DNA of 64,000 nt, from assembly GCF_014202225.1 (NCBI RefSeq), contig NZ_JACHGE010000007.1:87900-151899 (forward strand). Direction: 5' to 3'. Within the stretch, counting starts at the first letter, position 1; each line of letters begins with the position of its first letter. Below are positions 1-64,000 of the stretch, piece after piece. The DNA is from Algibacter amylolyticus. Lineage in GTDB: Bacteria > Bacteroidota > Bacteroidia > Flavobacteriales > Flavobacteriaceae. The notes beneath the pieces were generated by a model. The model was given only the letters and a program-made list of their open reading frames with translations, had not been told where the DNA came from and searched no databases. The translations under genes and the position numbers were made by a program.

Positions 1-1390
1 TACGACGCTCTGAATTGGTCATAGTTCCTTCCTTTTCCAACCAACCAGCTGCTGGTAAAACTAAATCGGCAAAACCTACGGTATCCGATTTATGAGATAT
101 TTCTTGAACCACAACAAACTTGGCGTTTTTCATGGCTTTTTCTACTCTATTTAAGTTTGGTAAGCTAACTAAAGGGTTTGTACAGGCAATCCAAACGGCT
201 TTTAATTTTCCGCTTTCCAAGGCATCGAACATTTCGGTAGCCGTTAATCCAGGTTTAGGGTTAATTTTATCGACTCCCCAAAACTCGGCAACCTCACGAC
301 GGTGTTCTGGATTTAGTAAATCTTTATGAACCGCTAATAAATTAGCCATACCTCCTACCTCGCGTCCGCCCATAGCATTAGGCTGTCCCGTTAAAGAAAA
401 AGGTCCTGCTCCAGGTTTTCCAATTTGCCCGGTAATTAACGACAAGTTAAGTAGTGACACATTTTTATCTGTACCCACAACACTTTGGTTAAGTCCCATG
501 GCCCACATACTTATAAAACCTTTGGATAGCCCTATAATATCTGCTGCTTTTCTAATATCTTTTTCTTCAACACCACATAATTTTGATGCTTGTTTTAAAG
601 ATGTTTTAAAAATTAATTCCTTGTAAGATTCAAATCCTTGTGTATGATTTTTTATAAAATCTTCATCAATTAAACCACGCTTATACAAACATCTTCCTAT
701 GGCGTTGTATAAAATAATATCCGTTCCGGGGAGTAATTGCAAATGTAAATCGGCAAAACTAGCCGTATCCGTTTTTCGTGGGTCTATTACAATAATTTTA
801 ACCTTTGGATTATCCTCTTTACGCTTTTCTATCCTTCTAAATAAAATAGGATGACACCAAGCAGGATTTGCTCCGGTAATTAAAAATGTATCTGCTAATT
901 CTATATCTTCATAAGAAATTGGAACACTATCTTCTCCAAATGTTTTTTTGTAACCAACCACTGCCGAACTCATACATAAACGTGAGTTTGTATCGATATT
1001 ATTGGTACCTATAAATCCCTTTGTAAGTTTATTTGCTATATAATATTCTTCTGTTAAACTCTGACCCGACACGTAAAAGCCTACGCTATCTGGACCATGC
1101 TTTTTTATAATCGATTTAAAAACGTTGGCAGCCCTATCTAATGCATCATCCCAACTTACACGCTCTCTTGGGTGCGAACGACTCCATCGCATTTCGGGAT
1201 ATAAAATTCTATCGGAAGTATCATTAGCAACATAATGCAAATTCATCCCTTTAGAACATAACATGCCTTTGTTTACGGGGTGATCTTTATCGCCTTCAAC
1301 AAACACCTTGTTATTGCTGTCTTTTTTTACAATAATCCCGCAACCAACACCACAATAAGAACACGTTGTTTTTACTTCGCTTTTAATCAT
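1..1390 (-). CDS. nasA: Assimilatory nitrate reductase catalytic subunit, molybdopterin type (partial, C-terminus beyond left edge)
   Basis: Reduces nitrate to nitrite in the cytoplasm with a molybdopterin guanine dinucleotide cofactor and one [4Fe-4S] cluster. I translated the minus strand from an ATG at 1390; about 463 codons lie in the window and no stop is reached. The N-terminus has the cluster motif CSYCGVGC followed by GMLCSKG, then the MGD-binding landmarks TGANPAWCHP, IDPRKTDTA and GQPNAMGGREVGG of the NasA/NarB branch. No signal peptide is present, which fits an assimilatory rather than periplasmic enzyme. It follows the nitrate transporter on the same strand with a 133-bp gap. The symbol is by family; related genes are also called nasC or narB. 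Confidence 0.93.
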   Translation of the reverse strand, partial: MIKSEVKTTCSYCGVGCGIIVKKDSNNKVFVEGDKDHPVNKGMLCSKGMNLHYVANDTSDRILYPEMRWSRSHPRERVSWDDALDRAANVFKSIIKKHGPDSVGFYVSGQSLTEEYYIANKLTKGFIGTNNIDTNSRLCMSSAVVGYKKTFGEDSVPISYEDIELADTFLITGANPAWCHPILFRRIEKRKEDNPKVKIIVIDPRKTDTASFADLHLQLLPGTDIILYNAIGRCLYKRGLIDEDFIKNHTQGFESYKELIFKTSLKQASKLCGVEEKDIRKAADIIGLSKGFISMWAMGLNQSVVGTDKNVSLLNLSLITGQIGKPGAGPFSLTGQPNAMGGREVGGMANLLAVHKDLLNPEHRREVAEFWGVDKINPKPGLTATEMFDALESGKLKAVWIACTNPLVSLPNLNRVEKAMKNAKFVVVQEISHKSDTVGFADLVLPAAGWLEKEGTMTNSERR

Positions 1391-1461
1391 AGAGACTTAC
1401 ATTTTACACTAATTAATGCATTTTACTTGCAGTAAACAAATGCACAACTCATTATTCTTAA

Positions 1462-1477
1462 TACCTTAAAAAAGGTA
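1462..1477. other. Short hairpin between the transporter and nitrate reductase
   Basis: A perfect 6-bp stem (TACCTT/AAGGTA) with an AAAA loop lies in the 133-bp gap between the narK-like gene and the nitrate reductase gene. It is too weak to be called a terminator with confidence. It may be a partial terminator or a processing site inside a shared transcript. Confidence 0.3.
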
Positions 1478-1523
1478 GTTATAATTTAAACTATATCAAA
1501 TATTATAGTATTAAAATAATTTT

Positions 1524-2942
1524 TTAACGAACAGGAATTAGATCCTTTTCGCTAACCGCAGTATCTATTTCGGCGACCTTTTCGTCTTCTGTTGAAAAAC
1601 GTATAGCTAAAGCAGAAATCGCTGTTACGACAACCACTATTCCAATAATAAAATAACCACTAGAAACTGCCGCCGATGAAGCTGCAGATTGTGCCGCTTG
1701 TATAGCTGCCTCACCCATACCTTGATTTGCTGCAATAGCTGCTTTTTCGGCCACTGCCGATTGCGATTTTAACAACATAGCCGCTAAAAATGCGCCCACA
1801 TTTCCTCCAGCTCCTACTATACCAGAAACAGAACCAATAGCCTTTTTATTAATAAACGGTACTACCGAAAACGTTGCGCCTTCGGCCATTTGAACCGACA
1901 AACTAAACAGTATTAAAAAACAAATACCTATCGCTATACTAGTTGTTCCAGAAAAAGTAATTAGCATAAAACCTTGAATGGCTAGAATAGCTGCTAAAAA
2001 AATAACACGACCTCGTAAGCCTTTTAATTTACCAAATCGATCTCCAAAGAAACCTCCAAGTGTTCTTGCAAAAATATTCATTAATGCGAAAGACAGTACA
2101 AGGTTTCCGGCAGTAACTCTTTCTAACTGAAAAGTGTTTTGCAGATAATCATCCATAGTACCATAAACAGTAAGCTCTATACCAAATGAGGCTGCATAAA
2201 CAAAAAACAAAATCCATGTTCTGTAATCTTTCAATACGGTTGCAAAACCTACTTGATCTTTTTTCTTTTCTATTTTAATTCCAGACTCTTTTAAATCTTT
2301 GAAATTACCTTGAGGTGTATCTTGTGTAAAAAAGTAATATACAATGCCCATTAGGAAACAAACCGCACCTGCAATAACCATAGAATATCTCCATGCCTCG
2401 CCTTCTGCAATACCAAAACTAACTACACCAGCAGCAATAATTGGCATACCTAATCGGTTGGCGCCACCACCAAGATTTCCCCAACCTGCCGACGTTGCAT
2501 TTGCAGTACCAACTATATTTGGAGCAAACATTAATGAGGTATGTACTTGAGTAATTACAAATGATGCTCCAATAAAACCAATAAATAAACGGCAAATTAA
2601 AAACTGCGTAGGTGTTTGGACTAATCCGCATAATATAACGGGAATAGCTCCTAACATAAGTAACCATGTATAACATAACCTAGGACCATATTTATCGCAT
2701 AATTTACCAATAAGTAAACGGGCAAATACAGTTCCTGAAACCGCAAGAATTATAGAGTTCCATTTCTGATCTGGCCTTAAACCAAGTTCTTTAACCACAT
2801 CTGGCATAAAAGGCACAATACCAAACCATGCAAAAAAGCATAAGAAAAATGATATAGCCGTTATCCAAAACGTACGTATAGAGACATTTTTTAAGTTGAA
2901 TAAATTTAATGTGGTTGATTTACTTTGTGTTGTAGCATCCAT
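1524..2942 (-). CDS. narK: Nitrate/nitrite transporter, MFS NNP family
   Basis: A 12-helix major facilitator that brings nitrate in and probably also moves nitrite. The 472-residue product has the MFS loop motif GKLCDKYGPR at 79-88 and the nitrate signature GWGNLGGG at 153-160. A second glycine-rich signature (GIVGAGGNVGAF) sits in the C-terminal half, as in NNP transporters. The N-terminal tail of about 20 residues is hydrophilic and cytoplasmic. It lies directly upstream of nitrate reductase on the same strand. Its upstream region carries the promoter block shared with nirB, so it is likely switched on with nitrite reductase. NarK and NasA are used for this family; the function as nitrate carrier is well supported. 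Confidence 0.93.
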   Translation of the reverse strand: MDATTQSKSTTLNLFNLKNVSIRTFWITAISFFLCFFAWFGIVPFMPDVVKELGLRPDQKWNSIILAVSGTVFARLLIGKLCDKYGPRLCYTWLLMLGAIPVILCGLVQTPTQFLICRLFIGFIGASFVITQVHTSLMFAPNIVGTANATSAGWGNLGGGANRLGMPIIAAGVVSFGIAEGEAWRYSMVIAGAVCFLMGIVYYFFTQDTPQGNFKDLKESGIKIEKKKDQVGFATVLKDYRTWILFFVYAASFGIELTVYGTMDDYLQNTFQLERVTAGNLVLSFALMNIFARTLGGFFGDRFGKLKGLRGRVIFLAAILAIQGFMLITFSGTTSIAIGICFLILFSLSVQMAEGATFSVVPFINKKAIGSVSGIVGAGGNVGAFLAAMLLKSQSAVAEKAAIAANQGMGEAAIQAAQSAASSAAVSSGYFIIGIVVVVTAISALAIRFSTEDEKVAEIDTAVSEKDLIPVR

Positions 2943-2961
2943 AATTAAGTAATTTATACGT

Positions 2962-2990
2962 ACAAAACTAAGTATATTTACTTAATTTAC
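2962..2990 (-). promoter_or_regulatory. Shared nitrate-regulon promoter block upstream of narK
   Basis: This 29-bp block matches the block upstream of nirB (10700-10728) at 28 of 29 positions. Read on the minus strand it contains the Bacteroidota -7 box TAGTTTTG (2963-2970), preceded by the dyad AAGTA-N4-TACTT (2970-2983). No TTG -33 box stands at the usual distance, so an activator is probably needed. It ends 20 bp upstream of the narK ATG. Confidence 0.6.
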
Positions 2991-3009
2991 TTAAATCATG
3001 AGTAAGTAA
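2987..3009. promoter_or_regulatory. Perfect dyad, candidate activator site for narK
   Basis: TTACTTA-N9-TAAGTAA, with perfect 7-bp arms. If transcription starts about six bases past the -7 box, the dyad is centred near -41, the usual place for a class II activator. Which protein binds is not shown by the sequence; the adjacent NarL-like regulator or a CRP/FNR-type protein are candidates. Confidence 0.45.
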
Positions 3010-3111
3010 TTAAAAAGAAATACGATATTAGTAATTATAGAATGTCAATTTTGATGAATCCCTAAAATGAAGAAATTAATTTATAAAATATTAAGAATAT
3101 GAAAATCTAGA

Positions 3112-3336
3112 TTATCCAAAAAGCGTAATTAAAGCGAAGATGTAAAATATAATAATTAATGCCCAGAGGCTAATATGAGCATTCCAAGAAGCAATATTAC
3201 TATTTTTAAAACTGATAGAATCCTTCTCATTTAGCTTCTAAATTAACAACAAACTCGCCAAAGCAAAACTGATTAAACTTGAATATAAAGGATAATCTTC
3301 AATAAAATGAATGATATAACTTTTAATTGAATCCAT
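3112..3336 (-). pseudogene. Small membrane-protein ORF interrupted by an in-frame amber codon
   Basis: Reading from an ATG at 3336 gives 32 codons ending in a hydrophobic stretch (SLISFALASLLLI). An in-frame TAG at 3238-3240 follows. The same frame then runs on for 41 more sense codons with a second hydrophobic helix (SLWALIIIFYIFALITLFG) before TAA at 3112-3114. The two halves look like one protein of about 74 residues with two membrane helices. I do not recognise the family. It is most simply a recent nonsense mutation; a sequencing error is also possible. A TACGTA palindrome lies 11 bp upstream of the ATG. It occupies most of the otherwise empty stretch between narK and the DUF748 gene. 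Confidence 0.4.
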
Positions 3337-3387
3337 GCATAACAATTACGTAGTAGCAAATAAAGTTTAAAGCACTGAGCTCTTGTA

Positions 3388-4479
3388 TTATTTTTTATTT
3401 TCGTCTACAAAGGCATCTTTAAACTCGATTTCATCGTCAATTCCCCCCTTAAAAGCTTTAATCCAAGCGTTACTAAAAATATTAATAACAGTAGGCCAAA
3501 CGCTGCCTTCTACGTTGTTTAAATCGCCCTCTAGTGGAATTTTAGTAGCAATAGTATTTGTGCTTTGATTTTTAAGAATAAATTTAAAAAAGCCTACTAA
3601 ACCTTCCCATAGTACTTCTAAAAATTCATCATTTTTACCTATAAGTTTACTATTTTCTAGTAGCGGTTTCATATACCCCTTTAAATGACCGTCTGCAATA
3701 GCTATCTCGCTAAACAACTCGAAATTTCCAGATTCAAAGTCTATACCTGCATAATGACTTGTAAAATCATTAAGGGCTTTTACATTTGCTTTTTCTAAGG
3801 CAAACGATACGTCCATATCTGGTATTTGCTTTACTAAATTTATTTGGCCATCTAAAGTCATTTTGCCACCGCCAATGGAAACTCCTGTCGCATGAATTGG
3901 AGATGGTAAGGTTCTGTTTTTTTCTACAACATTTCGTAAGTTGGTTGCTGTAAGCTCTACATCATCAAAATCTAAATCGATATTTGGGTCTGTTCCTAGC
4001 TCAACATAAGCAATTTTACCTTTATGAATAGTAAATTTATTAATATCAATAGGTACAATTTCGGTTAAAGCTTTAGTCCAATCATCGACACTCACATCTG
4101 CATCTGTAGCATTTTGATCTTCAATTACATAAATCACTTCGGGATTATGCATGACAATTTCACTAACTATTTTGCCCTTAAATAACGAGCGCCATTCAAT
4201 AGAAATATCACTTTTAGGGAAATTTAAAAACTGAACTTCTGTTTTAGCTTTTAACTTATTTAAATACATACCATCAATAACGTATGCTCCTCGATACAAT
4301 GCAATATCTACATCCTTCACTTCACCGTAATATCCTGGTATATCCGCCAAGGTGTTGTTAATTTGATTTTTAACAAACGTAGGCAGATAAAACCTAAGCA
4401 CAACCAAAAGCCCTAACACTATAAGAGGAATAGTTAAACGCTTCTTTTTATAAGTTTTCCGATTTTTTGGGGTTTCCAT
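3388..4479 (-). CDS. DUF748 / AsmA-like envelope protein
   Basis: A protein of about 363 residues with a basic N-terminus, one membrane helix (about residues 12-30, LTIPLIVLGLLVVLRFYLP) and a long beta-rich part resembling DUF748 and AsmA-type proteins. Those families span or bridge the envelope and are linked to lipid transport or outer-membrane upkeep. I chose the ATG at 4479; a TTG two codons further upstream is also open. It follows the NarL-like regulator on the same strand with a 92-bp gap, so it may be read through from it. Nothing in the sequence ties it to nitrate chemistry; the link is positional only. Confidence 0.7.
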   Translation of the reverse strand: METPKNRKTYKKKRLTIPLIVLGLLVVLRFYLPTFVKNQINNTLADIPGYYGEVKDVDIALYRGAYVIDGMYLNKLKAKTEVQFLNFPKSDISIEWRSLFKGKIVSEIVMHNPEVIYVIEDQNATDADVSVDDWTKALTEIVPIDINKFTIHKGKIAYVELGTDPNIDLDFDDVELTATNLRNVVEKNRTLPSPIHATGVSIGGGKMTLDGQINLVKQIPDMDVSFALEKANVKALNDFTSHYAGIDFESGNFELFSEIAIADGHLKGYMKPLLENSKLIGKNDEFLEVLWEGLVGFFKFILKNQSTNTIATKIPLEGDLNNVEGSVWPTVINIFSNAWIKAFKGGIDDEIEFKDAFVDENKK

Positions 4480-4571
4480 TCGCAACTAATTTTTAAACAA
4501 AGAAACGTTTTAAAGCGCTATTTTCGTAGTCCTATCCGTATAAGTATTAACGCAATTGCGAGATATATAAC

Positions 4572-5237
4572 TTAAGCTAAACCAAACTCTTTAGCTTTAT
4601 TATTAAGTTCCATTAAATTTTTAACCTCCAATTTTTTCATGAGATTAAAACGATGCACCTCGGCAGTTCGCTTACTAATTTTAAGCTCCTCGGCTATATC
4701 TTTATTATTTTTAAGCTGAAGCACTAAATTTAGTATTTGCTTTTCGCGTTTAGTAAGTTTAAAAGGATCTTCCTTTACCTCTTTCTTAGTAGCAACCGCT
4801 GCATTTGTGTTACCGTTTACGAAGTTATTCATAATAATAGAAGACACATCGCCAGTAAAATATTTTCCCCCAGAGGCTACGCTATTTACGGCTTTTAAAA
4901 ACTCTTCCTTACTAGCTCCTTTTAATAAATACCCATCGGCCCCAGCTTGAATTGCTTTTACTACGTATTCTTCTGAATCGTGCATAGAAAGCACCAAAGT
5001 GCGCACATCGGTATACAATTTGTTAATCTCTCCTACAGCCTCTATACCATTCATTTCGGGCATACGAATATCTATAATCAATACATCCGGTTTGTTTTTG
5101 GCAACAACATCTAAAGCTTCTTTTCCGTTTGAAGCCTCATCAATTACAACAATTCCTGTTTGATCCTCTAAAAGCGCTTTAATACCATCTCTTACTAAAA
5201 CATGGTCGTCTGCTAATACTACATTAATTACATCCAT
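4572..5237 (-). CDS. NarL/LuxR-family response regulator
   Basis: A DNA-binding response regulator of 221 residues. The receiver domain has the acidic pair D10-D11 and phospho-acceptor D56 (IIDIRMPEMNG). The C-terminal LuxR-type helix-turn-helix spans about 155-205 (LTKREKQILNLVLQ... ISKRTAEVHRFNLMKKL). It sits next to a NarX-like sensor kinase in a nitrate locus, so control of nitrate uptake and reduction genes is the natural inference. It has its own candidate promoter (box at 5257-5264) with two TACGTATA direct repeats, which suggests autoregulation. The exact target sites are not proven. Confidence 0.9.
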   Translation of the reverse strand: MDVINVVLADDHVLVRDGIKALLEDQTGIVVIDEASNGKEALDVVAKNKPDVLIIDIRMPEMNGIEAVGEINKLYTDVRTLVLSMHDSEEYVVKAIQAGADGYLLKGASKEEFLKAVNSVASGGKYFTGDVSSIIMNNFVNGNTNAAVATKKEVKEDPFKLTKREKQILNLVLQLKNNKDIAEELKISKRTAEVHRFNLMKKLEVKNLMELNNKAKEFGLA

Positions 5238-5256
5238 AAACTTAAATATGATAGTC

Positions 5257-5289
5257 CAAAAATACGTATATAAAAGAAAACTACGTATA
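5257..5289 (-). promoter_or_regulatory. Promoter and TACGTATA direct repeats upstream of the NarL-like gene
   Basis: On the minus strand a -7 box TATTTTTG lies at 5257-5264, 19 bp before the ATG. Two copies of TACGTATA (5263-5270 and 5282-5289) are spaced 19 bp apart, about two helical turns, with the first overlapping the -7 box. This arrangement suggests cooperative binding and self-control, by inference. Confidence 0.45.
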
Positions 5290-5327
5290 CATTTTTTAAG
5301 AATTGCTTCTATAATACTTACTTACTC

Positions 5328-7148
5328 TTAAATATCCTCTAAAGGAATATTAAGAGTCACTCGAGTGCCTTGTCCTGCGCCCGAGGTTACAAAAATGCGT
5401 CCGTTAATATATTTAATTCGCTCTTTCATAAAAGTCATTCCCATGCCGCCATCGCCCATTTTTACATGCTTAACATTATCTGGATCGAAACCTTTACCGT
5501 TATCGTCAATAACAATACTTAACATGCTTTCGCTATGCGATAAAGACACCAAAATATGCGTAGATTCGGCATATTTAATAGCATTATTAATAGCTTCTTG
5601 AGTAATTCTATAAATATTTATTTCGGTAAGCGAATCTAGTCTCTTATTAAAATCTGTTTTATTAAAAAGAATAATATCCTTACCCGTTAATCTGGTTAAC
5701 TCTTGCGTTAACTTAGTAATTGCTGGCACAATACCATGGTCTGATAATTCTGGAGGCGTTAAATTAAAAGTTGCCGTTCTAACCCCTTTTATAATGTTAG
5801 TTGTTAACTCCTTTAAATATTCAATTTTAACGCTTGCTTTTTCAATATCTTTGGTATCAATACTTTCTAGGTTATATTTTAAACCGGTAAGCATTTGCCC
5901 TATACCATCGTGTACATCTTTAGCAATACGACTTTGCTCCTTTTCTTGGTTTTCAATAATCTTACTAGAAATTATTTTTTGCTGACTCATACGTTCTTCA
6001 AAACGTTGCGTATTAAGTCTACTTATTTCTAATTGAGCTAATTTACGCTCTGTAATTTCTGAAGCTATAATTAATATTTCAGATTTCTCATTTGTAGGAT
6101 TGTATGGAATAATAGCCATTTCGAGCCAAATAACATCCTTAGTTTTGGTTGTTGCTTTTACTTCGCCTTGCCAACCCGTTTTTTTATACTTACTAATTAG
6201 ATCTTCTATTATAACTTGTTCATTTTCTTCGGTAGACAATACCTTCCAGAACATGATAGAATTATTAAATTTTGAAAATTTAAATAATCTAGAAAACTTA
6301 TTTCCTAAATGAACAATACTTCCATTGGGTAAAATACGAGCAAACAATAGCGTGTCTTCCATAACACGACTTAAGGCGCGCAATTCTTTAATAGATTTTT
6401 CTTTGGCAAGACTGAGCTCATCGGCATCGAAAGCCATTTTTTTAGCACGCTTTTCGGCAAGTAATAAATCGGCTAAAACAGATTTTACAGATTTTGCTGC
6501 CGGCCAAAATATGAATAAAAACTCGGCTAAAAGTATTAATAAGGTTAATGCTGTTAACCAAAATTCTAGTTGCCTTAACCGGTCTACTTTAGCGTTAGCC
6601 TCAAGATCATATTGATTTACAATATCATCCATGATACTTAAAAAGGTAGCTTCGTACGCCTTAACTTTTTCTACATCCTGTTTATAATTCTCATTGGAAA
6701 AGTCTGGAAATAGCTCAATTATATTAATAATAGATTGTGAAGCCGTACTTATCGAATCGAAAATAGGATTTAACCGCTTAAACTTCTCATTAATGTTTTC
6801 GCTATTGTTATTTGGTAACCCTAAACTATCATTACCTTTTTGAAGTGCATGATGAGATAATGACCAAAGATGTAGTGTTTCTTTGATTTTTTCCTTTAGA
6901 AGAATACGATTACTTGTATTAGTTTCTACTGATATTGAGAGGACATCTTTAGTGAGTTTCTGACTTAACATACGTTGGCGACCAGCAACATTTATTACGG
7001 TAGAATCGCTTTCCTGATCGCTTAAATGTGTACGTATTAAAACCTGACTTAAAACCACCGATATAGCGATGGTAAATAAGGCAATAATGTATAAACGGCG
7101 TAATTTATCAAACGTTCTTTGGTCTAATGAATTACTTGATTTAATCAT
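5328..7148 (-). CDS. NarX-like nitrate/nitrite sensor histidine kinase (PilJ-type sensor, PAS, HisKA_3)
   Basis: A 606-residue membrane sensor kinase. Helices at about 19-38 and 197-215 bracket a periplasmic domain that begins with NVAGRQRMLSQKL (53-65), the PilJ/NarX P-box type motif that binds nitrate or nitrite. A PAS-like domain (about 255-370) follows, then a short coiled coil. HisKA_3 has the phospho-acceptor H413 in AKDVHDGIGQML, and the HATPase domain has DNGKGFDPDN and GGMGMTFMKERI. HisKA_3 kinases pair with NarL-type regulators, and the regulator is the next gene downstream, 90 bp on. It is 9 bp downstream of the DUF4202 gene, so it belongs to the nirBD operon: the sensor is made along with the enzyme it should control. 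Confidence 0.9.
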   Translation of the reverse strand: MIKSSNSLDQRTFDKLRRLYIIALFTIAISVVLSQVLIRTHLSDQESDSTVINVAGRQRMLSQKLTKDVLSISVETNTSNRILLKEKIKETLHLWSLSHHALQKGNDSLGLPNNNSENINEKFKRLNPIFDSISTASQSIINIIELFPDFSNENYKQDVEKVKAYEATFLSIMDDIVNQYDLEANAKVDRLRQLEFWLTALTLLILLAEFLFIFWPAAKSVKSVLADLLLAEKRAKKMAFDADELSLAKEKSIKELRALSRVMEDTLLFARILPNGSIVHLGNKFSRLFKFSKFNNSIMFWKVLSTEENEQVIIEDLISKYKKTGWQGEVKATTKTKDVIWLEMAIIPYNPTNEKSEILIIASEITERKLAQLEISRLNTQRFEERMSQQKIISSKIIENQEKEQSRIAKDVHDGIGQMLTGLKYNLESIDTKDIEKASVKIEYLKELTTNIIKGVRTATFNLTPPELSDHGIVPAITKLTQELTRLTGKDIILFNKTDFNKRLDSLTEINIYRITQEAINNAIKYAESTHILVSLSHSESMLSIVIDDNGKGFDPDNVKHVKMGDGGMGMTFMKERIKYINGRIFVTSGAGQGTRVTLNIPLEDI

Positions 7149-7157
7149 ACGTATGGT

Positions 7158-7742
7158 TTAAGAAATAGCCTGTTTTACTAAGGCTAAACTTTTTTCAGAA
7201 AAAGGTAAACCTAAAGCAGCTTCATGACCCTTATCGGACATTTTTACCCAGGTTTTTTTAAGAATATCAATTATTTTTTCGTCGCTATGCTTAGCTGCAA
7301 ATTCCTCAAAATAATAATCTAGAAACACCAAACAAATGGTATCCTCTAAGGTTTGAGATTCTTCGTTTTTCTTAATTAATTTTTTAAGAATTATAGCTTT
7401 AACCCTATCGCAAAATTGTTCATCAAAACCCACTTGTATTAAAATATCGACAGTTAAATCGGCATGCATTTTCTTTAAGGTTTCACGCCATTTCAAATAA
7501 CCCACACGATCCATTGGATATTCGTCTCTACCAATTTTCCAACGACAAATATGTTGTGCGCGTGCAGCGATTTGTAATGCTTTGGATGCATTAGGCTCAA
7601 ACTGCAATAACTTCCTTGTCATACGTTGCGAATACAACAGTTCCTTTGGGTAACTCATACCTGCAACTTCGTAGGTATTAATATCTTCGGAGTTTGCTTT
7701 ATCGATTAAAGCAATGGCAGTTTCAAATCTGGTAGGCTTCAT
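7158..7742 (-). CDS. DUF4202 protein, nitrite-reductase-associated
   Basis: A soluble protein of about 194 residues that matches the DUF4202 family by its N-terminal RFETAIALIDKANSED motif and the central AARAQHICRWKIGRDEYPMDR. The family is mostly alpha-helical, has conserved histidines and arginines reminiscent of HD-fold proteins, and has no agreed function. I use the ATG at 7742 because homologues begin near here; a TTG eight codons upstream is also open. It sits between nirD (24-bp gap) and the sensor kinase (9-bp gap), inside the nitrite reductase operon. A role in nitrite reduction, siroheme supply or signalling is possible but not shown. Confidence 0.8.
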   Translation of the reverse strand: MKPTRFETAIALIDKANSEDINTYEVAGMSYPKELLYSQRMTRKLLQFEPNASKALQIAARAQHICRWKIGRDEYPMDRVGYLKWRETLKKMHADLTVDILIQVGFDEQFCDRVKAIILKKLIKKNEESQTLEDTICLVFLDYYFEEFAAKHSDEKIIDILKKTWVKMSDKGHEAALGLPFSEKSLALVKQAIS

Positions 7743-7766
7743 ATTTTGTGTGTTTTGGTCTATCAA

Positions 7767-8144
7767 TTATTCTGAAAAGCCAATATACACATTTTCTTCT
7801 TCAATTTTAACAGGATAAATCGCAATAGGCTCCAATTCTCCATTTAAATTTTCTCCTGTTTCCAAAGAAAATGTTTTTTTATGCAACGGGCAAGCTACCA
7901 TAGGAATTCCCTTATGATCACCTATCATACCTCTACTTAACACCATTTCCTCTTTATAAGGCGATAGGTTTTGGCAAGCATACCATGTACTTAATCTGCT
8001 AAAGTTAAAGACTGCTATTTGTAAATCTTTATACTTAACACAGGCACCTCCATCCTTTGGAAAGTCATTAATATGTGCTGCTTTAAACCAAATCTTTACC
8101 TCGTCGTTTTTTACTGTTTTGTACTTACTAGCGATTGTATTCAT
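7767..8144 (-). CDS. nirD: Nitrite reductase small subunit, Rieske-like domain
   Basis: Small partner of the NADH-dependent assimilatory nitrite reductase, 125 residues from the ATG at 8144. An upstream TTG at 8177 would overlap nirB and is less likely. The Rieske_2 fold is clear (VLSRGMIGD, ACPLHKKTF, ETGENL). Of the four usual [2Fe-2S] ligands, C57, C85 and H88 remain, but the first histidine is replaced by N59 (CQN). A cluster is therefore doubtful; many NirD proteins have lost theirs. It is 23 bp downstream of nirB and almost certainly co-transcribed with it. Confidence 0.92.
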   Translation of the reverse strand: MNTIASKYKTVKNDEVKIWFKAAHINDFPKDGGACVKYKDLQIAVFNFSRLSTWYACQNLSPYKEEMVLSRGMIGDHKGIPMVACPLHKKTFSLETGENLNGELEPIAIYPVKIEEENVYIGFSE

Positions 8145-8167
8145 ATGATATAAATTTTTGATATTAA

Positions 8168-10684
8168 TTATTTCCAAGGCTCTGGCATTTTTTGCTCTCT
8201 TAAAGGCACAAACACTAAATTATCATCTTCATCTTCAGTGTTAACAAAATGATTAAAACGCTTCATCATTTCTGGATCATTGACCGCTTGAGTCCATTCG
8301 CACTCAAATTTATTTACTAATGATTGCATTTCGTTTTCTAAATCTTCAACAATACCCAATTTATCGTCAATAATTACCTCTTTTAAGTAATCTAAACCGC
8401 CTTCTAATCGCTCTTGCCATGCGGCAGTACGCTGTAAAGGTTTTGCTGTTCGCATATAAAACATCAAGTAACGATCAATATATTTAATCACAGTTTCGTT
8501 ATCAATTTGTTCTGCAAATAATTCGGCATGTCGTGGTGTAGCTCCACCATTTCCACCTAGATATAAATTCCAACCACCTTCAACGGCAATTAAACCAAAA
8601 TCTTTTCCTCTAGCTTCTGCACACTCACGAATACACCCTGAAACACCACCTTTAATTTTATGTGGCGCACGAATACCACGGTATCGATTTTCTAGCTCGA
8701 TACCAAAGCTTACACTTTCGGCCATACCATAGCGACACCATGTTGAGCCAACACAGGTTTTTACAGTACGTAACGATTTTCCGTAGGCATGCCCACTTTC
8801 AAACCCATGGCTTATTAAATCTTTCCAAATTAGTGGTAATTGTTTTAAGGTTGCACCGAATAAATCGATACGCACACCACCAGTAACTTTGGTATATAAA
8901 TCGTATTTTTTAGCAATTTCTCCAAGTGCAATTAACTTATCGGGCGTGATTTCGCCACCTGGAACACGCGGTACAACAGAATAGGTGCCGTTACGTTGAA
9001 TATTTGCCATAAACCTATCGTTAGAATCTTGAATAGCATATTCCTTATTGGCAGTATCTGCATTAATAGAGGCCATTAATGAAGCAACAAGTGGCTTACA
9101 TAATTCGCAACCATGACCTCCCGTGCCATGATTATCCAGCACCTCGTTAAACGTGGTATAGCCTTTTACTTGTATAATTTTATATAAATCTTGTCTGCTT
9201 AGTTCGAAATGTTCGCAAACGCCTTCTTTAACTTCAATACCCAAAGCTTTAAGTGTAGCATTAGTTAAATCGGCAACCATTGGTTTACAGCCACCGCAAC
9301 CTGTACCTGCTTTAGTACAACTTACTACGCCTGCAATATCTGTGGCTTCACCATTTTCGATAGCTGAACAAATTTGTCCTTTAGTTACGCTCTCGCAAGA
9401 ACATACCTGAGCCTCATCTGGCAAATCGGTTACATCTCCAAAGGAAGACGCACCATCGCTTGCCGGTAATATCAATTGAGATGGGTCTTCCGGAATAGCC
9501 ATACCGTTTAAATATATTTGATGCAACATGTTGTAAGTAGAAGCATCTCCAACAAGAATCCCGCCTAATAATTTTTTACCATCGTGACTCACATTGATAC
9601 GTTTATACAAATGCTGAGTTTTGTTTTCAAAAATTATAGAATGCCCTTTTGATGCCGGCATAAATGGTTCACCAAAACTAGCAACATCAACACCAATTAA
9701 TTTTAGTTTGGTAGACATATCGATATCTGCAGGCATAATTACCTCTGCCTTACCAATAATTTGATCTACCGCTACCCCAGCCATATCGTAACCTGGAGCA
9801 ACCAAACCATAAATCATTTGATTATATAGAGCAATCTCGCCTATGGCAAAAATGTTTTCATCGGAAGTTTGCATTTTATTATCTACCACAATACCACCAC
9901 GAACACCAACTTCGAGTCCGCAGTTTTTCCCTAGCTCATCTCTTGGACGAATACCTGCTGAAACAATTAGCATATCAACATCTAACACATCGTCTTCACC
10001 AAACTCTAAGCCTACAATAGAACCATTACCTAAAATTTGATTGGTAGCCTTACTTAAATGAATATTTAACCCAATAGATTCTAGTTTTAGCTGTAAAACT
10101 TGACTACTTCGTAAATCTAATTGCCTTGGCATTAATTTAGATGCAAACTCGACAATATGTGGTTCTAAACCCATATCCATAACAGCCTTACCAGCCTCCA
10201 AACCTAATAGACCGCCACCAAGAACAGCAGCTTTAGCATTGGGGTTTTTAGCTTTAAGTTTTGCGGCATAAGCTAACATACCTTCTAAATCTTCTATGGT
10301 TCTATACACAAAAACACCTTCCTTTTCAACACCTTTAATTGGAGGTACAAAAGGTGAAGACCCTGTAGCTAAAACTAAATAATCATAAGAAAACTCACGA
10401 TCTTTAGCAGTTTTTATAGTTTTATCTTTTCTTGAAATATCTGAAACACGTTCTCCAGTAATTAAGTCAATATTATTATCGGCGTACCATTCTGCCGGAG
10501 CCATTTCTAGAGCTTTAGCATCTTGGTTTTCGAAAAACTCACTTAAATGAACCCTATCATAAGCAGGTCTTGGCTCTTCACCAAAAACCGTTATTTTAAA
10601 ATCTTTAAACTCGGTTTTTTGTACAAATTTTTCACAAAACTTGTAACCAACCATTCCATTTCCAACAACAATAATATGTTTCAT
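8168..10684 (-). CDS. nirB: Nitrite reductase [NAD(P)H] large subunit
   Basis: Catalyses six-electron reduction of nitrite to ammonium in the cytoplasm. The 838-residue chain shows, in order: FAD-binding GNGMVGYKF (8-16), NAD(P)-binding VLGGGLLGLEAG (154-165), a BFD-type [2Fe-2S] site with C428, C430, C463 and C466, a second BFD-like segment (HGCELC) near 524-529, the nitrite/sulfite reductase ferredoxin-like part, and the siroheme/[4Fe-4S] ligands C644, C650, C684 and C688 (TCVGSTWC, GCIRECAE). Length and domain order match complete NirB. It heads the operon nirB-nirD-DUF4202-sensor kinase. Its promoter block is shared with narK. Confidence 0.97.
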   Translation of the reverse strand: MKHIIVVGNGMVGYKFCEKFVQKTEFKDFKITVFGEEPRPAYDRVHLSEFFENQDAKALEMAPAEWYADNNIDLITGERVSDISRKDKTIKTAKDREFSYDYLVLATGSSPFVPPIKGVEKEGVFVYRTIEDLEGMLAYAAKLKAKNPNAKAAVLGGGLLGLEAGKAVMDMGLEPHIVEFASKLMPRQLDLRSSQVLQLKLESIGLNIHLSKATNQILGNGSIVGLEFGEDDVLDVDMLIVSAGIRPRDELGKNCGLEVGVRGGIVVDNKMQTSDENIFAIGEIALYNQMIYGLVAPGYDMAGVAVDQIIGKAEVIMPADIDMSTKLKLIGVDVASFGEPFMPASKGHSIIFENKTQHLYKRINVSHDGKKLLGGILVGDASTYNMLHQIYLNGMAIPEDPSQLILPASDGASSFGDVTDLPDEAQVCSCESVTKGQICSAIENGEATDIAGVVSCTKAGTGCGGCKPMVADLTNATLKALGIEVKEGVCEHFELSRQDLYKIIQVKGYTTFNEVLDNHGTGGHGCELCKPLVASLMASINADTANKEYAIQDSNDRFMANIQRNGTYSVVPRVPGGEITPDKLIALGEIAKKYDLYTKVTGGVRIDLFGATLKQLPLIWKDLISHGFESGHAYGKSLRTVKTCVGSTWCRYGMAESVSFGIELENRYRGIRAPHKIKGGVSGCIRECAEARGKDFGLIAVEGGWNLYLGGNGGATPRHAELFAEQIDNETVIKYIDRYLMFYMRTAKPLQRTAAWQERLEGGLDYLKEVIIDDKLGIVEDLENEMQSLVNKFECEWTQAVNDPEMMKRFNHFVNTEDEDDNLVFVPLREQKMPEPWK

Positions 10685-10699
10685 AATTACGTATTTGAA

Positions 10700-10731
10700 A
10701 CAAAACTAAGTATTTTTACTTAATTTACGTA
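10700..10731 (-). promoter_or_regulatory. Shared nitrate-regulon promoter block upstream of nirB
   Basis: Positions 10700-10728 repeat the narK block with one base change. On the minus strand it reads as the -7 box TAGTTTTG (10701-10708) preceded by the dyad AAGTA-N4-TACTT (10708-10721). TACGTA palindromes lie at 10726-10731 and, in the leader, at 10688-10693. No -33 TTG is visible at the normal spacing, as for narK. Confidence 0.6.
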
Positions 10732-10839
10732 GTCGAAATTAAAAAACTACTTAAAAAACACGTAATATTATTGATTTCTCAAATTGAAATACTAATAATT
10801 GATTTTTAGAAAAATTATGAAGTTGATTTTGCTGAAATC

Positions 10840-13134
10840 TTAAACTTTTGTGATAGTTACCCTAACACTCTTAGAAGCCGGTGTTTTAGCAGTATGAGCA
10901 AAACTATCCAACGGCACCAACACATTTGTTTCAGGAAAATAAGTCGCACAACAGTTTTTAGGAATATCGTAACCAACTACTTTAAATTGATTAGCCTCTC
11001 GTATAACACCATTATATTCAGACTTAATATTTACAACCTGATGCTCATCAAAACTACGTAGTTTCATATCGTCTCGATTCATAAAAACAATTCGTCTTTC
11101 GTTAAAAACACCTCTGTAACGATCGTTTAATCCATAAATAGTAGTATTAAATTGATCGTGACTACGTATTGTCATCATTATTAACTCCCCGTCCTTTAAT
11201 TTCCAATTAGGAAGTTTATTTGATGTAAAATTGGCTTTCCCCGTTTTCGTTTTAAAAGATCTTACTCGTGCACCATTAGGTAAATAGAAACCTGAAGGCT
11301 GTTTTAGTTTTTTATTATAATCTTCGAACCCAGAAACAACCTCAGCAATATCATCACGAACTAAATTATAATCATCCTTGTAGGCTAGCCAATTAATTTT
11401 AGAGCGGTCTTTTAAAGTTGCATGAGCTATACCACAAACTACGGCAACTTCACTTAATAAATCATCAGAACAAGGTTCTAAAATACCTTTTGTTGAAGAC
11501 ACAACACCCATAGAATTTTCGACACTTTGTGTTTGTACTCCAGATTTTTGATAATCCTTTTCTGCACGACCTAAACACGGAAATATTAAAGCTTCTTGCC
11601 CAGTAACTAAATGCGAACGATTTAGTTTTGTACTCACATGAACCGTTAAATTACAATTGGCTAAAGCCTGTGCAGAATACTTAGTATCTGGTACCGCAGA
11701 GATAAAATTTCCGCCCATACCGAAAAACACTTTTACTTTGCCCTCGTACATCGCTTTTATAGATTCTATAACACTATAACCATGCTTAACTGAAGGCTTA
11801 AAACCATATTTATCTTCAATCTTGTCTAAAAACGCTTGCGGTGCAGCTTCCCAAATACCAACTGTTCTATCGCCTTGAACATTAGAGTGTCCACGAACGG
11901 GACAAGTGCCGGCGCCTTCTATACCAATACTACCTTTAAGTAATAATAAATTAACAAGCTCTCGAATATTATCGACGGCATTTTCATGCTGTGTTAGGCC
12001 CATGGCCCAACAGATAATAATTTTATCGTTATTCAGGATTAAATCAAAAGCCTCATTAAAAGTTTCAAAAGTAACTCCTGAAGCCTCCAAACAAGTTTCA
12101 AAATTATAGGTTTTTAAATCTGAAATAAAATCGTTGTATCCCGAAGTAAATTCATTAATAAAAGCTTTATCAAAAACACCGCCTTGAGCCTCCTCTTTTT
12201 CTAGTAATTTTAACAACAAAGCTTTAAAGAAAGCCACATCTCCATTAATGGTTATTGGCACAAACACATCTGAAAGTTTAGTACCTCCAGTAAGCATTTT
12301 TATTGGGTTTTGAGGATCTGTAAATTTTATTAAACCGGCTTCTGGCAAAGGATTTACTGCTATAATTTTACCTCCGTTTTTTTTAGTTTTTTCTAGAGCA
12401 GATAACATTCTTGGATGGTTGGTTGCTGGATTTTGTCCAATTACCATAACTACTTCTGCTTTATATAAATCATCTAAAGTAACGGAGCCTTTACCAATAC
12501 CTAAAGTTTCGGAGAGCGCACTTCCACTTGCCTCGTGACACATATTAGAACAATCTGGCAAATTAGAAGTCCCGTATTCTCTAACAAATAATTGATATAA
12601 AAAAGCAGCTTCATTAGTTGTTCTACCAGAAGTATAAAACGCGGCTTCATCCGGATTATCTAAAGCATTTAAATGTTCTGCTATTTTATTAAAAGCATCA
12701 TCCCAAGAAATAGGTTGATAATGAGATGCTCCTTTGGGCAGATACATGGGTTCTGACAAACGACCTGATTTTCCTATTTCAAAATCTGATAAACTCGCTA
12801 AATCATCAACGGCATTTTGTGCAAAAAACTCACGGTTAATAAGTTTGTTCTGCATTTCTTCAGCCATAGCTTTTAAACCATTTTCGCAGTATTCACCAAT
12901 TGCAGAACGATCGTCGTCTGGATCTGGCCACGCGCAACCTGGGCAATCAAAACCACCTTTTTGATTCATTTTTAACGATACCTTTAAAGCATCTAATGGT
13001 TTCATGTATTTGTTAGCATGACCCAAAGAAGCTTTCAATGCTCCAAAACCCACACTATTAGTTGGCGGCGTTTTAGTTTTTAAATTCTCGAATTTTTCGG
13101 GTGTTAAGGCTTTTTCTATTGGTGATTTACTCAT
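10840..13134 (-). CDS. FdhF/YdeP-family molybdopterin oxidoreductase
   Basis: A cytoplasmic molybdopterin oxidoreductase of 764 residues. The N-terminus carries a cysteine cluster (C64, C67, C83: FDCPGCAWPDPDD then EYC), followed by the DEAAFYTSGRTTNEAAFLYQ and CHEASGSALSETLGIGKGSV segments typical of the YdeP/CbbBc branch. MGD-binding motifs VMVIGQNPATNHPR and CPVRGHSNVQGDRT are present. YdeP-type proteins are called formate dehydrogenase-like, but their substrate is unknown (acid resistance in E. coli). No FdhD or partner subunit is adjacent. It lies upstream of nirB on the same strand with a 155-bp gap that contains the nirB promoter, so it is a separate unit. Confidence 0.87.
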   Translation of the reverse strand: MSKSPIEKALTPEKFENLKTKTPPTNSVGFGALKASLGHANKYMKPLDALKVSLKMNQKGGFDCPGCAWPDPDDDRSAIGEYCENGLKAMAEEMQNKLINREFFAQNAVDDLASLSDFEIGKSGRLSEPMYLPKGASHYQPISWDDAFNKIAEHLNALDNPDEAAFYTSGRTTNEAAFLYQLFVREYGTSNLPDCSNMCHEASGSALSETLGIGKGSVTLDDLYKAEVVMVIGQNPATNHPRMLSALEKTKKNGGKIIAVNPLPEAGLIKFTDPQNPIKMLTGGTKLSDVFVPITINGDVAFFKALLLKLLEKEEAQGGVFDKAFINEFTSGYNDFISDLKTYNFETCLEASGVTFETFNEAFDLILNNDKIIICWAMGLTQHENAVDNIRELVNLLLLKGSIGIEGAGTCPVRGHSNVQGDRTVGIWEAAPQAFLDKIEDKYGFKPSVKHGYSVIESIKAMYEGKVKVFFGMGGNFISAVPDTKYSAQALANCNLTVHVSTKLNRSHLVTGQEALIFPCLGRAEKDYQKSGVQTQSVENSMGVVSSTKGILEPCSDDLLSEVAVVCGIAHATLKDRSKINWLAYKDDYNLVRDDIAEVVSGFEDYNKKLKQPSGFYLPNGARVRSFKTKTGKANFTSNKLPNWKLKDGELIMMTIRSHDQFNTTIYGLNDRYRGVFNERRIVFMNRDDMKLRSFDEHQVVNIKSEYNGVIREANQFKVVGYDIPKNCCATYFPETNVLVPLDSFAHTAKTPASKSVRVTITKV

Positions 13135-13259
13135 TAAATTTCAATTATTTGAATGGGAACTCTTTTAAATCAAATTTACAATATAATCGTCGTTTAGGTT
13201 ATAATCTTCGAATAGCAAATGGTTTTTTTAATAACAATTATGATTAAAAACTAAAACAA

Positions 13260-14039
13260 TTAATTATCTAACCTTGCCTGTTGCTTGCAAAAACAATCTT
13301 CCATCATTTTATAAAGCTCCGGATGCTTTCGTTTAAATAATTTAGGACGTTCAAAAAAATACTCGGAGGCTACGGCAAAAAATTCTTCTTGATTTGTACC
13401 GCCATAATTTCTAATATCTGATGCGTTATTATTTATAGCCTCCATTTTGTCGTGCATAAGCTTTAACCAAGGTATAGCGTAGGCACTGGATAATAAAAGT
13501 TTAGGAATACCATCTACATCGCCATCCAATTTATCTATAAGATGCACAAACTCATGGATTGCCGTATTTCCTTTATCTGTTTTATTATTAAACCCTAATC
13601 GCAATGCTTTTCTAGATAATATCATCTGGTTTTTAAAACGTCCTGTACCAACTAAGCCAGCAATATTTCTATTTTCGCCTTCAAAATTATAATCGGCATT
13701 AAAATGATCTGGATAAATAAGCACCGTTGTTAAATTTGTGTAGCTCCAATTATCGAAACAAAAAACGGGAATAACGGCACTTGCGGCAACTAAAACCACA
13801 TCCAATTCTTCTAATTGAAACTTAACAGATTCTACATGCGTTTCCGATAAAAAACGTGCCATTTTGGATCTAAAAAGCGCTTGTTCTTTACTTAATTCTA
13901 GATTTTTATAAAACAATACATGACTTAACAAAAGCTTATGCCATGTATCTGGAATTTTATAAATCTTCTTGGGTTTACTGTTTTTGTAATGATAGATTCC
14001 ATACAACAGCAAAGTAATTACTACTATAACTAATACCAT
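13260..14039 (-). CDS. MtfA-like zinc peptidase (M90 family)
   Basis: A 259-residue zinc-dependent peptidase resembling MtfA (peptidase family M90). One N-terminal membrane helix (residues 1-16) is followed by the catalytic domain with HEFVH at 162-166 and a downstream third-ligand region NQEEFFAVASEYFFE. E. coli MtfA acts on the C-terminus of the Mlc repressor; the target here is unknown. Its start lies only 3 bp after the stop of the molybdopterin subunit gene, so the two are one transcript. That linkage to a molybdoenzyme is unusual for MtfA. Confidence 0.85.
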   Translation of the reverse strand: MVLVIVVITLLLYGIYHYKNSKPKKIYKIPDTWHKLLLSHVLFYKNLELSKEQALFRSKMARFLSETHVESVKFQLEELDVVLVAASAVIPVFCFDNWSYTNLTTVLIYPDHFNADYNFEGENRNIAGLVGTGRFKNQMILSRKALRLGFNNKTDKGNTAIHEFVHLIDKLDGDVDGIPKLLLSSAYAIPWLKLMHDKMEAINNNASDIRNYGGTNQEEFFAVASEYFFERPKLFKRKHPELYKMMEDCFCKQQARLDN

Positions 14040-14042
14040 AAA

Positions 14043-16262
14043 TTAACCAACAACCGAATTTTCAACATTCATATTACTCATGTAAGGCTGTTTTGTTAAA
14101 CGTTTGCCTGTGGCCTTATAAATAGCATTTGCAACAGCTGCCCCAATTGGTGGTAACGTTGGTTCGCCTAAACCTGTTGGATCTATATTATTTTCTATAA
14201 AATGAACATCGACTTTAGGCGTTTGCCCCATGCGAATTAATTGATACGTATTAAAATTATTAGATTGTGGTACACCGTTATTAAAACCAAAATCTGAATA
14301 TAAAGCATGCCCAATACCATCAATAACACCGCCTTTAGCTTGGTTCATAGCACCTAGCGGATTAACTACAATACCACAATCTACAGCACAAGTAACGCGC
14401 TTTACATTAGGTATTCCATTTTCCATAGTAATGTCTGCCACCTCAGCGACATGCGAATTATGACAATAGTACACCGAAAGTCCTTGATATACTCCTTCTT
14501 CGGTATTACCCCAATTCGATTTTTCGACAGCCAATTTTAAAACAGCCTGTAAACGGTCTGGACTATACTCGATGTTGGCCTCCGGATTCTTCTTAACATT
14601 ATCTAATAAATCCATGTGTAATTGCACTCTATCCATGCCTAATTCTTCTGCTAATTCATCAAAAAAGCTTTGCTCTGCACTAGCTAAAAAATTGGTATAT
14701 GGCGCTCTCCACGCTCCGGTAGTAATATTACTCTTGTAGTTAGCAGTATCGACTTGATAATTCTCTATAGCACCTGCAGGAAAGAAATTAGGAATTAAAC
14801 CATACATATTTCCATTTACACAAGCCTCTTTTAAATGATAACCTGTAACCTTACCGTCTTTAATTGATGCTGCTATTTTATATTTTGTTGACGGCCGATA
14901 TACACCCGTAGTCATATCATCTTCTCTTGAAGAAACTACTTTTATTGGTTTCTTGATAGCATTAGATATTTCAGCAGCTTCATAAACAAAATCACCGTAT
15001 AAACGTCTGCCAAAGCCACCTCCCATTCTGGTCATTTCTAAATGAACATCTTGTAAATCTCTTTCTAATAACTCTGAAACAACTTTAGCCGCAGCCTCCG
15101 GTGTTTGTACTGGACCAACCAAATGCACTTTTTCTGGTGTTACGTTAGCGAAGAAATTCATAGGTTCCATAGTGTTATGAGGTAAAAAAGGCGCCTCGTA
15201 AACCCGTTCAATAACTTTATCTGCAGCAGCAAAAGCTTTCTTTACATTTCCGTCCTTTCGCCGTGTTTTAAACTTCTTTCCATCCAATAATGCTAGTAAA
15301 GCTTTATCATGAGTTTCGGTGCTTTCTAGTGGTGTTTCGGTTTTCCAGATAGCTTTAATTGCTTTTTGGCCTTTCATTGCTTCCCAAGTAGATTTCGCTA
15401 TAACAACCACTTTATCAGAGCTACTCATCTGCATTGACCAATTACTTTTTCCGCTGTCTCTGTAGGCTCTAATTTTTTCACCAATAGTAATTACAGCAAC
15501 AACTCCAGGTAATGCCAATGCCACAGAATCATCAAAAGATTCTAAAACCTGCCCGAATGCAGGTGGTCTTAAAACACAAGCATACAACATGCCTTCTTCT
15601 TTATAATCTATTCCAAAAAGTGGTTTTCCCGTTATTATATTATCAATGTCAACATTGCCTTTTCCTTTTCCTATAATTTTAAAGTCTTTAGGATCTTTTA
15701 AAGTTACCTCTTCTGGTACTTCAAGAATGGCTGCTTCGGTTACCACATCGCCATAGCCTAAAGTTTCGCCTTTGGCGTTTGTAATTACCCCATTTGACAC
15801 CGAACATTCTGAGGCATCAACACCCCATCTTGCAGCAGCAGCATTTACCAACATTTGTTTTGCCGTTGCCCCTGTTTGTCTTAAAGGTTCCCAACCATGA
15901 CGAATAGACTGACTACCACCAGCTACTTGTCTTTGGTAATTTTCGGTATCTAATTTACCTTGTTGCACATATACATCTTTCCAGGCTACATCCAACTCTT
16001 CTGCAATAAGCATTGGCATAGATGTTTTTACGCCCTGACCAATTTCTGGGTTAGGAGAAAAAATAGTTACTTTACCTTCTTCTGAAATTTTAATAAACGC
16101 ATTAAAATCGTTGTAATTTAGTTGGCTTAAATCTACCGGAGGTTTTACATCTGCTTTACAAGCATTGAATAAATTAAAACCTATAATCATACCACCACTA
16201 GCTAAAGCCGATGATTTTAAGAACGATCTTCTACTGAATGTCATTTTTTTTGAAGCTGCCAT
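14043..16262 (-). CDS. iorB: Xanthine-dehydrogenase-family molybdopterin subunit (isoquinoline 1-oxidoreductase beta type)
   Basis: Large catalytic subunit of a periplasmic molybdenum hydroxylase or aldehyde oxidase, 739 residues. The N-terminus has a Tat motif SRRSFLK (10-16) followed by a hydrophobic stretch ending in FNAC with Cys35 at a lipobox-like place, so Tat export with lipid anchoring is likely. Family motifs include NPEIGQGVKTSMPM, GGGFGRRLYGDF, WRAPYTN and VDCGIVVNPLGAMNQAKGG. IorB-like enzymes oxidise N-heterocycles or aldehydes; the natural substrate cannot be told from sequence. It follows the [2Fe-2S] subunit with a 23-bp gap and precedes the MtfA-like gene. The symbol is by similarity of type only. 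Confidence 0.87.
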   Translation of the reverse strand: MAASKKMTFSRRSFLKSSALASGGMIIGFNLFNACKADVKPPVDLSQLNYNDFNAFIKISEEGKVTIFSPNPEIGQGVKTSMPMLIAEELDVAWKDVYVQQGKLDTENYQRQVAGGSQSIRHGWEPLRQTGATAKQMLVNAAAARWGVDASECSVSNGVITNAKGETLGYGDVVTEAAILEVPEEVTLKDPKDFKIIGKGKGNVDIDNIITGKPLFGIDYKEEGMLYACVLRPPAFGQVLESFDDSVALALPGVVAVITIGEKIRAYRDSGKSNWSMQMSSSDKVVVIAKSTWEAMKGQKAIKAIWKTETPLESTETHDKALLALLDGKKFKTRRKDGNVKKAFAAADKVIERVYEAPFLPHNTMEPMNFFANVTPEKVHLVGPVQTPEAAAKVVSELLERDLQDVHLEMTRMGGGFGRRLYGDFVYEAAEISNAIKKPIKVVSSREDDMTTGVYRPSTKYKIAASIKDGKVTGYHLKEACVNGNMYGLIPNFFPAGAIENYQVDTANYKSNITTGAWRAPYTNFLASAEQSFFDELAEELGMDRVQLHMDLLDNVKKNPEANIEYSPDRLQAVLKLAVEKSNWGNTEEGVYQGLSVYYCHNSHVAEVADITMENGIPNVKRVTCAVDCGIVVNPLGAMNQAKGGVIDGIGHALYSDFGFNNGVPQSNNFNTYQLIRMGQTPKVDVHFIENNIDPTGLGEPTLPPIGAAVANAIYKATGKRLTKQPYMSNMNVENSVVG

Positions 16263-16285
16263 TTGTTTATTTATATAGGATTAAC

Positions 16286-16741
16286 TTATTTTTTTGATGC
16301 TAATTTTACAGCTTCTTGAATACTATTATAGGCCGCACATCTGCAAATATTACCATGCATCGCATCGCGTATTTCAGAATCTGAAGGACTAGCATTCGTT
16401 TTTAAAAATGCTGAAGCCGTCATAATTTGTCCGGCTTGACAGTAGCCACATTGCGGTACATCTACTACTTTCCATGCTTGCTGTACAGGGTGGTCGCCAT
16501 GTTCTGAAAGCCCTTCAATAGTAGTTATATTCATGCCTTCTGCTTGCGATACTTGTAATAAACAACTTCGTGTAGCATTACCATCTACATGCACTGTACA
16601 GGCCCCGCATTGTCCAATACCACAACCAAATTTTGTACCTACTAAATTAATTTTATCGCGTAACACCCATAGTAATGGCATATCGCTATCTGCTTCAACA
16701 GCAAAAGATTTATTATTGATTTTTAAGTTGAATGTTGGCAT
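16286..16741 (-). CDS. iorA: (2Fe-2S)-binding subunit of molybdenum hydroxylase
   Basis: A 151-residue electron-transfer subunit with two [2Fe-2S] clusters. The plant-type ferredoxin site has C40, C45, C48 and C60 (CGIGQCGAC then C). The second, helical site has C98, C101, C133 and C135 (CGYC then CRC). This layout is that of IorA and other small subunits of the xanthine dehydrogenase family. It is the first gene of the operon iorA-iorB-mtfA-like. It has no signal peptide of its own, so it probably rides out with the Tat-exported large subunit. A divergent transporter starts 174 bp away. Confidence 0.9.
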   Translation of the reverse strand: MPTFNLKINNKSFAVEADSDMPLLWVLRDKINLVGTKFGCGIGQCGACTVHVDGNATRSCLLQVSQAEGMNITTIEGLSEHGDHPVQQAWKVVDVPQCGYCQAGQIMTASAFLKTNASPSDSEIRDAMHGNICRCAAYNSIQEAVKLASKK

Positions 16742-16915
16742 GGTTTAAATTTTTGTATTAAGGTATTAAAAATTAAAGCGATTACTATCCTAACTTAATT
16801 TATTTAACATTCGATTAACTAGTTTCTAGTTTTCAATATTCGCCCTTTTTGTAATTTCATTTTTTCTATTAAAATAAAAACTACTTTTAAGAAGTAAATT
16901 ATTTTATATTGTGAC

Positions 16916-18391
16916 ATGACTAACACTAAACGCATTGGCCTAATTCTAGGTCCTATTTTATTTGTTTTAATACGATTATTTTTTCATCCTGAAGGTCTCT
17001 CAGACGAAGCTAACGGTGTTTTAGCTTCTACGCTATGGATTGCGCTGTGGTGGATTACCGAGGCTATTCCTATTGCGGCAACAGCTTTATTACCTATAGT
17101 ATTATTTCCTCTTTCGGGAAGTTTGGATATTGGCACAACCACTGCATCCTTTGGTCATAAATTTGTGTTTCTGTATTTAGGCGGTTTTATTATTGCTATA
17201 GCCATTGAAAAATGGAATTTACATAAACGTATTGCGCTTAATATTATTAATATAATTGGGTCCAACGTTCAAAAAATTATTTTAGGGTTTATGCTAGCCA
17301 CAGCATTTTTATCGATGTGGATTTCCAATACAGCCACTTCGGTAATGATGTTACCCATAGGGATAGCCATAATAAAACAATTAAAAGACAATCCTAAAAC
17401 CGATGAAGATGAAAACTTAGTATTTGGGAAGGCCTTAATGCTAGCCATAGCCTACAGCGCATCTATTGGAGGTATTGCCACCTTAATTGGAACACCTCCA
17501 AATTTAGTGTTAGCAGGTGTTGTAGCTGAAACCTATGGTTACGAAATAACCTTTGCACAATGGTTTATTTTTGGGTTTCCTATTTCAGTGCTTTTATTAT
17601 TTATATGTTGGAAGTATTTAACCGTATTCGCTTTTACCTTTAAGCAAAAAGAATTCCCAGGAGGCAAAGAAGAAATAAAACGTTTGCTAAAGTTACTTGG
17701 TAAAATGACTTATGAAGAAAAAGTAATAGCTACCGTTTTTGCAGCAACTGCTTTTTGTTGGATAACCCGCTCCTTTTTATTAACGAAACTCTTACCGCAA
17801 ATTGATGATACTATTATAGCTATTTTATTTGCTATCATTTTATTCTTGATACCATCAAAAACCAAGCACGAGAATTTAATTTCGTGGAAAGACACCAAGA
17901 ATTTACCTTGGGGTATTATTTTACTTTTTGGAGGCGGTATGGCGTTAGCAAAAGGTTTTGATTCTAGTGGATTAGCCTCTTGGATAGGAAGCCAAATGAC
18001 TGCATTAGAAGGCGTAACCACCATACTTTTAATTTTCCTTTTAATAGCAGCGGTAAATTTCCTTACCGAAATCACATCCAATTTAGCCACTACTGCTATG
18101 CTATTACCTGTATTAGCACCAATGGCAATCACTATAGATATACACCCGTTTATTTTAATGGTTGGTGCAGCTGTAGCGGCATCGTGTGCCTTTATGCTTC
18201 CGGTGGCAACACCGCCTAATGCCGTAGTTTTTGGATCCGGTTACTTAAGAATACCTGATATGGTTAGTAAAGGGATTGTTATGAATATCATATCGATAAT
18301 CATTTTAACGCTTTTTGTCTATTTTGTTTTACCTGAACTTTGGGGTATTGTAATTGAAGGATTTCCGGAGAGCCTTAGGACATCTAAATAA
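16916..18391 (+). CDS. SLC13/DASS-family dicarboxylate-sodium symporter
   Basis: A 491-residue inner-membrane carrier with about 11 helices. It shows the two-fold DASS motifs: SNTAT at 137-141 and TEITSNLATTA in the second repeat, plus GGIATLIGTPPN (187-197) and the matching MLPVATPPNAVVFGSG near the C-terminus. Members import succinate, malate, citrate or sulfate with sodium; which one applies here is not readable. It is transcribed away from the iorA operon. A sulfate or tungstate role would fit molybdoenzyme neighbours only loosely, so I keep the general call. Confidence 0.9.
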   Translation: MTNTKRIGLILGPILFVLIRLFFHPEGLSDEANGVLASTLWIALWWITEAIPIAATALLPIVLFPLSGSLDIGTTTASFGHKFVFLYLGGFIIAIAIEKWNLHKRIALNIINIIGSNVQKIILGFMLATAFLSMWISNTATSVMMLPIGIAIIKQLKDNPKTDEDENLVFGKALMLAIAYSASIGGIATLIGTPPNLVLAGVVAETYGYEITFAQWFIFGFPISVLLLFICWKYLTVFAFTFKQKEFPGGKEEIKRLLKLLGKMTYEEKVIATVFAATAFCWITRSFLLTKLLPQIDDTIIAILFAIILFLIPSKTKHENLISWKDTKNLPWGIILLFGGGMALAKGFDSSGLASWIGSQMTALEGVTTILLIFLLIAAVNFLTEITSNLATTAMLLPVLAPMAITIDIHPFILMVGAAVAASCAFMLPVATPPNAVVFGSGYLRIPDMVSKGIVMNIISIIILTLFVYFVLPELWGIVIEGFPESLRTSK

Positions 18392-18441
18392 CGTTATACA
18401 TTAATCTAAAAATACAGGAAACTTACTAAAAAAATAGTGAT

Positions 18442-19404
18442 TTAAGAGACCTTATTTTTTACAAATTGTAAGGCACGTTTTTCATTATAATACACATTCT
18501 TTTTATCTATAAAACCTGCATGCCCACCATAATTAGGCATTTCTAAATACAAATTATCATTGTTTTTAGCCTCCTTTACTGGATAACATTCTGGAGATAA
18601 AAAAGAATCGTTTAAAGCATTAATAATTAAAGTTGGAATTTTTATTTTCGGCAAAAACTGTAAACTACTACTACGTACATAATAATCTAAAGCATCTTCA
18701 AAATCGTGTGCTTTTGCGGTATACACATTATCGAAATCTGTTAATGTCTTTATAGATTCTAGCGTTTTATCATTTAGCTTATCAGGAAACTTTTTCTGTT
18801 TAACCTTTAACCTGTTTAATAAATGTTTTAAAAACCTATCGTGGTATAATTTGTTTTTAAACGTATGCAATTGCAATGCCGAACCTGCTAAATAACACGG
18901 TACAGAAACAGCTATTGCCGCTTTAACCTCTTCAGGAATAATATTTCGTTCTCCTAAATATTTTAGAATAATATTAGCACCTAAACTAATGCCTTTTAAG
19001 TAAATTTCTGAATAAGATTTTGTGCCATTAATATGGGCCAAAACATTTTTTAAATCCTCAGTATCACCAGAATGATAACTTCTATATTTTAAATTGTCTT
19101 CGCCACTACAGCCTCTAAAATTTATACAAACAGCATCAATATTATTTTCGTTAAATAATTTTGCTGTTCCCGTCATGTAGGGACGTTGTCCGTTGCCTTC
19201 TAAACCATGCAGAAGCACAACAAGCTTATTTGTTTTTTGTTTAGAATAACTCCAATCTAAGTCTAAAAAATCGCCATCAATTAATGTAATACGTTCACGT
19301 TCTTGTTTTATAGCTACGCGACGCACCAATCCAGAATACACTGTGGATACAAATCCTTTTTTAAAGAATAATGGTGGCTTGTATGTTGACTCTACTATTG
19401 GCAT
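18442..19404 (-). CDS. YheT-family alpha/beta hydrolase
   Basis: A 320-residue hydrolase of the YheT/ABHD1-3 group. The oxyanion region LLHGLEGN (64-71), nucleophile S140 in KGISLGAN, an acidic residue in INALNDSFLSPECYP and histidine in NYGGHAGFID give a complete catalytic triad. The family contains esterases of uncertain substrate. Its start lies 4 bp after the adenine deaminase stop, so the two genes are co-transcribed, although no functional link is known. Confidence 0.88.
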   Translation of the reverse strand: MPIVESTYKPPLFFKKGFVSTVYSGLVRRVAIKQERERITLIDGDFLDLDWSYSKQKTNKLVVLLHGLEGNGQRPYMTGTAKLFNENNIDAVCINFRGCSGEDNLKYRSYHSGDTEDLKNVLAHINGTKSYSEIYLKGISLGANIILKYLGERNIIPEEVKAAIAVSVPCYLAGSALQLHTFKNKLYHDRFLKHLLNRLKVKQKKFPDKLNDKTLESIKTLTDFDNVYTAKAHDFEDALDYYVRSSSLQFLPKIKIPTLIINALNDSFLSPECYPVKEAKNNDNLYLEMPNYGGHAGFIDKKNVYYNEKRALQFVKNKVS

Positions 19405-19408
19405 GTAT

Positions 19409-21031
19409 TTATTTTACTTTAAGGTCTGCAAATTTAAAAGTATTTCCGTTAAATAATCCTTTATCGCTTAATTTTAACGAAGGTATAACTAATAAAGCCA
19501 TAAAAGACAAGGTCATATAAGGCGCATGTAGTTTACTTCCTAAAGTTTTCGCCATTTTATCTAACTCCGCATATTGCTTCCCTATAGTTTCGCCATCTTT
19601 ATCGCTCATAATTCCTGCTACTGGAAGAGACACTATTTTTTCTTCGGAATTGGAAACAGCACAAATTCCACCTTTATTTTTTATAATAACATTTACCGCT
19701 TTACTGATGGCTTCGTCTGAAACACCTACAGCAATGATATTATGAGAATCATGCCCAACAGATGATGCAATAGCACCTTCGGTTAAACCAAAATTCTTTA
19801 TAAATGCCATAGCTGGCTTTTGATTTTCATAACGATTTACAACCGTCATTTTTAAAATATCATTCTTAACATTGGATACTAAGTTACCACCTTGGTGTTT
19901 CGCTTTTTCAACTAACTCATTGGTTACCAACTGCCCTTCTAAAGCTTCAATTACACGAATTTGTTTTGCTGTAGATTCTACTCTAAAATCGGTAACTTCT
20001 TTTTCATTACAGTTAAAATTATTGAGATTTTCAAAGGTGACATCCTGTATTAACGATTTTCCATCAGTAAAAACAAGTTCTCCTTTTATATAGGTTTGAA
20101 GCGTTTTAAAAGTTCTTAAATCTTGCAACACAATTAAATCTGCATCATCGCCTTTTTGCAGTAAACCAACATCTAGATTATAATGTTTTACAGGATTAAT
20201 ACAAGCGGCTTGCAAGACTTTAAACACATCGATTCCCTTTGCTACTGCACGCTCACACAGTTGATTAATATGTCCTAAAATTAAATCGTCTGGGTGTTTA
20301 TCGTCGCTACAAAACATCATGTTTTCAAAATGTTCTGGTAACAAATCAATTAAAGCATCGAAATTTTTAGCAGCACTTCCTTCTCTAATTAAAATTTTCA
20401 TGCCTTTTTGAAGCTTCTCTAGAGCCTCATCAAAGGTAAAACACTCATGATCGGTTGTAATTCCTGCACGAATATACTTCGATACATCTTTACCTCTTAG
20501 TCCTGGTGCATGTCCATCAATAGGTTTATTAAAATATTTAGCCCAAGCTATTTTTTTCATGACTTCATCGTCATTAAAAAGAACGCCAGGGTAATTCATC
20601 ATTTCAGCTAAATACTTAATATCGGGGTTTTCAAGAAGTACTTTAATATCATCGGAATCTATAATGGCTCCAGCCGATTCAAAATCTGTAGCAGGAACAC
20701 AAGACGGTGCCCCAAAGTTGAATTTAAAAGGGACTTGCTTTCCGTTTTCAATCATAAACTCCACACCTTTAACCCCTAATACATTAGCTATTTCATGCGG
20801 ATCGGAAACGGTTGATACTGTGCCATGAGTTACTGCTAGTTTAGCAAACTCACTAGGCACTAACATAGAACTTTCTATATGAATATGCGCATCTACAAAA
20901 CCTGGAATTATATATTGGTTAACCTGATGCTCCTTTTCTTGAATAGAAACAATTTTACCGTTTACAAATGTAATTTCTCCTTTGTAAATGCGTTTATTTT
21001 GTATGTCTACTATGTTGCCTTGTAAAATCAA
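19409..21031 (-). CDS. ade: Adenine deaminase
   Basis: Converts adenine to hypoxanthine plus ammonia in purine salvage. The 540-residue protein has the metal-binding VDAHIHIES (46-54), the [12 protein letters not shown] segment, [11 protein letters not shown], the [11 protein letters not shown] motif and the C-terminal [12 protein letters not shown] and GG.CAV region typical of the Ade (YerA-like) family. The start is TTG at 21031, the only in-frame candidate just before the conserved N-terminus. The YheT-like hydrolase follows 4 bp downstream. Confidence 0.93.
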
Positions 21032-21113
21032 ATGGATGCTTTTTTTAAGTTTTAATAAGAAATATTATAAGCTTACTATTATATACGTGGAAAAGAGAAT
21101 TTAAAGCTATGCG

Positions 21114-22430
21114 CTATTTCAATTCAATTTTCATTATTTGTTTGGTACTTTCTGTTACTCTAAACCGGTTATCGGCGCGCCTGTTAATTACCCACACGAT
21201 GTCTTTGCCTGAATAGAGGAGCCATGTATTTTCTTTATCTAAAAGTGATAATTTTTCGTCTTTAAAATACTTACTTACTTTTTTCTTTCCTGTCATGCCT
21301 AACGGATAAAACACATCGCCTTCTTCATATTTCTTAATAGTTAAAGGAAACTGCAGCTTGCTTTTATCAACATAGATAACATTGGTTCGTTTTCCAAAAA
21401 TAGCGTCGGCTTCATCGAAAAATAAGATGCCGAAAGGTGTTTCTATTTGCTTTTCGTTTTTTAAAACTGAAATAGATTTATGATGCTCCACATCTATTTT
21501 ACTTAGCAATAAATGCGCTCTGTTTTTTATTAATCGGTAGGTGTTAGAAAATACTTGCTTACCGGTTTCGCCATCCAATAAACTAACAATATCGTCCCAT
21601 TGGGTGAAACCAAATTCCTTTAAAGCCTCATAAAGGTATGGCTTAGGGTTGTTAAGTTTTTTAAATTCGGCAATTTTAAACCGTACTTCGTTACCCTCTA
21701 TATTTTCGATAGCTTTATTTAAAAAAGTATCGACACTATCTTCGACGATATGATTTGTTTCCTTTAGATTATTGAGTGTGTTTTGAAAACTTTGTAGCAA
21801 ACTTGGGTTTATTTCCTTTAAAACAGGAATGACTTGGTGTCTTAATTTATTTCGTAAATATTTTACCGATTTATTACTACTATCGTCGCGCCAAGATATG
21901 TTATTTTTCGCGGCATAGTTTTCGATGTCTTGAGATGAAAATGGTAATAATGGGCGCACAAACTTACCATTAACTTCGGGTATTCCTGTGAGACCTTCTA
22001 ACCCTGTTCCTCTTGTAAAATTGATTAAAAATGTTTCTAGATTATCGTCGGCATGATGTGCGGTTAATATGTAATCGAATTTTAATTGATTGGCTAAATC
22101 GTTAAACCAATTGTAACGCAACTCGCGTGCCGCCATTTGAATGGACAACTTAGCATCTGTGGCAAAAGTTTGCGTATCGAAACGTTCTACAAAGACTTCT
22201 AGATTTAATTTATTGGCAAGATTAGCTACCGATGCTTCGTCGGCTTCACTTTCGGCGCCTCTTAAATTAAAATTGCAATGTGCTAAGGTTATATCTAGTT
22301 TTAATTGGTGACATAAATGAGTTAGCACCACGCTGTCTATTCCGCCAGAAATAGCGATTAGTATTTTACCTTCGTTTAAAAACGAGAGGTTTTTATTGAT
22401 ATGAGTTTGTAATGTATTGTGCACGCTCAA
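21114..22430 (-). CDS. tilS: tRNA(Ile)-lysidine synthase
   Basis: Attaches lysine to C34 of the AUA-reading isoleucine tRNA so that it decodes AUA. The 438-residue protein has the PP-loop motif SGGIDS at 28-33, the family block HNFNLRG-like AHCNFNLRG, TAHHADDNLETFLINFTRG and the C-terminal substrate-binding domain (PLGMTGKKKVSKYFKDEKL). The reading frame begins with TTG at 22430. It is downstream of pabB on the same strand, separated by a 213-bp stretch that carries a dispersed repeat. Confidence 0.95.
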   Translation of the reverse strand: MSVHNTLQTHINKNLSFLNEGKILIAISGGIDSVVLTHLCHQLKLDITLAHCNFNLRGAESEADEASVANLANKLNLEVFVERFDTQTFATDAKLSIQMAARELRYNWFNDLANQLKFDYILTAHHADDNLETFLINFTRGTGLEGLTGIPEVNGKFVRPLLPFSSQDIENYAAKNNISWRDDSSNKSVKYLRNKLRHQVIPVLKEINPSLLQSFQNTLNNLKETNHIVEDSVDTFLNKAIENIEGNEVRFKIAEFKKLNNPKPYLYEALKEFGFTQWDDIVSLLDGETGKQVFSNTYRLIKNRAHLLLSKIDVEHHKSISVLKNEKQIETPFGILFFDEADAIFGKRTNVIYVDKSKLQFPLTIKKYEEGDVFYPLGMTGKKKVSKYFKDEKLSLLDKENTWLLYSGKDIVWVINRRADNRFRVTESTKQIMKIELK

Positions 22431-22527
22431 AGTTAAGTTTTATTTTATTCTCGCAAAAGATGAGAAGCCTTAAGTTTTTAAAATATACCATAGATTTCTG
22501 TTTTAAAACCTGCGCTGGCAGATGCGT

Positions 22528-22634
22528 GCGCAAGGGATTGAAACGGCATCCTTTTTTTGCTGCCATAAATGGCAAAAAAAGATATAGTGTAAAGCCCGAC
22601 CCTTGGGTTGCCTGCCTGCCGGCAGGCAGGCGCC
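22528..22634. repeat. Dispersed repeat, copy 1, with an embedded 20-bp palindrome
   Basis: The ends match the reverse complement of copies at 26632-26718 and 50611-50696: GCGCAAGGGATTG at 22528-22540 and AAAGCCCGACCCTTGGG near 22591-22607. The core is different and forms a 10-bp hairpin (CTTTTTTTGC at 22551-22560 with GCAAAAAAAG at 22572-22581). A perfect 20-bp palindrome built of CCTG/CAGG units (22611-22630) is set between the GGTTG and CGCC ends. It sits between pabB and tilS and can encode spurious ORFs on both strands. Confidence 0.65.
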
Positions 22635-22643
22635 ATAAACCTT

Positions 22644-23948
22644 TTAATTTTCTAAAACATCGCGCATAGCCTTGGCTTTTATTAGGCATTCCTCGTACTC
22701 TTTTAAGGGATCGCTTTTGGCTGTTATGGCGCCACCAACGGAATAAGAGACGAATTTTTTGGTTTTATTGTAGAGAATGCTTCGTATTACGACGTTAAAA
22801 TCGAAATCGCCCGTGGGTGTAAAATACCCGATGGCACCGGAATAGATTCCGCGTTTGCAATCCTCGAGGGTTTCTATAATTTTCATGGCCGATAATTTTG
22901 GCGCTCCCGTCATGCTACCCATTGGGAATGTGCTTTTTATAATATCGACTGGATGCGTGCTTGGATCCACCTGAGAAGTGATTGTAGAAATCATGTGATG
23001 CACTTGCTGGAAGGTGTAAATTTTACATAACTCCTCGACTTTTACACTGCCTTTTAATGCTGTTTTTGATAAATCGTTACGCACTAAATCGACTATCATA
23101 ATGTTTTCGCTACGTTCCTTTTTATCTTTATGTAGGTTTGTTTTTAGCAAATTATCGTCGGCGGTATTCATTGCACGTTTTGCTGTCCCTTTTATGGGTT
23201 GCGAAATTATGGTATTGCCTTGCTTTTTTAAATAGCGCTCGGGCGATGCACTAAGTACATACTTATCTTCCAGCTTTATAAACGCTGCAAAGGGCGGTTT
23301 GGAAATACTATTGAGTTTTTGGTAGGTTTCCAAAGGGTTTATTTCCTTATTTTCGGCATAAAACTCTTGGCAAAAATTGGCCTCGTAAATGTCGCCACGG
23401 TAAATATGCTCTAGCATGGTGTTTACCTTCTCGAAGTAAGCATCCTTATGGGTACGTAGCTTAATTTTAATATCGGAATATGCTTGTCCGCGAGCTACTT
23501 GCGTACGTATTTTTATGGCTAGTAGGTCGTCGTCAATTTCGTCGTCAACAAAATTTAAATATTGAATTTCAACTTGGTTACCACTAATTAAAAACACCTT
23601 TTTTGGCTGAAAGAAACACATATCGGAAAAGCCTAATCCATCAAATTTACTAGACTTTAACGCTTCGGTATCGTTTTTTAAATCGTAGGTTAGGTAACCA
23701 AAAATCCAATCGTTGGTATAGCCTTGGTACTCTTTAAGTTTCTCGAAACCTTGGTGGTAATCTGTTTTAATACTCGTAAAAGCTTCTACCGCCAAAATAG
23801 CATCGTAACTGTAATGCTTTTGCTCATTTTTGTTGGTGTTTGGGTTAGAGTCTAGCCATACAACTTCATCAAATTGTTGAGCCCAATTAAGCAGCTGGGT
23901 TTTAAATTTTTCGATATCCTCGAAAGTATGAATTTGTTTTGTCCTCAA
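22644..23948 (-). CDS. pabB: Aminodeoxychorismate synthase component I
   Basis: Makes 4-amino-4-deoxychorismate from chorismate for folate synthesis. The 434-residue protein has the chorismate-binding core: SASPERYLKK, SQPIKGTAKR, ERSENIMIVDLVRNDLSK, TFPMGSMTGAPKLSAMKIIE and a C-terminal GGAITAKSDPLKEYEE. The length fits PabB rather than TrpE. No pabA or pabC is adjacent. The frame starts with TTG at 23948 (encoding the MRTKQIHTF start); no ATG is available nearby. A -7 box for it lies at 24002-24009. Confidence 0.9.
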   Translation of the reverse strand: MRTKQIHTFEDIEKFKTQLLNWAQQFDEVVWLDSNPNTNKNEQKHYSYDAILAVEAFTSIKTDYHQGFEKLKEYQGYTNDWIFGYLTYDLKNDTEALKSSKFDGLGFSDMCFFQPKKVFLISGNQVEIQYLNFVDDEIDDDLLAIKIRTQVARGQAYSDIKIKLRTHKDAYFEKVNTMLEHIYRGDIYEANFCQEFYAENKEINPLETYQKLNSISKPPFAAFIKLEDKYVLSASPERYLKKQGNTIISQPIKGTAKRAMNTADDNLLKTNLHKDKKERSENIMIVDLVRNDLSKTALKGSVKVEELCKIYTFQQVHHMISTITSQVDPSTHPVDIIKSTFPMGSMTGAPKLSAMKIIETLEDCKRGIYSGAIGYFTPTGDFDFNVVIRSILYNKTKKFVSYSVGGAITAKSDPLKEYEECLIKAKAMRDVLEN

Positions 23949-24001
23949 TTAAATAAATTATTAGGAATTCATTTTAACCTTAAGTCACAATAAATTCTAA
24001 G

Positions 24002-24009
24002 CAAAGTTA
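24002..24009 (-). promoter_or_regulatory. Putative -7 box for pabB
   Basis: On the minus strand this reads TAACTTTG, a full match to the Bacteroidota consensus TAnnTTTG, 53 bp before the TTG start of pabB. No -33 TTG is obvious. Confidence 0.35.
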
Positions 24010-24175
24010 GTTAGAATCCATAAAGCCTGTCTAAAATTTTATCAATTATTTTAGTAAAACTTATAACCCTTTGTTTATGCTTTTAATAAAAATGATATTC
24101 TGTTAACATCAAAAATCAGTAAACCGCTTTTTAAAATTTAAGATTTTTGTACATTGTTTTAAATTTAAAAAATTC

Positions 24176-25066
24176 ATGTACAGCTTAGAAAATAATATCC
24201 TTAAAATTGACATTAAAAAAACGGGCGCAGAGCTATGCGGCATTACCGGTTTAAAAAACAACATCGCTTTTATGTGGCATGCAGACCCCGATATTTGGGG
24301 TAGTTACGCGCCTAATCTATTCCCTATTATTGGTGCACTAAAAGATAATACTTATATTTTTGAAGACCATAAATACGAGTTACCAAAACATGGTTTTATT
24401 AGAAATAATGAAGATATTACACTACTTGAACAAACTAAAAACAGTATTACCTTTAAACTTGTTAGTAATAATGATTTAATAAAAAAATACCCTTTTAATT
24501 TTGAGTTTTTAATTACTTACACACTTACAGAAAACACTATTGAAGTAAAACATAGCATAAAAAACCTAGATGACAACACCATGTATTTTTCGGTTGGCGG
24601 CCACCCCGCTTTTAAATGCCCTGTTTACCAAAACGAAAATTACGAAGATTACTCCTTCGAGTTTGAACACACCGAAAACTCCAAAACGCATTTAGTGAAT
24701 ATGGAAAATGGTTTAATAACTGCCAATACAGAACAGGTATTTGATAACTCGAATAAAATTGAACTAAACCGCGATATATTTAAAAAGGACGCGCTTATTT
24801 TTAAAGATTTAAAATCTAAAAAAGTGACCTTAAAAAGTGCGAATCACGGTCCTATTTTAACGGTAAGTCACCATGATTTCGACTATTTAGGGCTTTGGGC
24901 AAAACCAAACGGCGACTATGTATGTATAGAGCCATGGCTGGGTATAGCAGATAGCGAAGACACTAACCAAAACCTAATAGAAAAAGAAGGGATTATTAGT
25001 TTAGCCCCAAATAAAAGTTACCAAGCCACCTATAGTATTGAAATACATAATAGCCATTTAGTCTAA
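24176..25066 (+). CDS. Aldose 1-epimerase family protein (LacX-like)
   Basis: A 296-residue cytoplasmic protein of the galactose mutarotase superfamily. Typical features are the early ELCGITGLKNN, the PNLFPIIGALKDN region, KHGFIRNNED, the HPAFKCP motif with a likely catalytic histidine (GGHPAFKCP) and the acidic residue in CIEPWLGIAD. LacX-like members interconvert anomers of hexoses or hexose phosphates, with substrates mostly unknown. It stands alone, divergent from pabB, with a 227-bp gap. Confidence 0.88.
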   Translation: MYSLENNILKIDIKKTGAELCGITGLKNNIAFMWHADPDIWGSYAPNLFPIIGALKDNTYIFEDHKYELPKHGFIRNNEDITLLEQTKNSITFKLVSNNDLIKKYPFNFEFLITYTLTENTIEVKHSIKNLDDNTMYFSVGGHPAFKCPVYQNENYEDYSFEFEHTENSKTHLVNMENGLITANTEQVFDNSNKIELNRDIFKKDALIFKDLKSKKVTLKSANHGPILTVSHHDFDYLGLWAKPNGDYVCIEPWLGIADSEDTNQNLIEKEGIISLAPNKSYQATYSIEIHNSHLV

Positions 25067-25081
25067 CAGAATAAATAAGCT

Positions 25082-25089
25082 TAACTTTG
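25082..25089 (+). promoter_or_regulatory. Putative -7 box for the DEAD-box helicase gene
   Basis: TAACTTTG matches TAnnTTTG and lies 105 bp upstream of the helicase ATG. This would give a leader of about 100 bases, which is common for cold-inducible helicases, but that use is inference. No clear -33 element. Confidence 0.3.
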
Positions 25090-25194
25090 CGCGCTAAATA
25101 GCACTATTTTGTAATTTAAGCTTAGGTGTAACTTTTATTTTTAAGGCACCTCACTTTAATTGCAAAGCAAACAACAGTAGTATTACAGAAACTT

Positions 25195-26553
25195 ATGGCA
25201 CATTTTGAAGATTTAAATTTAAACACACCTTTACTTAACGCACTTAGCGACTTAGGTTTTACAACACCTACGCCTATACAAGAAGAGGCCTTTAACATTG
25301 TGGCATCTGGTAAAGACGTGGTTGGTATAGCACAAACAGGTACAGGTAAAACTTATGCCTATATGCTGCCAATACTTAAAAACTTAAAATTTTCGAAACA
25401 AGAAAACCCAAGAGTTTTGGTTTTAGTACCAACAAGAGAGTTAGTTGTGCAGGTTGTAGACGAAATAGAAAAACTATCAAAATACATAAACAATCGTGTT
25501 TTAGGTGTTTACGGTGGCACCAATATAAATACCCAAAAACAAGCCATTGCCGAAGGTATCGATATTTTAGTAGCCACACCTGGTCGCCTTTACGATTTAG
25601 CTTTAACACGAGTTTTACAACTTAAATCCATACAAAAATTAGTAATTGACGAGGTGGATGTTATGCTGGATTTAGGTTTTAGACACCAGTTAATAAACAT
25701 TTTTGATATCCTGCCAGAAAAGCGCCAAAACATTATGTTTTCGGCAACCATGACGCAAGATGTCGATTTACTAATTAACGATTTCTTTAAAAGTCCTGAG
25801 CGCGTATCCATTGCCGTTTCTGGAACACCGCTAGATAATATATCGCAACAGCGTTACATAGTGCCTAACTTTTACACCAAGGTAAATTTGTTAACCCATT
25901 TATTAAAAGATAAAGAGCGCTTTAATAAAGTATTAATTTTTGTAGCCTATAAACGTATGGCAGACCGTTTATTCGATAATTTGGATGAGCGTTTTCACGA
26001 CGAGTTATGCGTAATCCACTCCAACAAAACACAAAATTACAGGCTACGTAGTATCGAGCAATTTCGAAATGGCGAAAACCGTATTTTAGTAGCTACCGAT
26101 GTTATGGCACGTGGTTTAGATATCGATAACGTATCGCATGTTATTAATTTCGATACACCAGATTTCCCCGAAAACTACATGCACCGTATTGGTAGAACAG
26201 GTCGTGCGGAACGCGAAGGTGAAGCCCTTGTTTTTACCACTAAAAAAGAGCAAGAAGCTATCGAAAATATCGAGTTGTTAATGAAAATGACCATTCCGGT
26301 TCTAGAAATTCCAGAAACCGTAACCATTTCTACCGATCTTATTGAAGAGGAACGTCCGCAAATAAAAGAGCGTAACAACCCAAACAAACGTAGTAAAGAC
26401 GAAGATGCTCCAGGACCAGCCTTTCATGAAAAATCTGAGAAAAACTCTAAAGAAAACTTAGGCGGTTCTTATAAATTTAAAATTGCTGCCAAGTACAAAA
26501 AACCTAAAACTAAAGGCGATAAAAACTATAACAGACGTAATAAAAGGAAATAA
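25195..26553 (+). CDS. DEAD-box RNA helicase (DEVD variant)
   Basis: An ATP-dependent RNA helicase of 452 residues, probably for ribosome assembly or RNA turnover. It shows the Q motif (TPTPIQEEA), Walker A AQTGTGKT (46-53), PTREL, TPGR, motif II as DEVD (152-155) instead of DEAD, SAT (183-185), ATDVMARGLDI and HRIGRTGRAEREGE. The last 70 residues are basic and disordered, rich in K, R and N, as in RhlE-like proteins. The A-to-V change in motif II keeps both acidic residues, so activity is expected to be retained. Confidence 0.92.
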   Translation: MAHFEDLNLNTPLLNALSDLGFTTPTPIQEEAFNIVASGKDVVGIAQTGTGKTYAYMLPILKNLKFSKQENPRVLVLVPTRELVVQVVDEIEKLSKYINNRVLGVYGGTNINTQKQAIAEGIDILVATPGRLYDLALTRVLQLKSIQKLVIDEVDVMLDLGFRHQLINIFDILPEKRQNIMFSATMTQDVDLLINDFFKSPERVSIAVSGTPLDNISQQRYIVPNFYTKVNLLTHLLKDKERFNKVLIFVAYKRMADRLFDNLDERFHDELCVIHSNKTQNYRLRSIEQFRNGENRILVATDVMARGLDIDNVSHVINFDTPDFPENYMHRIGRTGRAEREGEALVFTTKKEQEAIENIELLMKMTIPVLEIPETVTISTDLIEEERPQIKERNNPNKRSKDEDAPGPAFHEKSEKNSKENLGGSYKFKIAAKYKKPKTKGDKNYNRRNKRK

Positions 26554-26556
26554 GTC

Positions 26557-26582
26557 GCAGTTTTCAGCGGCAGTTTTCAGTG
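26557..26582. repeat. Two tandem 13-bp GCAGTTTTCAG units after the helicase stop
   Basis: GCAGTTTTCAGCG is followed at once by GCAGTTTTCAGTG, starting 4 bp after the stop codon. A decayed relative follows the DUF2911 gene at 51441-51467. Such CAG/CAGT runs are recurrent intergenic sequence in related genomes, to my recollection. Confidence 0.45.
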
Positions 26583-26631
26583 GGTTGCGTTTTTAAGAAT
26601 TAGTGTTTAAGTTTCCTATTGATATTTTTTG

Positions 26632-26718
26632 GGCGTTACCACAAGGGTCGCGCTTTCCGCTGCAAGTCCTCGCTCCTCCTACGTCGGGCTGTGGGCTTTT
26701 CACTGCAATCCCTAACGC
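26632..26718. repeat. Dispersed repeat, copy 2
   Basis: An 87-bp GC-richer element beginning GGCGTTACCACAAGGGTCG and ending GCAATCCCTAACGC. It aligns almost end to end with the copy at 50611-50696, and its two ends also match copy 1 at 22528-22634 in the opposite orientation. No ORF or transposase is associated. It behaves like a short REP/MITE-like interspersed repeat. Confidence 0.7.
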
Positions 26719-26900
26719 ACCTATCTGCCTAGTATAATTATTAGGTGATTTCTATGGAGTTGCTTGCTTGGGTTAATTTTATAATTCGTTACGCTAGCGC
26801 TAGTATTTACTAATGCCCATTTTAATCATACTCCTAAACTGGACGCACTCAATACGTCACTAATTTAAACTAGCGCTATCGAGGATTTATTAAAACATGC
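26719..26900. other. Non-coding stretch with an inverted repeat
   Basis: No credible gene. It contains the perfect 10-bp inverted repeat TAGCGCTAGT (26795-26804) and ACTAGCGCTA (26869-26878), with weaker pairing continuing inward (about 6 of the next 11 positions). This could be a decayed mobile-element remnant or a cruciform. Confidence 0.35.
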
Positions 26901-26940
26901 AAAAACCTCTCTTTCAATCTAATGAAAAAGAGATTTTAAA
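26901..26940 (-). terminator. Intrinsic terminator for the ExbB/MotA-like gene
   Basis: A 7-bp stem (TCTCTTT at 26908-26914 with AAAGAGA at 26927-26933) is followed on the minus strand by a short T run (26905-26901). It lies about 40 bp past the stop of the minus-strand gene. Confidence 0.5.
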
Positions 26941-26979
26941 TAATTCGATTAATTGATTGATGAAGAACCGCTATAGCTA

Positions 26980-27372
26980 CTAACCCTTCTGTAAGCCTCT
27001 TAAAACAATAATGCCTATTCGTGGTAAAATAAAAGTAATACAGCCAAATACAGTAGTTAAAAAGGCTACTTTAAGTCCTGTGGCCATCATGCCTTGGCTA
27101 ATACCGCCAATAGACTCTATAGCATCAAAGGCTGTAATCATGCCAATTGTAGAACCTAAAAACCCAAATACTAAACCTAATATACTAACATCGGATGCTA
27201 GTTTGGTCATTTTTTTAGATTTTAAAATATCCTTTTTCAAATTAACAAAGCCCATAACGAGAAACGCTATTGCCAACAACAGACAAATTAATATTAAGGA
27301 CATAAATAGTGGTCCGCCTTCCATAAATCTATCTACAAAAACATTCAAGAAAACAACTGATAACATAAACAT
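26980..27372 (-). CDS. Small MotA/TolQ/ExbB-like membrane protein
   Basis: A 130-residue protein with three predicted helices (about 1-15, 20-43 and 65-125 in two spans). The C-terminal part, GFLGSTIGMITAFDAIESIGGIS... GLKVAFLTTVFGCITFILPR, matches the core of MotA/TolQ/ExbB proton channels. It is shorter than true ExbB or TolQ (about 220 residues), and no ExbD, TolR or TonB gene is adjacent. It may be a stand-alone member of the fold rather than an energy-transducing complex subunit. A terminator follows its stop. Confidence 0.7.
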   Translation of the reverse strand: MFMLSVVFLNVFVDRFMEGGPLFMSLILICLLLAIAFLVMGFVNLKKDILKSKKMTKLASDVSILGLVFGFLGSTIGMITAFDAIESIGGISQGMMATGLKVAFLTTVFGCITFILPRIGIIVLRGLQKG

Positions 27373-27702
27373 AATTAATTGGTTTTAATTAAACATGGTA
27401 CAAACATATAGCCTTAATGTGTACTAAAAATTAATATGCGACGGATAACGAATTTAGCAATTAAAACAGCAATATGCTAAAACCGTAATTAAACCGGTTA
27501 TTCGTCTACAAAATATTTAAGCCCTTAAAATTTATAGTATTATTGTAATATAAACCGAACTGTGTTTTTACTTAATAAGCTAAGCACAGTTTGATCTAGA
27601 ATAATACGTTTTAAAACGGAATATTATATACTCGAAACAAATTTCACTCATAATAATGAGTAAAAACACACTCGAATTGACAAAATTCCTAAAACATTTG
27701 TA
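27373..27702. promoter_or_regulatory. Dyad-rich leader region before the LytS/LytTR operon
   Basis: This 330-bp gap has no gene but several dyads: AACCGGTT (27491-27498), a 10-bp stem AACTGTGTTT/AAGCACAGTT with one wobble pair (27558-27591), the perfect 12-bp palindrome CGTTTTAAAACG (27607-27618) and ACTCAT-AATA-ATGAGT (27646-27661). Such density suggests regulator binding or RNA structure in the leader of the two-component genes. Which protein acts is unknown. Confidence 0.4.
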
Positions 27703-28758
27703 ATGCTAACAAAGCAATTCATTTTAAAAAAAATAGGACAGGTAATACTCCACGTTGCCTTTTGGTGTGGAGTCTTGCTGTTTTACACCTATTTTTTTGG
27801 TGTGGATAGTAGCGACTTTAGTTATGTATTATCCTTCTCCCTGTTTTTAATGCCTATTACTGTTGCAACAACCTATGTTTTTATTTATAAAATAATACCA
27901 GAATACCTGGTTACAAAACGCTATGCTTTATTTGGGTTGTACAGTTTATACGCCTTAATTATATCAACGTATCTTATTTTATTATCTGTGTTTTACGGCT
28001 TAGTTTACCTTTCTAATTTTAAGTATGCTAATATGGCGCCCATAAGCAAAAGCTTATTGTTAGTGGCTATTGCAGTTTACTTGGTAGTTGTTATAGTAAG
28101 CGCTTTTAAGCTTTTAAAACTAAATTTAAAACATACCGAAGACACAAAAATATTAGAAACTAAAATTCTTGAAACCCAACTAAAACTAAAAGAGCAAGAG
28201 TTAAATTATTTGAAGATGCAAATTCACCCACATTTTCTATTTAACACCTTAAATACCATGTATGGTTTTGCTTTAAAGAAAGCGGACGAAACGCCCGAAA
28301 TGATTTTAAAGCTTTCAAATTTGTTAGATTATTTATTGTATCAAGTAGATAAACCTTTTGTTTCGCTTAATGATGAAATACATCATATTAACGATTATAT
28401 AGAGTTGGAAAAAATGCGTTTTAATAACACGCTACACATAGATTTTAAAACTGAAAACATACTTACAGAAACTAACATTGCCCCTATGCTCCTACTGCCC
28501 TTTGTAGAAAACAGTTTTAAACATGGCAGTTTAAAAAATGGTATTCTAACCGTAAACATCAATTTGTATTGCGAAAATAAAAGCCTCTTTTTTACTATTG
28601 AAAACACTAGTAATGCTAATACCGCTTCAGAAAACGGCATAGGTTTAGACAACATTAAAAAGCGATTAGATTTACTCTATAAAAACCAATACACGCTTAA
28701 CATTAATAATGAAAACGGATTATTTAAGGTACATTTAAAGCTTAATATGGTTAATTAA
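27703..28758 (+). CDS. LytS/YehU-type sensor histidine kinase
   Basis: A 351-residue membrane kinase with four helices (about 15-35, 42-63, 75-103 and 117-137), a short coiled coil and the His_kinase domain (PF06580 type) containing HPHFLFNTLNTMYG (175-188). The ATP-binding part includes LLPFVENSFKHG and GIGLDNIKKRLDLLY. No extracytoplasmic sensor domain is seen, so the signal is probably sensed within the membrane. Its stop overlaps the start of the LytTR regulator gene by one base (TAATG), so the two are translated together. Confidence 0.92.
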   Translation: MLTKQFILKKIGQVILHVAFWCGVLLFYTYFFGVDSSDFSYVLSFSLFLMPITVATTYVFIYKIIPEYLVTKRYALFGLYSLYALIISTYLILLSVFYGLVYLSNFKYANMAPISKSLLLVAIAVYLVVVIVSAFKLLKLNLKHTEDTKILETKILETQLKLKEQELNYLKMQIHPHFLFNTLNTMYGFALKKADETPEMILKLSNLLDYLLYQVDKPFVSLNDEIHHINDYIELEKMRFNNTLHIDFKTENILTETNIAPMLLLPFVENSFKHGSLKNGILTVNINLYCENKSLFFTIENTSNANTASENGIGLDNIKKRLDLLYKNQYTLNINNENGLFKVHLKLNMVN

Positions 28759-29474
28759 TGACAGCAAGTAAAGACATATCGTGCATTATTATTGATGATG
28801 AAGCTATTGCTAGAGAGGTAATCGCAACGCATGTTGCTAAAATTCCAAAAATTACTATTGTAAAGCATTGCAGGAATGCTATTGAAGCTTTTAATGCGCT
28901 AAGGGAACATAAAGTCGATTTAATTTTTCTGGATATAAATATGCCCGAAATCTCAGGTATTTCGTTTGCAAAATCTATAAATACCGATGTTAAAATAATA
29001 TTTACCACCGCCTATCGTGATTATGCCGTTGAAGGTTTTGAGTTGCAAGCGGTAGATTATTTATTAAAACCCATTTCTTTTGATAGATTGCTAAAAGCGG
29101 TAAATAACTATTTTGATATCTATACGCAAGCCAGTTCAATGGAACAAACCCAAACAGTTAATAACAATTTTATGTTTGTGCGTGCAGATAGACGTATGAT
29201 AAAAATTGATTTTGAATCTATTATTTATATTGAAAGCTATAGCGATTACATTAAAATTCATTTAGCCAATAAAACCATAGTAACTAGAGAAACTATTAGC
29301 GCTATAGAAGCCAAACTACCTAATGCTCATTTTTTAAGAATTCACAGATCTTATATAATAGCATTAAAGCATATAGAATCTTTTACTAACGAAGAAATAA
29401 CCATTAATAACATCGCTTTAACCATAAGTAGAAGTTACAAAAAGGATGTATTAAAGATTTTAGAAAAGTTCTAA
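28758..29474 (+). CDS. LytTR-family response regulator
   Basis: A 238-residue response regulator. The receiver domain has D13-D14 and phospho-acceptor D59 (LIFLDINMPEISG). The C-terminal LytTR DNA-binding domain shows FVRADRRMIKIDFESIIYIES and the conserved FLRIHRSYIIALKHI. It is coupled to the LytS-type kinase by a one-base overlap. LytTR proteins bind direct-repeat sites; the dyad-rich region upstream of the kinase gene may include its own targets. Confidence 0.93.
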   Translation: MTASKDISCIIIDDEAIAREVIATHVAKIPKITIVKHCRNAIEAFNALREHKVDLIFLDINMPEISGISFAKSINTDVKIIFTTAYRDYAVEGFELQAVDYLLKPISFDRLLKAVNNYFDIYTQASSMEQTQTVNNNFMFVRADRRMIKIDFESIIYIESYSDYIKIHLANKTIVTRETISAIEAKLPNAHFLRIHRSYIIALKHIESFTNEEITINNIALTISRSYKKDVLKILEKF

Positions 29475-29485
29475 AAACCAAAAAA

Positions 29486-29509
29486 CCCTTTCCAAATTAA
29501 TGAAAAGGG
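29486..29509. terminator. Bidirectional terminator between LytTR regulator and sigma factor
   Basis: CCCTTT (29486-29491) pairs with AAAGGG (29504-29509). A-rich sequence to the left gives a T run on the minus strand, which is the stronger side; the plus side has only ATTTAAAT. It can end both converging transcripts. Confidence 0.4.
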
Positions 29510-29543
29510 ATTTAAATATAGAAAGTTTCAATATTAACAAGTA

Positions 29544-29570
29544 TTAACCAACCAAATTAACCCTAACTTA
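29544..29570. repeat. AACCAACC...AACCCTAAC repeat, copy 1
   Basis: This 27-bp sequence recurs at 30442-30469 with only a two-base indel. Both copies lie just beyond the 3' ends of minus-strand genes (the second sigma factor and the MscS gene). A looser relative, in opposite orientation, lies just before the MscS start (31324-31341). Confidence 0.45.
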
Positions 29571-29611
29571 TAGAAAACTCTGTTTATATATAACTAACTA
29601 CAATTTACTTG

Positions 29612-30142
29612 TTATACCAGAGCACAAGTATTAACTAACTTTTCTTTTGCTCTTTTTATTCTCATTTTAACTGCACTTGTTCCAAGCCCCATAACCTCTT
29701 CAATATTTTTAATAGACAAATCGCTTTGGTATTTCAATAATAAAATTGATTTATCTTCAGCAGAAATCATACTTAAACCGTAGTTTAATTTATCAACCAA
29801 ATCTTGGTTGCTATAACTTTCTTCAGTTAAATCGGCTGCATCATAATAATCAGGAAAACGCTTTTCGTATTTTTTTACTTTACTTCTAGATAAATAATTT
29901 ACACAATGATTATATGTAAAAGAGTATACCCAAGTTGAGAATTTAGAATCTCCTTTAAAACTTGAAAGTTTTACATATAACTTTAAAAAGATGTCTTGAG
30001 TTAAATCTTTAGCTTCGTCTTCATCGTTTACAAAAGAATAACATTTATTGTAAATACGCTTTGAAAATCTATCGTATAAAATTTCAAATAAAGCTGAATC
30101 GTTTTTTACTACTATTGCGGATACTAATTGTTCGTCTGTCAA
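29612..30142 (-). CDS. ECF-type RNA polymerase sigma factor
   Basis: A 176-residue sigma-70 factor with regions 2 and 4 only. Region 2 has YDRFSKRIYNKCYSFVNDEDEAKDLTQDIF and FSTWVYSFTYNHCVNYL; region 4 has LLLKYQSDLSIKNIEEVMGLGTSAVKMRIKRAKEKL. The start is TTG at 30142 within TTAATTTTG; no ATG is available. It is a close paralogue of the sigma factor at 31520-32095, with the mechanosensitive channel gene between them. No anti-sigma factor is adjacent. The controlled genes are not known. Confidence 0.9.
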   Translation of the reverse strand: MTDEQLVSAIVVKNDSALFEILYDRFSKRIYNKCYSFVNDEDEAKDLTQDIFLKLYVKLSSFKGDSKFSTWVYSFTYNHCVNYLSRSKVKKYEKRFPDYYDAADLTEESYSNQDLVDKLNYGLSMISAEDKSILLLKYQSDLSIKNIEEVMGLGTSAVKMRIKRAKEKLVNTCALV

Positions 30143-30364
30143 AATTAAAAGGGTTATTGGTTATTTATACTCCAATATTACAGAATAGATACCCCGATGA
30201 ACTTTTTAAGCAAAATTGGTTAACCAAATCGATTAAAGACATATTTAATCGTTTAAAAGTATTTATTTATGACAGAAAAAACCTATTTTAATGATTTTAA
30301 GTAAATTTAAAAAAAAATAAATCTATTAAATTCATCCCGTTTCAATACTTTTTTAAATAAAAAA

Positions 30365-30402
30365 ACCTCTTAAGTTATGATGAAACTCATAACGAAAGAG
30401 GT
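30365..30402 (-). terminator. Strong intrinsic terminator of the sigma/small-protein/MscS operon
   Basis: ACCTCTT and GTTATGA pair with TCATAAC and AAGAGGT, giving two 7-bp perfect helices separated by a 2x2 internal loop (AA/GA) with a TGAAAC loop. On the minus strand it is followed by a run of T residues (30364 downward). It lies 70 bp past the MscS stop. Confidence 0.7.
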
Positions 30403-30441
30403 GTAATATAAGAGTAGAGAGTTTTTCGGTGTACAGAAAAG

Positions 30442-30469
30442 TAACCAACCAAATTTTAACCCTAACTTA
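30442..30469. repeat. AACCAACC...AACCCTAAC repeat, copy 2
   Basis: Near-identical to 29544-29570 apart from two extra T residues. It ends 3 bp before the stop codon of the MscS-like gene. Confidence 0.45.
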
Positions 30470-30472
30470 AAG

Positions 30473-31300
30473 TTAATCCTGTATACTTACTTGACTCTCT
30501 ACAATATCTTTAATTGGTACTATTAATTTTCCTTCTTCAGTTTTAATGGTTACGGTTATCCCGTCAATAGATTCAATACTTCCTTTTAAATTATTGAATT
30601 CTATTTTCTGACCTAACTCGTATGTTTTTCTAGTATAAAAAGTTCTTAGCAAATCGGCTACTACCTTTTGTGCTCCTAAACCTAAAGCTAGTGCAAAGGC
30701 TATTAAAAAGGCCGCCAAAATCATGGTTAAATTGCTCGTTATTATCTCGGTATCTATACCCGCTTGATTTAGTGCTGTAATGGATACAAAAATTAAAATA
30801 AGAAAAAAGACTACCTGACTAATCATTTTTGCTCCAGATAAATCCATGGATTCAAAAAATGATTTTATACCTTTCTTAATAAGGTTAGCAAGTATTAATC
30901 CTACTGTAAAAATTACTAAGGCTGCAAATAACTGTGGTAATAAGCCTAACAAGTTGCTAATTTGCTCTGAGATCATAGTAAGGTTCATAATATCCGATGC
31001 CATAATAAATAGCATGATATACATTACCCATTTAACAAAACTCGACACAATTTTTATGGTGTCGAAATTTAGTTTTTTGCCTTCTACAATTTCTATTTCG
31101 TTAATAGCATCATCTAACTTTTCTGCCTTAGCAAGCTTTAAAGCTTTTTTAATAATCTTAACTATTAATTTTGTTATTAGCCATCCAAATACAAGTACAA
31201 TGATGGTACCTATTATATTTGGAAATATTTTTGATATTTCAAGCCACATCGTTGTTAAAGATTCCATGGCCATGTCTTTCCATTGTGTTGCTTTATCCAT
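30473..31300 (-). CDS. Mechanosensitive ion channel, small-conductance (MscS) family
   Basis: A 275-residue inner-membrane channel that would release solutes on hypo-osmotic shock. Helices occur at about 16-40, 70-90, 100-125, 140-160 and 175-205. The pore helix region (MILAAFLIAFALALGLGAQKVVADLLRTFY) has the alanine/glycine pattern of MscS TM3. A short beta domain follows (ELGQKIEFNNLKGSIESIDGITVTIKTEEGK), with no large C-terminal cage. It is the third gene of a run: ECF sigma factor, 59-residue protein, channel. That suggests the sigma factor or its signal is linked to envelope or osmotic stress. Confidence 0.9.
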   Translation of the reverse strand: MDKATQWKDMAMESLTTMWLEISKIFPNIIGTIIVLVFGWLITKLIVKIIKKALKLAKAEKLDDAINEIEIVEGKKLNFDTIKIVSSFVKWVMYIMLFIMASDIMNLTMISEQISNLLGLLPQLFAALVIFTVGLILANLIKKGIKSFFESMDLSGAKMISQVVFFLILIFVSITALNQAGIDTEIITSNLTMILAAFLIAFALALGLGAQKVVADLLRTFYTRKTYELGQKIEFNNLKGSIESIDGITVTIKTEEGKLIVPIKDIVESQVSIQD

Positions 31301-31340
31301 AATTATTAATTTTTTTGTTAGGGTTGTTGTTGGTTAAATT

Positions 31341-31520
31341 TTAATTATCGGAATTTCTATTTTTCATTACAGTTTCTATAACATCTCCTATATTATATGA
31401 AAATAATGACGCCAAATCCATTATAAGCTTTGCCATAGCAATATCGCTCATTACCTTGTTCTTAAGTTCCGGTGGAACTTCTTTAAGGGGCTGGTCTATT
31501 AATTTGAATGGATCTTCCAT
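31341..31520 (-). CDS. Small 59-residue protein coupled to the ECF sigma factor
   Basis: An ATG at 31518-31520 overlaps the sigma-factor stop by one base (TAATG), and the frame runs 59 codons to TAA at 31341-31343. The product begins MEDPFKLIDQPLKEVPPELK and continues as a mainly helical stretch (MSDIAMAKLIMDLASLFSYNIGDVIETVMKN). It has no signal peptide and no strong membrane helix. I do not recognise a named family. The overlap and position argue for a real gene translated with the sigma factor; an adaptor or anti-sigma-like role is possible but only inferred. The channel gene starts 40 bp downstream. Confidence 0.75.
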   Translation of the reverse strand: MEDPFKLIDQPLKEVPPELKNKVMSDIAMAKLIMDLASLFSYNIGDVIETVMKNRNSDN

Positions 31521-32095
31521 TATTTCTGGTTTTCGTTATACACTGCTATTAGCTTATCCTTAGCACGTTTAATTCGCATTTTAACCGCACTTTCTCCAAT
31601 CTCCATAGCATTTACAATTTCCTTTATAGAAAGGTTATCTTGATACTTCATCAATAAAATCATCTTCTCTTCTGGAGAAATTAATTCTAATGCCACTTTC
31701 AATCTATCAACCTTCATACTAAGGAAACTACTATCGTCTTCCTCTTCTTCTGAAAGATTTTCTATATCCTTATAATCAACCGACTGTTTTTCAAATTTTT
31801 TAGCTGTATTTCTTGTTACATAATTAACACAGTGATTATATGAAAAAGCATAAAGCCAAGTTGAAAACTTAGATTTTCCTTTAAAACTAGCCAATTTAAC
31901 AAACAGCTTTAAAAATATATCCTGAGTTAAATCTTTAGCTTCATCGCCATCTTTTGCAAACCCATAGCATTTGTTATAAACTAACGTAGCGTACCTATCA
32001 TATAAGGTTTCAAAAAGCAAAGTATTATTAGTCTCCACTATCGCTTCCACTAATTCCTCGTCAGTTAGATTATTTATGTTGTTAAGGGTTTTCAA
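31520..32095 (-). CDS. ECF-type RNA polymerase sigma factor
   Basis: A 191-residue sigma-70 factor closely resembling the one at 29612-30142. Shared segments include DEAKDLTQDIFLKL, FSTWLYAFSYNHCVNYV and SAVKMRIKRAKDKL. It differs by a more acidic linker (NLSEEEEDDSS) between regions 2 and 4. The start is TTG at 32095 in the same TAATTTTG context as its paralogue; an in-frame stop lies five codons upstream, so no ATG is possible. It is translationally coupled to a 59-residue protein and probably co-transcribed with the MscS-like channel. Confidence 0.9.
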   Translation of the reverse strand: MKTLNNINNLTDEELVEAIVETNNTLLFETLYDRYATLVYNKCYGFAKDGDEAKDLTQDIFLKLFVKLASFKGKSKFSTWLYAFSYNHCVNYVTRNTAKKFEKQSVDYKDIENLSEEEEDDSSFLSMKVDRLKVALELISPEEKMILLMKYQDNLSIKEIVNAMEIGESAVKMRIKRAKDKLIAVYNENQK

Positions 32096-32349
32096 AATTA
32101 GCTTTCGCTATTTAGTTGTTATAGGGATTAAGACACAACCTTTTGTAAAGAGTCACAAAAAATAGTAGATATTCAAAAATTACTTACAGATTTACAGGCG
32201 ATTCAACGGATTTTATCTGTTTCTAATCTATAATCATTTAAATAACACTGTTTTAATGGATTTTTATTGATGCATTATACTATAATAATAAATGAAATTA
32301 AACTTTTGTTAAGGCGCGTTTTAATGCCTAAACTTATTAGGGATATTCC

Positions 32350-32357
32350 TAAATTTG
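32350..32357 (+). promoter_or_regulatory. Putative -7 box for the S1/P1 nuclease gene
   Basis: TAAATTTG fits TAnnTTTG and lies 16 bp before the ATG. No good -33 TTG at 17-23 bp. The rest of the 278-bp gap upstream, back to the sigma factor, shows no gene. Confidence 0.35.
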
Positions 32358-32373
32358 CTCAAAATCAATATTT

Positions 32374-33156
32374 ATGAAATTCTTTTACACCTGCTTAATT
32401 GTTACTTTTTTTGTTTTACCTTTTAAAAGTCATGCCTTTGATGATTTTTGGGGAGCCACTGGCCACCGTGTTGTTGGTAAAATAGCCGACGATCATTTAT
32501 GTGGAAAAACAAAAAGACAAGTTAAACGCCTTTTAAAAAGAAAGTCGCTAGCTTTCGTATCTACATTTGCCGATGAAATAAAATCTGATAAGCGCTACAA
32601 TGAATTTTATACTTGGCACTATATTAATATGTCTCATGAAGAAAACTATGAAGACTCGAGAGTAAACCCAAAAGGCGATTTAATTACAGGCATTGAATAT
32701 TGCAAAAAAATTATAAGTGATAAAAATGCTACGGATGATGATAAAGCGTTTTACTTAAAACTATTAATACATTTAGTGGGCGATTTACACCAACCTATGC
32801 ACGTAGGCTTACAAGAAGATAAAGGAGGTAACGATTTTAAAGTACAATGGTTTTATGAAGATTCAAATTTACACCGTATTTGGGATTCTGAAATGATTGA
32901 GAGTTTCAATATGAGTTATAATGAACTTGCCGAAAACGCAGATGTTTTATCTAAGAAGCAAGTAAAAGCTATTCAAGAAGGAACTGTTGTTGATTGGGTA
33001 AACGAAACGCACGAACTTACTAAAAAGGTATATGCGTCTGCGAAACCAGGTGATAACTTAAAATACCGTTACTCTTACGAAAACTTTAATACCGTTAGAA
33101 GCCAGTTACAAATTGCTGGCATTCGTTTGGCTAAGGTTTTAAATGATTTGTTTTAA
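32374..33156 (+). CDS. Secreted S1/P1-type zinc nuclease
   Basis: A 260-residue exported endonuclease that cleaves single-stranded DNA and RNA, likely for scavenging phosphate or nucleotides. A signal peptide covers about 1-21 (KFFYTCLIVTFFVLPFKSHA). Ligands for the three zinc ions are present: W26, H31, D67, H82, H133, D137, H143 or H139, and D154 within GGND; H167 to D171 (LHRIWD) complete the family pattern. The mature N-terminal tryptophan normally coordinates zinc; here four residues may precede it after cleavage. Confidence 0.92.
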   Translation: MKFFYTCLIVTFFVLPFKSHAFDDFWGATGHRVVGKIADDHLCGKTKRQVKRLLKRKSLAFVSTFADEIKSDKRYNEFYTWHYINMSHEENYEDSRVNPKGDLITGIEYCKKIISDKNATDDDKAFYLKLLIHLVGDLHQPMHVGLQEDKGGNDFKVQWFYEDSNLHRIWDSEMIESFNMSYNELAENADVLSKKQVKAIQEGTVVDWVNETHELTKKVYASAKPGDNLKYRYSYENFNTVRSQLQIAGIRLAKVLNDLF

Positions 33157-33181
33157 CAAAAAATAACTTATATATTAAATT

Positions 33182-33219
33182 AAAAAGGCTGAATTTAATT
33201 ATTAAAGTCAGCCTTTTTT
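33182..33219. terminator. Bidirectional intrinsic terminator
   Basis: AAAAAGGCTGA (33182-33192) pairs with TCAGCCTTTTT (33208-33218), with T runs on both strands. It separates the converging nuclease and lpd genes. Confidence 0.7.
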
Positions 33220-33227
33220 ATTATAAG

Positions 33228-33247
33228 ATTCCTGCCTTCGCAGGAAT
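33228..33247. repeat. ATTCCTGC-CTTC-GCAGGAAT hairpin abutting the lpd stop
   Basis: A perfect 8-bp stem with a 4-base loop; its last base is the first base of the lpd stop codon on the plus strand. This hairpin sequence is a common short repeat in related genomes, to my recollection. It may strengthen termination or protect the lpd mRNA end. Confidence 0.45.
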
Positions 33248-34647
33248 TAGATATGTAACGCTCTATCTTCAGTGGCAGCTAAGGCCGCTTCTTTAATAGC
33301 TTCTGTAAATGTTGGGTGTGCGTGAGACATACGAGAAACATCTTCGGCAGAGGCTCTGTATTCCATAGCAACAACAGCTTCGGCAATCATATCTGCAGCA
33401 CGAGCTCCAATCATATGTACACCTAAAATTTCATCGGTAGTTTTATCTGCAAGAATTTTCACAAAACCATCTAAATCCATACTTGCTCTACTTCTACCTA
33501 AAGCACGCATTGGAAAAGATCCTACTTTATAATCGACACCTGCTTCCTTAAGTTGCTCTTCTGTTTTACCAACAGCAGCTACTTCTGGCCATGTATAAAC
33601 AACACCAGGTATTAAGTTATAATCAATATGTGGTTTTTGTCCTGCTAAAGTTTCGGCTACAAAAACACCTTCTTCTTCTGCCTTGTGCGCCAACATAGCA
33701 CCTTTAACAACATCGCCAATAGCATATATGTTTGATGCAGATGTTTGTAAATGCGCATTTACTTCAACACGACCTCTATCGTCTAATTTTACTCCTGCAG
33801 CTTCAGTATTTAAACCATCTGTATACGGCTTACGCCCTACAGAAACTAAACAGTAGTCGCCTTTAAACTCAACTTCTTCTCCTTTTTTGTTATCGGCTTT
33901 TACAATTACTTCATCGCCTACGCGCTCTACCGATTTCACTTTATGAGAAACCTGCATTTTAAACTTCGCTTTTTTGAAAACTTTGTTTAATTCTTTAGAT
34001 AAGCCAGCATCCATTGTAGGAATAATTCTATCCATATACTCAACAACAGTAACTTCCGCACCTAAACGACGGTAAACTTGACCTAGCTCTAAACCAATAA
34101 CACCACCACCAATAACTATTAAATGCTTAGGGATTTCTTTAAGTTTTAAAGCTTCGGTTGATGTTATGATGCGTTCTTTATCAATATTTATAAATGGTAA
34201 GTTTGAAGGCTTACTACCTGTAGCAATAATGGTGTTTTTTGCTTCAATCTCGGTAGTTTCCTCTCCGTTAATAGTAATGTGAGTGGCATCTTTAAAGCTT
34301 CCTAAACCTTGGTACACATCAATATTGTTTTTCTTCATTAAAAAATCAATACCTCCAGTGGTTTGGTCTACAACAGCTTGTTTACGAGCAATCATTTTCT
34401 CTAAATTCACTTTTACCTCACCAGGGATTTCAATACCATGCTCTTCAAAATGCTTTACCGCATCGTCGTAATGGTGCGAAGAATCTAAAAGTGCTTTACT
34501 TGGTATACAACCTACATTTAAACAGGTTCCTCCTAATGTTGAGTATTTTTCTATAATGGCCGTTTTCATGCCTAATTGTGCGCAACGTATAGCTGCAACA
34601 TATCCTCCGGGTCCAGAACCAATAATGGCTACATCGTATGAATTCAT
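33247..34647 (-). CDS. lpdA: Dihydrolipoyl dehydrogenase (E3)
   Basis: FAD- and NAD-dependent E3 component of 2-oxoacid dehydrogenase complexes. The 466-residue protein has FAD-binding GSGPGGYVAAIR (10-21), the redox disulfide C42-C47 (GGTCLNVGC), NAD-binding VIGGGVIGLELGQVY and the catalytic dyad H444-E449 (HAHPTFTE). It has no lipoyl domain. It is a single-gene unit with a -7 box at 34686-34693 and a terminator at its 3' end. Confidence 0.96.
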   Translation of the reverse strand: MNSYDVAIIGSGPGGYVAAIRCAQLGMKTAIIEKYSTLGGTCLNVGCIPSKALLDSSHHYDDAVKHFEEHGIEIPGEVKVNLEKMIARKQAVVDQTTGGIDFLMKKNNIDVYQGLGSFKDATHITINGEETTEIEAKNTIIATGSKPSNLPFINIDKERIITSTEALKLKEIPKHLIVIGGGVIGLELGQVYRRLGAEVTVVEYMDRIIPTMDAGLSKELNKVFKKAKFKMQVSHKVKSVERVGDEVIVKADNKKGEEVEFKGDYCLVSVGRKPYTDGLNTEAAGVKLDDRGRVEVNAHLQTSASNIYAIGDVVKGAMLAHKAEEEGVFVAETLAGQKPHIDYNLIPGVVYTWPEVAAVGKTEEQLKEAGVDYKVGSFPMRALGRSRASMDLDGFVKILADKTTDEILGVHMIGARAADMIAEAVVAMEYRASAEDVSRMSHAHPTFTEAIKEAALAATEDRALHI

Positions 34648-34685
34648 ATAATAATTTTGAGATTTTCTATTTATAAATCGAAAAT

Positions 34686-34693
34686 CAAAAATA
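34686..34693 (-). promoter_or_regulatory. Putative -7 box for lpdA
   Basis: Minus-strand TATTTTTG matches TAnnTTTG, 38 bp before the ATG. No -33 TTG at normal spacing. Confidence 0.3.
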
Positions 34694-34742
34694 CGAATTT
34701 AGATTCAAGGTAATTAATGGATTAACAGTTTTTTTGAGGAAA

Positions 34743-36338
34743 TTAATCTAATTTATAAATATCTTTAAGAATCCACTCCAACTCGGTATCAATTCCCGAT
34801 TGAATATCAATTAAATTAGGTAACACCTCTACATCTGGTTTAATGCCATAACCATCTGGATTTTGCTTTTGTGGCGCTTCTATTTGCATTAAGCCCATGC
34901 CTACTTTAACTTGAGAAACAGGTAATCTATAAATTTTAAAAACGCCTGCTACCGTTCCATTATACGCACCTCCAGTTTCTTCCCCTATAAATGTAGCGCG
35001 CTTTGTAGCTTTTAAATGGGTTGAGAGTATTGAGGATGCCGAAAATGAATTACCATTTATCAAGACAAACAACTTTCCGGTATATGCTAATGGCTTAGGA
35101 GCTTTAATTCTAGTGTACTTATTAAAATCAAAATAGATTTTATCGTTATGTTTTTTAGTTTTTATTAAACTATAAGTCGCAACCACGGGATAAAACAATG
35201 AACCAATTATTTTTATACTATTAGGTGTGGTATTACTCATAACAGATTTTATAAATGGCGTCCTATTCGTTACCTCACTTTCTTTAATAAATTGAAACGG
35301 TTTATTAGCTAAATAACCATATAAGTAATCAATTTCGGCTATTCTTCCACCTCCATTATCTCTTAAATCTAGAACAAAGTGGGAGGTGTTTTTGGCATCT
35401 ATTTTAGCAAAACTTTCTTTATAAAAACGTTTATAATTGCCGTTGGTAAAACTTCTTAATTTCATATAGGCTATGGAGCTATCTTTTCCTATGTATTTAA
35501 AATTTCTGGTAAAGTTTTTATCCTTCGGTATATACCCTCGTTTCCTTTTTTGTTTTCTAAATTGTTTTTTTGCTAGTCTATTTTCTTTTTTATCCTCTAG
35601 ACTACGTTTTTTAGGTTTTATGTCTTCCGCGGAAGCGCTAATGGAATCCTTATTCTCTTTTTTTGGATTTTTATCGATGCGCCTTAATACTTTTGAAAAT
35701 ACAGAATCCTTAGCTTTAAAAGTTAACTGTAAACTATCTAGAAACCCTTTATCTCTGTAATAATACAATGCAAAGGTTTTGGACACATATCTGTTATACA
35801 GTGTTTTATTATAACCATCGGAAGCAAAACGTGTTTTATAAACTTCTGCCAATTTTGTTGCCGACTCGCCATTAATACTCACAATTTCTTTTCCTATTAA
35901 AGTAGAATCGTTTCCCTTATAATTTTTTACCCAAAGTTTACCGTCTAGATAAACAACATCTAAATCGTAAAACTCAAATTTTTTCTTTTTTAATGCCTTA
36001 AGTTCCTTTCTTGTAAACCGCTTACCTTCTAGCCCTACCGAAACATGACCTTGCTTAACTTGTGCCACAACGGGAGCTAATTGCTTATAAAACGCTCTGG
36101 AATCCATAGGCCGATTAATGGATTGCTTTAAACTATCAAACTTAAAATCTAAAACCGCTTTAGGTGTGTATTGATATAACTTAGGATGATGGCGTTTAAG
36201 TTGCTTATATAACTTATCGATATCTAGATGTAAGTCTTGTACCGTATGCAACTTGGTAATTTGTGTATTATGTTTTTCAATACTCTTACAAGACACCAAA
36301 AAGACCAATAATATAAATGTATAACACATTTTTTTCAT
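34743..36338 (-). CDS. S41-family peptidase lipoprotein
   Basis: A 531-residue envelope protease. The N-terminus is a lipoprotein signal (KKMCYTFILLVFLVSCKS; lipid-modified Cys probably residue 17). A PDZ-like segment (GKEIVSINGESATKLAEVY) precedes the tail-specific-protease core: SIAYMKLRSF, FVLDLRDNGGG, LINGNSFSASSILSTHLKA with the likely nucleophile serine, and FIGEETGG. A strongly basic insertion of about 55 residues (about 215-270, rich in K, R, D, S) splits the PDZ part from the core. The substrate is unknown. Confidence 0.87.
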   Translation of the reverse strand: MKKMCYTFILLVFLVSCKSIEKHNTQITKLHTVQDLHLDIDKLYKQLKRHHPKLYQYTPKAVLDFKFDSLKQSINRPMDSRAFYKQLAPVVAQVKQGHVSVGLEGKRFTRKELKALKKKKFEFYDLDVVYLDGKLWVKNYKGNDSTLIGKEIVSINGESATKLAEVYKTRFASDGYNKTLYNRYVSKTFALYYYRDKGFLDSLQLTFKAKDSVFSKVLRRIDKNPKKENKDSISASAEDIKPKKRSLEDKKENRLAKKQFRKQKRKRGYIPKDKNFTRNFKYIGKDSSIAYMKLRSFTNGNYKRFYKESFAKIDAKNTSHFVLDLRDNGGGRIAEIDYLYGYLANKPFQFIKESEVTNRTPFIKSVMSNTTPNSIKIIGSLFYPVVATYSLIKTKKHNDKIYFDFNKYTRIKAPKPLAYTGKLFVLINGNSFSASSILSTHLKATKRATFIGEETGGAYNGTVAGVFKIYRLPVSQVKVGMGLMQIEAPQKQNPDGYGIKPDVEVLPNLIDIQSGIDTELEWILKDIYKLD

Positions 36339-36422
36339 GCTTACTAAAATAGTGCTTCTGGTTAAATCTTTATTATCTATTAATGTTTGTTTAACTTTTA
36401 ATTAAATTCGAATGAAATTCTG

Positions 36423-36430
36423 TAATTTTG
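36423..36430 (+). promoter_or_regulatory. Putative -7 box for smpB, very close to the start codon
   Basis: TAATTTTG fits TAnnTTTG and ends only 6 bp before the smpB ATG. If used, the transcript would begin at or next to the start codon, making it leaderless or nearly so. Confidence 0.4.
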
Positions 36431-36436
36431 TACGGC

Positions 36437-36895
36437 ATGCAAAAAAACATAAACATACAAAATAAGAAAGCGCGCTTTCTATACGAAATACTCGATAAAT
36501 ATACCGCTGGTATTGTATTAACGGGTACCGAAATTAAATCTATAAGAAGTAGTAAGGCCTCTATAGCCGAAAGTTTTTGCGAGTTTAGCGAAAATGGTGA
36601 ACTATTTGCGGTGAATATGACTATTCAAGAATATGCCTTTGGTAACTACTATAACCATAAACCAAAAGCAACCAGAAAACTTCTACTAAATAAAAAGGAA
36701 TTAAAAAAGTTAAATAAGGAAGTTCAAAATTCTGGTTTAACCATTATTCCGTTACGCCTTTTTATAAACGATAAAGGTTACGCTAAGTTAGATATTGCAT
36801 TGGCTAAGGGTAAGAAATTATTTGACAAACGCGAATCGATTAAAGATAGAGATAATAAGCGCGATTTAGACAGAATAAAGAAAGCGTACAAATAG
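36437..36895 (+). CDS. smpB: SsrA-binding protein
   Basis: Binds tmRNA and brings it to stalled ribosomes for trans-translation. The protein of 152 residues has the beta-barrel core (LDKYTAGIVLTGTEIKSIR, GELFAVNMTIQEYAF), the KRDLDRIKKAYK C-terminal helix and the KKLFDKRESIKDRDN tail that enters the decoding site. I use the ATG at 36437; an in-frame TTG three codons upstream is also open but lies inside the -7 box. It stands between divergent and downstream single genes. Confidence 0.95.
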   Translation: MQKNINIQNKKARFLYEILDKYTAGIVLTGTEIKSIRSSKASIAESFCEFSENGELFAVNMTIQEYAFGNYYNHKPKATRKLLLNKKELKKLNKEVQNSGLTIIPLRLFINDKGYAKLDIALAKGKKLFDKRESIKDRDNKRDLDRIKKAYK

Positions 36896-36960
36896 TATTA
36901 TATATTTTTTAACGCTTTGACTAGTTAATTTTTATTAATTTCCAAACTTAAATTTTTAAT

Positions 36961-37524
36961 ATGAAAAAGTTAATTATTCTTGTACTAGTAAGTGTTTTAT
37001 CCATAAACCTTCAGGCTCAAGATAAACATAAAGACAAAGGCGAAAAATTAGAAAAAGAAGCTGTAGAATTTACAGTAGATAGCACCGCTGTTTTAACCTT
37101 AGATAAAACTATAGAAACCTTATATAACGTTATTTCTGGCGAGAAAGACGAAGAAAGAAATTGGAAACAATTTAAGTTTCTGTTTTCATCTGATGCTAAA
37201 TTGATAGCTTCTGGAAAAGATAAAGAAGGGCATTTAAAAGTCGTTTATATGTCTCCTGGAGATTACATAAAAAGCTCGGGGAAATGGTTAGTTGAAAACG
37301 GATTTATAGAAAAAGAGATACATAGAAAAGTGGATACCTTTGGCAATATTGCTCAAGTTTTTAGCACTTACGAATGTTTTAAAAGCAAAACAGACCCAAC
37401 GCCTTTTATGCGCGGTATAAATAGTATTCAATTATTAAATGATGGGGAACGTTGGTGGATTGTTAATGTGTTTTGGTCTCAAGAAACGGATAAACATCCT
37501 ATTCCTGCAAGGTATTTAAACTAA
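36961..37524 (+). CDS. Secreted NTF2/SnoaL-like protein
   Basis: A 187-residue exported protein with signal peptide 1-19 (KKLIILVLVSVLSINLQAQ). The mature part, from about residue 45, resembles the SnoaL/NTF2 cone fold: ETLYNVISGEKDEERNWKQFKFLFSSDAKL, then a beta-rich tail ending GINSIQLLNDGERWWIVNVFWSQET. The WWIVNVFW strand is typical of such domains. Function is unknown; the fold serves enzymes and ligand binders. It lies 11 bp before the methyltransferase gene and is likely co-transcribed. Confidence 0.75.
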   Translation: MKKLIILVLVSVLSINLQAQDKHKDKGEKLEKEAVEFTVDSTAVLTLDKTIETLYNVISGEKDEERNWKQFKFLFSSDAKLIASGKDKEGHLKVVYMSPGDYIKSSGKWLVENGFIEKEIHRKVDTFGNIAQVFSTYECFKSKTDPTPFMRGINSIQLLNDGERWWIVNVFWSQETDKHPIPARYLN

Positions 37525-37535
37525 GCATTTGTGGT

Positions 37536-38138
37536 ATGCAGGATTCTAATACAGAAGAAACTTATTGGACACAACGCTATTTAGAAAACCAAACCGGTTG
37601 GGATATTGGAGAACCATCGGCACCATTAAAAGCATATATTGATCAATTAGAAAACAAGGATTTAAAAATTTTAATTCCCGGTGCTGGTCATGCTTACGAA
37701 GCCGAATACCTATTTAACAAGGGCTTTAAAAATGTTTATGTGTTGGATATTTCTAAAGAACCATTGGATGCCTTAAAAAAACGCATCCCAGAATTCCCCG
37801 TACACCAAGCCATTCAAGGCGATTTCTTTACACATAACAACACCTACGATTTAATTATAGAGCAAACTTTTTTCTGTTCCTTCCCTCCTACAAAAAGTAG
37901 CCGACAACAATACGCTGCTAAAATGCACGAACTACTAAACCCTAATGGGAAACTAGTGGGCCTATGGTTTTCAATGCCATTAACAGGCGATATGGAAAAA
38001 CGTCCTTTTGGTGGTTCTAAACAAGAGTATTTAGGCTATTTCAAGCCCTTTTTTAATATCATTACTTTAGAGGCTTGCTATAATAGCATTACGCCACGAC
38101 AGGGCAATGAGTTGTTTGGTATTTTCAAAAAGCAATAA
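37536..38138 (+). CDS. Thiopurine methyltransferase (TPMT)-family SAM-dependent methyltransferase
   Basis: A 200-residue class I methyltransferase. TYWTQRYLENQTGWDIGEPSAPLKAYIDQ at the start and the SAM site ILIPGAGHAYEAEYLFNKG are diagnostic of the TPMT-like group, as are EQTFFCSFPP and LWFSMPLTGD. Members methylate sulfur, selenium or tellurium compounds, or halides and thiocyanate; the substrate here is unknown. It follows the NTF2-like gene by 11 bp and converges on pcm with a 4-bp gap. Confidence 0.88.
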   Translation: MQDSNTEETYWTQRYLENQTGWDIGEPSAPLKAYIDQLENKDLKILIPGAGHAYEAEYLFNKGFKNVYVLDISKEPLDALKKRIPEFPVHQAIQGDFFTHNNTYDLIIEQTFFCSFPPTKSSRQQYAAKMHELLNPNGKLVGLWFSMPLTGDMEKRPFGGSKQEYLGYFKPFFNIITLEACYNSITPRQGNELFGIFKKQ

Positions 38139-38142
38139 AACC

Positions 38143-38784
38143 CTAATTTTTATCCTCCAATAAGGGCACAAACCTAAACTCGCCAAACTCTTCTTGTTCA
38201 AATTCTTTAGGACCTTTTCTAGTAAACATATTCATGATTTGCACATCGTCGCCTACAGGAATAACAAGTCTTCCTCCTATTTTTAACTGGCTTAACAAAG
38301 GTTTTGGAACAAAAGGTGCTCCTGCTGTTACTATTACACCATCAAAAGGCGCCTCGTCTTCAAGTCCTATATAACCATCGCCAAAAATTAACTTCTTAGC
38401 ACGATAACCTAGTTTTGGTAGAAACTTACTCGTTTTTTTAAACAACTCGTTTTGGCGCTCAATACTATAAACTTTAGCGCCCAATTCGCATAAAACAGCA
38501 GTTTGATATCCACTTCCTGTTCCAATTTCTAGAATCTTATTTCCCGGTTTAATTTTTAGTAATTCCGACTGAAAAGCAACCGTATAAGGTTGAGAAATAG
38601 TTTGGTCTGCACCAATAGGAAATGCTTTATCTTGATAAGCATGGTCTAAAAAGCTAGAATCCATAAACAAATGCCTAGGAATTTTACCTATGGCGTTTAA
38701 AACACGGGTATCTGTTATTCCTTTGTTTTCTAATATTTTAACGAGCTGCTGTCTTAATCCTTGATGCTTAAATGTGTCTTTCAA
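38143..38784 (-). CDS. pcm: Protein-L-isoaspartate O-methyltransferase
   Basis: Methylates isoaspartyl residues in aged proteins so that they revert to aspartate. The 213-residue protein has the family start (RQQLVKILENKGITDTRVLNAIGKIPRHLF), the DQTISQPYTVA motif, the SAM site ILEIGTGSGYQTAVLCEL and VTAGAPFVPKPLLSQLK. The frame starts with TTG at 38784, where homologues begin. Its 3' end lies 4 bp from the convergent methyltransferase gene with no terminator between. Confidence 0.94.
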   Translation of the reverse strand: MKDTFKHQGLRQQLVKILENKGITDTRVLNAIGKIPRHLFMDSSFLDHAYQDKAFPIGADQTISQPYTVAFQSELLKIKPGNKILEIGTGSGYQTAVLCELGAKVYSIERQNELFKKTSKFLPKLGYRAKKLIFGDGYIGLEDEAPFDGVIVTAGAPFVPKPLLSQLKIGGRLVIPVGDDVQIMNMFTRKGPKEFEQEEFGEFRFVPLLEDKN

Positions 38785-38916
38785 TGTTGGCGTGGTTTAG
38801 TTGGATAAAATTAGGCAAACATTTTTAAGCTAAAAACTATTTATTGAGATTTTATTTTTCGCCATTTATAAGCCAAATTTTTAGATTAATTTCCTAACTT
38901 CATCTTTTAATTATCT

Positions 38917-38924
38917 TATTTTTG
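38917..38924 (+). promoter_or_regulatory. Putative -7 box for the Gfo/Idh/MocA gene
   Basis: TATTTTTG matches TAnnTTTG, 18 bp before the ATG at 38943-38945 region of the oxidoreductase gene. No -33 TTG at expected distance. Confidence 0.35.
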
Positions 38925-38941
38925 TTGAAAACGTATAAATT

Positions 38942-39901
38942 ATGCTAAAAGCTGGAGTTCTTGGTGCTGGTCACCTAGGAAAAATTCATTTAAGACTTCT
39001 TAAACAATCTACAAAATACGACCTTGTTGGGTTCTATGATGCCGATGAAACAAACGGTAAAAAGGTAGAAGCCGAATTTGGATATAAATTTTTCAACTCT
39101 ATAGATGCGCTTATTGATGCTGTAGATATGGTGGATATTGTTACGCCAACCTTGTCGCATTACGATTGTGCGAAACAAGCTATTGCTAAAAACAAACATG
39201 TTTTTATTGAAAAACCTATTACTAATACTGTTGAAGAGGCAGAACATATTAGAGAACTGCTAGCAGAACATAATCTGCGCGGACAAGTAGGCCATGTAGA
39301 GCGTTTTAATCCGGCATATCTTGCTGTTAAAGATGAAATTAACTCGCCTATGTTTATCGAAACACATCGATTGGCAGAGTTTAATCCTAGAGGTACCGAT
39401 GTTCCTGTGGTTTTAGATTTAATGATACATGATATTGATATTATACTTAGCGTTGTAAAATCGAAGGTTAAACATATTTCGGCAAGTGGTGTTTCGGTAA
39501 TTAGTGATACTCCAGATATTGCCAATGCGCGTTTAGAGTTCGAAAATGGCTGTGTTGCCAACTTAACAGCGAGCAGAATTTCACTAAAAAACATGCGTAA
39601 AGCACGCTTTTTTCAAAAGGATGCTTATATCTCTGTAGATTTTCTTACTAAAAAATGTGAGGTGGTAAAAATGAAAGACGCTCCAGAAAACCCTGGCGAT
39701 TTCGATATGGTGTTACAAAATGCCGAAGGCGTAAAAAAACAGATCTATTTTGATAACCCATCGGTATTAGAAAACAATTCTATTTTAGATGAATTAGAAA
39801 CCTTTGCCGATGCTATAAATAACAACACGACACCAATTGTATCTTTACATGATGGTACCGAAGCACTTCGTGTGGCTACCCAAATAATAAATGCCTTTTA
39901 A
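38942..39901 (+). CDS. Gfo/Idh/MocA-family oxidoreductase
   Basis: An NAD(P)-dependent oxidoreductase of 319 residues. The Rossmann motif GVLGAGHLGKIHLR is at the N-terminus, followed by DIVTPTLSHYDCAKQAI and the family signature EKPITNTVEEAE with its lysine. The C-terminal part is the usual alpha/beta substrate domain. Members act on sugars, inositols or biliverdin-like compounds; the substrate is not readable. The next gene, a 3-hydroxyacyl-CoA dehydrogenase, begins immediately after the stop, so they form an operon that continues to yggS. Confidence 0.88.
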   Translation: MLKAGVLGAGHLGKIHLRLLKQSTKYDLVGFYDADETNGKKVEAEFGYKFFNSIDALIDAVDMVDIVTPTLSHYDCAKQAIAKNKHVFIEKPITNTVEEAEHIRELLAEHNLRGQVGHVERFNPAYLAVKDEINSPMFIETHRLAEFNPRGTDVPVVLDLMIHDIDIILSVVKSKVKHISASGVSVISDTPDIANARLEFENGCVANLTASRISLKNMRKARFFQKDAYISVDFLTKKCEVVKMKDAPENPGDFDMVLQNAEGVKKQIYFDNPSVLENNSILDELETFADAINNNTTPIVSLHDGTEALRVATQIINAF

Positions 39902-40792
39902 ATGAAAAAAATAGCAGTAATTGGTGCAGGCACTATGGGTAATGGTATTGCGCATACCTTTGCCCAATCTGGATTTAAAGTCTCGCTTATAGATGTTAAT
40001 GAAGCCGCTTTAGAAAAAGGCATGAATACTATTGCTAAGAATTTAGATAGAATGATTGCTAAAGAAAAAATTTCGGAAGCTGATAAATCTAATACTCTAG
40101 CAAATATAAGCACATATACCAATTTAGAAGACGCTGTAAAAACCATTGATTTAGTTGTTGAAGCTGCTACTGAAAATTTAGAATTAAAACTTAAAATATT
40201 TAAGCAATTGGACCAAGCGTGTCCAGAAGCTGCCATTCTAGCTAGTAACACATCGTCCATATCTATAACACAAATTGCAGCTGTAACATCCAGACCAGAG
40301 CAAGTTATTGGTATGCATTTTATGAATCCGGTTCCAATCATGAAACTGGTTGAAATAATTAGAGGATACAACACAAGCGATACCGTTACTAAAACCATTA
40401 TGGAACTTTCTGAAACATTAGGAAAAGACCCTGTTGAAGTAAACGACTACCCTGGTTTTGTAGCCAACCGTATTTTAATGCCCATGCTTAACGAATCTAT
40501 TGAAACCCTTTACAATGGCGTTGCTGGTGTTAATGAAATTGATACCGTAATGAAATTAGGAATGGCACACCCAATGGGACCATTACAACTTGCCGATTTT
40601 ATTGGACTAGATGTTTGCTTGTCTATTTTAAATGTAATGTATAACGGCTTTAAAAACCCTAAATATGCCCCTTGCCCATTACTAGTTAATATGGTGCAAG
40701 CAGGGAAATTAGGTGTAAAATCTGGTGAAGGTTTTTACGATTATTCCGAAAGTAGAAAAGCAGAAAAGGTTTCGAAACAGTTTTTAAAATAA
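39902..40792 (+). CDS. 3-hydroxybutyryl-CoA dehydrogenase
   Basis: NAD-dependent oxidation of 3-hydroxyacyl-CoA (or the reverse) in short-chain fatty acid or butanoate metabolism. The 296-residue protein has the Rossmann motif GAGTMGNG (8-15), LASNTSSISITQIA, the catalytic segment GMHFMNPVPIMKLVEII and the C-terminal LADFIGLDV and GEGFYDY. The length fits the HbdA type rather than the fused FadB. It has zero spacing from the preceding oxidoreductase and a one-base overlap with the next gene. Confidence 0.94.
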   Translation: MKKIAVIGAGTMGNGIAHTFAQSGFKVSLIDVNEAALEKGMNTIAKNLDRMIAKEKISEADKSNTLANISTYTNLEDAVKTIDLVVEAATENLELKLKIFKQLDQACPEAAILASNTSSISITQIAAVTSRPEQVIGMHFMNPVPIMKLVEIIRGYNTSDTVTKTIMELSETLGKDPVEVNDYPGFVANRILMPMLNESIETLYNGVAGVNEIDTVMKLGMAHPMGPLQLADFIGLDVCLSILNVMYNGFKNPKYAPCPLLVNMVQAGKLGVKSGEGFYDYSESRKAEKVSKQFLK

Positions 40793-41253
40793 TGATTGAA
40801 ACCAAGGCATTTTCATTAACTAAAGAGAACTATTATAAAATTGTTTTATTAACGCGATTTAAAAAATCATGGTGGCTTTACCTTATCATGATACTTATTG
40901 CTATTTTCAATTTACCTAAGTTTGGAAACGATAGTTTTAGTACCTTTTTTATTATTTTCTCATTTGCGTACCCTTTCATAATATCAATTTACCTCTATTT
41001 TTGGACAGGTTCAAAAGACCATAAACCCATATTTTCAAAAACCACTTTATCATTTAATAATGAGTATTTGCTATTTAAAAGAGCAGGAAATGAATCGAAA
41101 TTAGTTGCAAATAGCATTCAAAAAGCGGTTTCAAAAAACAACTATTGGTTAATATATATTGCTAAAAATCAGTTTATTTACGTCCCAAAACAAATTTTTT
41201 ATAATGTTAACGATTTAGAGGCTTTTTCTAAATTAATAAAACAGAATTTATAG
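40792..41253 (+). CDS. YcxB-like membrane protein
   Basis: A 153-residue protein with two helices (about 28-44 and 52-70) followed by a PH-like beta domain (KTTLSFNNEYLLFKRAGNESKLVANSIQKAV... YWLIYIAKNQFIYVPKQIF), the YcxB layout. The function of the family is unknown. The final FYNVNDLEAFSKLIKQNL is a typical YcxB ending. It overlaps the dehydrogenase stop by one base and is followed by yggS after 4 bp. Confidence 0.78.
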   Translation: MIETKAFSLTKENYYKIVLLTRFKKSWWLYLIMILIAIFNLPKFGNDSFSTFFIIFSFAYPFIISIYLYFWTGSKDHKPIFSKTTLSFNNEYLLFKRAGNESKLVANSIQKAVSKNNYWLIYIAKNQFIYVPKQIFYNVNDLEAFSKLIKQNL

Positions 41254-41257
41254 ATAC

Positions 41258-41929
41258 ATGAGTATTAAAGAAAACCTAAACAACATAAAATCTAAACTTC
41301 CAGAGCATGTTACTTTAGTTGCCGTTTCAAAAACAAAACCTGTTGGCGATTTAATGGAAGCTTATCAAGCAGGTCAGCGTATTTTTGGAGAGAATAAAAT
41401 CCAGGAAATGGTAGAAAAATACCAAGACATGCCAAAGGATATTGAATGGCACATGATTGGCCACGTGCAACGAAATAAGGTTAAATATATGGCCGAATTT
41501 GTGAGCTTAATTCATGGTGTTGATAATTACAAATTATTAAAAGAAATTAATAAGCAAGCAAAAAAACATAATCGTGTAATTGATTGCTTGTTACAACTAA
41601 AAATAGCATCAGAAGACTCTAAATTTGGAATGTCTTTTGAAGAAGCATCAGAAATAATTCAATCTGAAAAATTTTCGGAATTAAAAAATATTAATGTGGT
41701 TGGTGTTATGGGGATGGCTACTTTTACTACTGATGAAAACCAAATAACCAATGAATTCAATCGTTTAAAATTTGCTTTCGATGCTTTAAAAGCCCTACAA
41801 ACCCAATACTGTAGCTTAAAAACTATTAGTATGGGTATGAGTGGCGATTTTCCTTTAGCAATTGCAGCTGGTAGTACAATGATTCGAGTAGGAAGTAGTA
41901 TATTTGGTTCACGAAATTATACAAATTAA
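41258..41929 (+). CDS. yggS: YggS-family pyridoxal phosphate homeostasis protein
   Basis: A PLP-binding protein of 223 residues (PLPBP/YggS) that buffers the cofactor; no enzyme activity is known. The PLP lysine is K25 in VAVSKTKP. Other family blocks are GENKIQEMVEKY, EWHMIGHVQRNKVKY, GMSFEEA and the phosphate-binding SMGMSGDFPLAIAAGSTMIRVGS. It is the last gene of the tight oxidoreductase run; the exonuclease gene begins about 16 bp later. Confidence 0.94.
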   Translation: MSIKENLNNIKSKLPEHVTLVAVSKTKPVGDLMEAYQAGQRIFGENKIQEMVEKYQDMPKDIEWHMIGHVQRNKVKYMAEFVSLIHGVDNYKLLKEINKQAKKHNRVIDCLLQLKIASEDSKFGMSFEEASEIIQSEKFSELKNINVVGVMGMATFTTDENQITNEFNRLKFAFDALKALQTQYCSLKTISMGMSGDFPLAIAAGSTMIRVGSSIFGSRNYTN

Positions 41930-41945
41930 AAAATAACGGTATACT

Positions 41946-43310
41946 ATTTACGCAATACTAGACATAGAAACCACAGGTGGTAAATTTAATGAAGAAGGTA
42001 TAACTGAAATTGCTATTTATAAATTTGATGGTCATGAGGTGATCGATCAATTTATAAGCTTAGTAAACCCAGAACGCGATATCCAACCTTTTGTAGTAAA
42101 CCTAACAGGAATTAATAGCAATATGCTTCGTAATGCACCTAAATTTTATGAGGTTGCTAAGCGTATTGTAGAAATTACTCAAGACTGTATTCTTGTGGCG
42201 CATAACGCCCAATTCGATTACCGCATTTTAAGCACAGAATTTAGGCGATTAGGTTTCGATTACGAACGTAAAACCTTATGTACTGTAGAGCTTTCAAAAG
42301 ATTTAATTCCAGAGCAAGATTCTTATAGCTTAGGAAAACTAGTACGCTCATTAGGTATTCCAGTAACCGACAGACATCGGGCTTCGGGTGACGCTTTAGC
42401 AACCGTAAAACTTTTTAAATTACTACTTACTAAAGACACTACTAAAACCATTATACAAAAATCTATAAAGCTTAGCGCCAAACGAAAAATGGAGCCCAAG
42501 CTATTAGATATTATTGAAACTTTACCATCTATAACCGGCGTTTATTACATTCATAAATCTGATGGAGACATCATTTATATTGGCAAAAGTAACAATATAA
42601 AAAAACGTATAAATCAGCATTTTACAGGCACCAATTCCAAATCAAAAAAATTACAATCTAAAGTGGCCTCGGTAACCTATGAAGCTACAGGCAGCGAATT
42701 GGTAGCACTACTAAAAGAAAGCGAAGAGATTAAAAAGAACAAGCCACTACATAACAGAGCTTTACGTCGTTCTACATTTACGCACGCCTTATACGTTTTT
42801 AAAGACGACAATGGCTATTTAAACCTTAAAATTGATGTTGCCGATGGTCGTAAAAAAGCCATAACAACCTTTAGCAATCGCGAAAGCGGAAAAAGTTTTA
42901 TTACTAGAGCTGTTGAAGATTATAACCTATGCCAAAAACTCTCAGGCCTATATAAAACAAAAACAAGTTGTTTTGGTTACGATATAAAAGCTTGTAAAGG
43001 CGCTTGTATTCAAGAAGAATCTGCAGAATCTTACAACAAACGTGTTGAGGCTTTAATTGAAAAAAACAGCTATTCCAACAAAAATATGGTTATCGTTGAT
43101 AGAGGTCGAGAGGTTGATGAGCGCAGTGCTATATTAATTGAAAACGGCGTTTTTAAAGGCATTGGATTTTTCAATTTAAACTACCAAATAACTAACCTTA
43201 AGGTATTAGAATCTATTATTACGCCAATGGAAAATAATAGAGATGCACAGCATATTATTCAAAATTACTTAAGAAAAAACAAACGTTTAAAAATTATTAC
43301 CCTAGATTAA
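41946..43310 (+). CDS. DnaQ-type 3'-5' exonuclease fused to a GIY-YIG (UvrC/Cho-like) nuclease, apparent ATT start
   Basis: A 454-residue two-domain nuclease likely used in DNA repair. Residues 1-165 are a DEDDh exonuclease: LDIETTG (D6, E8), AHNAQFDYRIL and HRASGDALAT. Residues about 190-290 are a GIY-YIG domain (TGVYYIHKSDGDIIYIGKSNNIKKRINQHF), followed by a UvrC/Cho-like part with C-rich CFGYDIKACKGAC. The first standard start (GTG at 42039) would delete the catalytic D and E. The frame upstream has a stop at 41934 and only ATT (41946) at the expected first residue, giving the conserved YAILDIETTGG. I therefore call ATT as the start. It is 3 bp from the DUF3857 gene. Confidence 0.85.
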   Translation: MYAILDIETTGGKFNEEGITEIAIYKFDGHEVIDQFISLVNPERDIQPFVVNLTGINSNMLRNAPKFYEVAKRIVEITQDCILVAHNAQFDYRILSTEFRRLGFDYERKTLCTVELSKDLIPEQDSYSLGKLVRSLGIPVTDRHRASGDALATVKLFKLLLTKDTTKTIIQKSIKLSAKRKMEPKLLDIIETLPSITGVYYIHKSDGDIIYIGKSNNIKKRINQHFTGTNSKSKKLQSKVASVTYEATGSELVALLKESEEIKKNKPLHNRALRRSTFTHALYVFKDDNGYLNLKIDVADGRKKAITTFSNRESGKSFITRAVEDYNLCQKLSGLYKTKTSCFGYDIKACKGACIQEESAESYNKRVEALIEKNSYSNKNMVIVDRGREVDERSAILIENGVFKGIGFFNLNYQITNLKVLESIITPMENNRDAQHIIQNYLRKNKRLKIITLD

Positions 43311-43313
43311 ATT

Positions 43314-45275
43314 ATGTTGAAATTTACTTCACTAGTCATTCTACTTTTTAGCATGACAACCCTTGCCCAAGAAAATTACAATTCAGAATCTTACAAAGTT
43401 GTACTTGGCGATATAGAAAGTACCACCTTTGCTAAAGATTCAACTGCAAATGCACTCGTAATTTATGAACAAGGTAAAAGTCATGTTGATAACAACGATT
43501 ATGATCTTAGAACTGAAGCCAAATTCAAAATAAAAATTTTAAATTCTGAAGGGTTTGATAATGCAAATGTTGAAATCCATTTATATAATAATAAATCAAA
43601 ATCTGAAAAAATAAAAGATATAATTGCTACAACCTATAATAAAAATGGCAATGAGGTAACGACAACAAAACTAGAAGAAAAAAATATCTTTAGAGAAAAG
43701 TACGACGAAAACCACACTCTAGTTAAATTTACTTTACCTAATATAAAAGAAGGCTCAGTTATTACATACAGCTATAAAATAATTTCGCCGTTTGTTTCTA
43801 GCTATAAAGGTTGGGAGTTTCAAGGCGACATTCCTAAATTATATAGCGAATACAACGCGAGTATTCCTGGTAATTGGCTATTTCATACCAGACTTGTAGG
43901 CGGAAAAAAACTAACCACAAACACTTCGGTTATTAAAAAAGAATGCCTGCAAATGCGAAATGGTGCTAGTGCCGATTGTAGCGAAAGCGTTTATGCCATG
44001 AAAAACGTTCCTGCCTTTATTGAGGAGGATTATATGACCACAAAACGCAACTATTTGGCGCGAATTGAATACGATTTAGAAACCTTTAGAGATACCGATG
44101 GAACAGTAATAAATTATACCAAATCTTGGAAAGATGTAGATAGGGAATTTAGAACCGATAAAGAAATAGGTAAACAACTAAAAAAAACTATTAAAACCGA
44201 AGATTTGTTAAGTAGCGCTATTATAAATGATGCAGACCAACTTAATAAGGCTGAATCTATTTACAACTACGTTCAAGATAATTATACATGGAATGGCGAT
44301 TATAAAATATATCGTAACGTATCTGTAAAAGACTTATTAAAAAATAAGTCCGGAAACGTTTCATCGATAAACATTCTATTGCACAACCTTTTACGTGAGT
44401 CTGGTATAGATGTAAAACCTGTTTTACTCTCTACAAGAAATAATGGCTTCCCAACTACTATTTTTCCTGCTATTTTCGAATATAACTACCTTATAGTACA
44501 AGCCACTATTAACGATAAACAATACTTATTAGATGCTACAGATAGCTATTTAAACTTTGGAGACTTGCCTTATAGATGCCTTAACCAAATTGGAAGATTA
44601 CTAGACTTTAAAAATGGTAGCGCATGGATAGACATTAATCCTAGAACGCACTCAAACGTATTTTACCAAACCAATTTAAAGTTCGATGAAAATGATTTGC
44701 TAGTAGGAAGCATTAAAACTAAAAGAACAGGATATCACGCACTATACAAGAAAAAGGAATACTATTCAAATGAAGATGAATACATAAATACGCTAGAAAA
44801 CAAATTCCCTTATATCGATATTTCTAACTTTGAAGTAACAAGTGATGGTGTAGAAAGTAAAGACTTTAAAGAATCTTACGCTATTGAGTATAATTTTGAT
44901 GATGTTGGCGATAATGTCTACTTAAACCCTTTTTTCGTTACATTTTTCAAAGAAAATCCGTTCAAATTACAGGAACGATCTTATCCTATAGATTTTGGAT
45001 ATAGCGATAGTTATTTTTATATGTTTAATATAGAATTAAATGATCATTACAGTATTGTAGAAATACCTAAAGAGCAAAAAATAGCACTACCAAACAATAC
45101 AGGTCAACTGGTGTTTAGCTCAAAACAAATAGGTAATAGCATCAATTTCTTATTAAAAATTGATTTTAAAACACCAATATACGACGTAGATTATTACCCC
45201 TATTTAAAAGCGTTTATGAGTAAGATAGTCGAGATTCAAAACAACACGGTTATTTTATTAAAAAAAACCATTTAA
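43314..45275 (+). CDS. Exported DUF3857 transglutaminase-like protein
   Basis: A 653-residue secreted or periplasmic protein with signal peptide 1-18 (KFTSLVILLFSMTTLAQ). The N-terminal half is DUF3857 (KVVLGDIESTTFAKDSTANALVIYEQG... TLPNIKEGSVITYSYKIISPF). Then comes a transglutaminase-like core (ESIYNYVQDNYTW, LLHNLLRESGIDVKPVLLSTR, with an aspartate in YLLDATDSYL). The usual transglutaminase cysteine is replaced: GNVSSINILL stands where a GxC motif is expected, so it may be inactive. The function of this Bacteroidota family is unknown. Confidence 0.83.
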   Translation: MLKFTSLVILLFSMTTLAQENYNSESYKVVLGDIESTTFAKDSTANALVIYEQGKSHVDNNDYDLRTEAKFKIKILNSEGFDNANVEIHLYNNKSKSEKIKDIIATTYNKNGNEVTTTKLEEKNIFREKYDENHTLVKFTLPNIKEGSVITYSYKIISPFVSSYKGWEFQGDIPKLYSEYNASIPGNWLFHTRLVGGKKLTTNTSVIKKECLQMRNGASADCSESVYAMKNVPAFIEEDYMTTKRNYLARIEYDLETFRDTDGTVINYTKSWKDVDREFRTDKEIGKQLKKTIKTEDLLSSAIINDADQLNKAESIYNYVQDNYTWNGDYKIYRNVSVKDLLKNKSGNVSSINILLHNLLRESGIDVKPVLLSTRNNGFPTTIFPAIFEYNYLIVQATINDKQYLLDATDSYLNFGDLPYRCLNQIGRLLDFKNGSAWIDINPRTHSNVFYQTNLKFDENDLLVGSIKTKRTGYHALYKKKEYYSNEDEYINTLENKFPYIDISNFEVTSDGVESKDFKESYAIEYNFDDVGDNVYLNPFFVTFFKENPFKLQERSYPIDFGYSDSYFYMFNIELNDHYSIVEIPKEQKIALPNNTGQLVFSSKQIGNSINFLLKIDFKTPIYDVDYYPYLKAFMSKIVEIQNNTVILLKKTI

Positions 45276-45306
45276 GCTACTAGTAAAAAGTAACTTAACT
45301 TTTTGC

Positions 45307-45314
45307 TACATTTG
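45307..45314 (+). promoter_or_regulatory. Putative -7 box for the ion channel gene, close to its ATG
   Basis: TACATTTG matches TAnnTTTG and ends 5 bp before the ATG, which would give a leaderless transcript, as for smpB and the MATE gene. Confidence 0.4.
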
Positions 45315-45319
45315 ATATC

Positions 45320-46165
45320 ATGAAAAAGTTATTCGATAAACATTGGAAAGCTAGGATCTATAAAATTATTTATCACTCGGATACGCCGGCTGGAAAATTG
45401 TTCGATCTTGTACTTTTAGTTGTTATACTTGCAAGTATCTTATTGGTAATGCTTGAAAGTGTTAATACTATTGATGCCGAATATCATACCTTTCTTAACA
45501 TTGCCGAATGGATAATTACCATACTTTTTACTATCGAATATATTTTAAGAGTAATAACCAACTCGAGTCCTAAAAAATATGTTTTCAGCTTTTATGGTAT
45601 TATCGATTTGCTTTCAACAATACCTAAATATTTATCGTTTTTCTTAGTAGGATCGCACTCCTTAGTAGCTTTAAGAGCATTACGATTAATGCGTATTTTT
45701 AGAATTTTAAAACTAGCCCGTTTTATGGGCGAATCCAATAATTTTTTAAAAGCACTGCGCGCTAGTAGAGTTAAAATTGCGGTTTTTGTATCGTTTGTGG
45801 TTATTATTTGTGTTATTCTTGGTACCGTTATGTACCTTATTGAAGGCGAACAAGATAGTGGTTTTACAAGTATTCCACGAAGTGTATATTGGGCTATTGT
45901 AACGCTTACTACTGTAGGTTATGGCGATATCGCTCCTGTAACTCCAGTAGGACAATTTCTGGCCTCTGTTATTATGATAATAGGTTACGGTATTATAGCT
46001 GTACCCACCGGTATTGTTAGTGCTGAGTTTGCTTCACAGAAAAAGGTAGAAATAAAAGAAGAGGAAGAAATTATAATAGAAACTAAAACCTGTAAAGAAT
46101 GTTTAACAAGCGATGTGCGTAGCGAAGCTAAATATTGCTATGTGTGTGGTGCAGAAATAGTCTAA
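45320..46165 (+). CDS. Voltage-gated-type potassium channel with C-terminal zinc ribbon
   Basis: A 281-residue six-helix ion transporter. Helix S4 carries spaced arginines (ALRALRLMRIFRILKLARF) and the pore loop has the potassium filter TTVGYGD. After the last helix the short cytoplasmic tail has acidic runs and then two CxxC pairs, C258-C261 and C273-C276 (CKEC... CYVC), a rubredoxin-like zinc ribbon. The ribbon could sense metal or redox state or simply fold the tail. A candidate -7 box ends 5 bp before the ATG. The miaA frame begins 17 bp after the stop. Confidence 0.9.
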   Translation: MKKLFDKHWKARIYKIIYHSDTPAGKLFDLVLLVVILASILLVMLESVNTIDAEYHTFLNIAEWIITILFTIEYILRVITNSSPKKYVFSFYGIIDLLSTIPKYLSFFLVGSHSLVALRALRLMRIFRILKLARFMGESNNFLKALRASRVKIAVFVSFVVIICVILGTVMYLIEGEQDSGFTSIPRSVYWAIVTLTTVGYGDIAPVTPVGQFLASVIMIIGYGIIAVPTGIVSAEFASQKKVEIKEEEEIIIETKTCKECLTSDVRSEAKYCYVCGAEIV

Positions 46166-46182
46166 CTTTTATCTTTTAACTT

Positions 46183-47097
46183 CTGAAAACAAACAACAAA
46201 TACCTTATTTCCATAATTGGCCCAACAGCCATAGGAAAAACGGCACTTAGTATTAAGTTGGCGCAGCACTATAACACCGAAATTATTTCGGCAGATTCAC
46301 GTCAGTTTTTCAAGGAGATGCAAATAGGTACTGCCGCACCATCACCCGAGGAACTCGCAGGTGCTAAACATCACTTTATACATCATAAATCGATTAAGGA
46401 CAATTATAATGTTGGTGCCTTCGAAAAGGATGCACTGCAATGTCTCGATGCCTTATTTAAAGCTCATAATGTGGTAGTTATGGTTGGTGGCTCAGGCTTG
46501 TATGTCGATGCCGTTACAAAAGGCTTAGACCATTTTCCAGAAGTAGATCCTAGCATTCGCGAAGCCTTAAATACCCAACTGGAAACCCATGGGCTAGAAT
46601 CGCTTCAAGCCCAACTGCAAGCATTAGATATTACCTCTTATAATAGCATAGCCATAGCTAATCCACATCGTGTAATTCGCGCTTTAGAAATTTGCATAGG
46701 CACAGGTAAACCGTATTCTTCCTTTTTAAACCAAGGGAAAGTAAAACGAAATTTTAAAACCATTACTATTGGTTTAATGGCAGATAGAGCACTTATTTAC
46801 CAACGTATTAACCAACGTGTAGATATTATGATGGCTGAAGGTTTATTGGACGAAGTAACAGCATTACTAGATTACAAGAATCTTAATGCTCTAAACACGG
46901 TTGGATACAAAGAACTATTTAACTATTTAGAGGGTACTTGGGATTTAGAGTTTGCTACCTCCGAAATTAAAAAAAACACGCGTCGTTTTGCCAAACGTCA
47001 GCTTACCTGGTTTAAAAGACAAGACGATACCCTTTGGTTTAATTTCGATACACCAATAGAAACCATTACAAAGCAATTAGACGCCCATATCATTTAA
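46183..47097 (+). CDS. miaA: tRNA dimethylallyltransferase, apparent CTG start
   Basis: Adds the dimethylallyl group to A37 of UNN-reading tRNAs. The first standard start, TTG at 46258, would remove the Walker A motif. The same frame reads upstream through IIGPTAIGKTALSIKLAQ to CTG at 46183, preceded two codons earlier by TAA. Starting there gives 304 residues with P-loop GPTAIGKT at 13-20 and DSRQFF after it, the usual MiaA length. ATG, GTG and TTG are all absent between the stop and the P-loop. Other motifs: VGGSGLYVDAVTKGL, HRVIRALEI, NTVGYKEL and KRQLTWFKRQ. The following GNAT gene is 4 bp away. Confidence 0.9.
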   Translation: MKTNNKYLISIIGPTAIGKTALSIKLAQHYNTEIISADSRQFFKEMQIGTAAPSPEELAGAKHHFIHHKSIKDNYNVGAFEKDALQCLDALFKAHNVVVMVGGSGLYVDAVTKGLDHFPEVDPSIREALNTQLETHGLESLQAQLQALDITSYNSIAIANPHRVIRALEICIGTGKPYSSFLNQGKVKRNFKTITIGLMADRALIYQRINQRVDIMMAEGLLDEVTALLDYKNLNALNTVGYKELFNYLEGTWDLEFATSEIKKNTRRFAKRQLTWFKRQDDTLWFNFDTPIETITKQLDAHII

Positions 47098-47101
47098 TAC
47101 T

Positions 47102-47776
47102 ATGCATAACGAAAATGTTTTAGATAATCCAGTTTGGTTTTCAATAACAGATAAACATACACAACAAGGAATAGATTATGGTTATACTAAAATGTATCAT
47201 CCAGATTTTACACCTTTTGGGGCGTTTATAAAAGGAGCAGATACCGCTGCTGCTATAATGGAACATGCTAAATTAACGCCTTCCTTTTTTATGGTAGGCG
47301 AAAAACCTAAAATGCCTTCATCTTTTAAACCACCTATTCAGTATGTTGGTTTACAAATGATACTTTATAAAAAAATAGACCATCCCATAACCGAAAGCAT
47401 TGTAGAACTTAAACCAAGTCATCATGAAGAAATCATGGATTTGGTAGCCATCGCTTACCCTGATTTTTTTAAACCTAAAACCGATACCTTAGGACGCTAC
47501 TTTGGCATTTTTAAGGATGAAAAATTAGTCGCCATTACAGGCGAACGTATGCAACCAGAGCAGTTTACCGAAATTAGCGGTGTTATAACACACCCAGATT
47601 ATGTTGGGAATGGTTACGCTAAGCAGCTAGTTACCCATACATCCAATAAAATATTTGAAAAGAACAAAACACCTTTTTTACATGTGGACCAAACTAATCT
47701 CGGGCCTATAAATCTGTATAAAAAACTTGGTTTTGTTACGCGAAGAAAATTAGAATTCTGGCAAATAAATAGTTAA
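47102..47776 (+). CDS. GNAT-family N-acetyltransferase (FR47-like)
   Basis: A 224-residue acetyltransferase. The C-terminal 110 residues form the GNAT/FR47 fold with acetyl-CoA-binding segment GVITHPDYVGNGYAKQLVTH and HVDQTNLGPINLYKKLGFVTRRKLEFW. The N-terminal half is less conserved and resembles the paired domain seen in FR47-like proteins. The substrate is unknown. It directly follows miaA and may be co-transcribed. Confidence 0.87.
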   Translation: MHNENVLDNPVWFSITDKHTQQGIDYGYTKMYHPDFTPFGAFIKGADTAAAIMEHAKLTPSFFMVGEKPKMPSSFKPPIQYVGLQMILYKKIDHPITESIVELKPSHHEEIMDLVAIAYPDFFKPKTDTLGRYFGIFKDEKLVAITGERMQPEQFTEISGVITHPDYVGNGYAKQLVTHTSNKIFEKNKTPFLHVDQTNLGPINLYKKLGFVTRRKLEFWQINS

Positions 47777-47800
47777 TATTACCAAAATATAAAAGTAGAT

Positions 47801-49360
47801 TTACTGCATAGTAATATCGCTATATTTAGCGTTAATTAAAATTCTTTTTCCAATAGAAGGATTTCCTGTAGAAAAATTAGAGGTATTACTTTTTACAGCC
47901 TGATCTGGCTGTACCAAACGAGAATGCGTGCCTTTATACTGCAAACTATAGTCTGTTTTAGGCAATCCAATAACGGCATTACTATTTTGTAAAATAATAT
48001 TTAAGTTATTAAAACTATCTTCAATATTATAAATATCTACATCGCCAATATTACTATCTATTATAGCACTTCCTGTTAAAGATTCTATATCTACCTCCGA
48101 AGATGTTAGGTTTAAAACCAAATGAGCAACATGCTCAATATCTGCACTTTTAACATAATTTAAATTCAACTCACCTAAATTCCAGTGCGTAATCTGTATT
48201 GGCGAATATGAAGCATTAATGGAAGTAGAACTTCCATTAATACTTAAAGCTTTAAACTTTGTATATGCTAAATCTGCTTTTAAATTATCAATATTATTAG
48301 CAAATTCTATTTCGCCATACTTAACATTTACTCGTAATTTAGCATCCTTAGGTATTTTAATTTTAATCGTTTTTTTAACTTTAATAGACGATTTATTATC
48401 CAAAAGCTTTTCTATTTCTAGCTCTCTTTCTTTAATTAAAACAGCACGTTCCTTAAGGTGCGCTTTACGGTCTTTAGCATATTCCTTAGCCATTTCGCGA
48501 TGCATCATAGCGCGTTCCTTTTGTGCCGCCATACGTTCGGCATTGGCAGCAATATGTTCTGCTTGGGTTTCCACTCTACTGGCTTGAGCTTCCATGCGCT
48601 CTGCAAAACGCTCGCCCCATTCTTCCATACGATCGGCATATTTTTCGCCCCATTCTTCTCCAAACTTCTCGCCCCAAGCTTCCATTTTTTCAGCAAAATC
48701 ATCACCATACTTGTCACTCCACTCTTTTCCGAATTTTTCTCCCCAAGCTTCCATTTTTTTAGCGTAGTCTTTACCGTATTTAGACTCAAATTTACGCGAC
48801 CATTTCTCTAAATAATCCTCACCCTGCTCTTTATAGGCTTCATAATCAAAAGCAATAGCATTAACGCCTTCTGGTAATTCGGGTAATTCGGGCATTTCAA
48901 ACATTTGTGGTATTTCCGGAACACTAATATGCATGACTGGCATATCTGCAAGTTCAAATTTCAATTCATTTAAAATTGCTCCAACACCATAATCGTCATC
49001 GCAATTATCGCAATCGTAAGCCTCATGATGTGCCCACATAGCATTTGGAACTTGATCACTACCAGCATTAATTGTCACTTTATTTGTAGTAGCATCAATA
49101 TCTATATGCCATTGCTTTAAAGCATCGTCTAATTGGTCTTTGCTTAATTTTTCGCCTTCAACATAAGCCTCTATCTCTACAGTGTTTTTGTTCCATGTAT
49201 CAAACACTATACTGCAGTAACTTGTGTTTAAATCTACCACAACATCCTTATCTACTTTTATAGATTGCGATACTTTGGTTAATTTTTGTTGTGCTGCCAA
49301 ACTTCCCGAAATAAGAAAGCAGAGCACCGCAAATTTGAATTTTATATAAAAACTGTTCAT
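47801..49360 (-). CDS. Exported DUF4097-like adhesin protein with 23-residue W/F-rich repeats
   Basis: A 519-residue exported protein, signal peptide 1-23 (ISGSLAAQ). Residues 30-110 and 325-519 are beta-rich and resemble DUF4097 putative adhesins (VDLNTSYCSIVFDTWNKNTVEIEAYVEG; VKYGEIEF, DSNIGDVDIYNIEDSF). Between them is a long charged helical region. Two exact-length 23-residue units lie at 194-216 and 217-239 (core KMEAWGEKFGxEW), with a shorter third from 240. The coil then continues as E/R/K/A-rich helix to about 320. It is the last gene of an ECF sigma operon, so it is probably an effector or output of that sigma system. Function is not recognised. Confidence 0.75.
   Translation of the reverse strand: MNSFYIKFKFAVLCFLISGSLAAQQKLTKVSQSIKVDKDVVVDLNTSYCSIVFDTWNKNTVEIEAYVEGEKLSKDQLDDALKQWHIDIDATTNKVTINAGSDQVPNAMWAHHEAYDCDNCDDDYGVGAILNELKFELADMPVMHISVPEIPQMFEMPELPELPEGVNAIAFDYEAYKEQGEDYLEKWSRKFESKYGKDYAKKMEAWGEKFGKEWSDKYGDDFAEKMEAWGEKFGEEWGEKYADRMEEWGERFAERMEAQASRVETQAEHIAANAERMAAQKERAMMHREMAKEYAKDRKAHLKERAVLIKERELEIEKLLDNKSSIKVKKTIKIKIPKDAKLRVNVKYGEIEFANNIDNLKADLAYTKFKALSINGSSTSINASYSPIQITHWNLGELNLNYVKSADIEHVAHLVLNLTSSEVDIESLTGSAIIDSNIGDVDIYNIEDSFNNLNIILQNSNAVIGLPKTDYSLQYKGTHSRLVQPDQAVKSNTSNFSTGNPSIGKRILINAKYSDITMQ
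48644..48781 (-). repeat. Two 69-bp tandem units inside the DUF4097-like gene
   Basis: Units at 48713-48781 and 48644-48712 encode the 23-residue repeats; the DNA is similar (for example CCAAGCTTCCATTTTTT in both) with drift at third positions. A partial third unit follows. Confidence 0.65.
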
Positions 49361-49372
49361 TTTTTGATTTTT

Positions 49373-49951
49373 TTAGATTGATTGAGATACTTCTTCGACT
49401 AAACCATCAGAAGTATTAAATGTTTTTAATTGTGCTCTTAATCGATACAATAAATTTAAACGCAGTTTTAAATTATCAATTAAGGCATTAACTGTTAACT
49501 CACTTGGTCCAGACTCGGTGAGCTCTAAAGATAGTTTTTGGTAAGCTTTATCAAGTTCATTTAACTGGTTTAAATACCCATCAAACAACTCCTTAGTTTC
49601 TGGAGTATAGGTCATTTTTGCCAACTCTAAATTTATGCTGGCTAAATAATAATCCTCCACTATTTTTAAACCTGGCGAGATATCACCCAACGATTTTGTT
49701 TCAATAGTTTTAGTACTAACTACCGCTGGTGTGCTACCTTTTATGGGCGATTCAATTAACTTATAAGCTCCAAAACTCACCCCTAAAAGCACCACAATAC
49801 TGGCAGCAATTTTAAGCCAACCAAAGGTAGCAGCTTGCTTTTCGGGCATTGCAACATCCAATTTTTCAAGAAAACGATTTTGATGGTTTTTAGGCATCTC
49901 CTCATGTTTTATCTGGTCGTTTTTAAACAACTCTCTAATGTCTTGTGCCAT
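49373..49951 (-). CDS. Single-pass membrane protein, probable anti-sigma partner
   Basis: A 192-residue protein with a soluble N-terminus (MAQDIRELFKNDQIKHEEMPKNHQNRFLEKLD), one helix at about 45-66 (WLKIAASIVVLLGVSFGAYKLI) and a helical extracytoplasmic part. The N-terminal stretch is shaped like the sigma-binding segment of small anti-sigma factors, but no zinc HxxxCxxC motif is present. Its ATG overlaps the end of the ECF sigma gene by 17 bp, and it lies 12 bp before the DUF4097-like gene, so all three are one operon. The anti-sigma role is inferred from position and topology. Confidence 0.75.
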   Translation of the reverse strand: MAQDIRELFKNDQIKHEEMPKNHQNRFLEKLDVAMPEKQAATFGWLKIAASIVVLLGVSFGAYKLIESPIKGSTPAVVSTKTIETKSLGDISPGLKIVEDYYLASINLELAKMTYTPETKELFDGYLNQLNELDKAYQKLSLELTESGPSELTVNALIDNLKLRLNLLYRLRAQLKTFNTSDGLVEEVSQSI

Positions 49952-50486
49952 CTTTTTTAAGTGTTAACAGTTTTTGTAATTTTACTTTTCCTCTAGATAG
50001 TTGTGTTCTCGATGCCACTTCAGAAATATCTAGAATCTCCGAAATTTCTTGATGGTCGTAACCTTCAATCAAATATAGCATAACAACATATTTATACGTT
50101 TCTGGCAAAGCGTTAATAGCCAATTTAACATCGCTTAATGTTACCGTATCTTCTACCAACCATTTGTCGTCTTTAGGCGTATCAATAACCTTTAGGTGCA
50201 CCTCGTTTAACTCAACAAGCGTGTGCTTTTTAGCCTTTAAAAAATCAATACTCTTATTCACCACAATACGTTTTAACCACGCACCAAAAGTAACCTCAGC
50301 TTGGTATTGATGCAGCTTGGTAAACGCCTTAATAAACGCCTCTTGTACCACATCTTCAGCATCGGCAGCATCCTTTAAAAACCGTTTTGCAACAATATAC
50401 ATACCATCGCAGTACTGGTTGTATAACTGCAATTGCGCCTTCCGGTTATTCTGTTTACATTGCTCAATAATGTCAACTTGAAACAT
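49935..50486 (-). CDS. ECF-type RNA polymerase sigma factor
   Basis: A sigma-70 factor of 183 residues (193 if translation begins at the in-frame ATG at 50516). I chose ATG 50486 because homologues start close to DIIEQCKQNNRKAQLQLYNQY. Region 2 has CDGMYIVAKRFLKDAADAEDVVQEAFIKAF, and region 4 has YVVMLYLIEGYDHQEISEILDISEVASRTQLSRGKVKL. It differs clearly from the two ECF factors at 29.6-32.1 kb. Downstream genes overlap or follow closely: membrane protein and DUF4097-like protein. It probably controls an envelope response. Confidence 0.92.
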   Translation of the reverse strand: MFQVDIIEQCKQNNRKAQLQLYNQYCDGMYIVAKRFLKDAADAEDVVQEAFIKAFTKLHQYQAEVTFGAWLKRIVVNKSIDFLKAKKHTLVELNEVHLKVIDTPKDDKWLVEDTVTLSDVKLAINALPETYKYVVMLYLIEGYDHQEISEILDISEVASRTQLSRGKVKLQKLLTLKKDGTRH

Positions 50487-50610
50487 GCTTGCTTTACTTT
50501 TGGTTGTTATCCACATTATGCATCCTGCAGATAGGTTAGTTCGTTTAAAAGACGATTAAAAACTAAGAGTGTTGCAAAAAACTTTAATTTTTTTCAAAAA
50601 AACAATTTTG

Positions 50611-50696
50611 GCACTACCACAAGGGTCGGGCTTTCCGCTACAAGTCCTCGCTCCTCCTACGTCGGGCTGTGGGCTATCCGCTACAATCCCTAGCGC
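50611..50696. repeat. Dispersed repeat, copy 3
   Basis: Matches copy 2 (26632-26718) almost throughout in the same orientation: GCACTACCACAAGGGTCGGG to CTACAATCCCTAGCGC. Differences are scattered single bases. The remainder of the 367-bp gap before the DUF2911 gene contains a CAGGTGGCAGTT fragment (from about 50710) and no gene. Confidence 0.7.
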
Positions 50697-50883
50697 GGGT
50701 AAGTTTGCAGGTGGCAGTTACAAAACATAGGTACAAGCTCGGTTTGCATGCTACTTTAAACATCTGTTACCAACCATTTGTCTTGTGTTATTTCTCCCTC
50801 ACAACAAATCTAAATAATTTAACGTTTCTACTTTATCAGTTATTCCAATTAAATTATCTTTATACCTTAATAAATATCTCTAA

Positions 50884-51438
50884 ATGAACACCTTTTTAAA
50901 GCGCACCTTAATCCTATTATCAATAATAGCTTTAGGTTTATTTTTATATTCAACTTTTGTCGAAAACATTTTTGCAAAACGATTAAGCCCAAAAGATACT
51001 GTAGAATTTAAATTAAACGACTTAAAACTCGAAGTATTTTATAACCGTCCATACCGTAAAGGTCGCGAAATATTTGGCGCTTTAGTACCATTTAACCAAG
51101 TTTGGCGTACAGGAGCAAACGAAGCTACAACCTTCGAAACCAACAAAACGCTACAAGTAAACGGCATGCCATTAGCAGCAGGAAAATATACCCTTTGGAC
51201 TGTTCCAAAGGATTCCACCTGGAATGTTATTTTCAATTCTAAACAATACTCTTGGGGTGTAAATGCCGAAATGCAACCTATGTGGGACCCCAATTACGAT
51301 GCTTTAAACATTGAAGTACCTGTACAAAAATTACCAAACCATGTCGAGCAATTTACTATTGCTTTCGATAATTCTACCGATAACCTGTACCTAACCATGG
51401 CATGGGACGATGTAAAAATTGCAGTGCCACTTAAATAA
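50884..51438 (+). CDS. DUF2911 protein, membrane-anchored or exported
   Basis: A 184-residue protein with one N-terminal helix (about 7-24), likely an uncleaved anchor. The rest is the DUF2911 domain: VFYNRPYRKGREIFGALVPFNQVWRTGANEATTF, NGMPLAAGKYTLWTVP and NLYLTMAWDDVKIAVPLK. The family is common in Bacteroidota and has no known function. It is a single gene. A CAGT-type repeat fragment follows its stop. Confidence 0.85.
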   Translation: MNTFLKRTLILLSIIALGLFLYSTFVENIFAKRLSPKDTVEFKLNDLKLEVFYNRPYRKGREIFGALVPFNQVWRTGANEATTFETNKTLQVNGMPLAAGKYTLWTVPKDSTWNVIFNSKQYSWGVNAEMQPMWDPNYDALNIEVPVQKLPNHVEQFTIAFDNSTDNLYLTMAWDDVKIAVPLK

Positions 51439-51440
51439 GT

Positions 51441-51467
51441 TTTCAGTCGCAGTTACATGTGGCAGTC
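51441..51467. repeat. CAGT-type repeat fragment after the DUF2911 gene
   Basis: TTTCAGTCGCAGTTACATGTGGCAGTC-like sequence (first TTTCAGTCGCAG, last GGCAGTC) starts 3 bp after the stop codon. It is a diverged form of the tandem units after the helicase gene at 26557-26582. Confidence 0.35.
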
Positions 51468-51521
51468 AATAAAAATAAAATGGTTAATTTAGACAAACGT
51501 TCGTGTATATCCAGATAAACT

Positions 51522-51528
51522 GGGAGGG
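51522..51528 (+). promoter_or_regulatory. Purine-rich GGGAGGG before meaB
   Basis: A Shine-Dalgarno-like run ends 2 bp before the ATG. Strong Shine-Dalgarno sequences are rare in this phylum and the spacing is shorter than usual, so its role is uncertain. Confidence 0.25.
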
Positions 51529-51530
51529 CT

Positions 51531-52607
51531 ATGGCTAAAAAAAACAAATCTGCTTTACAAGAAAAAGAAGGTGTTTCCATTTCCGAAACCACTAACAAAG
51601 CATCTATTGCATCATTTAAACAAAAACGCAAAACCAAATTAGACAGTAACAGCTTAGTAACATCTATATTAAACCAAGACATTACAGCCTTAAGTAGAGC
51701 CATTACACTCGTAGAAAGTAAAAATTCAACGCATAAAGCCCAGGCCAACACCATATTAAAAGCCTGTTTGCCTCATGCCAATAAATCCGTTAGAATTGGC
51801 ATTACTGGCGTACCCGGTGTTGGAAAGAGCACGTTTATTGAAGCTTTTGGAAAACACCTAACCGCACAAGGAAAACGCGTTGCAGTGTTAGCTATAGACC
51901 CAAGTAGCAGTATTACCAAAGGCAGTATTTTAGGCGACAAAACCCGAATGGAAGCTCTGGTTAAAGACGATAACGCTTTTATTCGTCCGTCGGCTTCGGG
52001 CGACTCGCTTGGTGGTGTAGCCCGAAAAACTAGAGAAACTATTATTTTGTGTGAAGCCGCAGGTTTCGATGTTATAATAATAGAAACTGTTGGTGTTGGA
52101 CAAAGTGAAACCACCGTACATAGCATGGTCGATTTCTTTCTACTTCTAAAACTATCAGGCGCAGGCGATGAATTGCAAGGTATAAAACGAGGCATTATTG
52201 AAATGGCCGATACTATTGCCATTAACAAAGCAGATGGCGACAACATAAAACAAGCCAAATTAGCGCAGGTAGAATTTAAAAGAGCACTTCACCTTTACCC
52301 AGAAAAAGCATCGCAATGGCAACCTAAAGTTACTTTGTGTAGCGCACTAGAAAACCAAGGTATTGAAGACATTTGGAATATTATTCTAGATTATGTAAGA
52401 ACAACCACTAAAAGCAAATACTTCCAACATAACAGGTTAGAACAGAATACGTTTTGGCTCATTCAAACCGTAGAAAATCAATTAAAATCGAACTTCTTCA
52501 GCACACCTAAAATCAAAAAAGCATTAAAGGAACAAATACAGCTTTTAGAAAACAACAAAACCACGCCTTTTGCTGCTGCCGATTATCTATTAGGTATTAA
52601 AGATTAA
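51531..52607 (+). CDS. meaB: Methylmalonyl-CoA mutase-associated GTPase MeaB
   Basis: A G3E-family GTPase chaperone that loads and protects the B12 cofactor of methylmalonyl-CoA mutase. The 358-residue protein has Walker A GVPGVGKS (93-100), [60 protein letters not shown] and the guanine motif NKAD. The first 40 residues are polar and less conserved. The mutase genes are not adjacent in this window. It converges on the PAP2 gene with a 2-bp gap. Confidence 0.95.
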
Positions 52608-52609
52608 TC

Positions 52610-53173
52610 TTATACAAATCGCTTTACGGCATAAGTTCCCAATTTGTAAAACATAAATCCGGATATGGCTCCAAAAGTCATTCCGCAAAAAATATCTAAA
52701 GGGTAATGCACACCAACATAAATCCTACTGTAAGCTACAATAGCACTCCATAATAACATTATAAAGATTAAATTTTTATAGTATGGTCTAAGCATTAAAC
52801 CTGTAAATACAGCAGCTGCCATAGTATTTGATGAATGCCCAGAGAAAAAACCATATTTACCACAGCGCACTGCTATAAAACGAATTTTATCAGCTATATC
52901 TTCTGCGCCACAAGGTCGTGGTCGCATAAACGTACGCTTAAAAACATTAGTTATTTGATCTGTAAAGGTTACCATTAAAGCGATAACTACTATAAAAACC
53001 AATAACGATTTTAGTCCAAACTGCCTATAAAGTAAAAACAGTAAAATCGCATATAAAGGCGCAAAGGTATACTTATGCGTTATAGCTAACCATAAACCAT
53101 CCCAGGTTGCAGAACCCAACCCATTTAAATATACAAATAATGCGGTATCATATTGTAAAAGCTGTTCAATCAT
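52610..53173 (-). CDS. PAP2-family lipid phosphatase
   Basis: A 187-residue membrane phosphatase with about five helices. The three catalytic motifs are present: KRTFMRPRP (motif 1), SGHSSN (motif 2) and RIYVGVHYPLD (motif 3). Likely substrates are undecaprenyl diphosphate or phosphatidic or phosphatidylglycerol phosphates; sequence does not decide. A small acidic protein gene lies 21 bp upstream on the same strand. Confidence 0.92.
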   Translation of the reverse strand: MIEQLLQYDTALFVYLNGLGSATWDGLWLAITHKYTFAPLYAILLFLLYRQFGLKSLLVFIVVIALMVTFTDQITNVFKRTFMRPRPCGAEDIADKIRFIAVRCGKYGFFSGHSSNTMAAAVFTGLMLRPYYKNLIFIMLLWSAIVAYSRIYVGVHYPLDIFCGMTFGAISGFMFYKLGTYAVKRFV

Positions 53174-53194
53174 TTAAATACAGGTATTTCATTC

Positions 53195-53422
53195 TTATTC
53201 ATCGTACTTAGCCACTTCGCTATCATAAAAATCTGTAGCTTCTTTTATAGCGTTTTCAGTTTCAACTTCTAATTCCTCTTGGTCTTCTGCATCAAAATCT
53301 TCAAACCACTCTACTTCATCATTTTCAAGATTAATAATAAACCTAGGGAATTCGGTATGAATCACATAGATTGCATTTGGGAATTCGGTGTTATCACCTA
53401 ATATAAATTTTGGAAGACTCAT
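53195..53422 (-). CDS. Small acidic conserved protein, unknown function
   Basis: A 75-residue soluble protein: a beta-like N-terminal half (LPKFILGDNTEFPNAIYVIH, PRFIINLENDEVEWFEDF) and a very acidic C-terminal helix (DAEDQEELEVETENAIKEATDFYDSEV). It has no cysteine, no signal peptide and no family I can name. The neat fit between a proper ATG and the following PAP2 gene (21 bp) supports it as a real gene. Confidence 0.7.
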   Translation of the reverse strand: MSLPKFILGDNTEFPNAIYVIHTEFPRFIINLENDEVEWFEDFDAEDQEELEVETENAIKEATDFYDSEVAKYDE

Positions 53423-53506
53423 TTTTTTTTATAGTTTAAAGTGTCTAAAGTTATAAATACTTAAAATTTTTCTTACTCGAATGAAATAATACTCAAATTT
53501 AATAAA

Positions 53507-53860
53507 CTAAAGCTTGTTAGCAATGGATGTAAAAATAGCTAAAAGTTCTTTGGCTTCAATTCTCAATTTAGAAATATTTACCGTTTTCAACATTTGCATT
53601 TCCTCAATAATCTCAAGCCAGTAATCTGTTTCACTTGCTTCAGCTAAACTGATTTTTATTTTATTTTTAAAATCTTTTGGACTTCTAGATCTATTCGCTT
53701 CTCTATAGTTAGCGCCTATGCTTGTCCCGGATTTTGATATTTGATTTCGTAATACTAATGATTCTGGTGTATTGGGAAGACTCCCTGAAAGTTTAAGAAT
53801 TTCAATGGCAAATACAATTGTTCTTTTCTCTAAAACTTGAGCAAACTCTTTATTAGTCAT
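53507..53860 (-). CDS. Four-helix-bundle protein (23S rRNA IVP family)
   Basis: A 117-residue all-helical protein of the TIGR02436 / S23 intervening-sequence-protein type. Diagnostic blocks are RTIVFAIEILKLSGSLP, ISKSGTSIGANYREANRSRSPKDF and LAEASETDYWLEIIEEM. In other bacteria such proteins are encoded in 23S rRNA inserts, but many, like this one, are free-standing, of unknown role. No rRNA is nearby. It lies 38 bp downstream of the MATE gene. Confidence 0.88.
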   Translation of the reverse strand: MTNKEFAQVLEKRTIVFAIEILKLSGSLPNTPESLVLRNQISKSGTSIGANYREANRSRSPKDFKNKIKISLAEASETDYWLEIIEEMQMLKTVNISKLRIEAKELLAIFTSIANKL

Positions 53861-53898
53861 AATTGTTTTTTAACTTTAAATACTCTAGACACTTTAGC

Positions 53899-55278
53899 TC
53901 ACTTAAGACTTTTTCCAATTAACTTTTTTGTCAAATAGTTAAACCTTATATACAATAAAATTGAAGCCGTAGTTAAACCAGCCAGCAACCCTAACCAAAT
54001 ACCAAAACTTCCGTAAGCATCTTTATCACCTAAAAACCAACTTATAGGAAACCCAACTAACCAATACGATATAAATGTTATTACGGTTGGTATTTTTACG
54101 TCCTGCAATCCGCGTAAAGCGCCTAAAACAACTACCTGAATACTATCGCTAATTTGAAAAATAGCAGCAGCTATTAATAGGTTTGATGCAATACTTACTA
54201 CCTCCATATTATCTGCATAATTTTCTACATCATTAAAATCGACATATATTCTTGGAAGGTAATCATGAAAAGCAAAGAAAAGCAAGGCAAAACAAAAGGC
54301 CAGTAAGGTGCCCATTAAAAATAAAGAAAATGCAATACGCCGTAATTCTAAATACGCTTTTAGTCCTTTTTGATTACCCACACGAATCATGGAGGCTACA
54401 CTTAATCCCATGGCAACCATAAAGGTCATAGAACTTAGGTTTAAAGCGATTTGATTAGCCGCTTGCGGATTTTTACCTAGTAATCCGCTTAGCCAAATAG
54501 CTGCGGTAAAAATAGCTACTTCAAAAAACATTTGCATAGCACTAGGTGCGCCTAAATTTAAAATCTTTTTAAGCATTAACTTATCGAGCACAAAAAACTT
54601 AATATTGGTAACAAATGCTTTCGATTTTTCTTTACCTTTTAATAAATACCACAGGTACCAAACCATAACTAACCTAGACACTAAGGTTCCGTAAGCCGCT
54701 CCTACAATGCCTAATTCTGGGAAACCAAACTTTCCAAATATTAACACATAGTTTAAAACTATATTTATAATATTCCCGATTAATGTGGCATACATTGGGT
54801 ATTTAGTCATGGATAAACCATCACTAAACTGTTTAAAGCCCTGAAACACAATTAAGGGTATTAATGATACAGCTACATAATTAAGATAAGGAATAGCTAA
54901 TTGGACTACCTCAACAGGTTGTTTCATTAAATACATCAGCGGTTTTGAAAAATAAACCAGTAAAAAAAGTAATATCCCTAAAACGGTACATAAAAACAAA
55001 CCGTGTTTAAATGCCGATTTTCCTTTTATAAAATCTTTAGAAGAATCTGCTTCGGCAATTAAAGGGGTTATGGCTGTTGAAAACCCAATACCTAAGGACA
55101 TGGCAATAAACATAAAGCTATTTCCTAAAGATACCGCAGCAAGTTCTGCCGTACCTAATTGCCCTACCATGATATTATCTACAAAACTAACAAAGGTATG
55201 ACCTAACATGCCCAACATTACAGGAGCAGCTAGTTGCCAATTGTATTTAAATTCTTTTGTGTAGTTACTAATTTGCAT
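53899..55278 (-). CDS. MATE-family multidrug efflux transporter
   Basis: A 459-residue, 12-helix exporter of the NorM branch. The two repeated halves carry VMLGMLGHTFVSFVDNIMVGQLGTAELAAVSLGNS and the second-half counterpart ALRGLQDVKIPTVITFISYWLVGFPISWFLG. It would export drugs or metabolites with a sodium or proton gradient. Its -7 box lies only 4 bp before the ATG. The four-helix-bundle gene follows on the same strand. Confidence 0.94.
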   Translation of the reverse strand: MQISNYTKEFKYNWQLAAPVMLGMLGHTFVSFVDNIMVGQLGTAELAAVSLGNSFMFIAMSLGIGFSTAITPLIAEADSSKDFIKGKSAFKHGLFLCTVLGILLFLLVYFSKPLMYLMKQPVEVVQLAIPYLNYVAVSLIPLIVFQGFKQFSDGLSMTKYPMYATLIGNIINIVLNYVLIFGKFGFPELGIVGAAYGTLVSRLVMVWYLWYLLKGKEKSKAFVTNIKFFVLDKLMLKKILNLGAPSAMQMFFEVAIFTAAIWLSGLLGKNPQAANQIALNLSSMTFMVAMGLSVASMIRVGNQKGLKAYLELRRIAFSLFLMGTLLAFCFALLFFAFHDYLPRIYVDFNDVENYADNMEVVSIASNLLIAAAIFQISDSIQVVVLGALRGLQDVKIPTVITFISYWLVGFPISWFLGDKDAYGSFGIWLGLLAGLTTASILLYIRFNYLTKKLIGKSLK

Positions 55279-55282
55279 GTTG

Positions 55283-55290
55283 CAAAAGTA
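55283..55290 (-). promoter_or_regulatory. Putative -7 box for the MATE gene, adjacent to its ATG
   Basis: Minus-strand TACTTTTG matches TAnnTTTG and ends 4 bp before the ATG, implying a leaderless transcript if used. Confidence 0.4.
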
Positions 55291-55321
55291 AACTTTACTT
55301 GATACTTAAAGTAAATTTCTT

Positions 55322-56263
55322 TTAAAGATTTGAGACGTTTTTTTTAGCCATTTCAAACTCCATTATAATATCTTGAACAATAGTAGCCACCGGTTTTATA
55401 TCATGTATTAACCCTGCAATTTGACCAATTTCTAACTCACCTTCCTCTAGGTCGCCTTCAAACATTCCACGTTTTGCTCTTGCTCTACCTAACAATGCTT
55501 TAAGTTGCTCTACCGTAGGCGCTGTTTTATATAAGTCTTGTACTTGATTGTAAAACTTGTTTTTAATTAAGCGCACCGGAGCTAACTCTTTTAAAGTTAA
55601 TTGTGTATCACCCTCTTTAGCATCTACAACAACCTTTTTAAAATCTTGATGTGCCGAACTTTCATTACTAGCAACAAATCGGCTCCCAATTTGAACACCA
55701 TCGGCACCCAAAATCATGGTTGCTAACATGGCACTACCTGTGGCAATTCCGCCAGCGGCTATTATAGGAATTTGTATCTGTTCCTTTACCATAGGAATTA
55801 AGGCTAAGGTCGTAGTTTCGTCTCTACCATTATGTCCACCAGCTTCAAAACCTTCGGCCACAATAGCATCAACACCTGCTTCTTGCGCTTTTAAAGCAAA
55901 TTTGACACTGCTTACAACATGCACAACAGTTATACCGCGTTCTTTTAACCAAGCTGTCCACGTTTTTGGATTTCCTGCCGAAGTAAAAACAATTTTAACA
56001 CCTTCTTCAACTATAATATCCATTATTTCTTGAATGTTAGGATACAACATTGGTACATTAACACCAAAAGGTTTATGGGTTGCTTTTTTGCATTTTTTTA
56101 TGTGCTCTCTCAAAACGTCTGGATACATAGATCCTGCTCCAATAAGTCCTAAAATACCCGAATTACTTGAAGCCGATGCTAATCGCCAACCACTATTCCA
56201 AACCATTCCTGCCTGTATAATGGGGTGTTTAATTCCGAATAAAGTTGTAATTCTGTTTGCCAT
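55322..56263 (-). CDS. Nitronate monooxygenase-like FMN enzyme
   Basis: A 313-residue FMN barrel of the 2-nitropropane dioxygenase / nitronate monooxygenase family. It shows HPIIQAGM near the N-terminus, GVNVPM, VVHVVSSVKFALKAQEAGVDAIVAEGFEAGGHNG, PIIAAGGIATGSAM and LGADGVQIGSRF. Members may instead be FabK-like enoyl-ACP reductases; the AEGFEAGGHNG histidine favours the monooxygenase call. Its ATG overlaps the stop of the subtilase gene by one base (TAATG), a translational coupling. Confidence 0.88.
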   Translation of the reverse strand: MANRITTLFGIKHPIIQAGMVWNSGWRLASASSNSGILGLIGAGSMYPDVLREHIKKCKKATHKPFGVNVPMLYPNIQEIMDIIVEEGVKIVFTSAGNPKTWTAWLKERGITVVHVVSSVKFALKAQEAGVDAIVAEGFEAGGHNGRDETTTLALIPMVKEQIQIPIIAAGGIATGSAMLATMILGADGVQIGSRFVASNESSAHQDFKKVVVDAKEGDTQLTLKELAPVRLIKNKFYNQVQDLYKTAPTVEQLKALLGRARAKRGMFEGDLEEGELEIGQIAGLIHDIKPVATIVQDIIMEFEMAKKNVSNL

Positions 56264-57888
56264 TATTGCTTTATAATTTTGAAGGTTTTTGAAACAACAC
56301 TGCTTTCAACTCGAATAAAATATATACCATTAGCTAATGCTGTTGTATTTATTTCATTTTGATAAGACGTTATTTGAAAGCTATTCACTTCTTTTCCTAA
56401 AACATCATATAACTTAACTGAAACTGTAGTATCTTCTGATGGTAGTTCAATAAACAACTTATTATAAACGGGATTCGGATAAATTTTAAAAGCATTATTA
56501 ACTCCATATTCTTTAACCGTTAATGCACTATTTAAAGCCAATTCAAGATTAGGAATTCCATAGCCTAAAAAATAATCTGGTGTATTATATTGTGATGCCG
56601 ACTCCCTAACTAATTGCATGATTTCGCCATTGGTTTTATCGGGTAAAGCTTGCCACAAACATGTTATTCCGCCTGCAAGAATGGGTGAACTAAAAGAAGT
56701 GCCATTAGCATTACTTATTATATCATTTTCTGTAATAACAACACTTGGATATCCTTGAGCTACCACATCTGGCTTTTGAGTAGGCTGAAAGGCGCTACCA
56801 ACAGAACTAAAATAAGCGTATTCCCCAGTAGGATTAACGGCGCCTATAGAAAATACATTTGGAGAATCCGCAGGCGCTCCTACTCCATCATTTCCCGAGT
56901 TTCCTGCCGAAGTTACCATAAGCAAACCTTTTTCAAAAGCTATATTTGCACCTCGTGTTATGTAGGTGGTGTAGCCATCCAAATCGGCATCAGAATGACT
57001 ATATCTTGTATAATTTGGCGAATAATCTTTATAACCTAAAGAGGTGTTAATAACATCGACGCCTAAGCTATCCGCACGTTCGGCAGCTTCAACCCAATAA
57101 CTTTCTTCAACAGGGTTTTCATTTGAATTATCTTCTGTAATAAATAAATAATACGATGCATCTGGAGCTGTACCTACAAAATCATTTTCAACATAACCAG
57201 CCAAATCACTCAATACCAAAGTACCATGATTACTGGATGTACCTGTAAATACATTAACATCTCTATTTACAAAATCGTAACTTCCTAAAAGATTACCCGC
57301 ATCTCGTAATCTTTGAAACGCCATCATTGTATTTACATTAGGGAAACCAGCATCTAAAATAGCAACCGTCATTCCATTTCCGGTGTAATCTGCAAGGTGT
57401 AAAACATCACCATTAAACATCTCGATTTGATTGGCAGAATTGCCGTAATCAAAAGTAGTTATTGCACTTTCAAGCTTAAATTGCTTATTCTGTTTTTTGG
57501 TAACTACAGCATTTTTTGCGTTTAAATTTTTATCTGCGAAATCAATACTACTTACAAAACTTAAACCAGTTAAAGCCTCAATATTGGTTTGAATGCCTCG
57601 AACATGTACAGCATTAAACCATTTAGATTTAGCCAATACCGCTATACCCGCCGTATTTTTTATTTGTGTAATATAAGCCTCGTTAACGGGTACATCTCTT
57701 TCGTCGATGGTTACGTTATGCGCATTTTTTCTATCAATAGCCTTTTGGGTAAGTACAGAAATTGGATTAGCCAATGAAGCAGATACATTCTCTTTATCGG
57801 TAAAGTACACCCAAGCATCTTCTATTTGGGCAGATACATTATTAATAAATAGAACAAATACGATAAATAGAATAGGTACTTTTTTCAT
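56263..57888 (-). CDS. Secreted S8 subtilisin-like protease with type IX sorting domain
   Basis: A 541-residue exported serine protease. Signal peptide 1-20 (ending NVSA), then a propeptide-like region to about 150. The catalytic triad is D179 (AILDAG), H221 (SNHGT) and S398 (NGTSFSSP), with SAGN at 327-330 for the oxyanion hole. The last 75 residues (IYPNPVYNKLFIELPSED... GIYFIRVESSVVSKTFKIIKQ) are a type A T9SS C-terminal sorting domain, so it goes to the cell surface or outside. Its stop overlaps the start of the nitronate monooxygenase gene, although that product is cytoplasmic. Confidence 0.94.
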   Translation of the reverse strand: MKKVPILFIVFVLFINNVSAQIEDAWVYFTDKENVSASLANPISVLTQKAIDRKNAHNVTIDERDVPVNEAYITQIKNTAGIAVLAKSKWFNAVHVRGIQTNIEALTGLSFVSSIDFADKNLNAKNAVVTKKQNKQFKLESAITTFDYGNSANQIEMFNGDVLHLADYTGNGMTVAILDAGFPNVNTMMAFQRLRDAGNLLGSYDFVNRDVNVFTGTSSNHGTLVLSDLAGYVENDFVGTAPDASYYLFITEDNSNENPVEESYWVEAAERADSLGVDVINTSLGYKDYSPNYTRYSHSDADLDGYTTYITRGANIAFEKGLLMVTSAGNSGNDGVGAPADSPNVFSIGAVNPTGEYAYFSSVGSAFQPTQKPDVVAQGYPSVVITENDIISNANGTSFSSPILAGGITCLWQALPDKTNGEIMQLVRESASQYNTPDYFLGYGIPNLELALNSALTVKEYGVNNAFKIYPNPVYNKLFIELPSEDTTVSVKLYDVLGKEVNSFQITSYQNEINTTALANGIYFIRVESSVVSKTFKIIKQ

Positions 57889-57914
57889 AACTCGAAGGCA
57901 TTAGCTTTGCTAAG

Positions 57915-59102
57915 TTATGAAATTACTCCCGAACCTATTAATTCATCTTCAATATACCAAGCTACAAATTGTCCTTCGGTTATTGCAGACTGAAATTCTT
58001 TAAACTCTACATACAAGCCGCCATCTACTTTATGAAGCGTTGCATCCTCTAAAGCTTGTCGGTATCTAATTCTTGCCTTTACTTGCATGGTTTCGTCTAA
58101 CTTTAAAGCTAAGTCTTCACGAATCCAATGCAATTCTTCATTACTAACAAATAATGCTTTTTTGTACAAACCAGGATGGGCTTTACCTTGCCCGGTGTAT
58201 ATAATATTCTCTTCAACATCGGTATCAATAACAAATAACGGTTCTACTGTGCCACCTACACCTAATCCTTTACGCTGTCCTTTTGTAAAATAATGCGCAC
58301 CTTGATGTTTACCAACCACTTTACCTTGATTAATATTATAATCAATTTTACGTGATAGGTATTCTAGTTTTTCAATTTCGGAATCGAATTGCGTTTTTAC
58401 CACACTATAAACGGCTTGTTCTTTAGGTACTTCTACAATAACACCTTCTTTAGGTTTAAGTTGTTGTTGCAAAAAATCTGGCAACTTTACTTTACCTATA
58501 AAACAAAGCCCTTGAGAATCTTTCTTTTCAGCTGTAACTAAATCTAATTCGGTTGCTATTTTTCTAACCTCAGGTTTTGTTAACTCGCCAATTGGAAATA
58601 ATGCTTTAGATAATTGTTCTTGCGATAATTGACATAAAAAGTACGATTGATCTTTGTTTCCATCAACACCCGCTAAAAGTTGATATACTTCTTTTCCGTC
58701 CTTCTGAATGGTTCCTTTTCTGCAATAATGACCTGTAGCCACGTAATCTGCTCCCAGATCTAAGGCTATTTTCATAAAAACATCAAACTTTATCTCTCTA
58801 TTACATAGTACATCTGGGTTTGGTGTTCTACCTTTTTCGTATTCATGAAACATATAATCTACAATACGCTCCTTATATTGTTCACTTAAATCGACCGTTT
58901 GAAATGGTATACCTAATTTTTCGGCAACCAACATAGCATCATTACTATCATCTAACCACGGACACTCATTAGAAATGGTAACCGAATCATCATGCCAGTT
59001 TTTCATAAACAAACCAATAACCTCATAGCCTTGTTGTTGCAGCAAGTATGCCGCAACACTAGAATCTACACCTCCAGAAAGTCCTATTATAACCCGTTTC
59101 AT
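57915..59102 (-). CDS. mnmA: tRNA-specific 2-thiouridylase
   Basis: Thiolates U34 of Lys, Glu and Gln tRNAs. The 395-residue protein has the PP-loop GLSGGVDSS (7-15), the catalytic cysteines in [12 protein letters not shown] and [14 protein letters not shown], the [25 protein letters not shown] block and the C-terminal beta domain. Length and motifs match complete MnmA. It has its own well-matched promoter at 59121-59149. Confidence 0.96.
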
Positions 59103-59120
59103 TCTTAAAAAATTAGTTTA

Positions 59121-59149
59121 CAAAGATACGTATTATTGCAAGATTGCAA
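59121..59149 (-). promoter_or_regulatory. Promoter of mnmA (TTG-N18-TATCTTTG)
   Basis: On the minus strand a -33 TTG (59147-59149) is followed after 18 bases by the -7 box TATCTTTG (59121-59128), 18 bp before the ATG. This is the only promoter in the window that matches both Bacteroidota elements at the normal spacing. Confidence 0.6.
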
Positions 59150-59247
59150 TGCTTTTAGCATAAATGATAACCATCTTTAAAAAACCACTTTGTCTATGTT
59201 TTAATAAAAAATATTAAACAAAAATGTATTTGTGTTTAATATTTTTA

Positions 59248-59255
59248 TATATTTG
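59248..59255 (+). promoter_or_regulatory. Putative -7 box for the fasciclin gene
   Basis: TATATTTG matches TAnnTTTG, 26 bp before the ATG. A TTG stands 15 bp upstream of it, slightly short of the usual spacing. Confidence 0.4.
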
Positions 59256-59281
59256 TTAAACAAAACTTAAACACAAACGTT

Positions 59282-60265
59282 ATGAAAATCTTAAATTCTT
59301 TAAAAAAAATAACTTTAGCCACAGTGCTTTTAGTAGCATTTAGCTCTTGTAACAATGATGATGACAATACAACAGAACCACCAATGCAACTTAATATAGT
59401 TGAAACGGCACAAACTGTAGACGATTTAAGTATTCTAGTTGATGCTGTTGTGCAAGCCGGTTTAGTAGATGCATTAACAGCCGCAGGAGACAAAACAGTT
59501 TTAGCACCAACAAATGCAGCTTTTACAGCGTTTTTAGCAGATAATGGTTTTAGCTCACTATCTGAAGTTCCAAACAATGTATTAACCCAAGTGTTATTAA
59601 ACCACGTAATTGCAGGTACCAACATTGCTTCTGCAGACCTTTCTGGAAATACAGGATATACCAACACTTTAGCGGATGGACCAAGCGGAACAAAATTAAG
59701 TTTATACTATGATGGAACAGCAGGTGTCATGTTTAATGGTGGTGCCGAGGTAACGTTACCAGATGTAATGACTACTAATGGTATTGTACATGTTATTGAC
59801 CAAGTTATAGCGTTACCTACCATAGCTACATTTGCAACTACAAATCCTGCATTATCTACTTTAGTAGATGCATTAGTATACGCTGATTCAGGGGATCCAA
59901 CCGTCCCTTACATTGAAACAGTATCTAATGCAGATGCAGGACCTTTTACTGTTTTTGCTCCTACTAATGATGCTTTTGGAGATTTATTAGTAGAATTAGA
60001 AGTAGATGCACTTACAGATATTGCAACCTCTACTGTTGATGCTGTATTGTTACACCATATAGTAAATGCTAATGTACAATCTAGTGGCTTAGCAACTGGA
60101 GATGTAAGTACACTTGGTGGCCCAATTATGGCAGATACATCTACCTTTACACTTACAGATGGTAATGGAAGAATGAGTAACATTATTACAACCTTAGTAG
60201 ATATTCAAGGTATAAATGGTGTGGTACACGTCATTGACAAAGTATTACTTCCTGCCACGGAATAA
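59282..60265 (+). CDS. Lipoprotein with two fasciclin (FAS1) domains
   Basis: A 327-residue outer-envelope lipoprotein. The signal LATVLLVAFSSC places the lipid-modified Cys at about residue 23, followed by an acidic NNDDDN stretch that is typical of surface-exposed Bacteroidota lipoproteins. Two FAS1 domains cover about 38-180 and 185-325, each with TVFAPTNDAF-like or TVLAPTNAAF motifs and GIVHVID or GVVHVIDKVL endings. FAS1 domains mediate adhesion. It is a single gene with its own -7 box and a strong terminator. Confidence 0.93.
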   Translation: MKILNSLKKITLATVLLVAFSSCNNDDDNTTEPPMQLNIVETAQTVDDLSILVDAVVQAGLVDALTAAGDKTVLAPTNAAFTAFLADNGFSSLSEVPNNVLTQVLLNHVIAGTNIASADLSGNTGYTNTLADGPSGTKLSLYYDGTAGVMFNGGAEVTLPDVMTTNGIVHVIDQVIALPTIATFATTNPALSTLVDALVYADSGDPTVPYIETVSNADAGPFTVFAPTNDAFGDLLVELEVDALTDIATSTVDAVLLHHIVNANVQSSGLATGDVSTLGGPIMADTSTFTLTDGNGRMSNIITTLVDIQGINGVVHVIDKVLLPATE

Positions 60266-60334
60266 AACAGTTTGGTTTGTTGATTGTAGATTACAATTAG
60301 TTTTTATAATTAAAAGTTGTCTATGAAAAAGAGG

Positions 60335-60362
60335 CGCCTTAAGAAATTAGGGCGTTTTTTTT
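60335..60362 (+). terminator. Intrinsic terminator of the fasciclin gene
   Basis: An 8-bp stem (60335-60342 with 60347-60354, one G-U pair) capped by a GAAA tetraloop is followed by eight T residues (60355-60362). The opposite-strand YwqK-like gene ends inside the stem: its stop codon is 60347-60349. Confidence 0.7.
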
Positions 60363-61051
60363 ATGTATTTAGGTTTATATGTAAAGTCCTTTTCATTGGT
60401 AAGTTTACCATTTTCGTAGTACTTCCAAACCCCATCTTTTTTATCGCGTTTATAACGCCCTTCCGAAAGTAATTCGCCTTTTGGGTTATAAAACTTAGCA
60501 TCGCCATGTAGTTCTCCGTTTTCATAAACATAGCTTTTAAGCACTACATTTTTTTCGGATAACCACAAAGATTCACCATCTAATTTACCGTTAACATAAT
60601 TTTGCTTTTCGGCTATTTGCCCGTTAGGATAATACACCAAACGTTCGTCAATTAAAGCGCCATTGTCATTATAGTTCTCAATTATAAGTAGTTGATCTGA
60701 GTTTTTTTGGTAATACTTCCAAGTGCCAATATAGGTTTTACCATCCATTTCACCCTTACTAATTACCCTTCCGTTAGACGCCAAAAAGGTAACCTCTGCC
60801 TTCTGGTTAGTGTCATTAAACAACTTAGTAGCAGACAAAATGCCTTTCTTTTTATAATACTTATAAAACTTAAACAAGCCTATTTCCTTGCCATGAGCAA
60901 ATTGCCCTTCGTACCTTAAAACATCTGTACCTTCAAATTTCTTTTGCCAAACACCATGACGTTTTCCGTTTTCGTCAAACTGATTTATAGTTTGACCAAA
61001 CATAACCCCACTTAACATTAAGAAGAAAAATAAATTATAACCGATTTTCAT
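60347..61051 (-). CDS. Exported YwqK/MORN-repeat protein
   Basis: A 234-residue exported protein, signal peptide 1-19 (NLFFFLMLSGVMFG). The rest is a chain of MORN-like repeats: NGKRHGVWQKKFEGTD, GEIGLFKFYKYY, NGQIAEKQNYVNGKLDGESLW, YENGELHGDAKFYNPKGELLSEGRYKRDKKDGVWKYYENGK. The family is labelled as YwqK antitoxin in databases, but no toxin is adjacent, and an envelope scaffold role is as likely. Its last codons overlap the terminator of the convergent fasciclin gene. Confidence 0.85.
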   Translation of the reverse strand: MKIGYNLFFFLMLSGVMFGQTINQFDENGKRHGVWQKKFEGTDVLRYEGQFAHGKEIGLFKFYKYYKKKGILSATKLFNDTNQKAEVTFLASNGRVISKGEMDGKTYIGTWKYYQKNSDQLLIIENYNDNGALIDERLVYYPNGQIAEKQNYVNGKLDGESLWLSEKNVVLKSYVYENGELHGDAKFYNPKGELLSEGRYKRDKKDGVWKYYENGKLTNEKDFTYKPKYIKKTP

Positions 61052-61125
61052 TTTTAAAATTTTGATTTTATCGCTTTCGCGGAAATTATACTCAACTAAC
61101 GCATATATTCTAACTTTCTTATAAC

Positions 61126-61161
61126 AAAAAAGCTGCCAAAATGATTTCTGACAGCTTTTTT
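61126..61161 (-). terminator. Terminator between yidC and the YwqK-like gene
   Basis: AAAAAAGCTG (61126-61135) pairs with CAGCTTTTTT (61152-61161), T runs on both sides. It lies 45 bp past the yidC stop and would end the pyrG-yidC transcript. Confidence 0.65.
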
Positions 61162-61205
61162 AATTTAATAGTATCCACAAGGGCTTAAAAACCTTGCAGT
61201 AAAGA

Positions 61206-63092
61206 TTATTTACGCTTTTGTTGCGCTTGTTTTTGTTTTTCGGCTTGTTCCATCATTTCAGCCATTTTTTTCTGAAAACGATTTTCCTTTTTAGGCTGCT
61301 TTTTCTTTTCTTGAATTTGAGCATGAATCTTATCCTCATCAAGAATAAAGTTTTTAATCACTAAAATAATTCCAATACTAATAACATTAGAAATAAAGTA
61401 GTATAAACTTAAACCAGACGCATAGTTATTAAAGAAAAACAACATCATTATTGGAGAGAAGTACATCATATACTTCATCATTTTTGCCATATCTGGCATG
61501 CCTTCTTGTTGTGGTTGCGCTTGCATATTTTGTCCTGTAGTTAATCGCATATAGAAGAAAATAGCAATAGACGCTAATATTGGAAATAAACTTACGTGGT
61601 TTCCATAAAACGGAATAGTAAATGGCAAGTTTGCAATAACATCGTAAGACGATAAATCGTTAACCCAAAGGAAAGATTTCTGTCTTAAATCGAAAGCCGA
61701 TGGGAAAAACTGGAATAAGGCATAAAACACAGGAAGTTGTATTAAAGCTGGTAAACACCCTGCCATAGGACTTGCTCCCGCCTTAGTTTGCAACGCCATA
61801 GTTTCTTGTTGCGCTTTCATTTTGTTATCCTTATGCTTTTCGCGAATAGCATCTAATTCCGGCTTTAAAATTTTCATTTTTGCCTGAGATAAAAACTGCT
61901 TGTATTGCACGAATGATAATAAGAATTTTACCAACACCGTCATAACAACAATAGCAATTCCGTAAGACATATACCCACCTAAGAACCCAAATAACGGCAT
62001 AAAGATGTAACGGTTAATCCAACCAAAAAGTCCCCATCCAAATGGCACTAATTCGTCTAGATTTCTATCGTATGCATTCAATACTTTAAAATCACTTGGT
62101 CCGTAATACCAATCCATAGTTTGGTTAAACTCACCACCTTGTAATTCTAAAGGAATAGAAGTTGCAAAACTTTTAGTAAAAACGGTATCTATTTCTTCGT
62201 CTTGTACTAAATTTTCAGTTTTAACTTTTACATTCTTAAATTTATTATCGGTTAGTAATACCGAAGAAAAGAAATGCTGTTTGTAACCAATCCAAGATAC
62301 ATCTTCAACATCATCCTCACCATCTCTGGTATAATCTGCTTTACCATCTTCATAATCATAGTGCACATCGGTATATCTATTTTCATAAGAAATACTTTTT
62401 GCATGTCTGAAACCTTTTAATTTCCAGTCTAAATTAATGGCTTGCGAACTATTAATAACAGAACTTAAGCCTTGAGAACGGATAGCAAAATCTATCATAT
62501 AATCGCCCTCTTTAATCTCGTAACGGTATTCTAAAAACTGACTTTCGGAAACTTTAAGTTTCATAGAAACCACAGTTACATCGCCATTTTTAGTAACTTT
62601 TGGTACAAATGGTAAATCTTGAGTATTTAAAATTCGGCTATCTGTTGTTCCAAAGTTTATATTAAAGGATGCATTGTTATCCTTAATCATATAAATTGGA
62701 ATAGAATCGTAATCTACAAATTGCTTTAAACGTACTTCTGAAAGAAAACCACCTTTGTTGCTAAATTTAAGTGCAAATAAATCACTTTCAACAACAGTTT
62801 CTTTATCATTAGATTGTGCTGCAGAATACGCAAATGCACCTAACTTGTTTTTTAACTGAATCATTTGAAGCGAATCTACACCAGAACCAACGGCATAATC
62901 TGCTGCAGTAGTCACTAAAGTATCATCTTGAGCTTTTGCTTTTTGCTCTGCCTCAACCTGCTCTTGTTTTGCTTTTTCTTGAGCTTCTAGTTCTTCTGGC
63001 GTTGGTTTATTTTGCCAAAGCATGTAGGCCAATATTCCGAAAATAAGCACAAAGCCAATAATCGAATTAATATCTAATTTCTTTTCTTCCAT
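61206..63092 (-). CDS. yidC: Membrane protein insertase YidC
   Basis: Inserts and folds inner-membrane proteins alone or with SecYEG. The 628-residue protein has an N-terminal helix (about 9-25), a large periplasmic beta-sandwich domain and five C-terminal helices from about 365. Landmarks are MAGCLPALIQLPVFYALF in the core and YFISNVISIGIILVIKNFIL near the end. The tail is a K/Q/E-rich basic stretch that can touch ribosomes. Its arrangement behind pyrG (126-bp gap) is typical in Bacteroidota. Confidence 0.96.
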   Translation of the reverse strand: MEEKKLDINSIIGFVLIFGILAYMLWQNKPTPEELEAQEKAKQEQVEAEQKAKAQDDTLVTTAADYAVGSGVDSLQMIQLKNKLGAFAYSAAQSNDKETVVESDLFALKFSNKGGFLSEVRLKQFVDYDSIPIYMIKDNNASFNINFGTTDSRILNTQDLPFVPKVTKNGDVTVVSMKLKVSESQFLEYRYEIKEGDYMIDFAIRSQGLSSVINSSQAINLDWKLKGFRHAKSISYENRYTDVHYDYEDGKADYTRDGEDDVEDVSWIGYKQHFFSSVLLTDNKFKNVKVKTENLVQDEEIDTVFTKSFATSIPLELQGGEFNQTMDWYYGPSDFKVLNAYDRNLDELVPFGWGLFGWINRYIFMPLFGFLGGYMSYGIAIVVMTVLVKFLLSFVQYKQFLSQAKMKILKPELDAIREKHKDNKMKAQQETMALQTKAGASPMAGCLPALIQLPVFYALFQFFPSAFDLRQKSFLWVNDLSSYDVIANLPFTIPFYGNHVSLFPILASIAIFFYMRLTTGQNMQAQPQQEGMPDMAKMMKYMMYFSPIMMLFFFNNYASGLSLYYFISNVISIGIILVIKNFILDEDKIHAQIQEKKKQPKKENRFQKKMAEMMEQAEKQKQAQQKRK

Positions 63093-63217
63093 GTGTTAGT
63101 TATAGTGATTTTAGTCTATTGATTGCTTAACCATCCTTCAAAAAAGATTCACATCTTCAAGAATTCAAAATAAGATATCAAATAGCTATCCAATCTTACA
63201 ATTGTGCCATAGTGGCA

Positions 63218-64000
63218 TTATTTACTCTTTTTTTTATGATTTAGTGCTGCTTTAACGAAAGCCACAAATAAAGGATGCGGATTAGCAACGGTACTCTTAT
63301 ATTCTGGGTGATATTGTACCCCAATAAACCAAGGATGTTCAGGAACTTCAACAATTTCTACTAAACCTGTATCAGGATTTAATCCTGTTGCCAACATACC
63401 TGCAGCTTCAATTTTTTCTTTGTAGGCGCCGTTAAATTCATAACGATGTCTATGACGTTCTGTAATGTTTTCGGCTTTATAAATATCGCGTACTTTACTA
63501 CCCATTTTTAAATCGCAGGCCCAAGCACCTAAACGCATGGTACCACCTTTATCGGTAATATTTTTTTGATCTTCCATTAATCCTATTACTGGATTAGCAG
63601 TAGTAGTATCCATTTCGGTTGATGCTGCATCTTTAATACCCAATACATTTCTTGAAAATTCTATAACAGCCATTTGCATACCTAAGCAAATTCCTAAAAA
63701 CGGGATATTATTTTCTCTAACAAACTGTACTGCATCAATTTTACCATCAATACCACGTTCGCCAAAACCTGGCGCAACCAAAACACCGTCAAGATGTCCT
63801 AATTTTAATTTTGCGTTATCTTTATTTATGTATTCTGAATGTACCGACTCTACATTCACTTTAACCTCATTAACAGCTCCAGCATGAATAAAGGCTTCTA
63901 AAATAGATTTATAGGAGTCTTGCAACTCTACATATTTACCAATTAAACCAATAGTAACTTCAGTTTTAGGATTTTTATGACGATGTACAAATTCATTCCA
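63218..64000 (-). CDS. pyrG: CTP synthase, C-terminal glutaminase part (N-terminus beyond right edge)
   Basis: Makes CTP from UTP, ATP and glutamine. The window holds 261 codons at the C-terminal end. The frame is open to the right edge, beginning WNEFVHRHKNPKTEVTIGLIGKYVELQDSYKSI-like sequence, the GATase linker. The class I glutaminase domain shows FLGICLGMQMAVIEF with its nucleophile cysteine, HRHRYEFN and the His-Glu pair in QYHPEYKS. The catalytic synthetase half lies outside the window. It is upstream of yidC on the same strand. Confidence 0.95.
   Translation of the reverse strand, partial: WNEFVHRHKNPKTEVTIGLIGKYVELQDSYKSILEAFIHAGAVNEVKVNVESVHSEYINKDNAKLKLGHLDGVLVAPGFGERGIDGKIDAVQFVRENNIPFLGICLGMQMAVIEFSRNVLGIKDAASTEMDTTTANPVIGLMEDQKNITDKGGTMRLGAWACDLKMGSKVRDIYKAENITERHRHRYEFNGAYKEKIEAAGMLATGLNPDTGLVEIVEVPEHPWFIGVQYHPEYKSTVANPHPLFVAFVKAALNHKKKSK

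Follow-up and report, generated by a model that had tools for sequence, protein, structure and literature searches.

On the minus strand of the 64-kb stretch of the Algibacter amylolyticus genome analysed here (the window), nirB, nirD, a DUF4202 gene, a sensor kinase gene, the gene of a NarL-like response regulator, a DUF748 gene, narK, and nasA follow one another in this order (Table 1). The order nirB, nirD, DUF4202, kinase is repeated in most of the relatives' loci fetched, and a relative of the kinase is encoded in 79 of 80 nirB loci (the best 80 of 211), the exception (L097) being a 3.9-kb contig. Among 60 relatives, the closest genome by NirB is G002 (97%). The DUF4202 gene (window 7158-7766) lies between nirD and the gene of the proposed nitrate sensor kinase and accounts for 81 ORFs in the window and the best 80 of 211 loci. 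In the window and in G002, the regulator gene and narK are separated by the DUF748 gene (window 3388-4485), which did not turn up in the remaining neighbourhood loci compared. The nasA product of 1173 aa carries a NirB-like reductase domain behind its nitrate reductase part (L183 5769-9290, reaching window 1-1390).

The periplasmic domain of the kinase is of the PilJ type according to Pfam, and no HAMP, GAF, or PAS domain was detected in the protein at E 0.001. Searched as a profile, the domain hits McpN (6gcv) at 7.3e-8, and NarQ reaches no better than E 0.58. McpN is described as binding nitrate via R61 (PMC6381276); the arginine aligned with this residue, R59 of the kinase, is invariant (13/13). 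The closest solved protein to the regulator is E. coli NarL (1a04, 1.2e-33), and both partners score far below the curated equivalog cut-offs for the E. coli proteins (NarL 148 bits vs. 250, NarX 60 vs. 578, NarQ 81 vs. 553). Such Bacteroidetes kinases have been grouped in a review, which labels the genes narHK and narRR (PMC8199190). They share with the pair described here the nitrate-type sensor domain, the response regulator, and the adjoining nitrate genes, and they are described as lacking HAMP and GAF-like domains. The review's account of them names proteins and gene order, with no operator or regulon, and gives PAS domains in Flavobacteriales members, whereas none reached the above E value here (PMC8199190).

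Table 1. Coordinates of the promoter elements and genes discussed (window numbering)
Feature	Position	Strand	Remark
narK operator, inverted repeat TAAGTA-N4-TACTTA, 16 bp	2969..2984	-	kept ahead of narK in relatives
narK -7 box TAGTTTTG, bases common with operator	2963..2970	-	predicted start near 2958, by analogy; box rule from PMC9723704
narK upstream half-sites 2988-2993 and 3003-3008, 9 and 24 bp upstream of core	2988..3008	-	3003-3008 corresponds to a half-site that relatives keep at -22 to -24
narK half-sites 2957-2962 and 2946-2951, over predicted start and leader	2946..2962	-	
nirB operator, inverted repeat TAAGTA-N4-TACTTA, 16 bp	10707..10722	-	kept ahead of nirB in relatives
nirB -7 box TAGTTTTG	10701..10708	-	predicted start near 10696; same box rule as narK (PMC9723704)
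nirB upstream half-sites 10726-10731, 10748-10753, 10759-10764 (last with one mismatch)	10726..10764	-	
nirB half-site TACGTA in predicted leader	10688..10693	-	
NarL-like regulator promoter: -7-like TATTTTTG (5257-5264), half-sites 5263-5268 and 5282-5287	5257..5287	-	strict dyad absent in the window's genome
NarL-like response regulator (narRR), proposed binder	4572..5237	-	
PilJ/HisKA_3 sensor kinase (narHK), proposed nitrate sensor	5328..7148	-	
narK, NarK-family transporter, target gene	1524..2942	-	
nasA, after narK	from 1390 downward	-	
nirB, nitrite reductase large subunit, target gene	8168..10684	-	

The promoter block of narK and nirB

The blocks ahead of narK (window 2962-2990, ACAAAACTAAGTATATTTACTTAATTTAC) and nirB (window 10700-10728, ACAAAACTAAGTATTTTTACTTAATTTAC) share 28 of 29 bases, one position differing, as an earlier note on this DNA had observed. 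At up to three mismatches, the block occurs at these two places only in the whole genome (4,351,189 bases in 25 contigs; 0 for the reversed-pattern control). The minus-strand -7 box and the dyad AAGTA-N4-TACTT, which the same note had read in both blocks, are indeed present, the dyad at 2970-2983 and 10708-10721. The further dyad claimed for narK is real (arms 2987-2993 and 3003-3009), but it is better described as two more half-sites upstream of the core, and an array of half-sites is present at nirB as well. Six half-sites were counted at narK (2946-3008) and six, one of them with a mismatch, at nirB (10688-10764). Within the 64 kb, A[AC]GTA-N4-TAC[GT]T occurs only at these two genes. No match to a known RNA family was found in window 1-14000 (Rfam). 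Farther upstream of nirB (window about 10767-10795), an A/T-rich conserved block resembling CAATTTGAGAAATTGATAATAAT is present in many relatives and is a possible site for a second factor; the conserved block upstream of narK differs from it.

In 39 loci with the dyad at both genes, the number of bases that the narK and nirB blocks have in common varies from 16 to 28 of 29, with a median of 23, and the only two cases of 28/29 are the window's genome and A. pectinivorans. The match in the window thus stands at the upper end of this spread, and constraint falls on the dyad with the -7 box. How far the match extends is in part fortuitous, while its core is selected. Aligned upstream regions show A[AC]GTA-N4-TAC[GT]TA preceded by A/T-rich bases and joined to a -7 box TAnnTTTG. 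The conserved unit, the 16-bp form TA[AC]GTA-N4-TAC[GT]TA with this box, is smaller and more widespread than the block of 29 bases.

The proposed operator in relatives and across genomes

The occurrence of A[AC]GTA-N4-TAC[GT]T was counted in intergenic stretches of 40-250 bases from the window and the best 80 of 211 loci, with genes assigned by BLAST at 40% identity and other ORFs taken at a length of at least 150 aa; one of the 81 sources yielded no nirB upstream stretch. The motif precedes nirB in 76 of 80 cases, narK in 40 of 43, narL in 36 of 56, and nasA in 17 of 37, compared with nirD (0/30), DUF4202 (0/81), fdhF (1/20), the kinase (0/5), and DUF748 (0/3). The strict dyad is missing at narL in 20/56 and at nasA in 20/37 cases, and in the latter narK often precedes nasA. 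Among other genes, 55 of 409 carry the dyad, including 20 NrtA-like and 18 CobA-like ones (the labels CobA-like, isocitrate dehydrogenase-like, and MobA-like were read from the sequences, without family searches); several of the remaining dyads face a nitrate promoter from its far side. In the same loci, spacers of 3, 5, and 6 were found at nirB in 2, 4, and 2 of 80 stretches, and everted and reversed forms in none, so the spacer of 4 is specific there. The corresponding numbers at narK are 0, 5, and 11 of 43, with 4 everted and 0 reversed; the 11 cases with a spacer of 6 and the 4 everted ones are attributed to half-sites in the narK leader and upstream.

In the genome of the window, the bare 5-4-5 dyad AAGTA-N4-TACTT is unspecific (30 places, 23 for the reversed control) and was rejected as a genome-wide marker, whereas the 16-bp form is specific, with 7 places against 2. 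These 7 places comprise narK, nirB, two copies 24 and 187 bp in front of the start of an nrtA-like gene, two overlapping copies in front of a gene for an FNR-like member of the Crp family, which neighbours molybdopterin-type genes, and a single copy 259 bp ahead of a gene read as isocitrate dehydrogenase. The dyad with the -7 box, at one mismatch, gave 5 places, fewer than the 12 of the control: narK, nirB, the promoter of the FNR-like gene, the copy upstream of the isocitrate dehydrogenase-like gene, and a place at C13.

Ten fully listed genomes (G000, G001, G002, G003, G004, G006, G007, G008, G009, and G026) contain 75 places of the 16-bp form against 19 for the reversed control. As assigned by hand from coordinates, with overlapping copies counted singly (two such pairs at nirB, in G003 and G008, and two at the FNR-like gene, in G000 and G002), 54 of the 75 lie ahead of nirB, narK, nasA, narL, nrtA, the FNR-like gene, or a globin gene, all at most 210 bp from the start, and the other 21 lie elsewhere, close to the control count. 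G325, also fully listed and outside these numbers, has 5 places: nirB, narK, a MobA/CobA-like pair, an Alginate_exp porin, and one inside an ORF. Altogether, 17 kinase-bearing genomes contain 112 places against 37 in the control, and 13 genomes with nirB but without the orthologous kinase contain 24 against 21, with G348 (7 vs. 0) and G444 (5 vs. 1) among the latter. These counts support the proposal of the earlier note that the block belongs to a nitrate regulon, and speak against a mark of unrelated genes. A wide spread ahead of genes unrelated to nitrogen is not seen for the 16-bp form; it is the bare dyad that would give such a picture.

Three of the additional genes deserve a short description. 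The FNR-like gene (L181 6252-7001; G000:C7:49254-50000 region) encodes an N-terminal CxxCx4C motif, has overlapping operator copies, and stands beside nrtA and the molybdopterin-type genes. The globin gene has an operator just upstream and is followed by flavin reductase-like and other genes (L236 2021-2434 in G006; L232 229-645 in G026), possibly for protection from nitrogen oxides. The copy at the isocitrate dehydrogenase-like gene, some 260 bp upstream of it, occurs in the sisters G000 (L182 about 4145-4160) and G002 (L246 1577) and may be due to chance.

Promoter geometry and phasing of half-sites

Promoters of F. psychrophilum have their TAnnTTTG box at -12 to -5 (PMC9723704). Applied here, this rule would place the dyad over -25 to -12, with its centre at -18.5, provided that transcription starts likewise. 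A perfect -7 box is joined to the dyad at one fixed place in 64 of 76 nirB, 32 of 40 narK, and 13 of 17 nasA promoters, and the right half of the operator shares its last two bases with the box. At narL, the dyad mostly lies 8-10 bp further up (30/37), with the nirB-like place in 5/37, and at nrtA it lies downstream of a TAnnTTTG box in 18 of 20 promoters, as counted by eye. TAnnTTTG is the -7 box of promoters of the Bacteroidota primary sigma factor, but here a half-site of the regulator would share bases with the box.

The half-sites are not limited to the dyad. Extra half-sites of nirB start at -59 in 27 of 66 promoters, and up to 40 of these 66 have one that starts between +4 and +6; those of narK and nasA start at -50 to -48, with further narK half-sites at -4 and +8; relative to the predicted starts, the downstream ones cover about -4 to +13. 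Distances between half-sites cluster near 10, 20-24, 30-34, and 43. For 165 offsets, with identical patterns taken once per gene, R amounts to 0.53 at a period of 11 and 0.49 at a period of 10.5, and the 99.9% level of R for 2000 random placements, with periods scanned, is 0.25, a control in which relatedness is not wholly removed. The half-sites are thus phased by 10.5-11 bp and lie on the same face of the helix.

Candidate binders and direction of regulation

Among 38 genomes with nirB, the dyad lies within 200 bp of this gene in 23 of the 25 that encode an orthologous NarX-like kinase and in none of the 13 others (Fisher 1.9e-8). The dyad goes with the adjacent NarX/NarL-like pair, whose NarL-like member the earlier note had put forward as a candidate for binding. 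G348 and G444, with partial kinase matches (34-36%), were counted as lacking the kinase; otherwise the split is 23/27 vs. 0/11. The two exceptions with the kinase and without the dyad, G265 and G418, have 4 and 6 TACGTA hexamers in the 200 bp at nirB. The 13 genomes lacking the kinase all come from other families, so common descent partly confounds this co-occurrence. Kinase-bearing genomes from other families are G325, G265, and G418, and of these G325 has the dyad and no close FNR-like relative. The recognition helix RTxExHR[FY]xxM is present in all 20 regulators compared, which come from 20 of the 25 kinase genomes. Three diverged regulators (39-42%) encoded beside operator-free nirB have the helix NTVANQRASII or RTVDNHRANMM; the comparison that covers them took in 19 of 20 matches, the twentieth being the window's own genome. 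In three more distant genomes (L162, L171, L172), a diverged NarX/NarL-like pair (regulator 39-42%) is encoded beside nirBD without the operator, and such a pair should use another site.

Other explanations of the block have to be weighed against a binding site of the adjacent regulator. The FNR-like Crp-family protein encoded beside nrtA could be the binder: a 5-4-5 palindrome is usual for the FNR/Crp family, the promoter of its own gene carries overlapping operator copies, the protein accompanies nitrate genes in relatives, and the dyad is present in every one of the 18 genomes whose relative reaches 50% identity. However, 5 of the other 20 genomes (G010, G020, G033, G052, and G325) lack a relative this close and still carry the nirB dyad, and G151, G215, and G245, which encode relatives of 44-45% and lack the orthologous kinase, do not have it. 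The half-site differs as well, as FNR recognises TTGAT and the 14-bp palindromes here are built of AMGTA. The FNR-like protein fits the distribution less well than the kinase does and was rejected as the main binder, a role we consider improbable; since its gene belongs to the regulon, it may be a second binder. Recent duplication or gene conversion between the two promoters, without a common regulator, would explain why identity is highest in the window's genome and A. pectinivorans, but the same dyad with the box recurs at many loci with differing flanks, the dyad is also found at nrtA, narL, nasA, and cobA, and the median identity elsewhere is lower. A simple duplication of the block was rejected on the range of identities in the 39 loci, and this origin seems very unlikely. 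Least probable of all is that the block is just a strong housekeeping core promoter of Bacteroidota; it does contain a perfect -7 box, but only two copies exist in the genome, and the 16-bp form stays near the control level outside nitrate-associated genes.

The motif, its conservation, the gene set, the phasing, and the co-occurrence with the kinase together point to the block being a conserved operator of a nitrate regulon in marine flavobacteria, most probably that of the adjacent sensor-regulator pair. We hold this reading with good confidence, which applies to the operator and the regulon and not to the sign of regulation. We infer that the adjacent regulator binds the block, that nitrate is the signal, and that transcription starts as placed here. 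The operator would be an inverted repeat of the half-site TAC[GT]TA fused to the core promoter of the target genes. Binding of nitrate by the PilJ domain would set the state of the kinase, and the kinase that of the NarL-like regulator, which would occupy the half-site arrays at nirB, narK-nasA, nrtA, its own gene, cobA, and a few accessory genes.

The earlier note had taken the promoters to be activator-dependent as they lack a TTG at -33. The absence is true of narK and nirB in the window, and among all dyad promoters compared the element is present in 5/64 of nirB, 0/32 of narK, and 0/13 of nasA, but it carries no information: other genes with TAnnTTTG have it in 13 of 87 cases, against 11 of 87 after one shuffle per upstream stretch, and the argument was rejected. 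The -33 motif of F. johnsoniae is also described as weak (PMC6847099). A dyad predicted near -18.5 and half-sites over the predicted start suit occlusion better than activation. Occlusion, in which the regulator and open polymerase would exclude each other and the genes would stay off until nitrate changes the regulator, is favoured by the overlap with the -7 box, the half-sites over the predicted start and leader, the downstream dyad at nrtA, and the perfect -7 boxes. Repressors usually sit over positions such as -25 to -12 and about -4 to +13.

The same operator and regulator could also work in the opposite sense, with the phosphorylated protein in the spacer and the upstream half-sites aiding polymerase when nitrate is present. 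Induction by nitrate is the expected logic for nitrate use, the dyad keeps its one place relative to the box at nirB, narK, and nasA, and the upstream half-sites, starting near -59 or -49, are at the usual distances for activators. The core dyad nevertheless overlaps the -7 box, half-sites cover the predicted start and leader, the nrtA dyad lies on the downstream side, and the absent -33 element is uninformative. Activation from the spacer is the geometry of MerR-type proteins and is not known for any response regulator. E. coli NarL activates narG with nitrate (PMC4549865), which speaks for the activator. Such activation appears possible rather than probable, and both modes together, or another sign, unlikely. 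The direction of regulation thus leans weakly to occlusion, which we find only just probable. It is fairly probable that a LuxR-type nitrate response regulator acts inside the Bacteroidota core promoter through a half-site that shares bases of the -7 box and recurs in phase from about -60 to +13, either as a nitrate-relieved repressor or as an activator from the spacer.

The comparison with known systems shows both likeness and difference. E. coli NarL also acts through more than one site at a promoter: it represses frdA by binding at -4/+6 and activates narG by binding at -89 and -195 (PMC4549865). Its operator consists of 7-2-7 inverted heptamers with TAC at the outer ends, TACCCCTAAAGGGGTA (PMC4549865). 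The operator described here is of another form, A[AC]GTA-N4-TAC[GT]T, in which the two TAC elements point away from the centre across a 4-bp spacer. The 14-bp layout agrees with that of FNR/Crp operators and of the staphylococcal NreC site, also 5-4-5, whose partner kinase NreB senses oxygen. NreC likewise recognises a palindromic sequence upstream of nar and nir genes, but its site is GC-rich, unlike the operator here (PMC8139620). No description of this operator was found in open-licence PMC papers, which is weak evidence of absence, and neither a flavobacterial nitrate operator nor a nitrate transcriptome was found among them.

A nitrate-relieved repressor, if true, would be the reverse of E. 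coli NarL at genes for nitrate use. For marine flavobacteria, genes of nitrate use can now be listed together with a concrete operator and a candidate regulator, and the operator motif offers a signature by which regulons of this kind may be annotated from sequence. A question that arises is how a response regulator may act on Bacteroidota polymerase from a site that shares bases of the -7 box.
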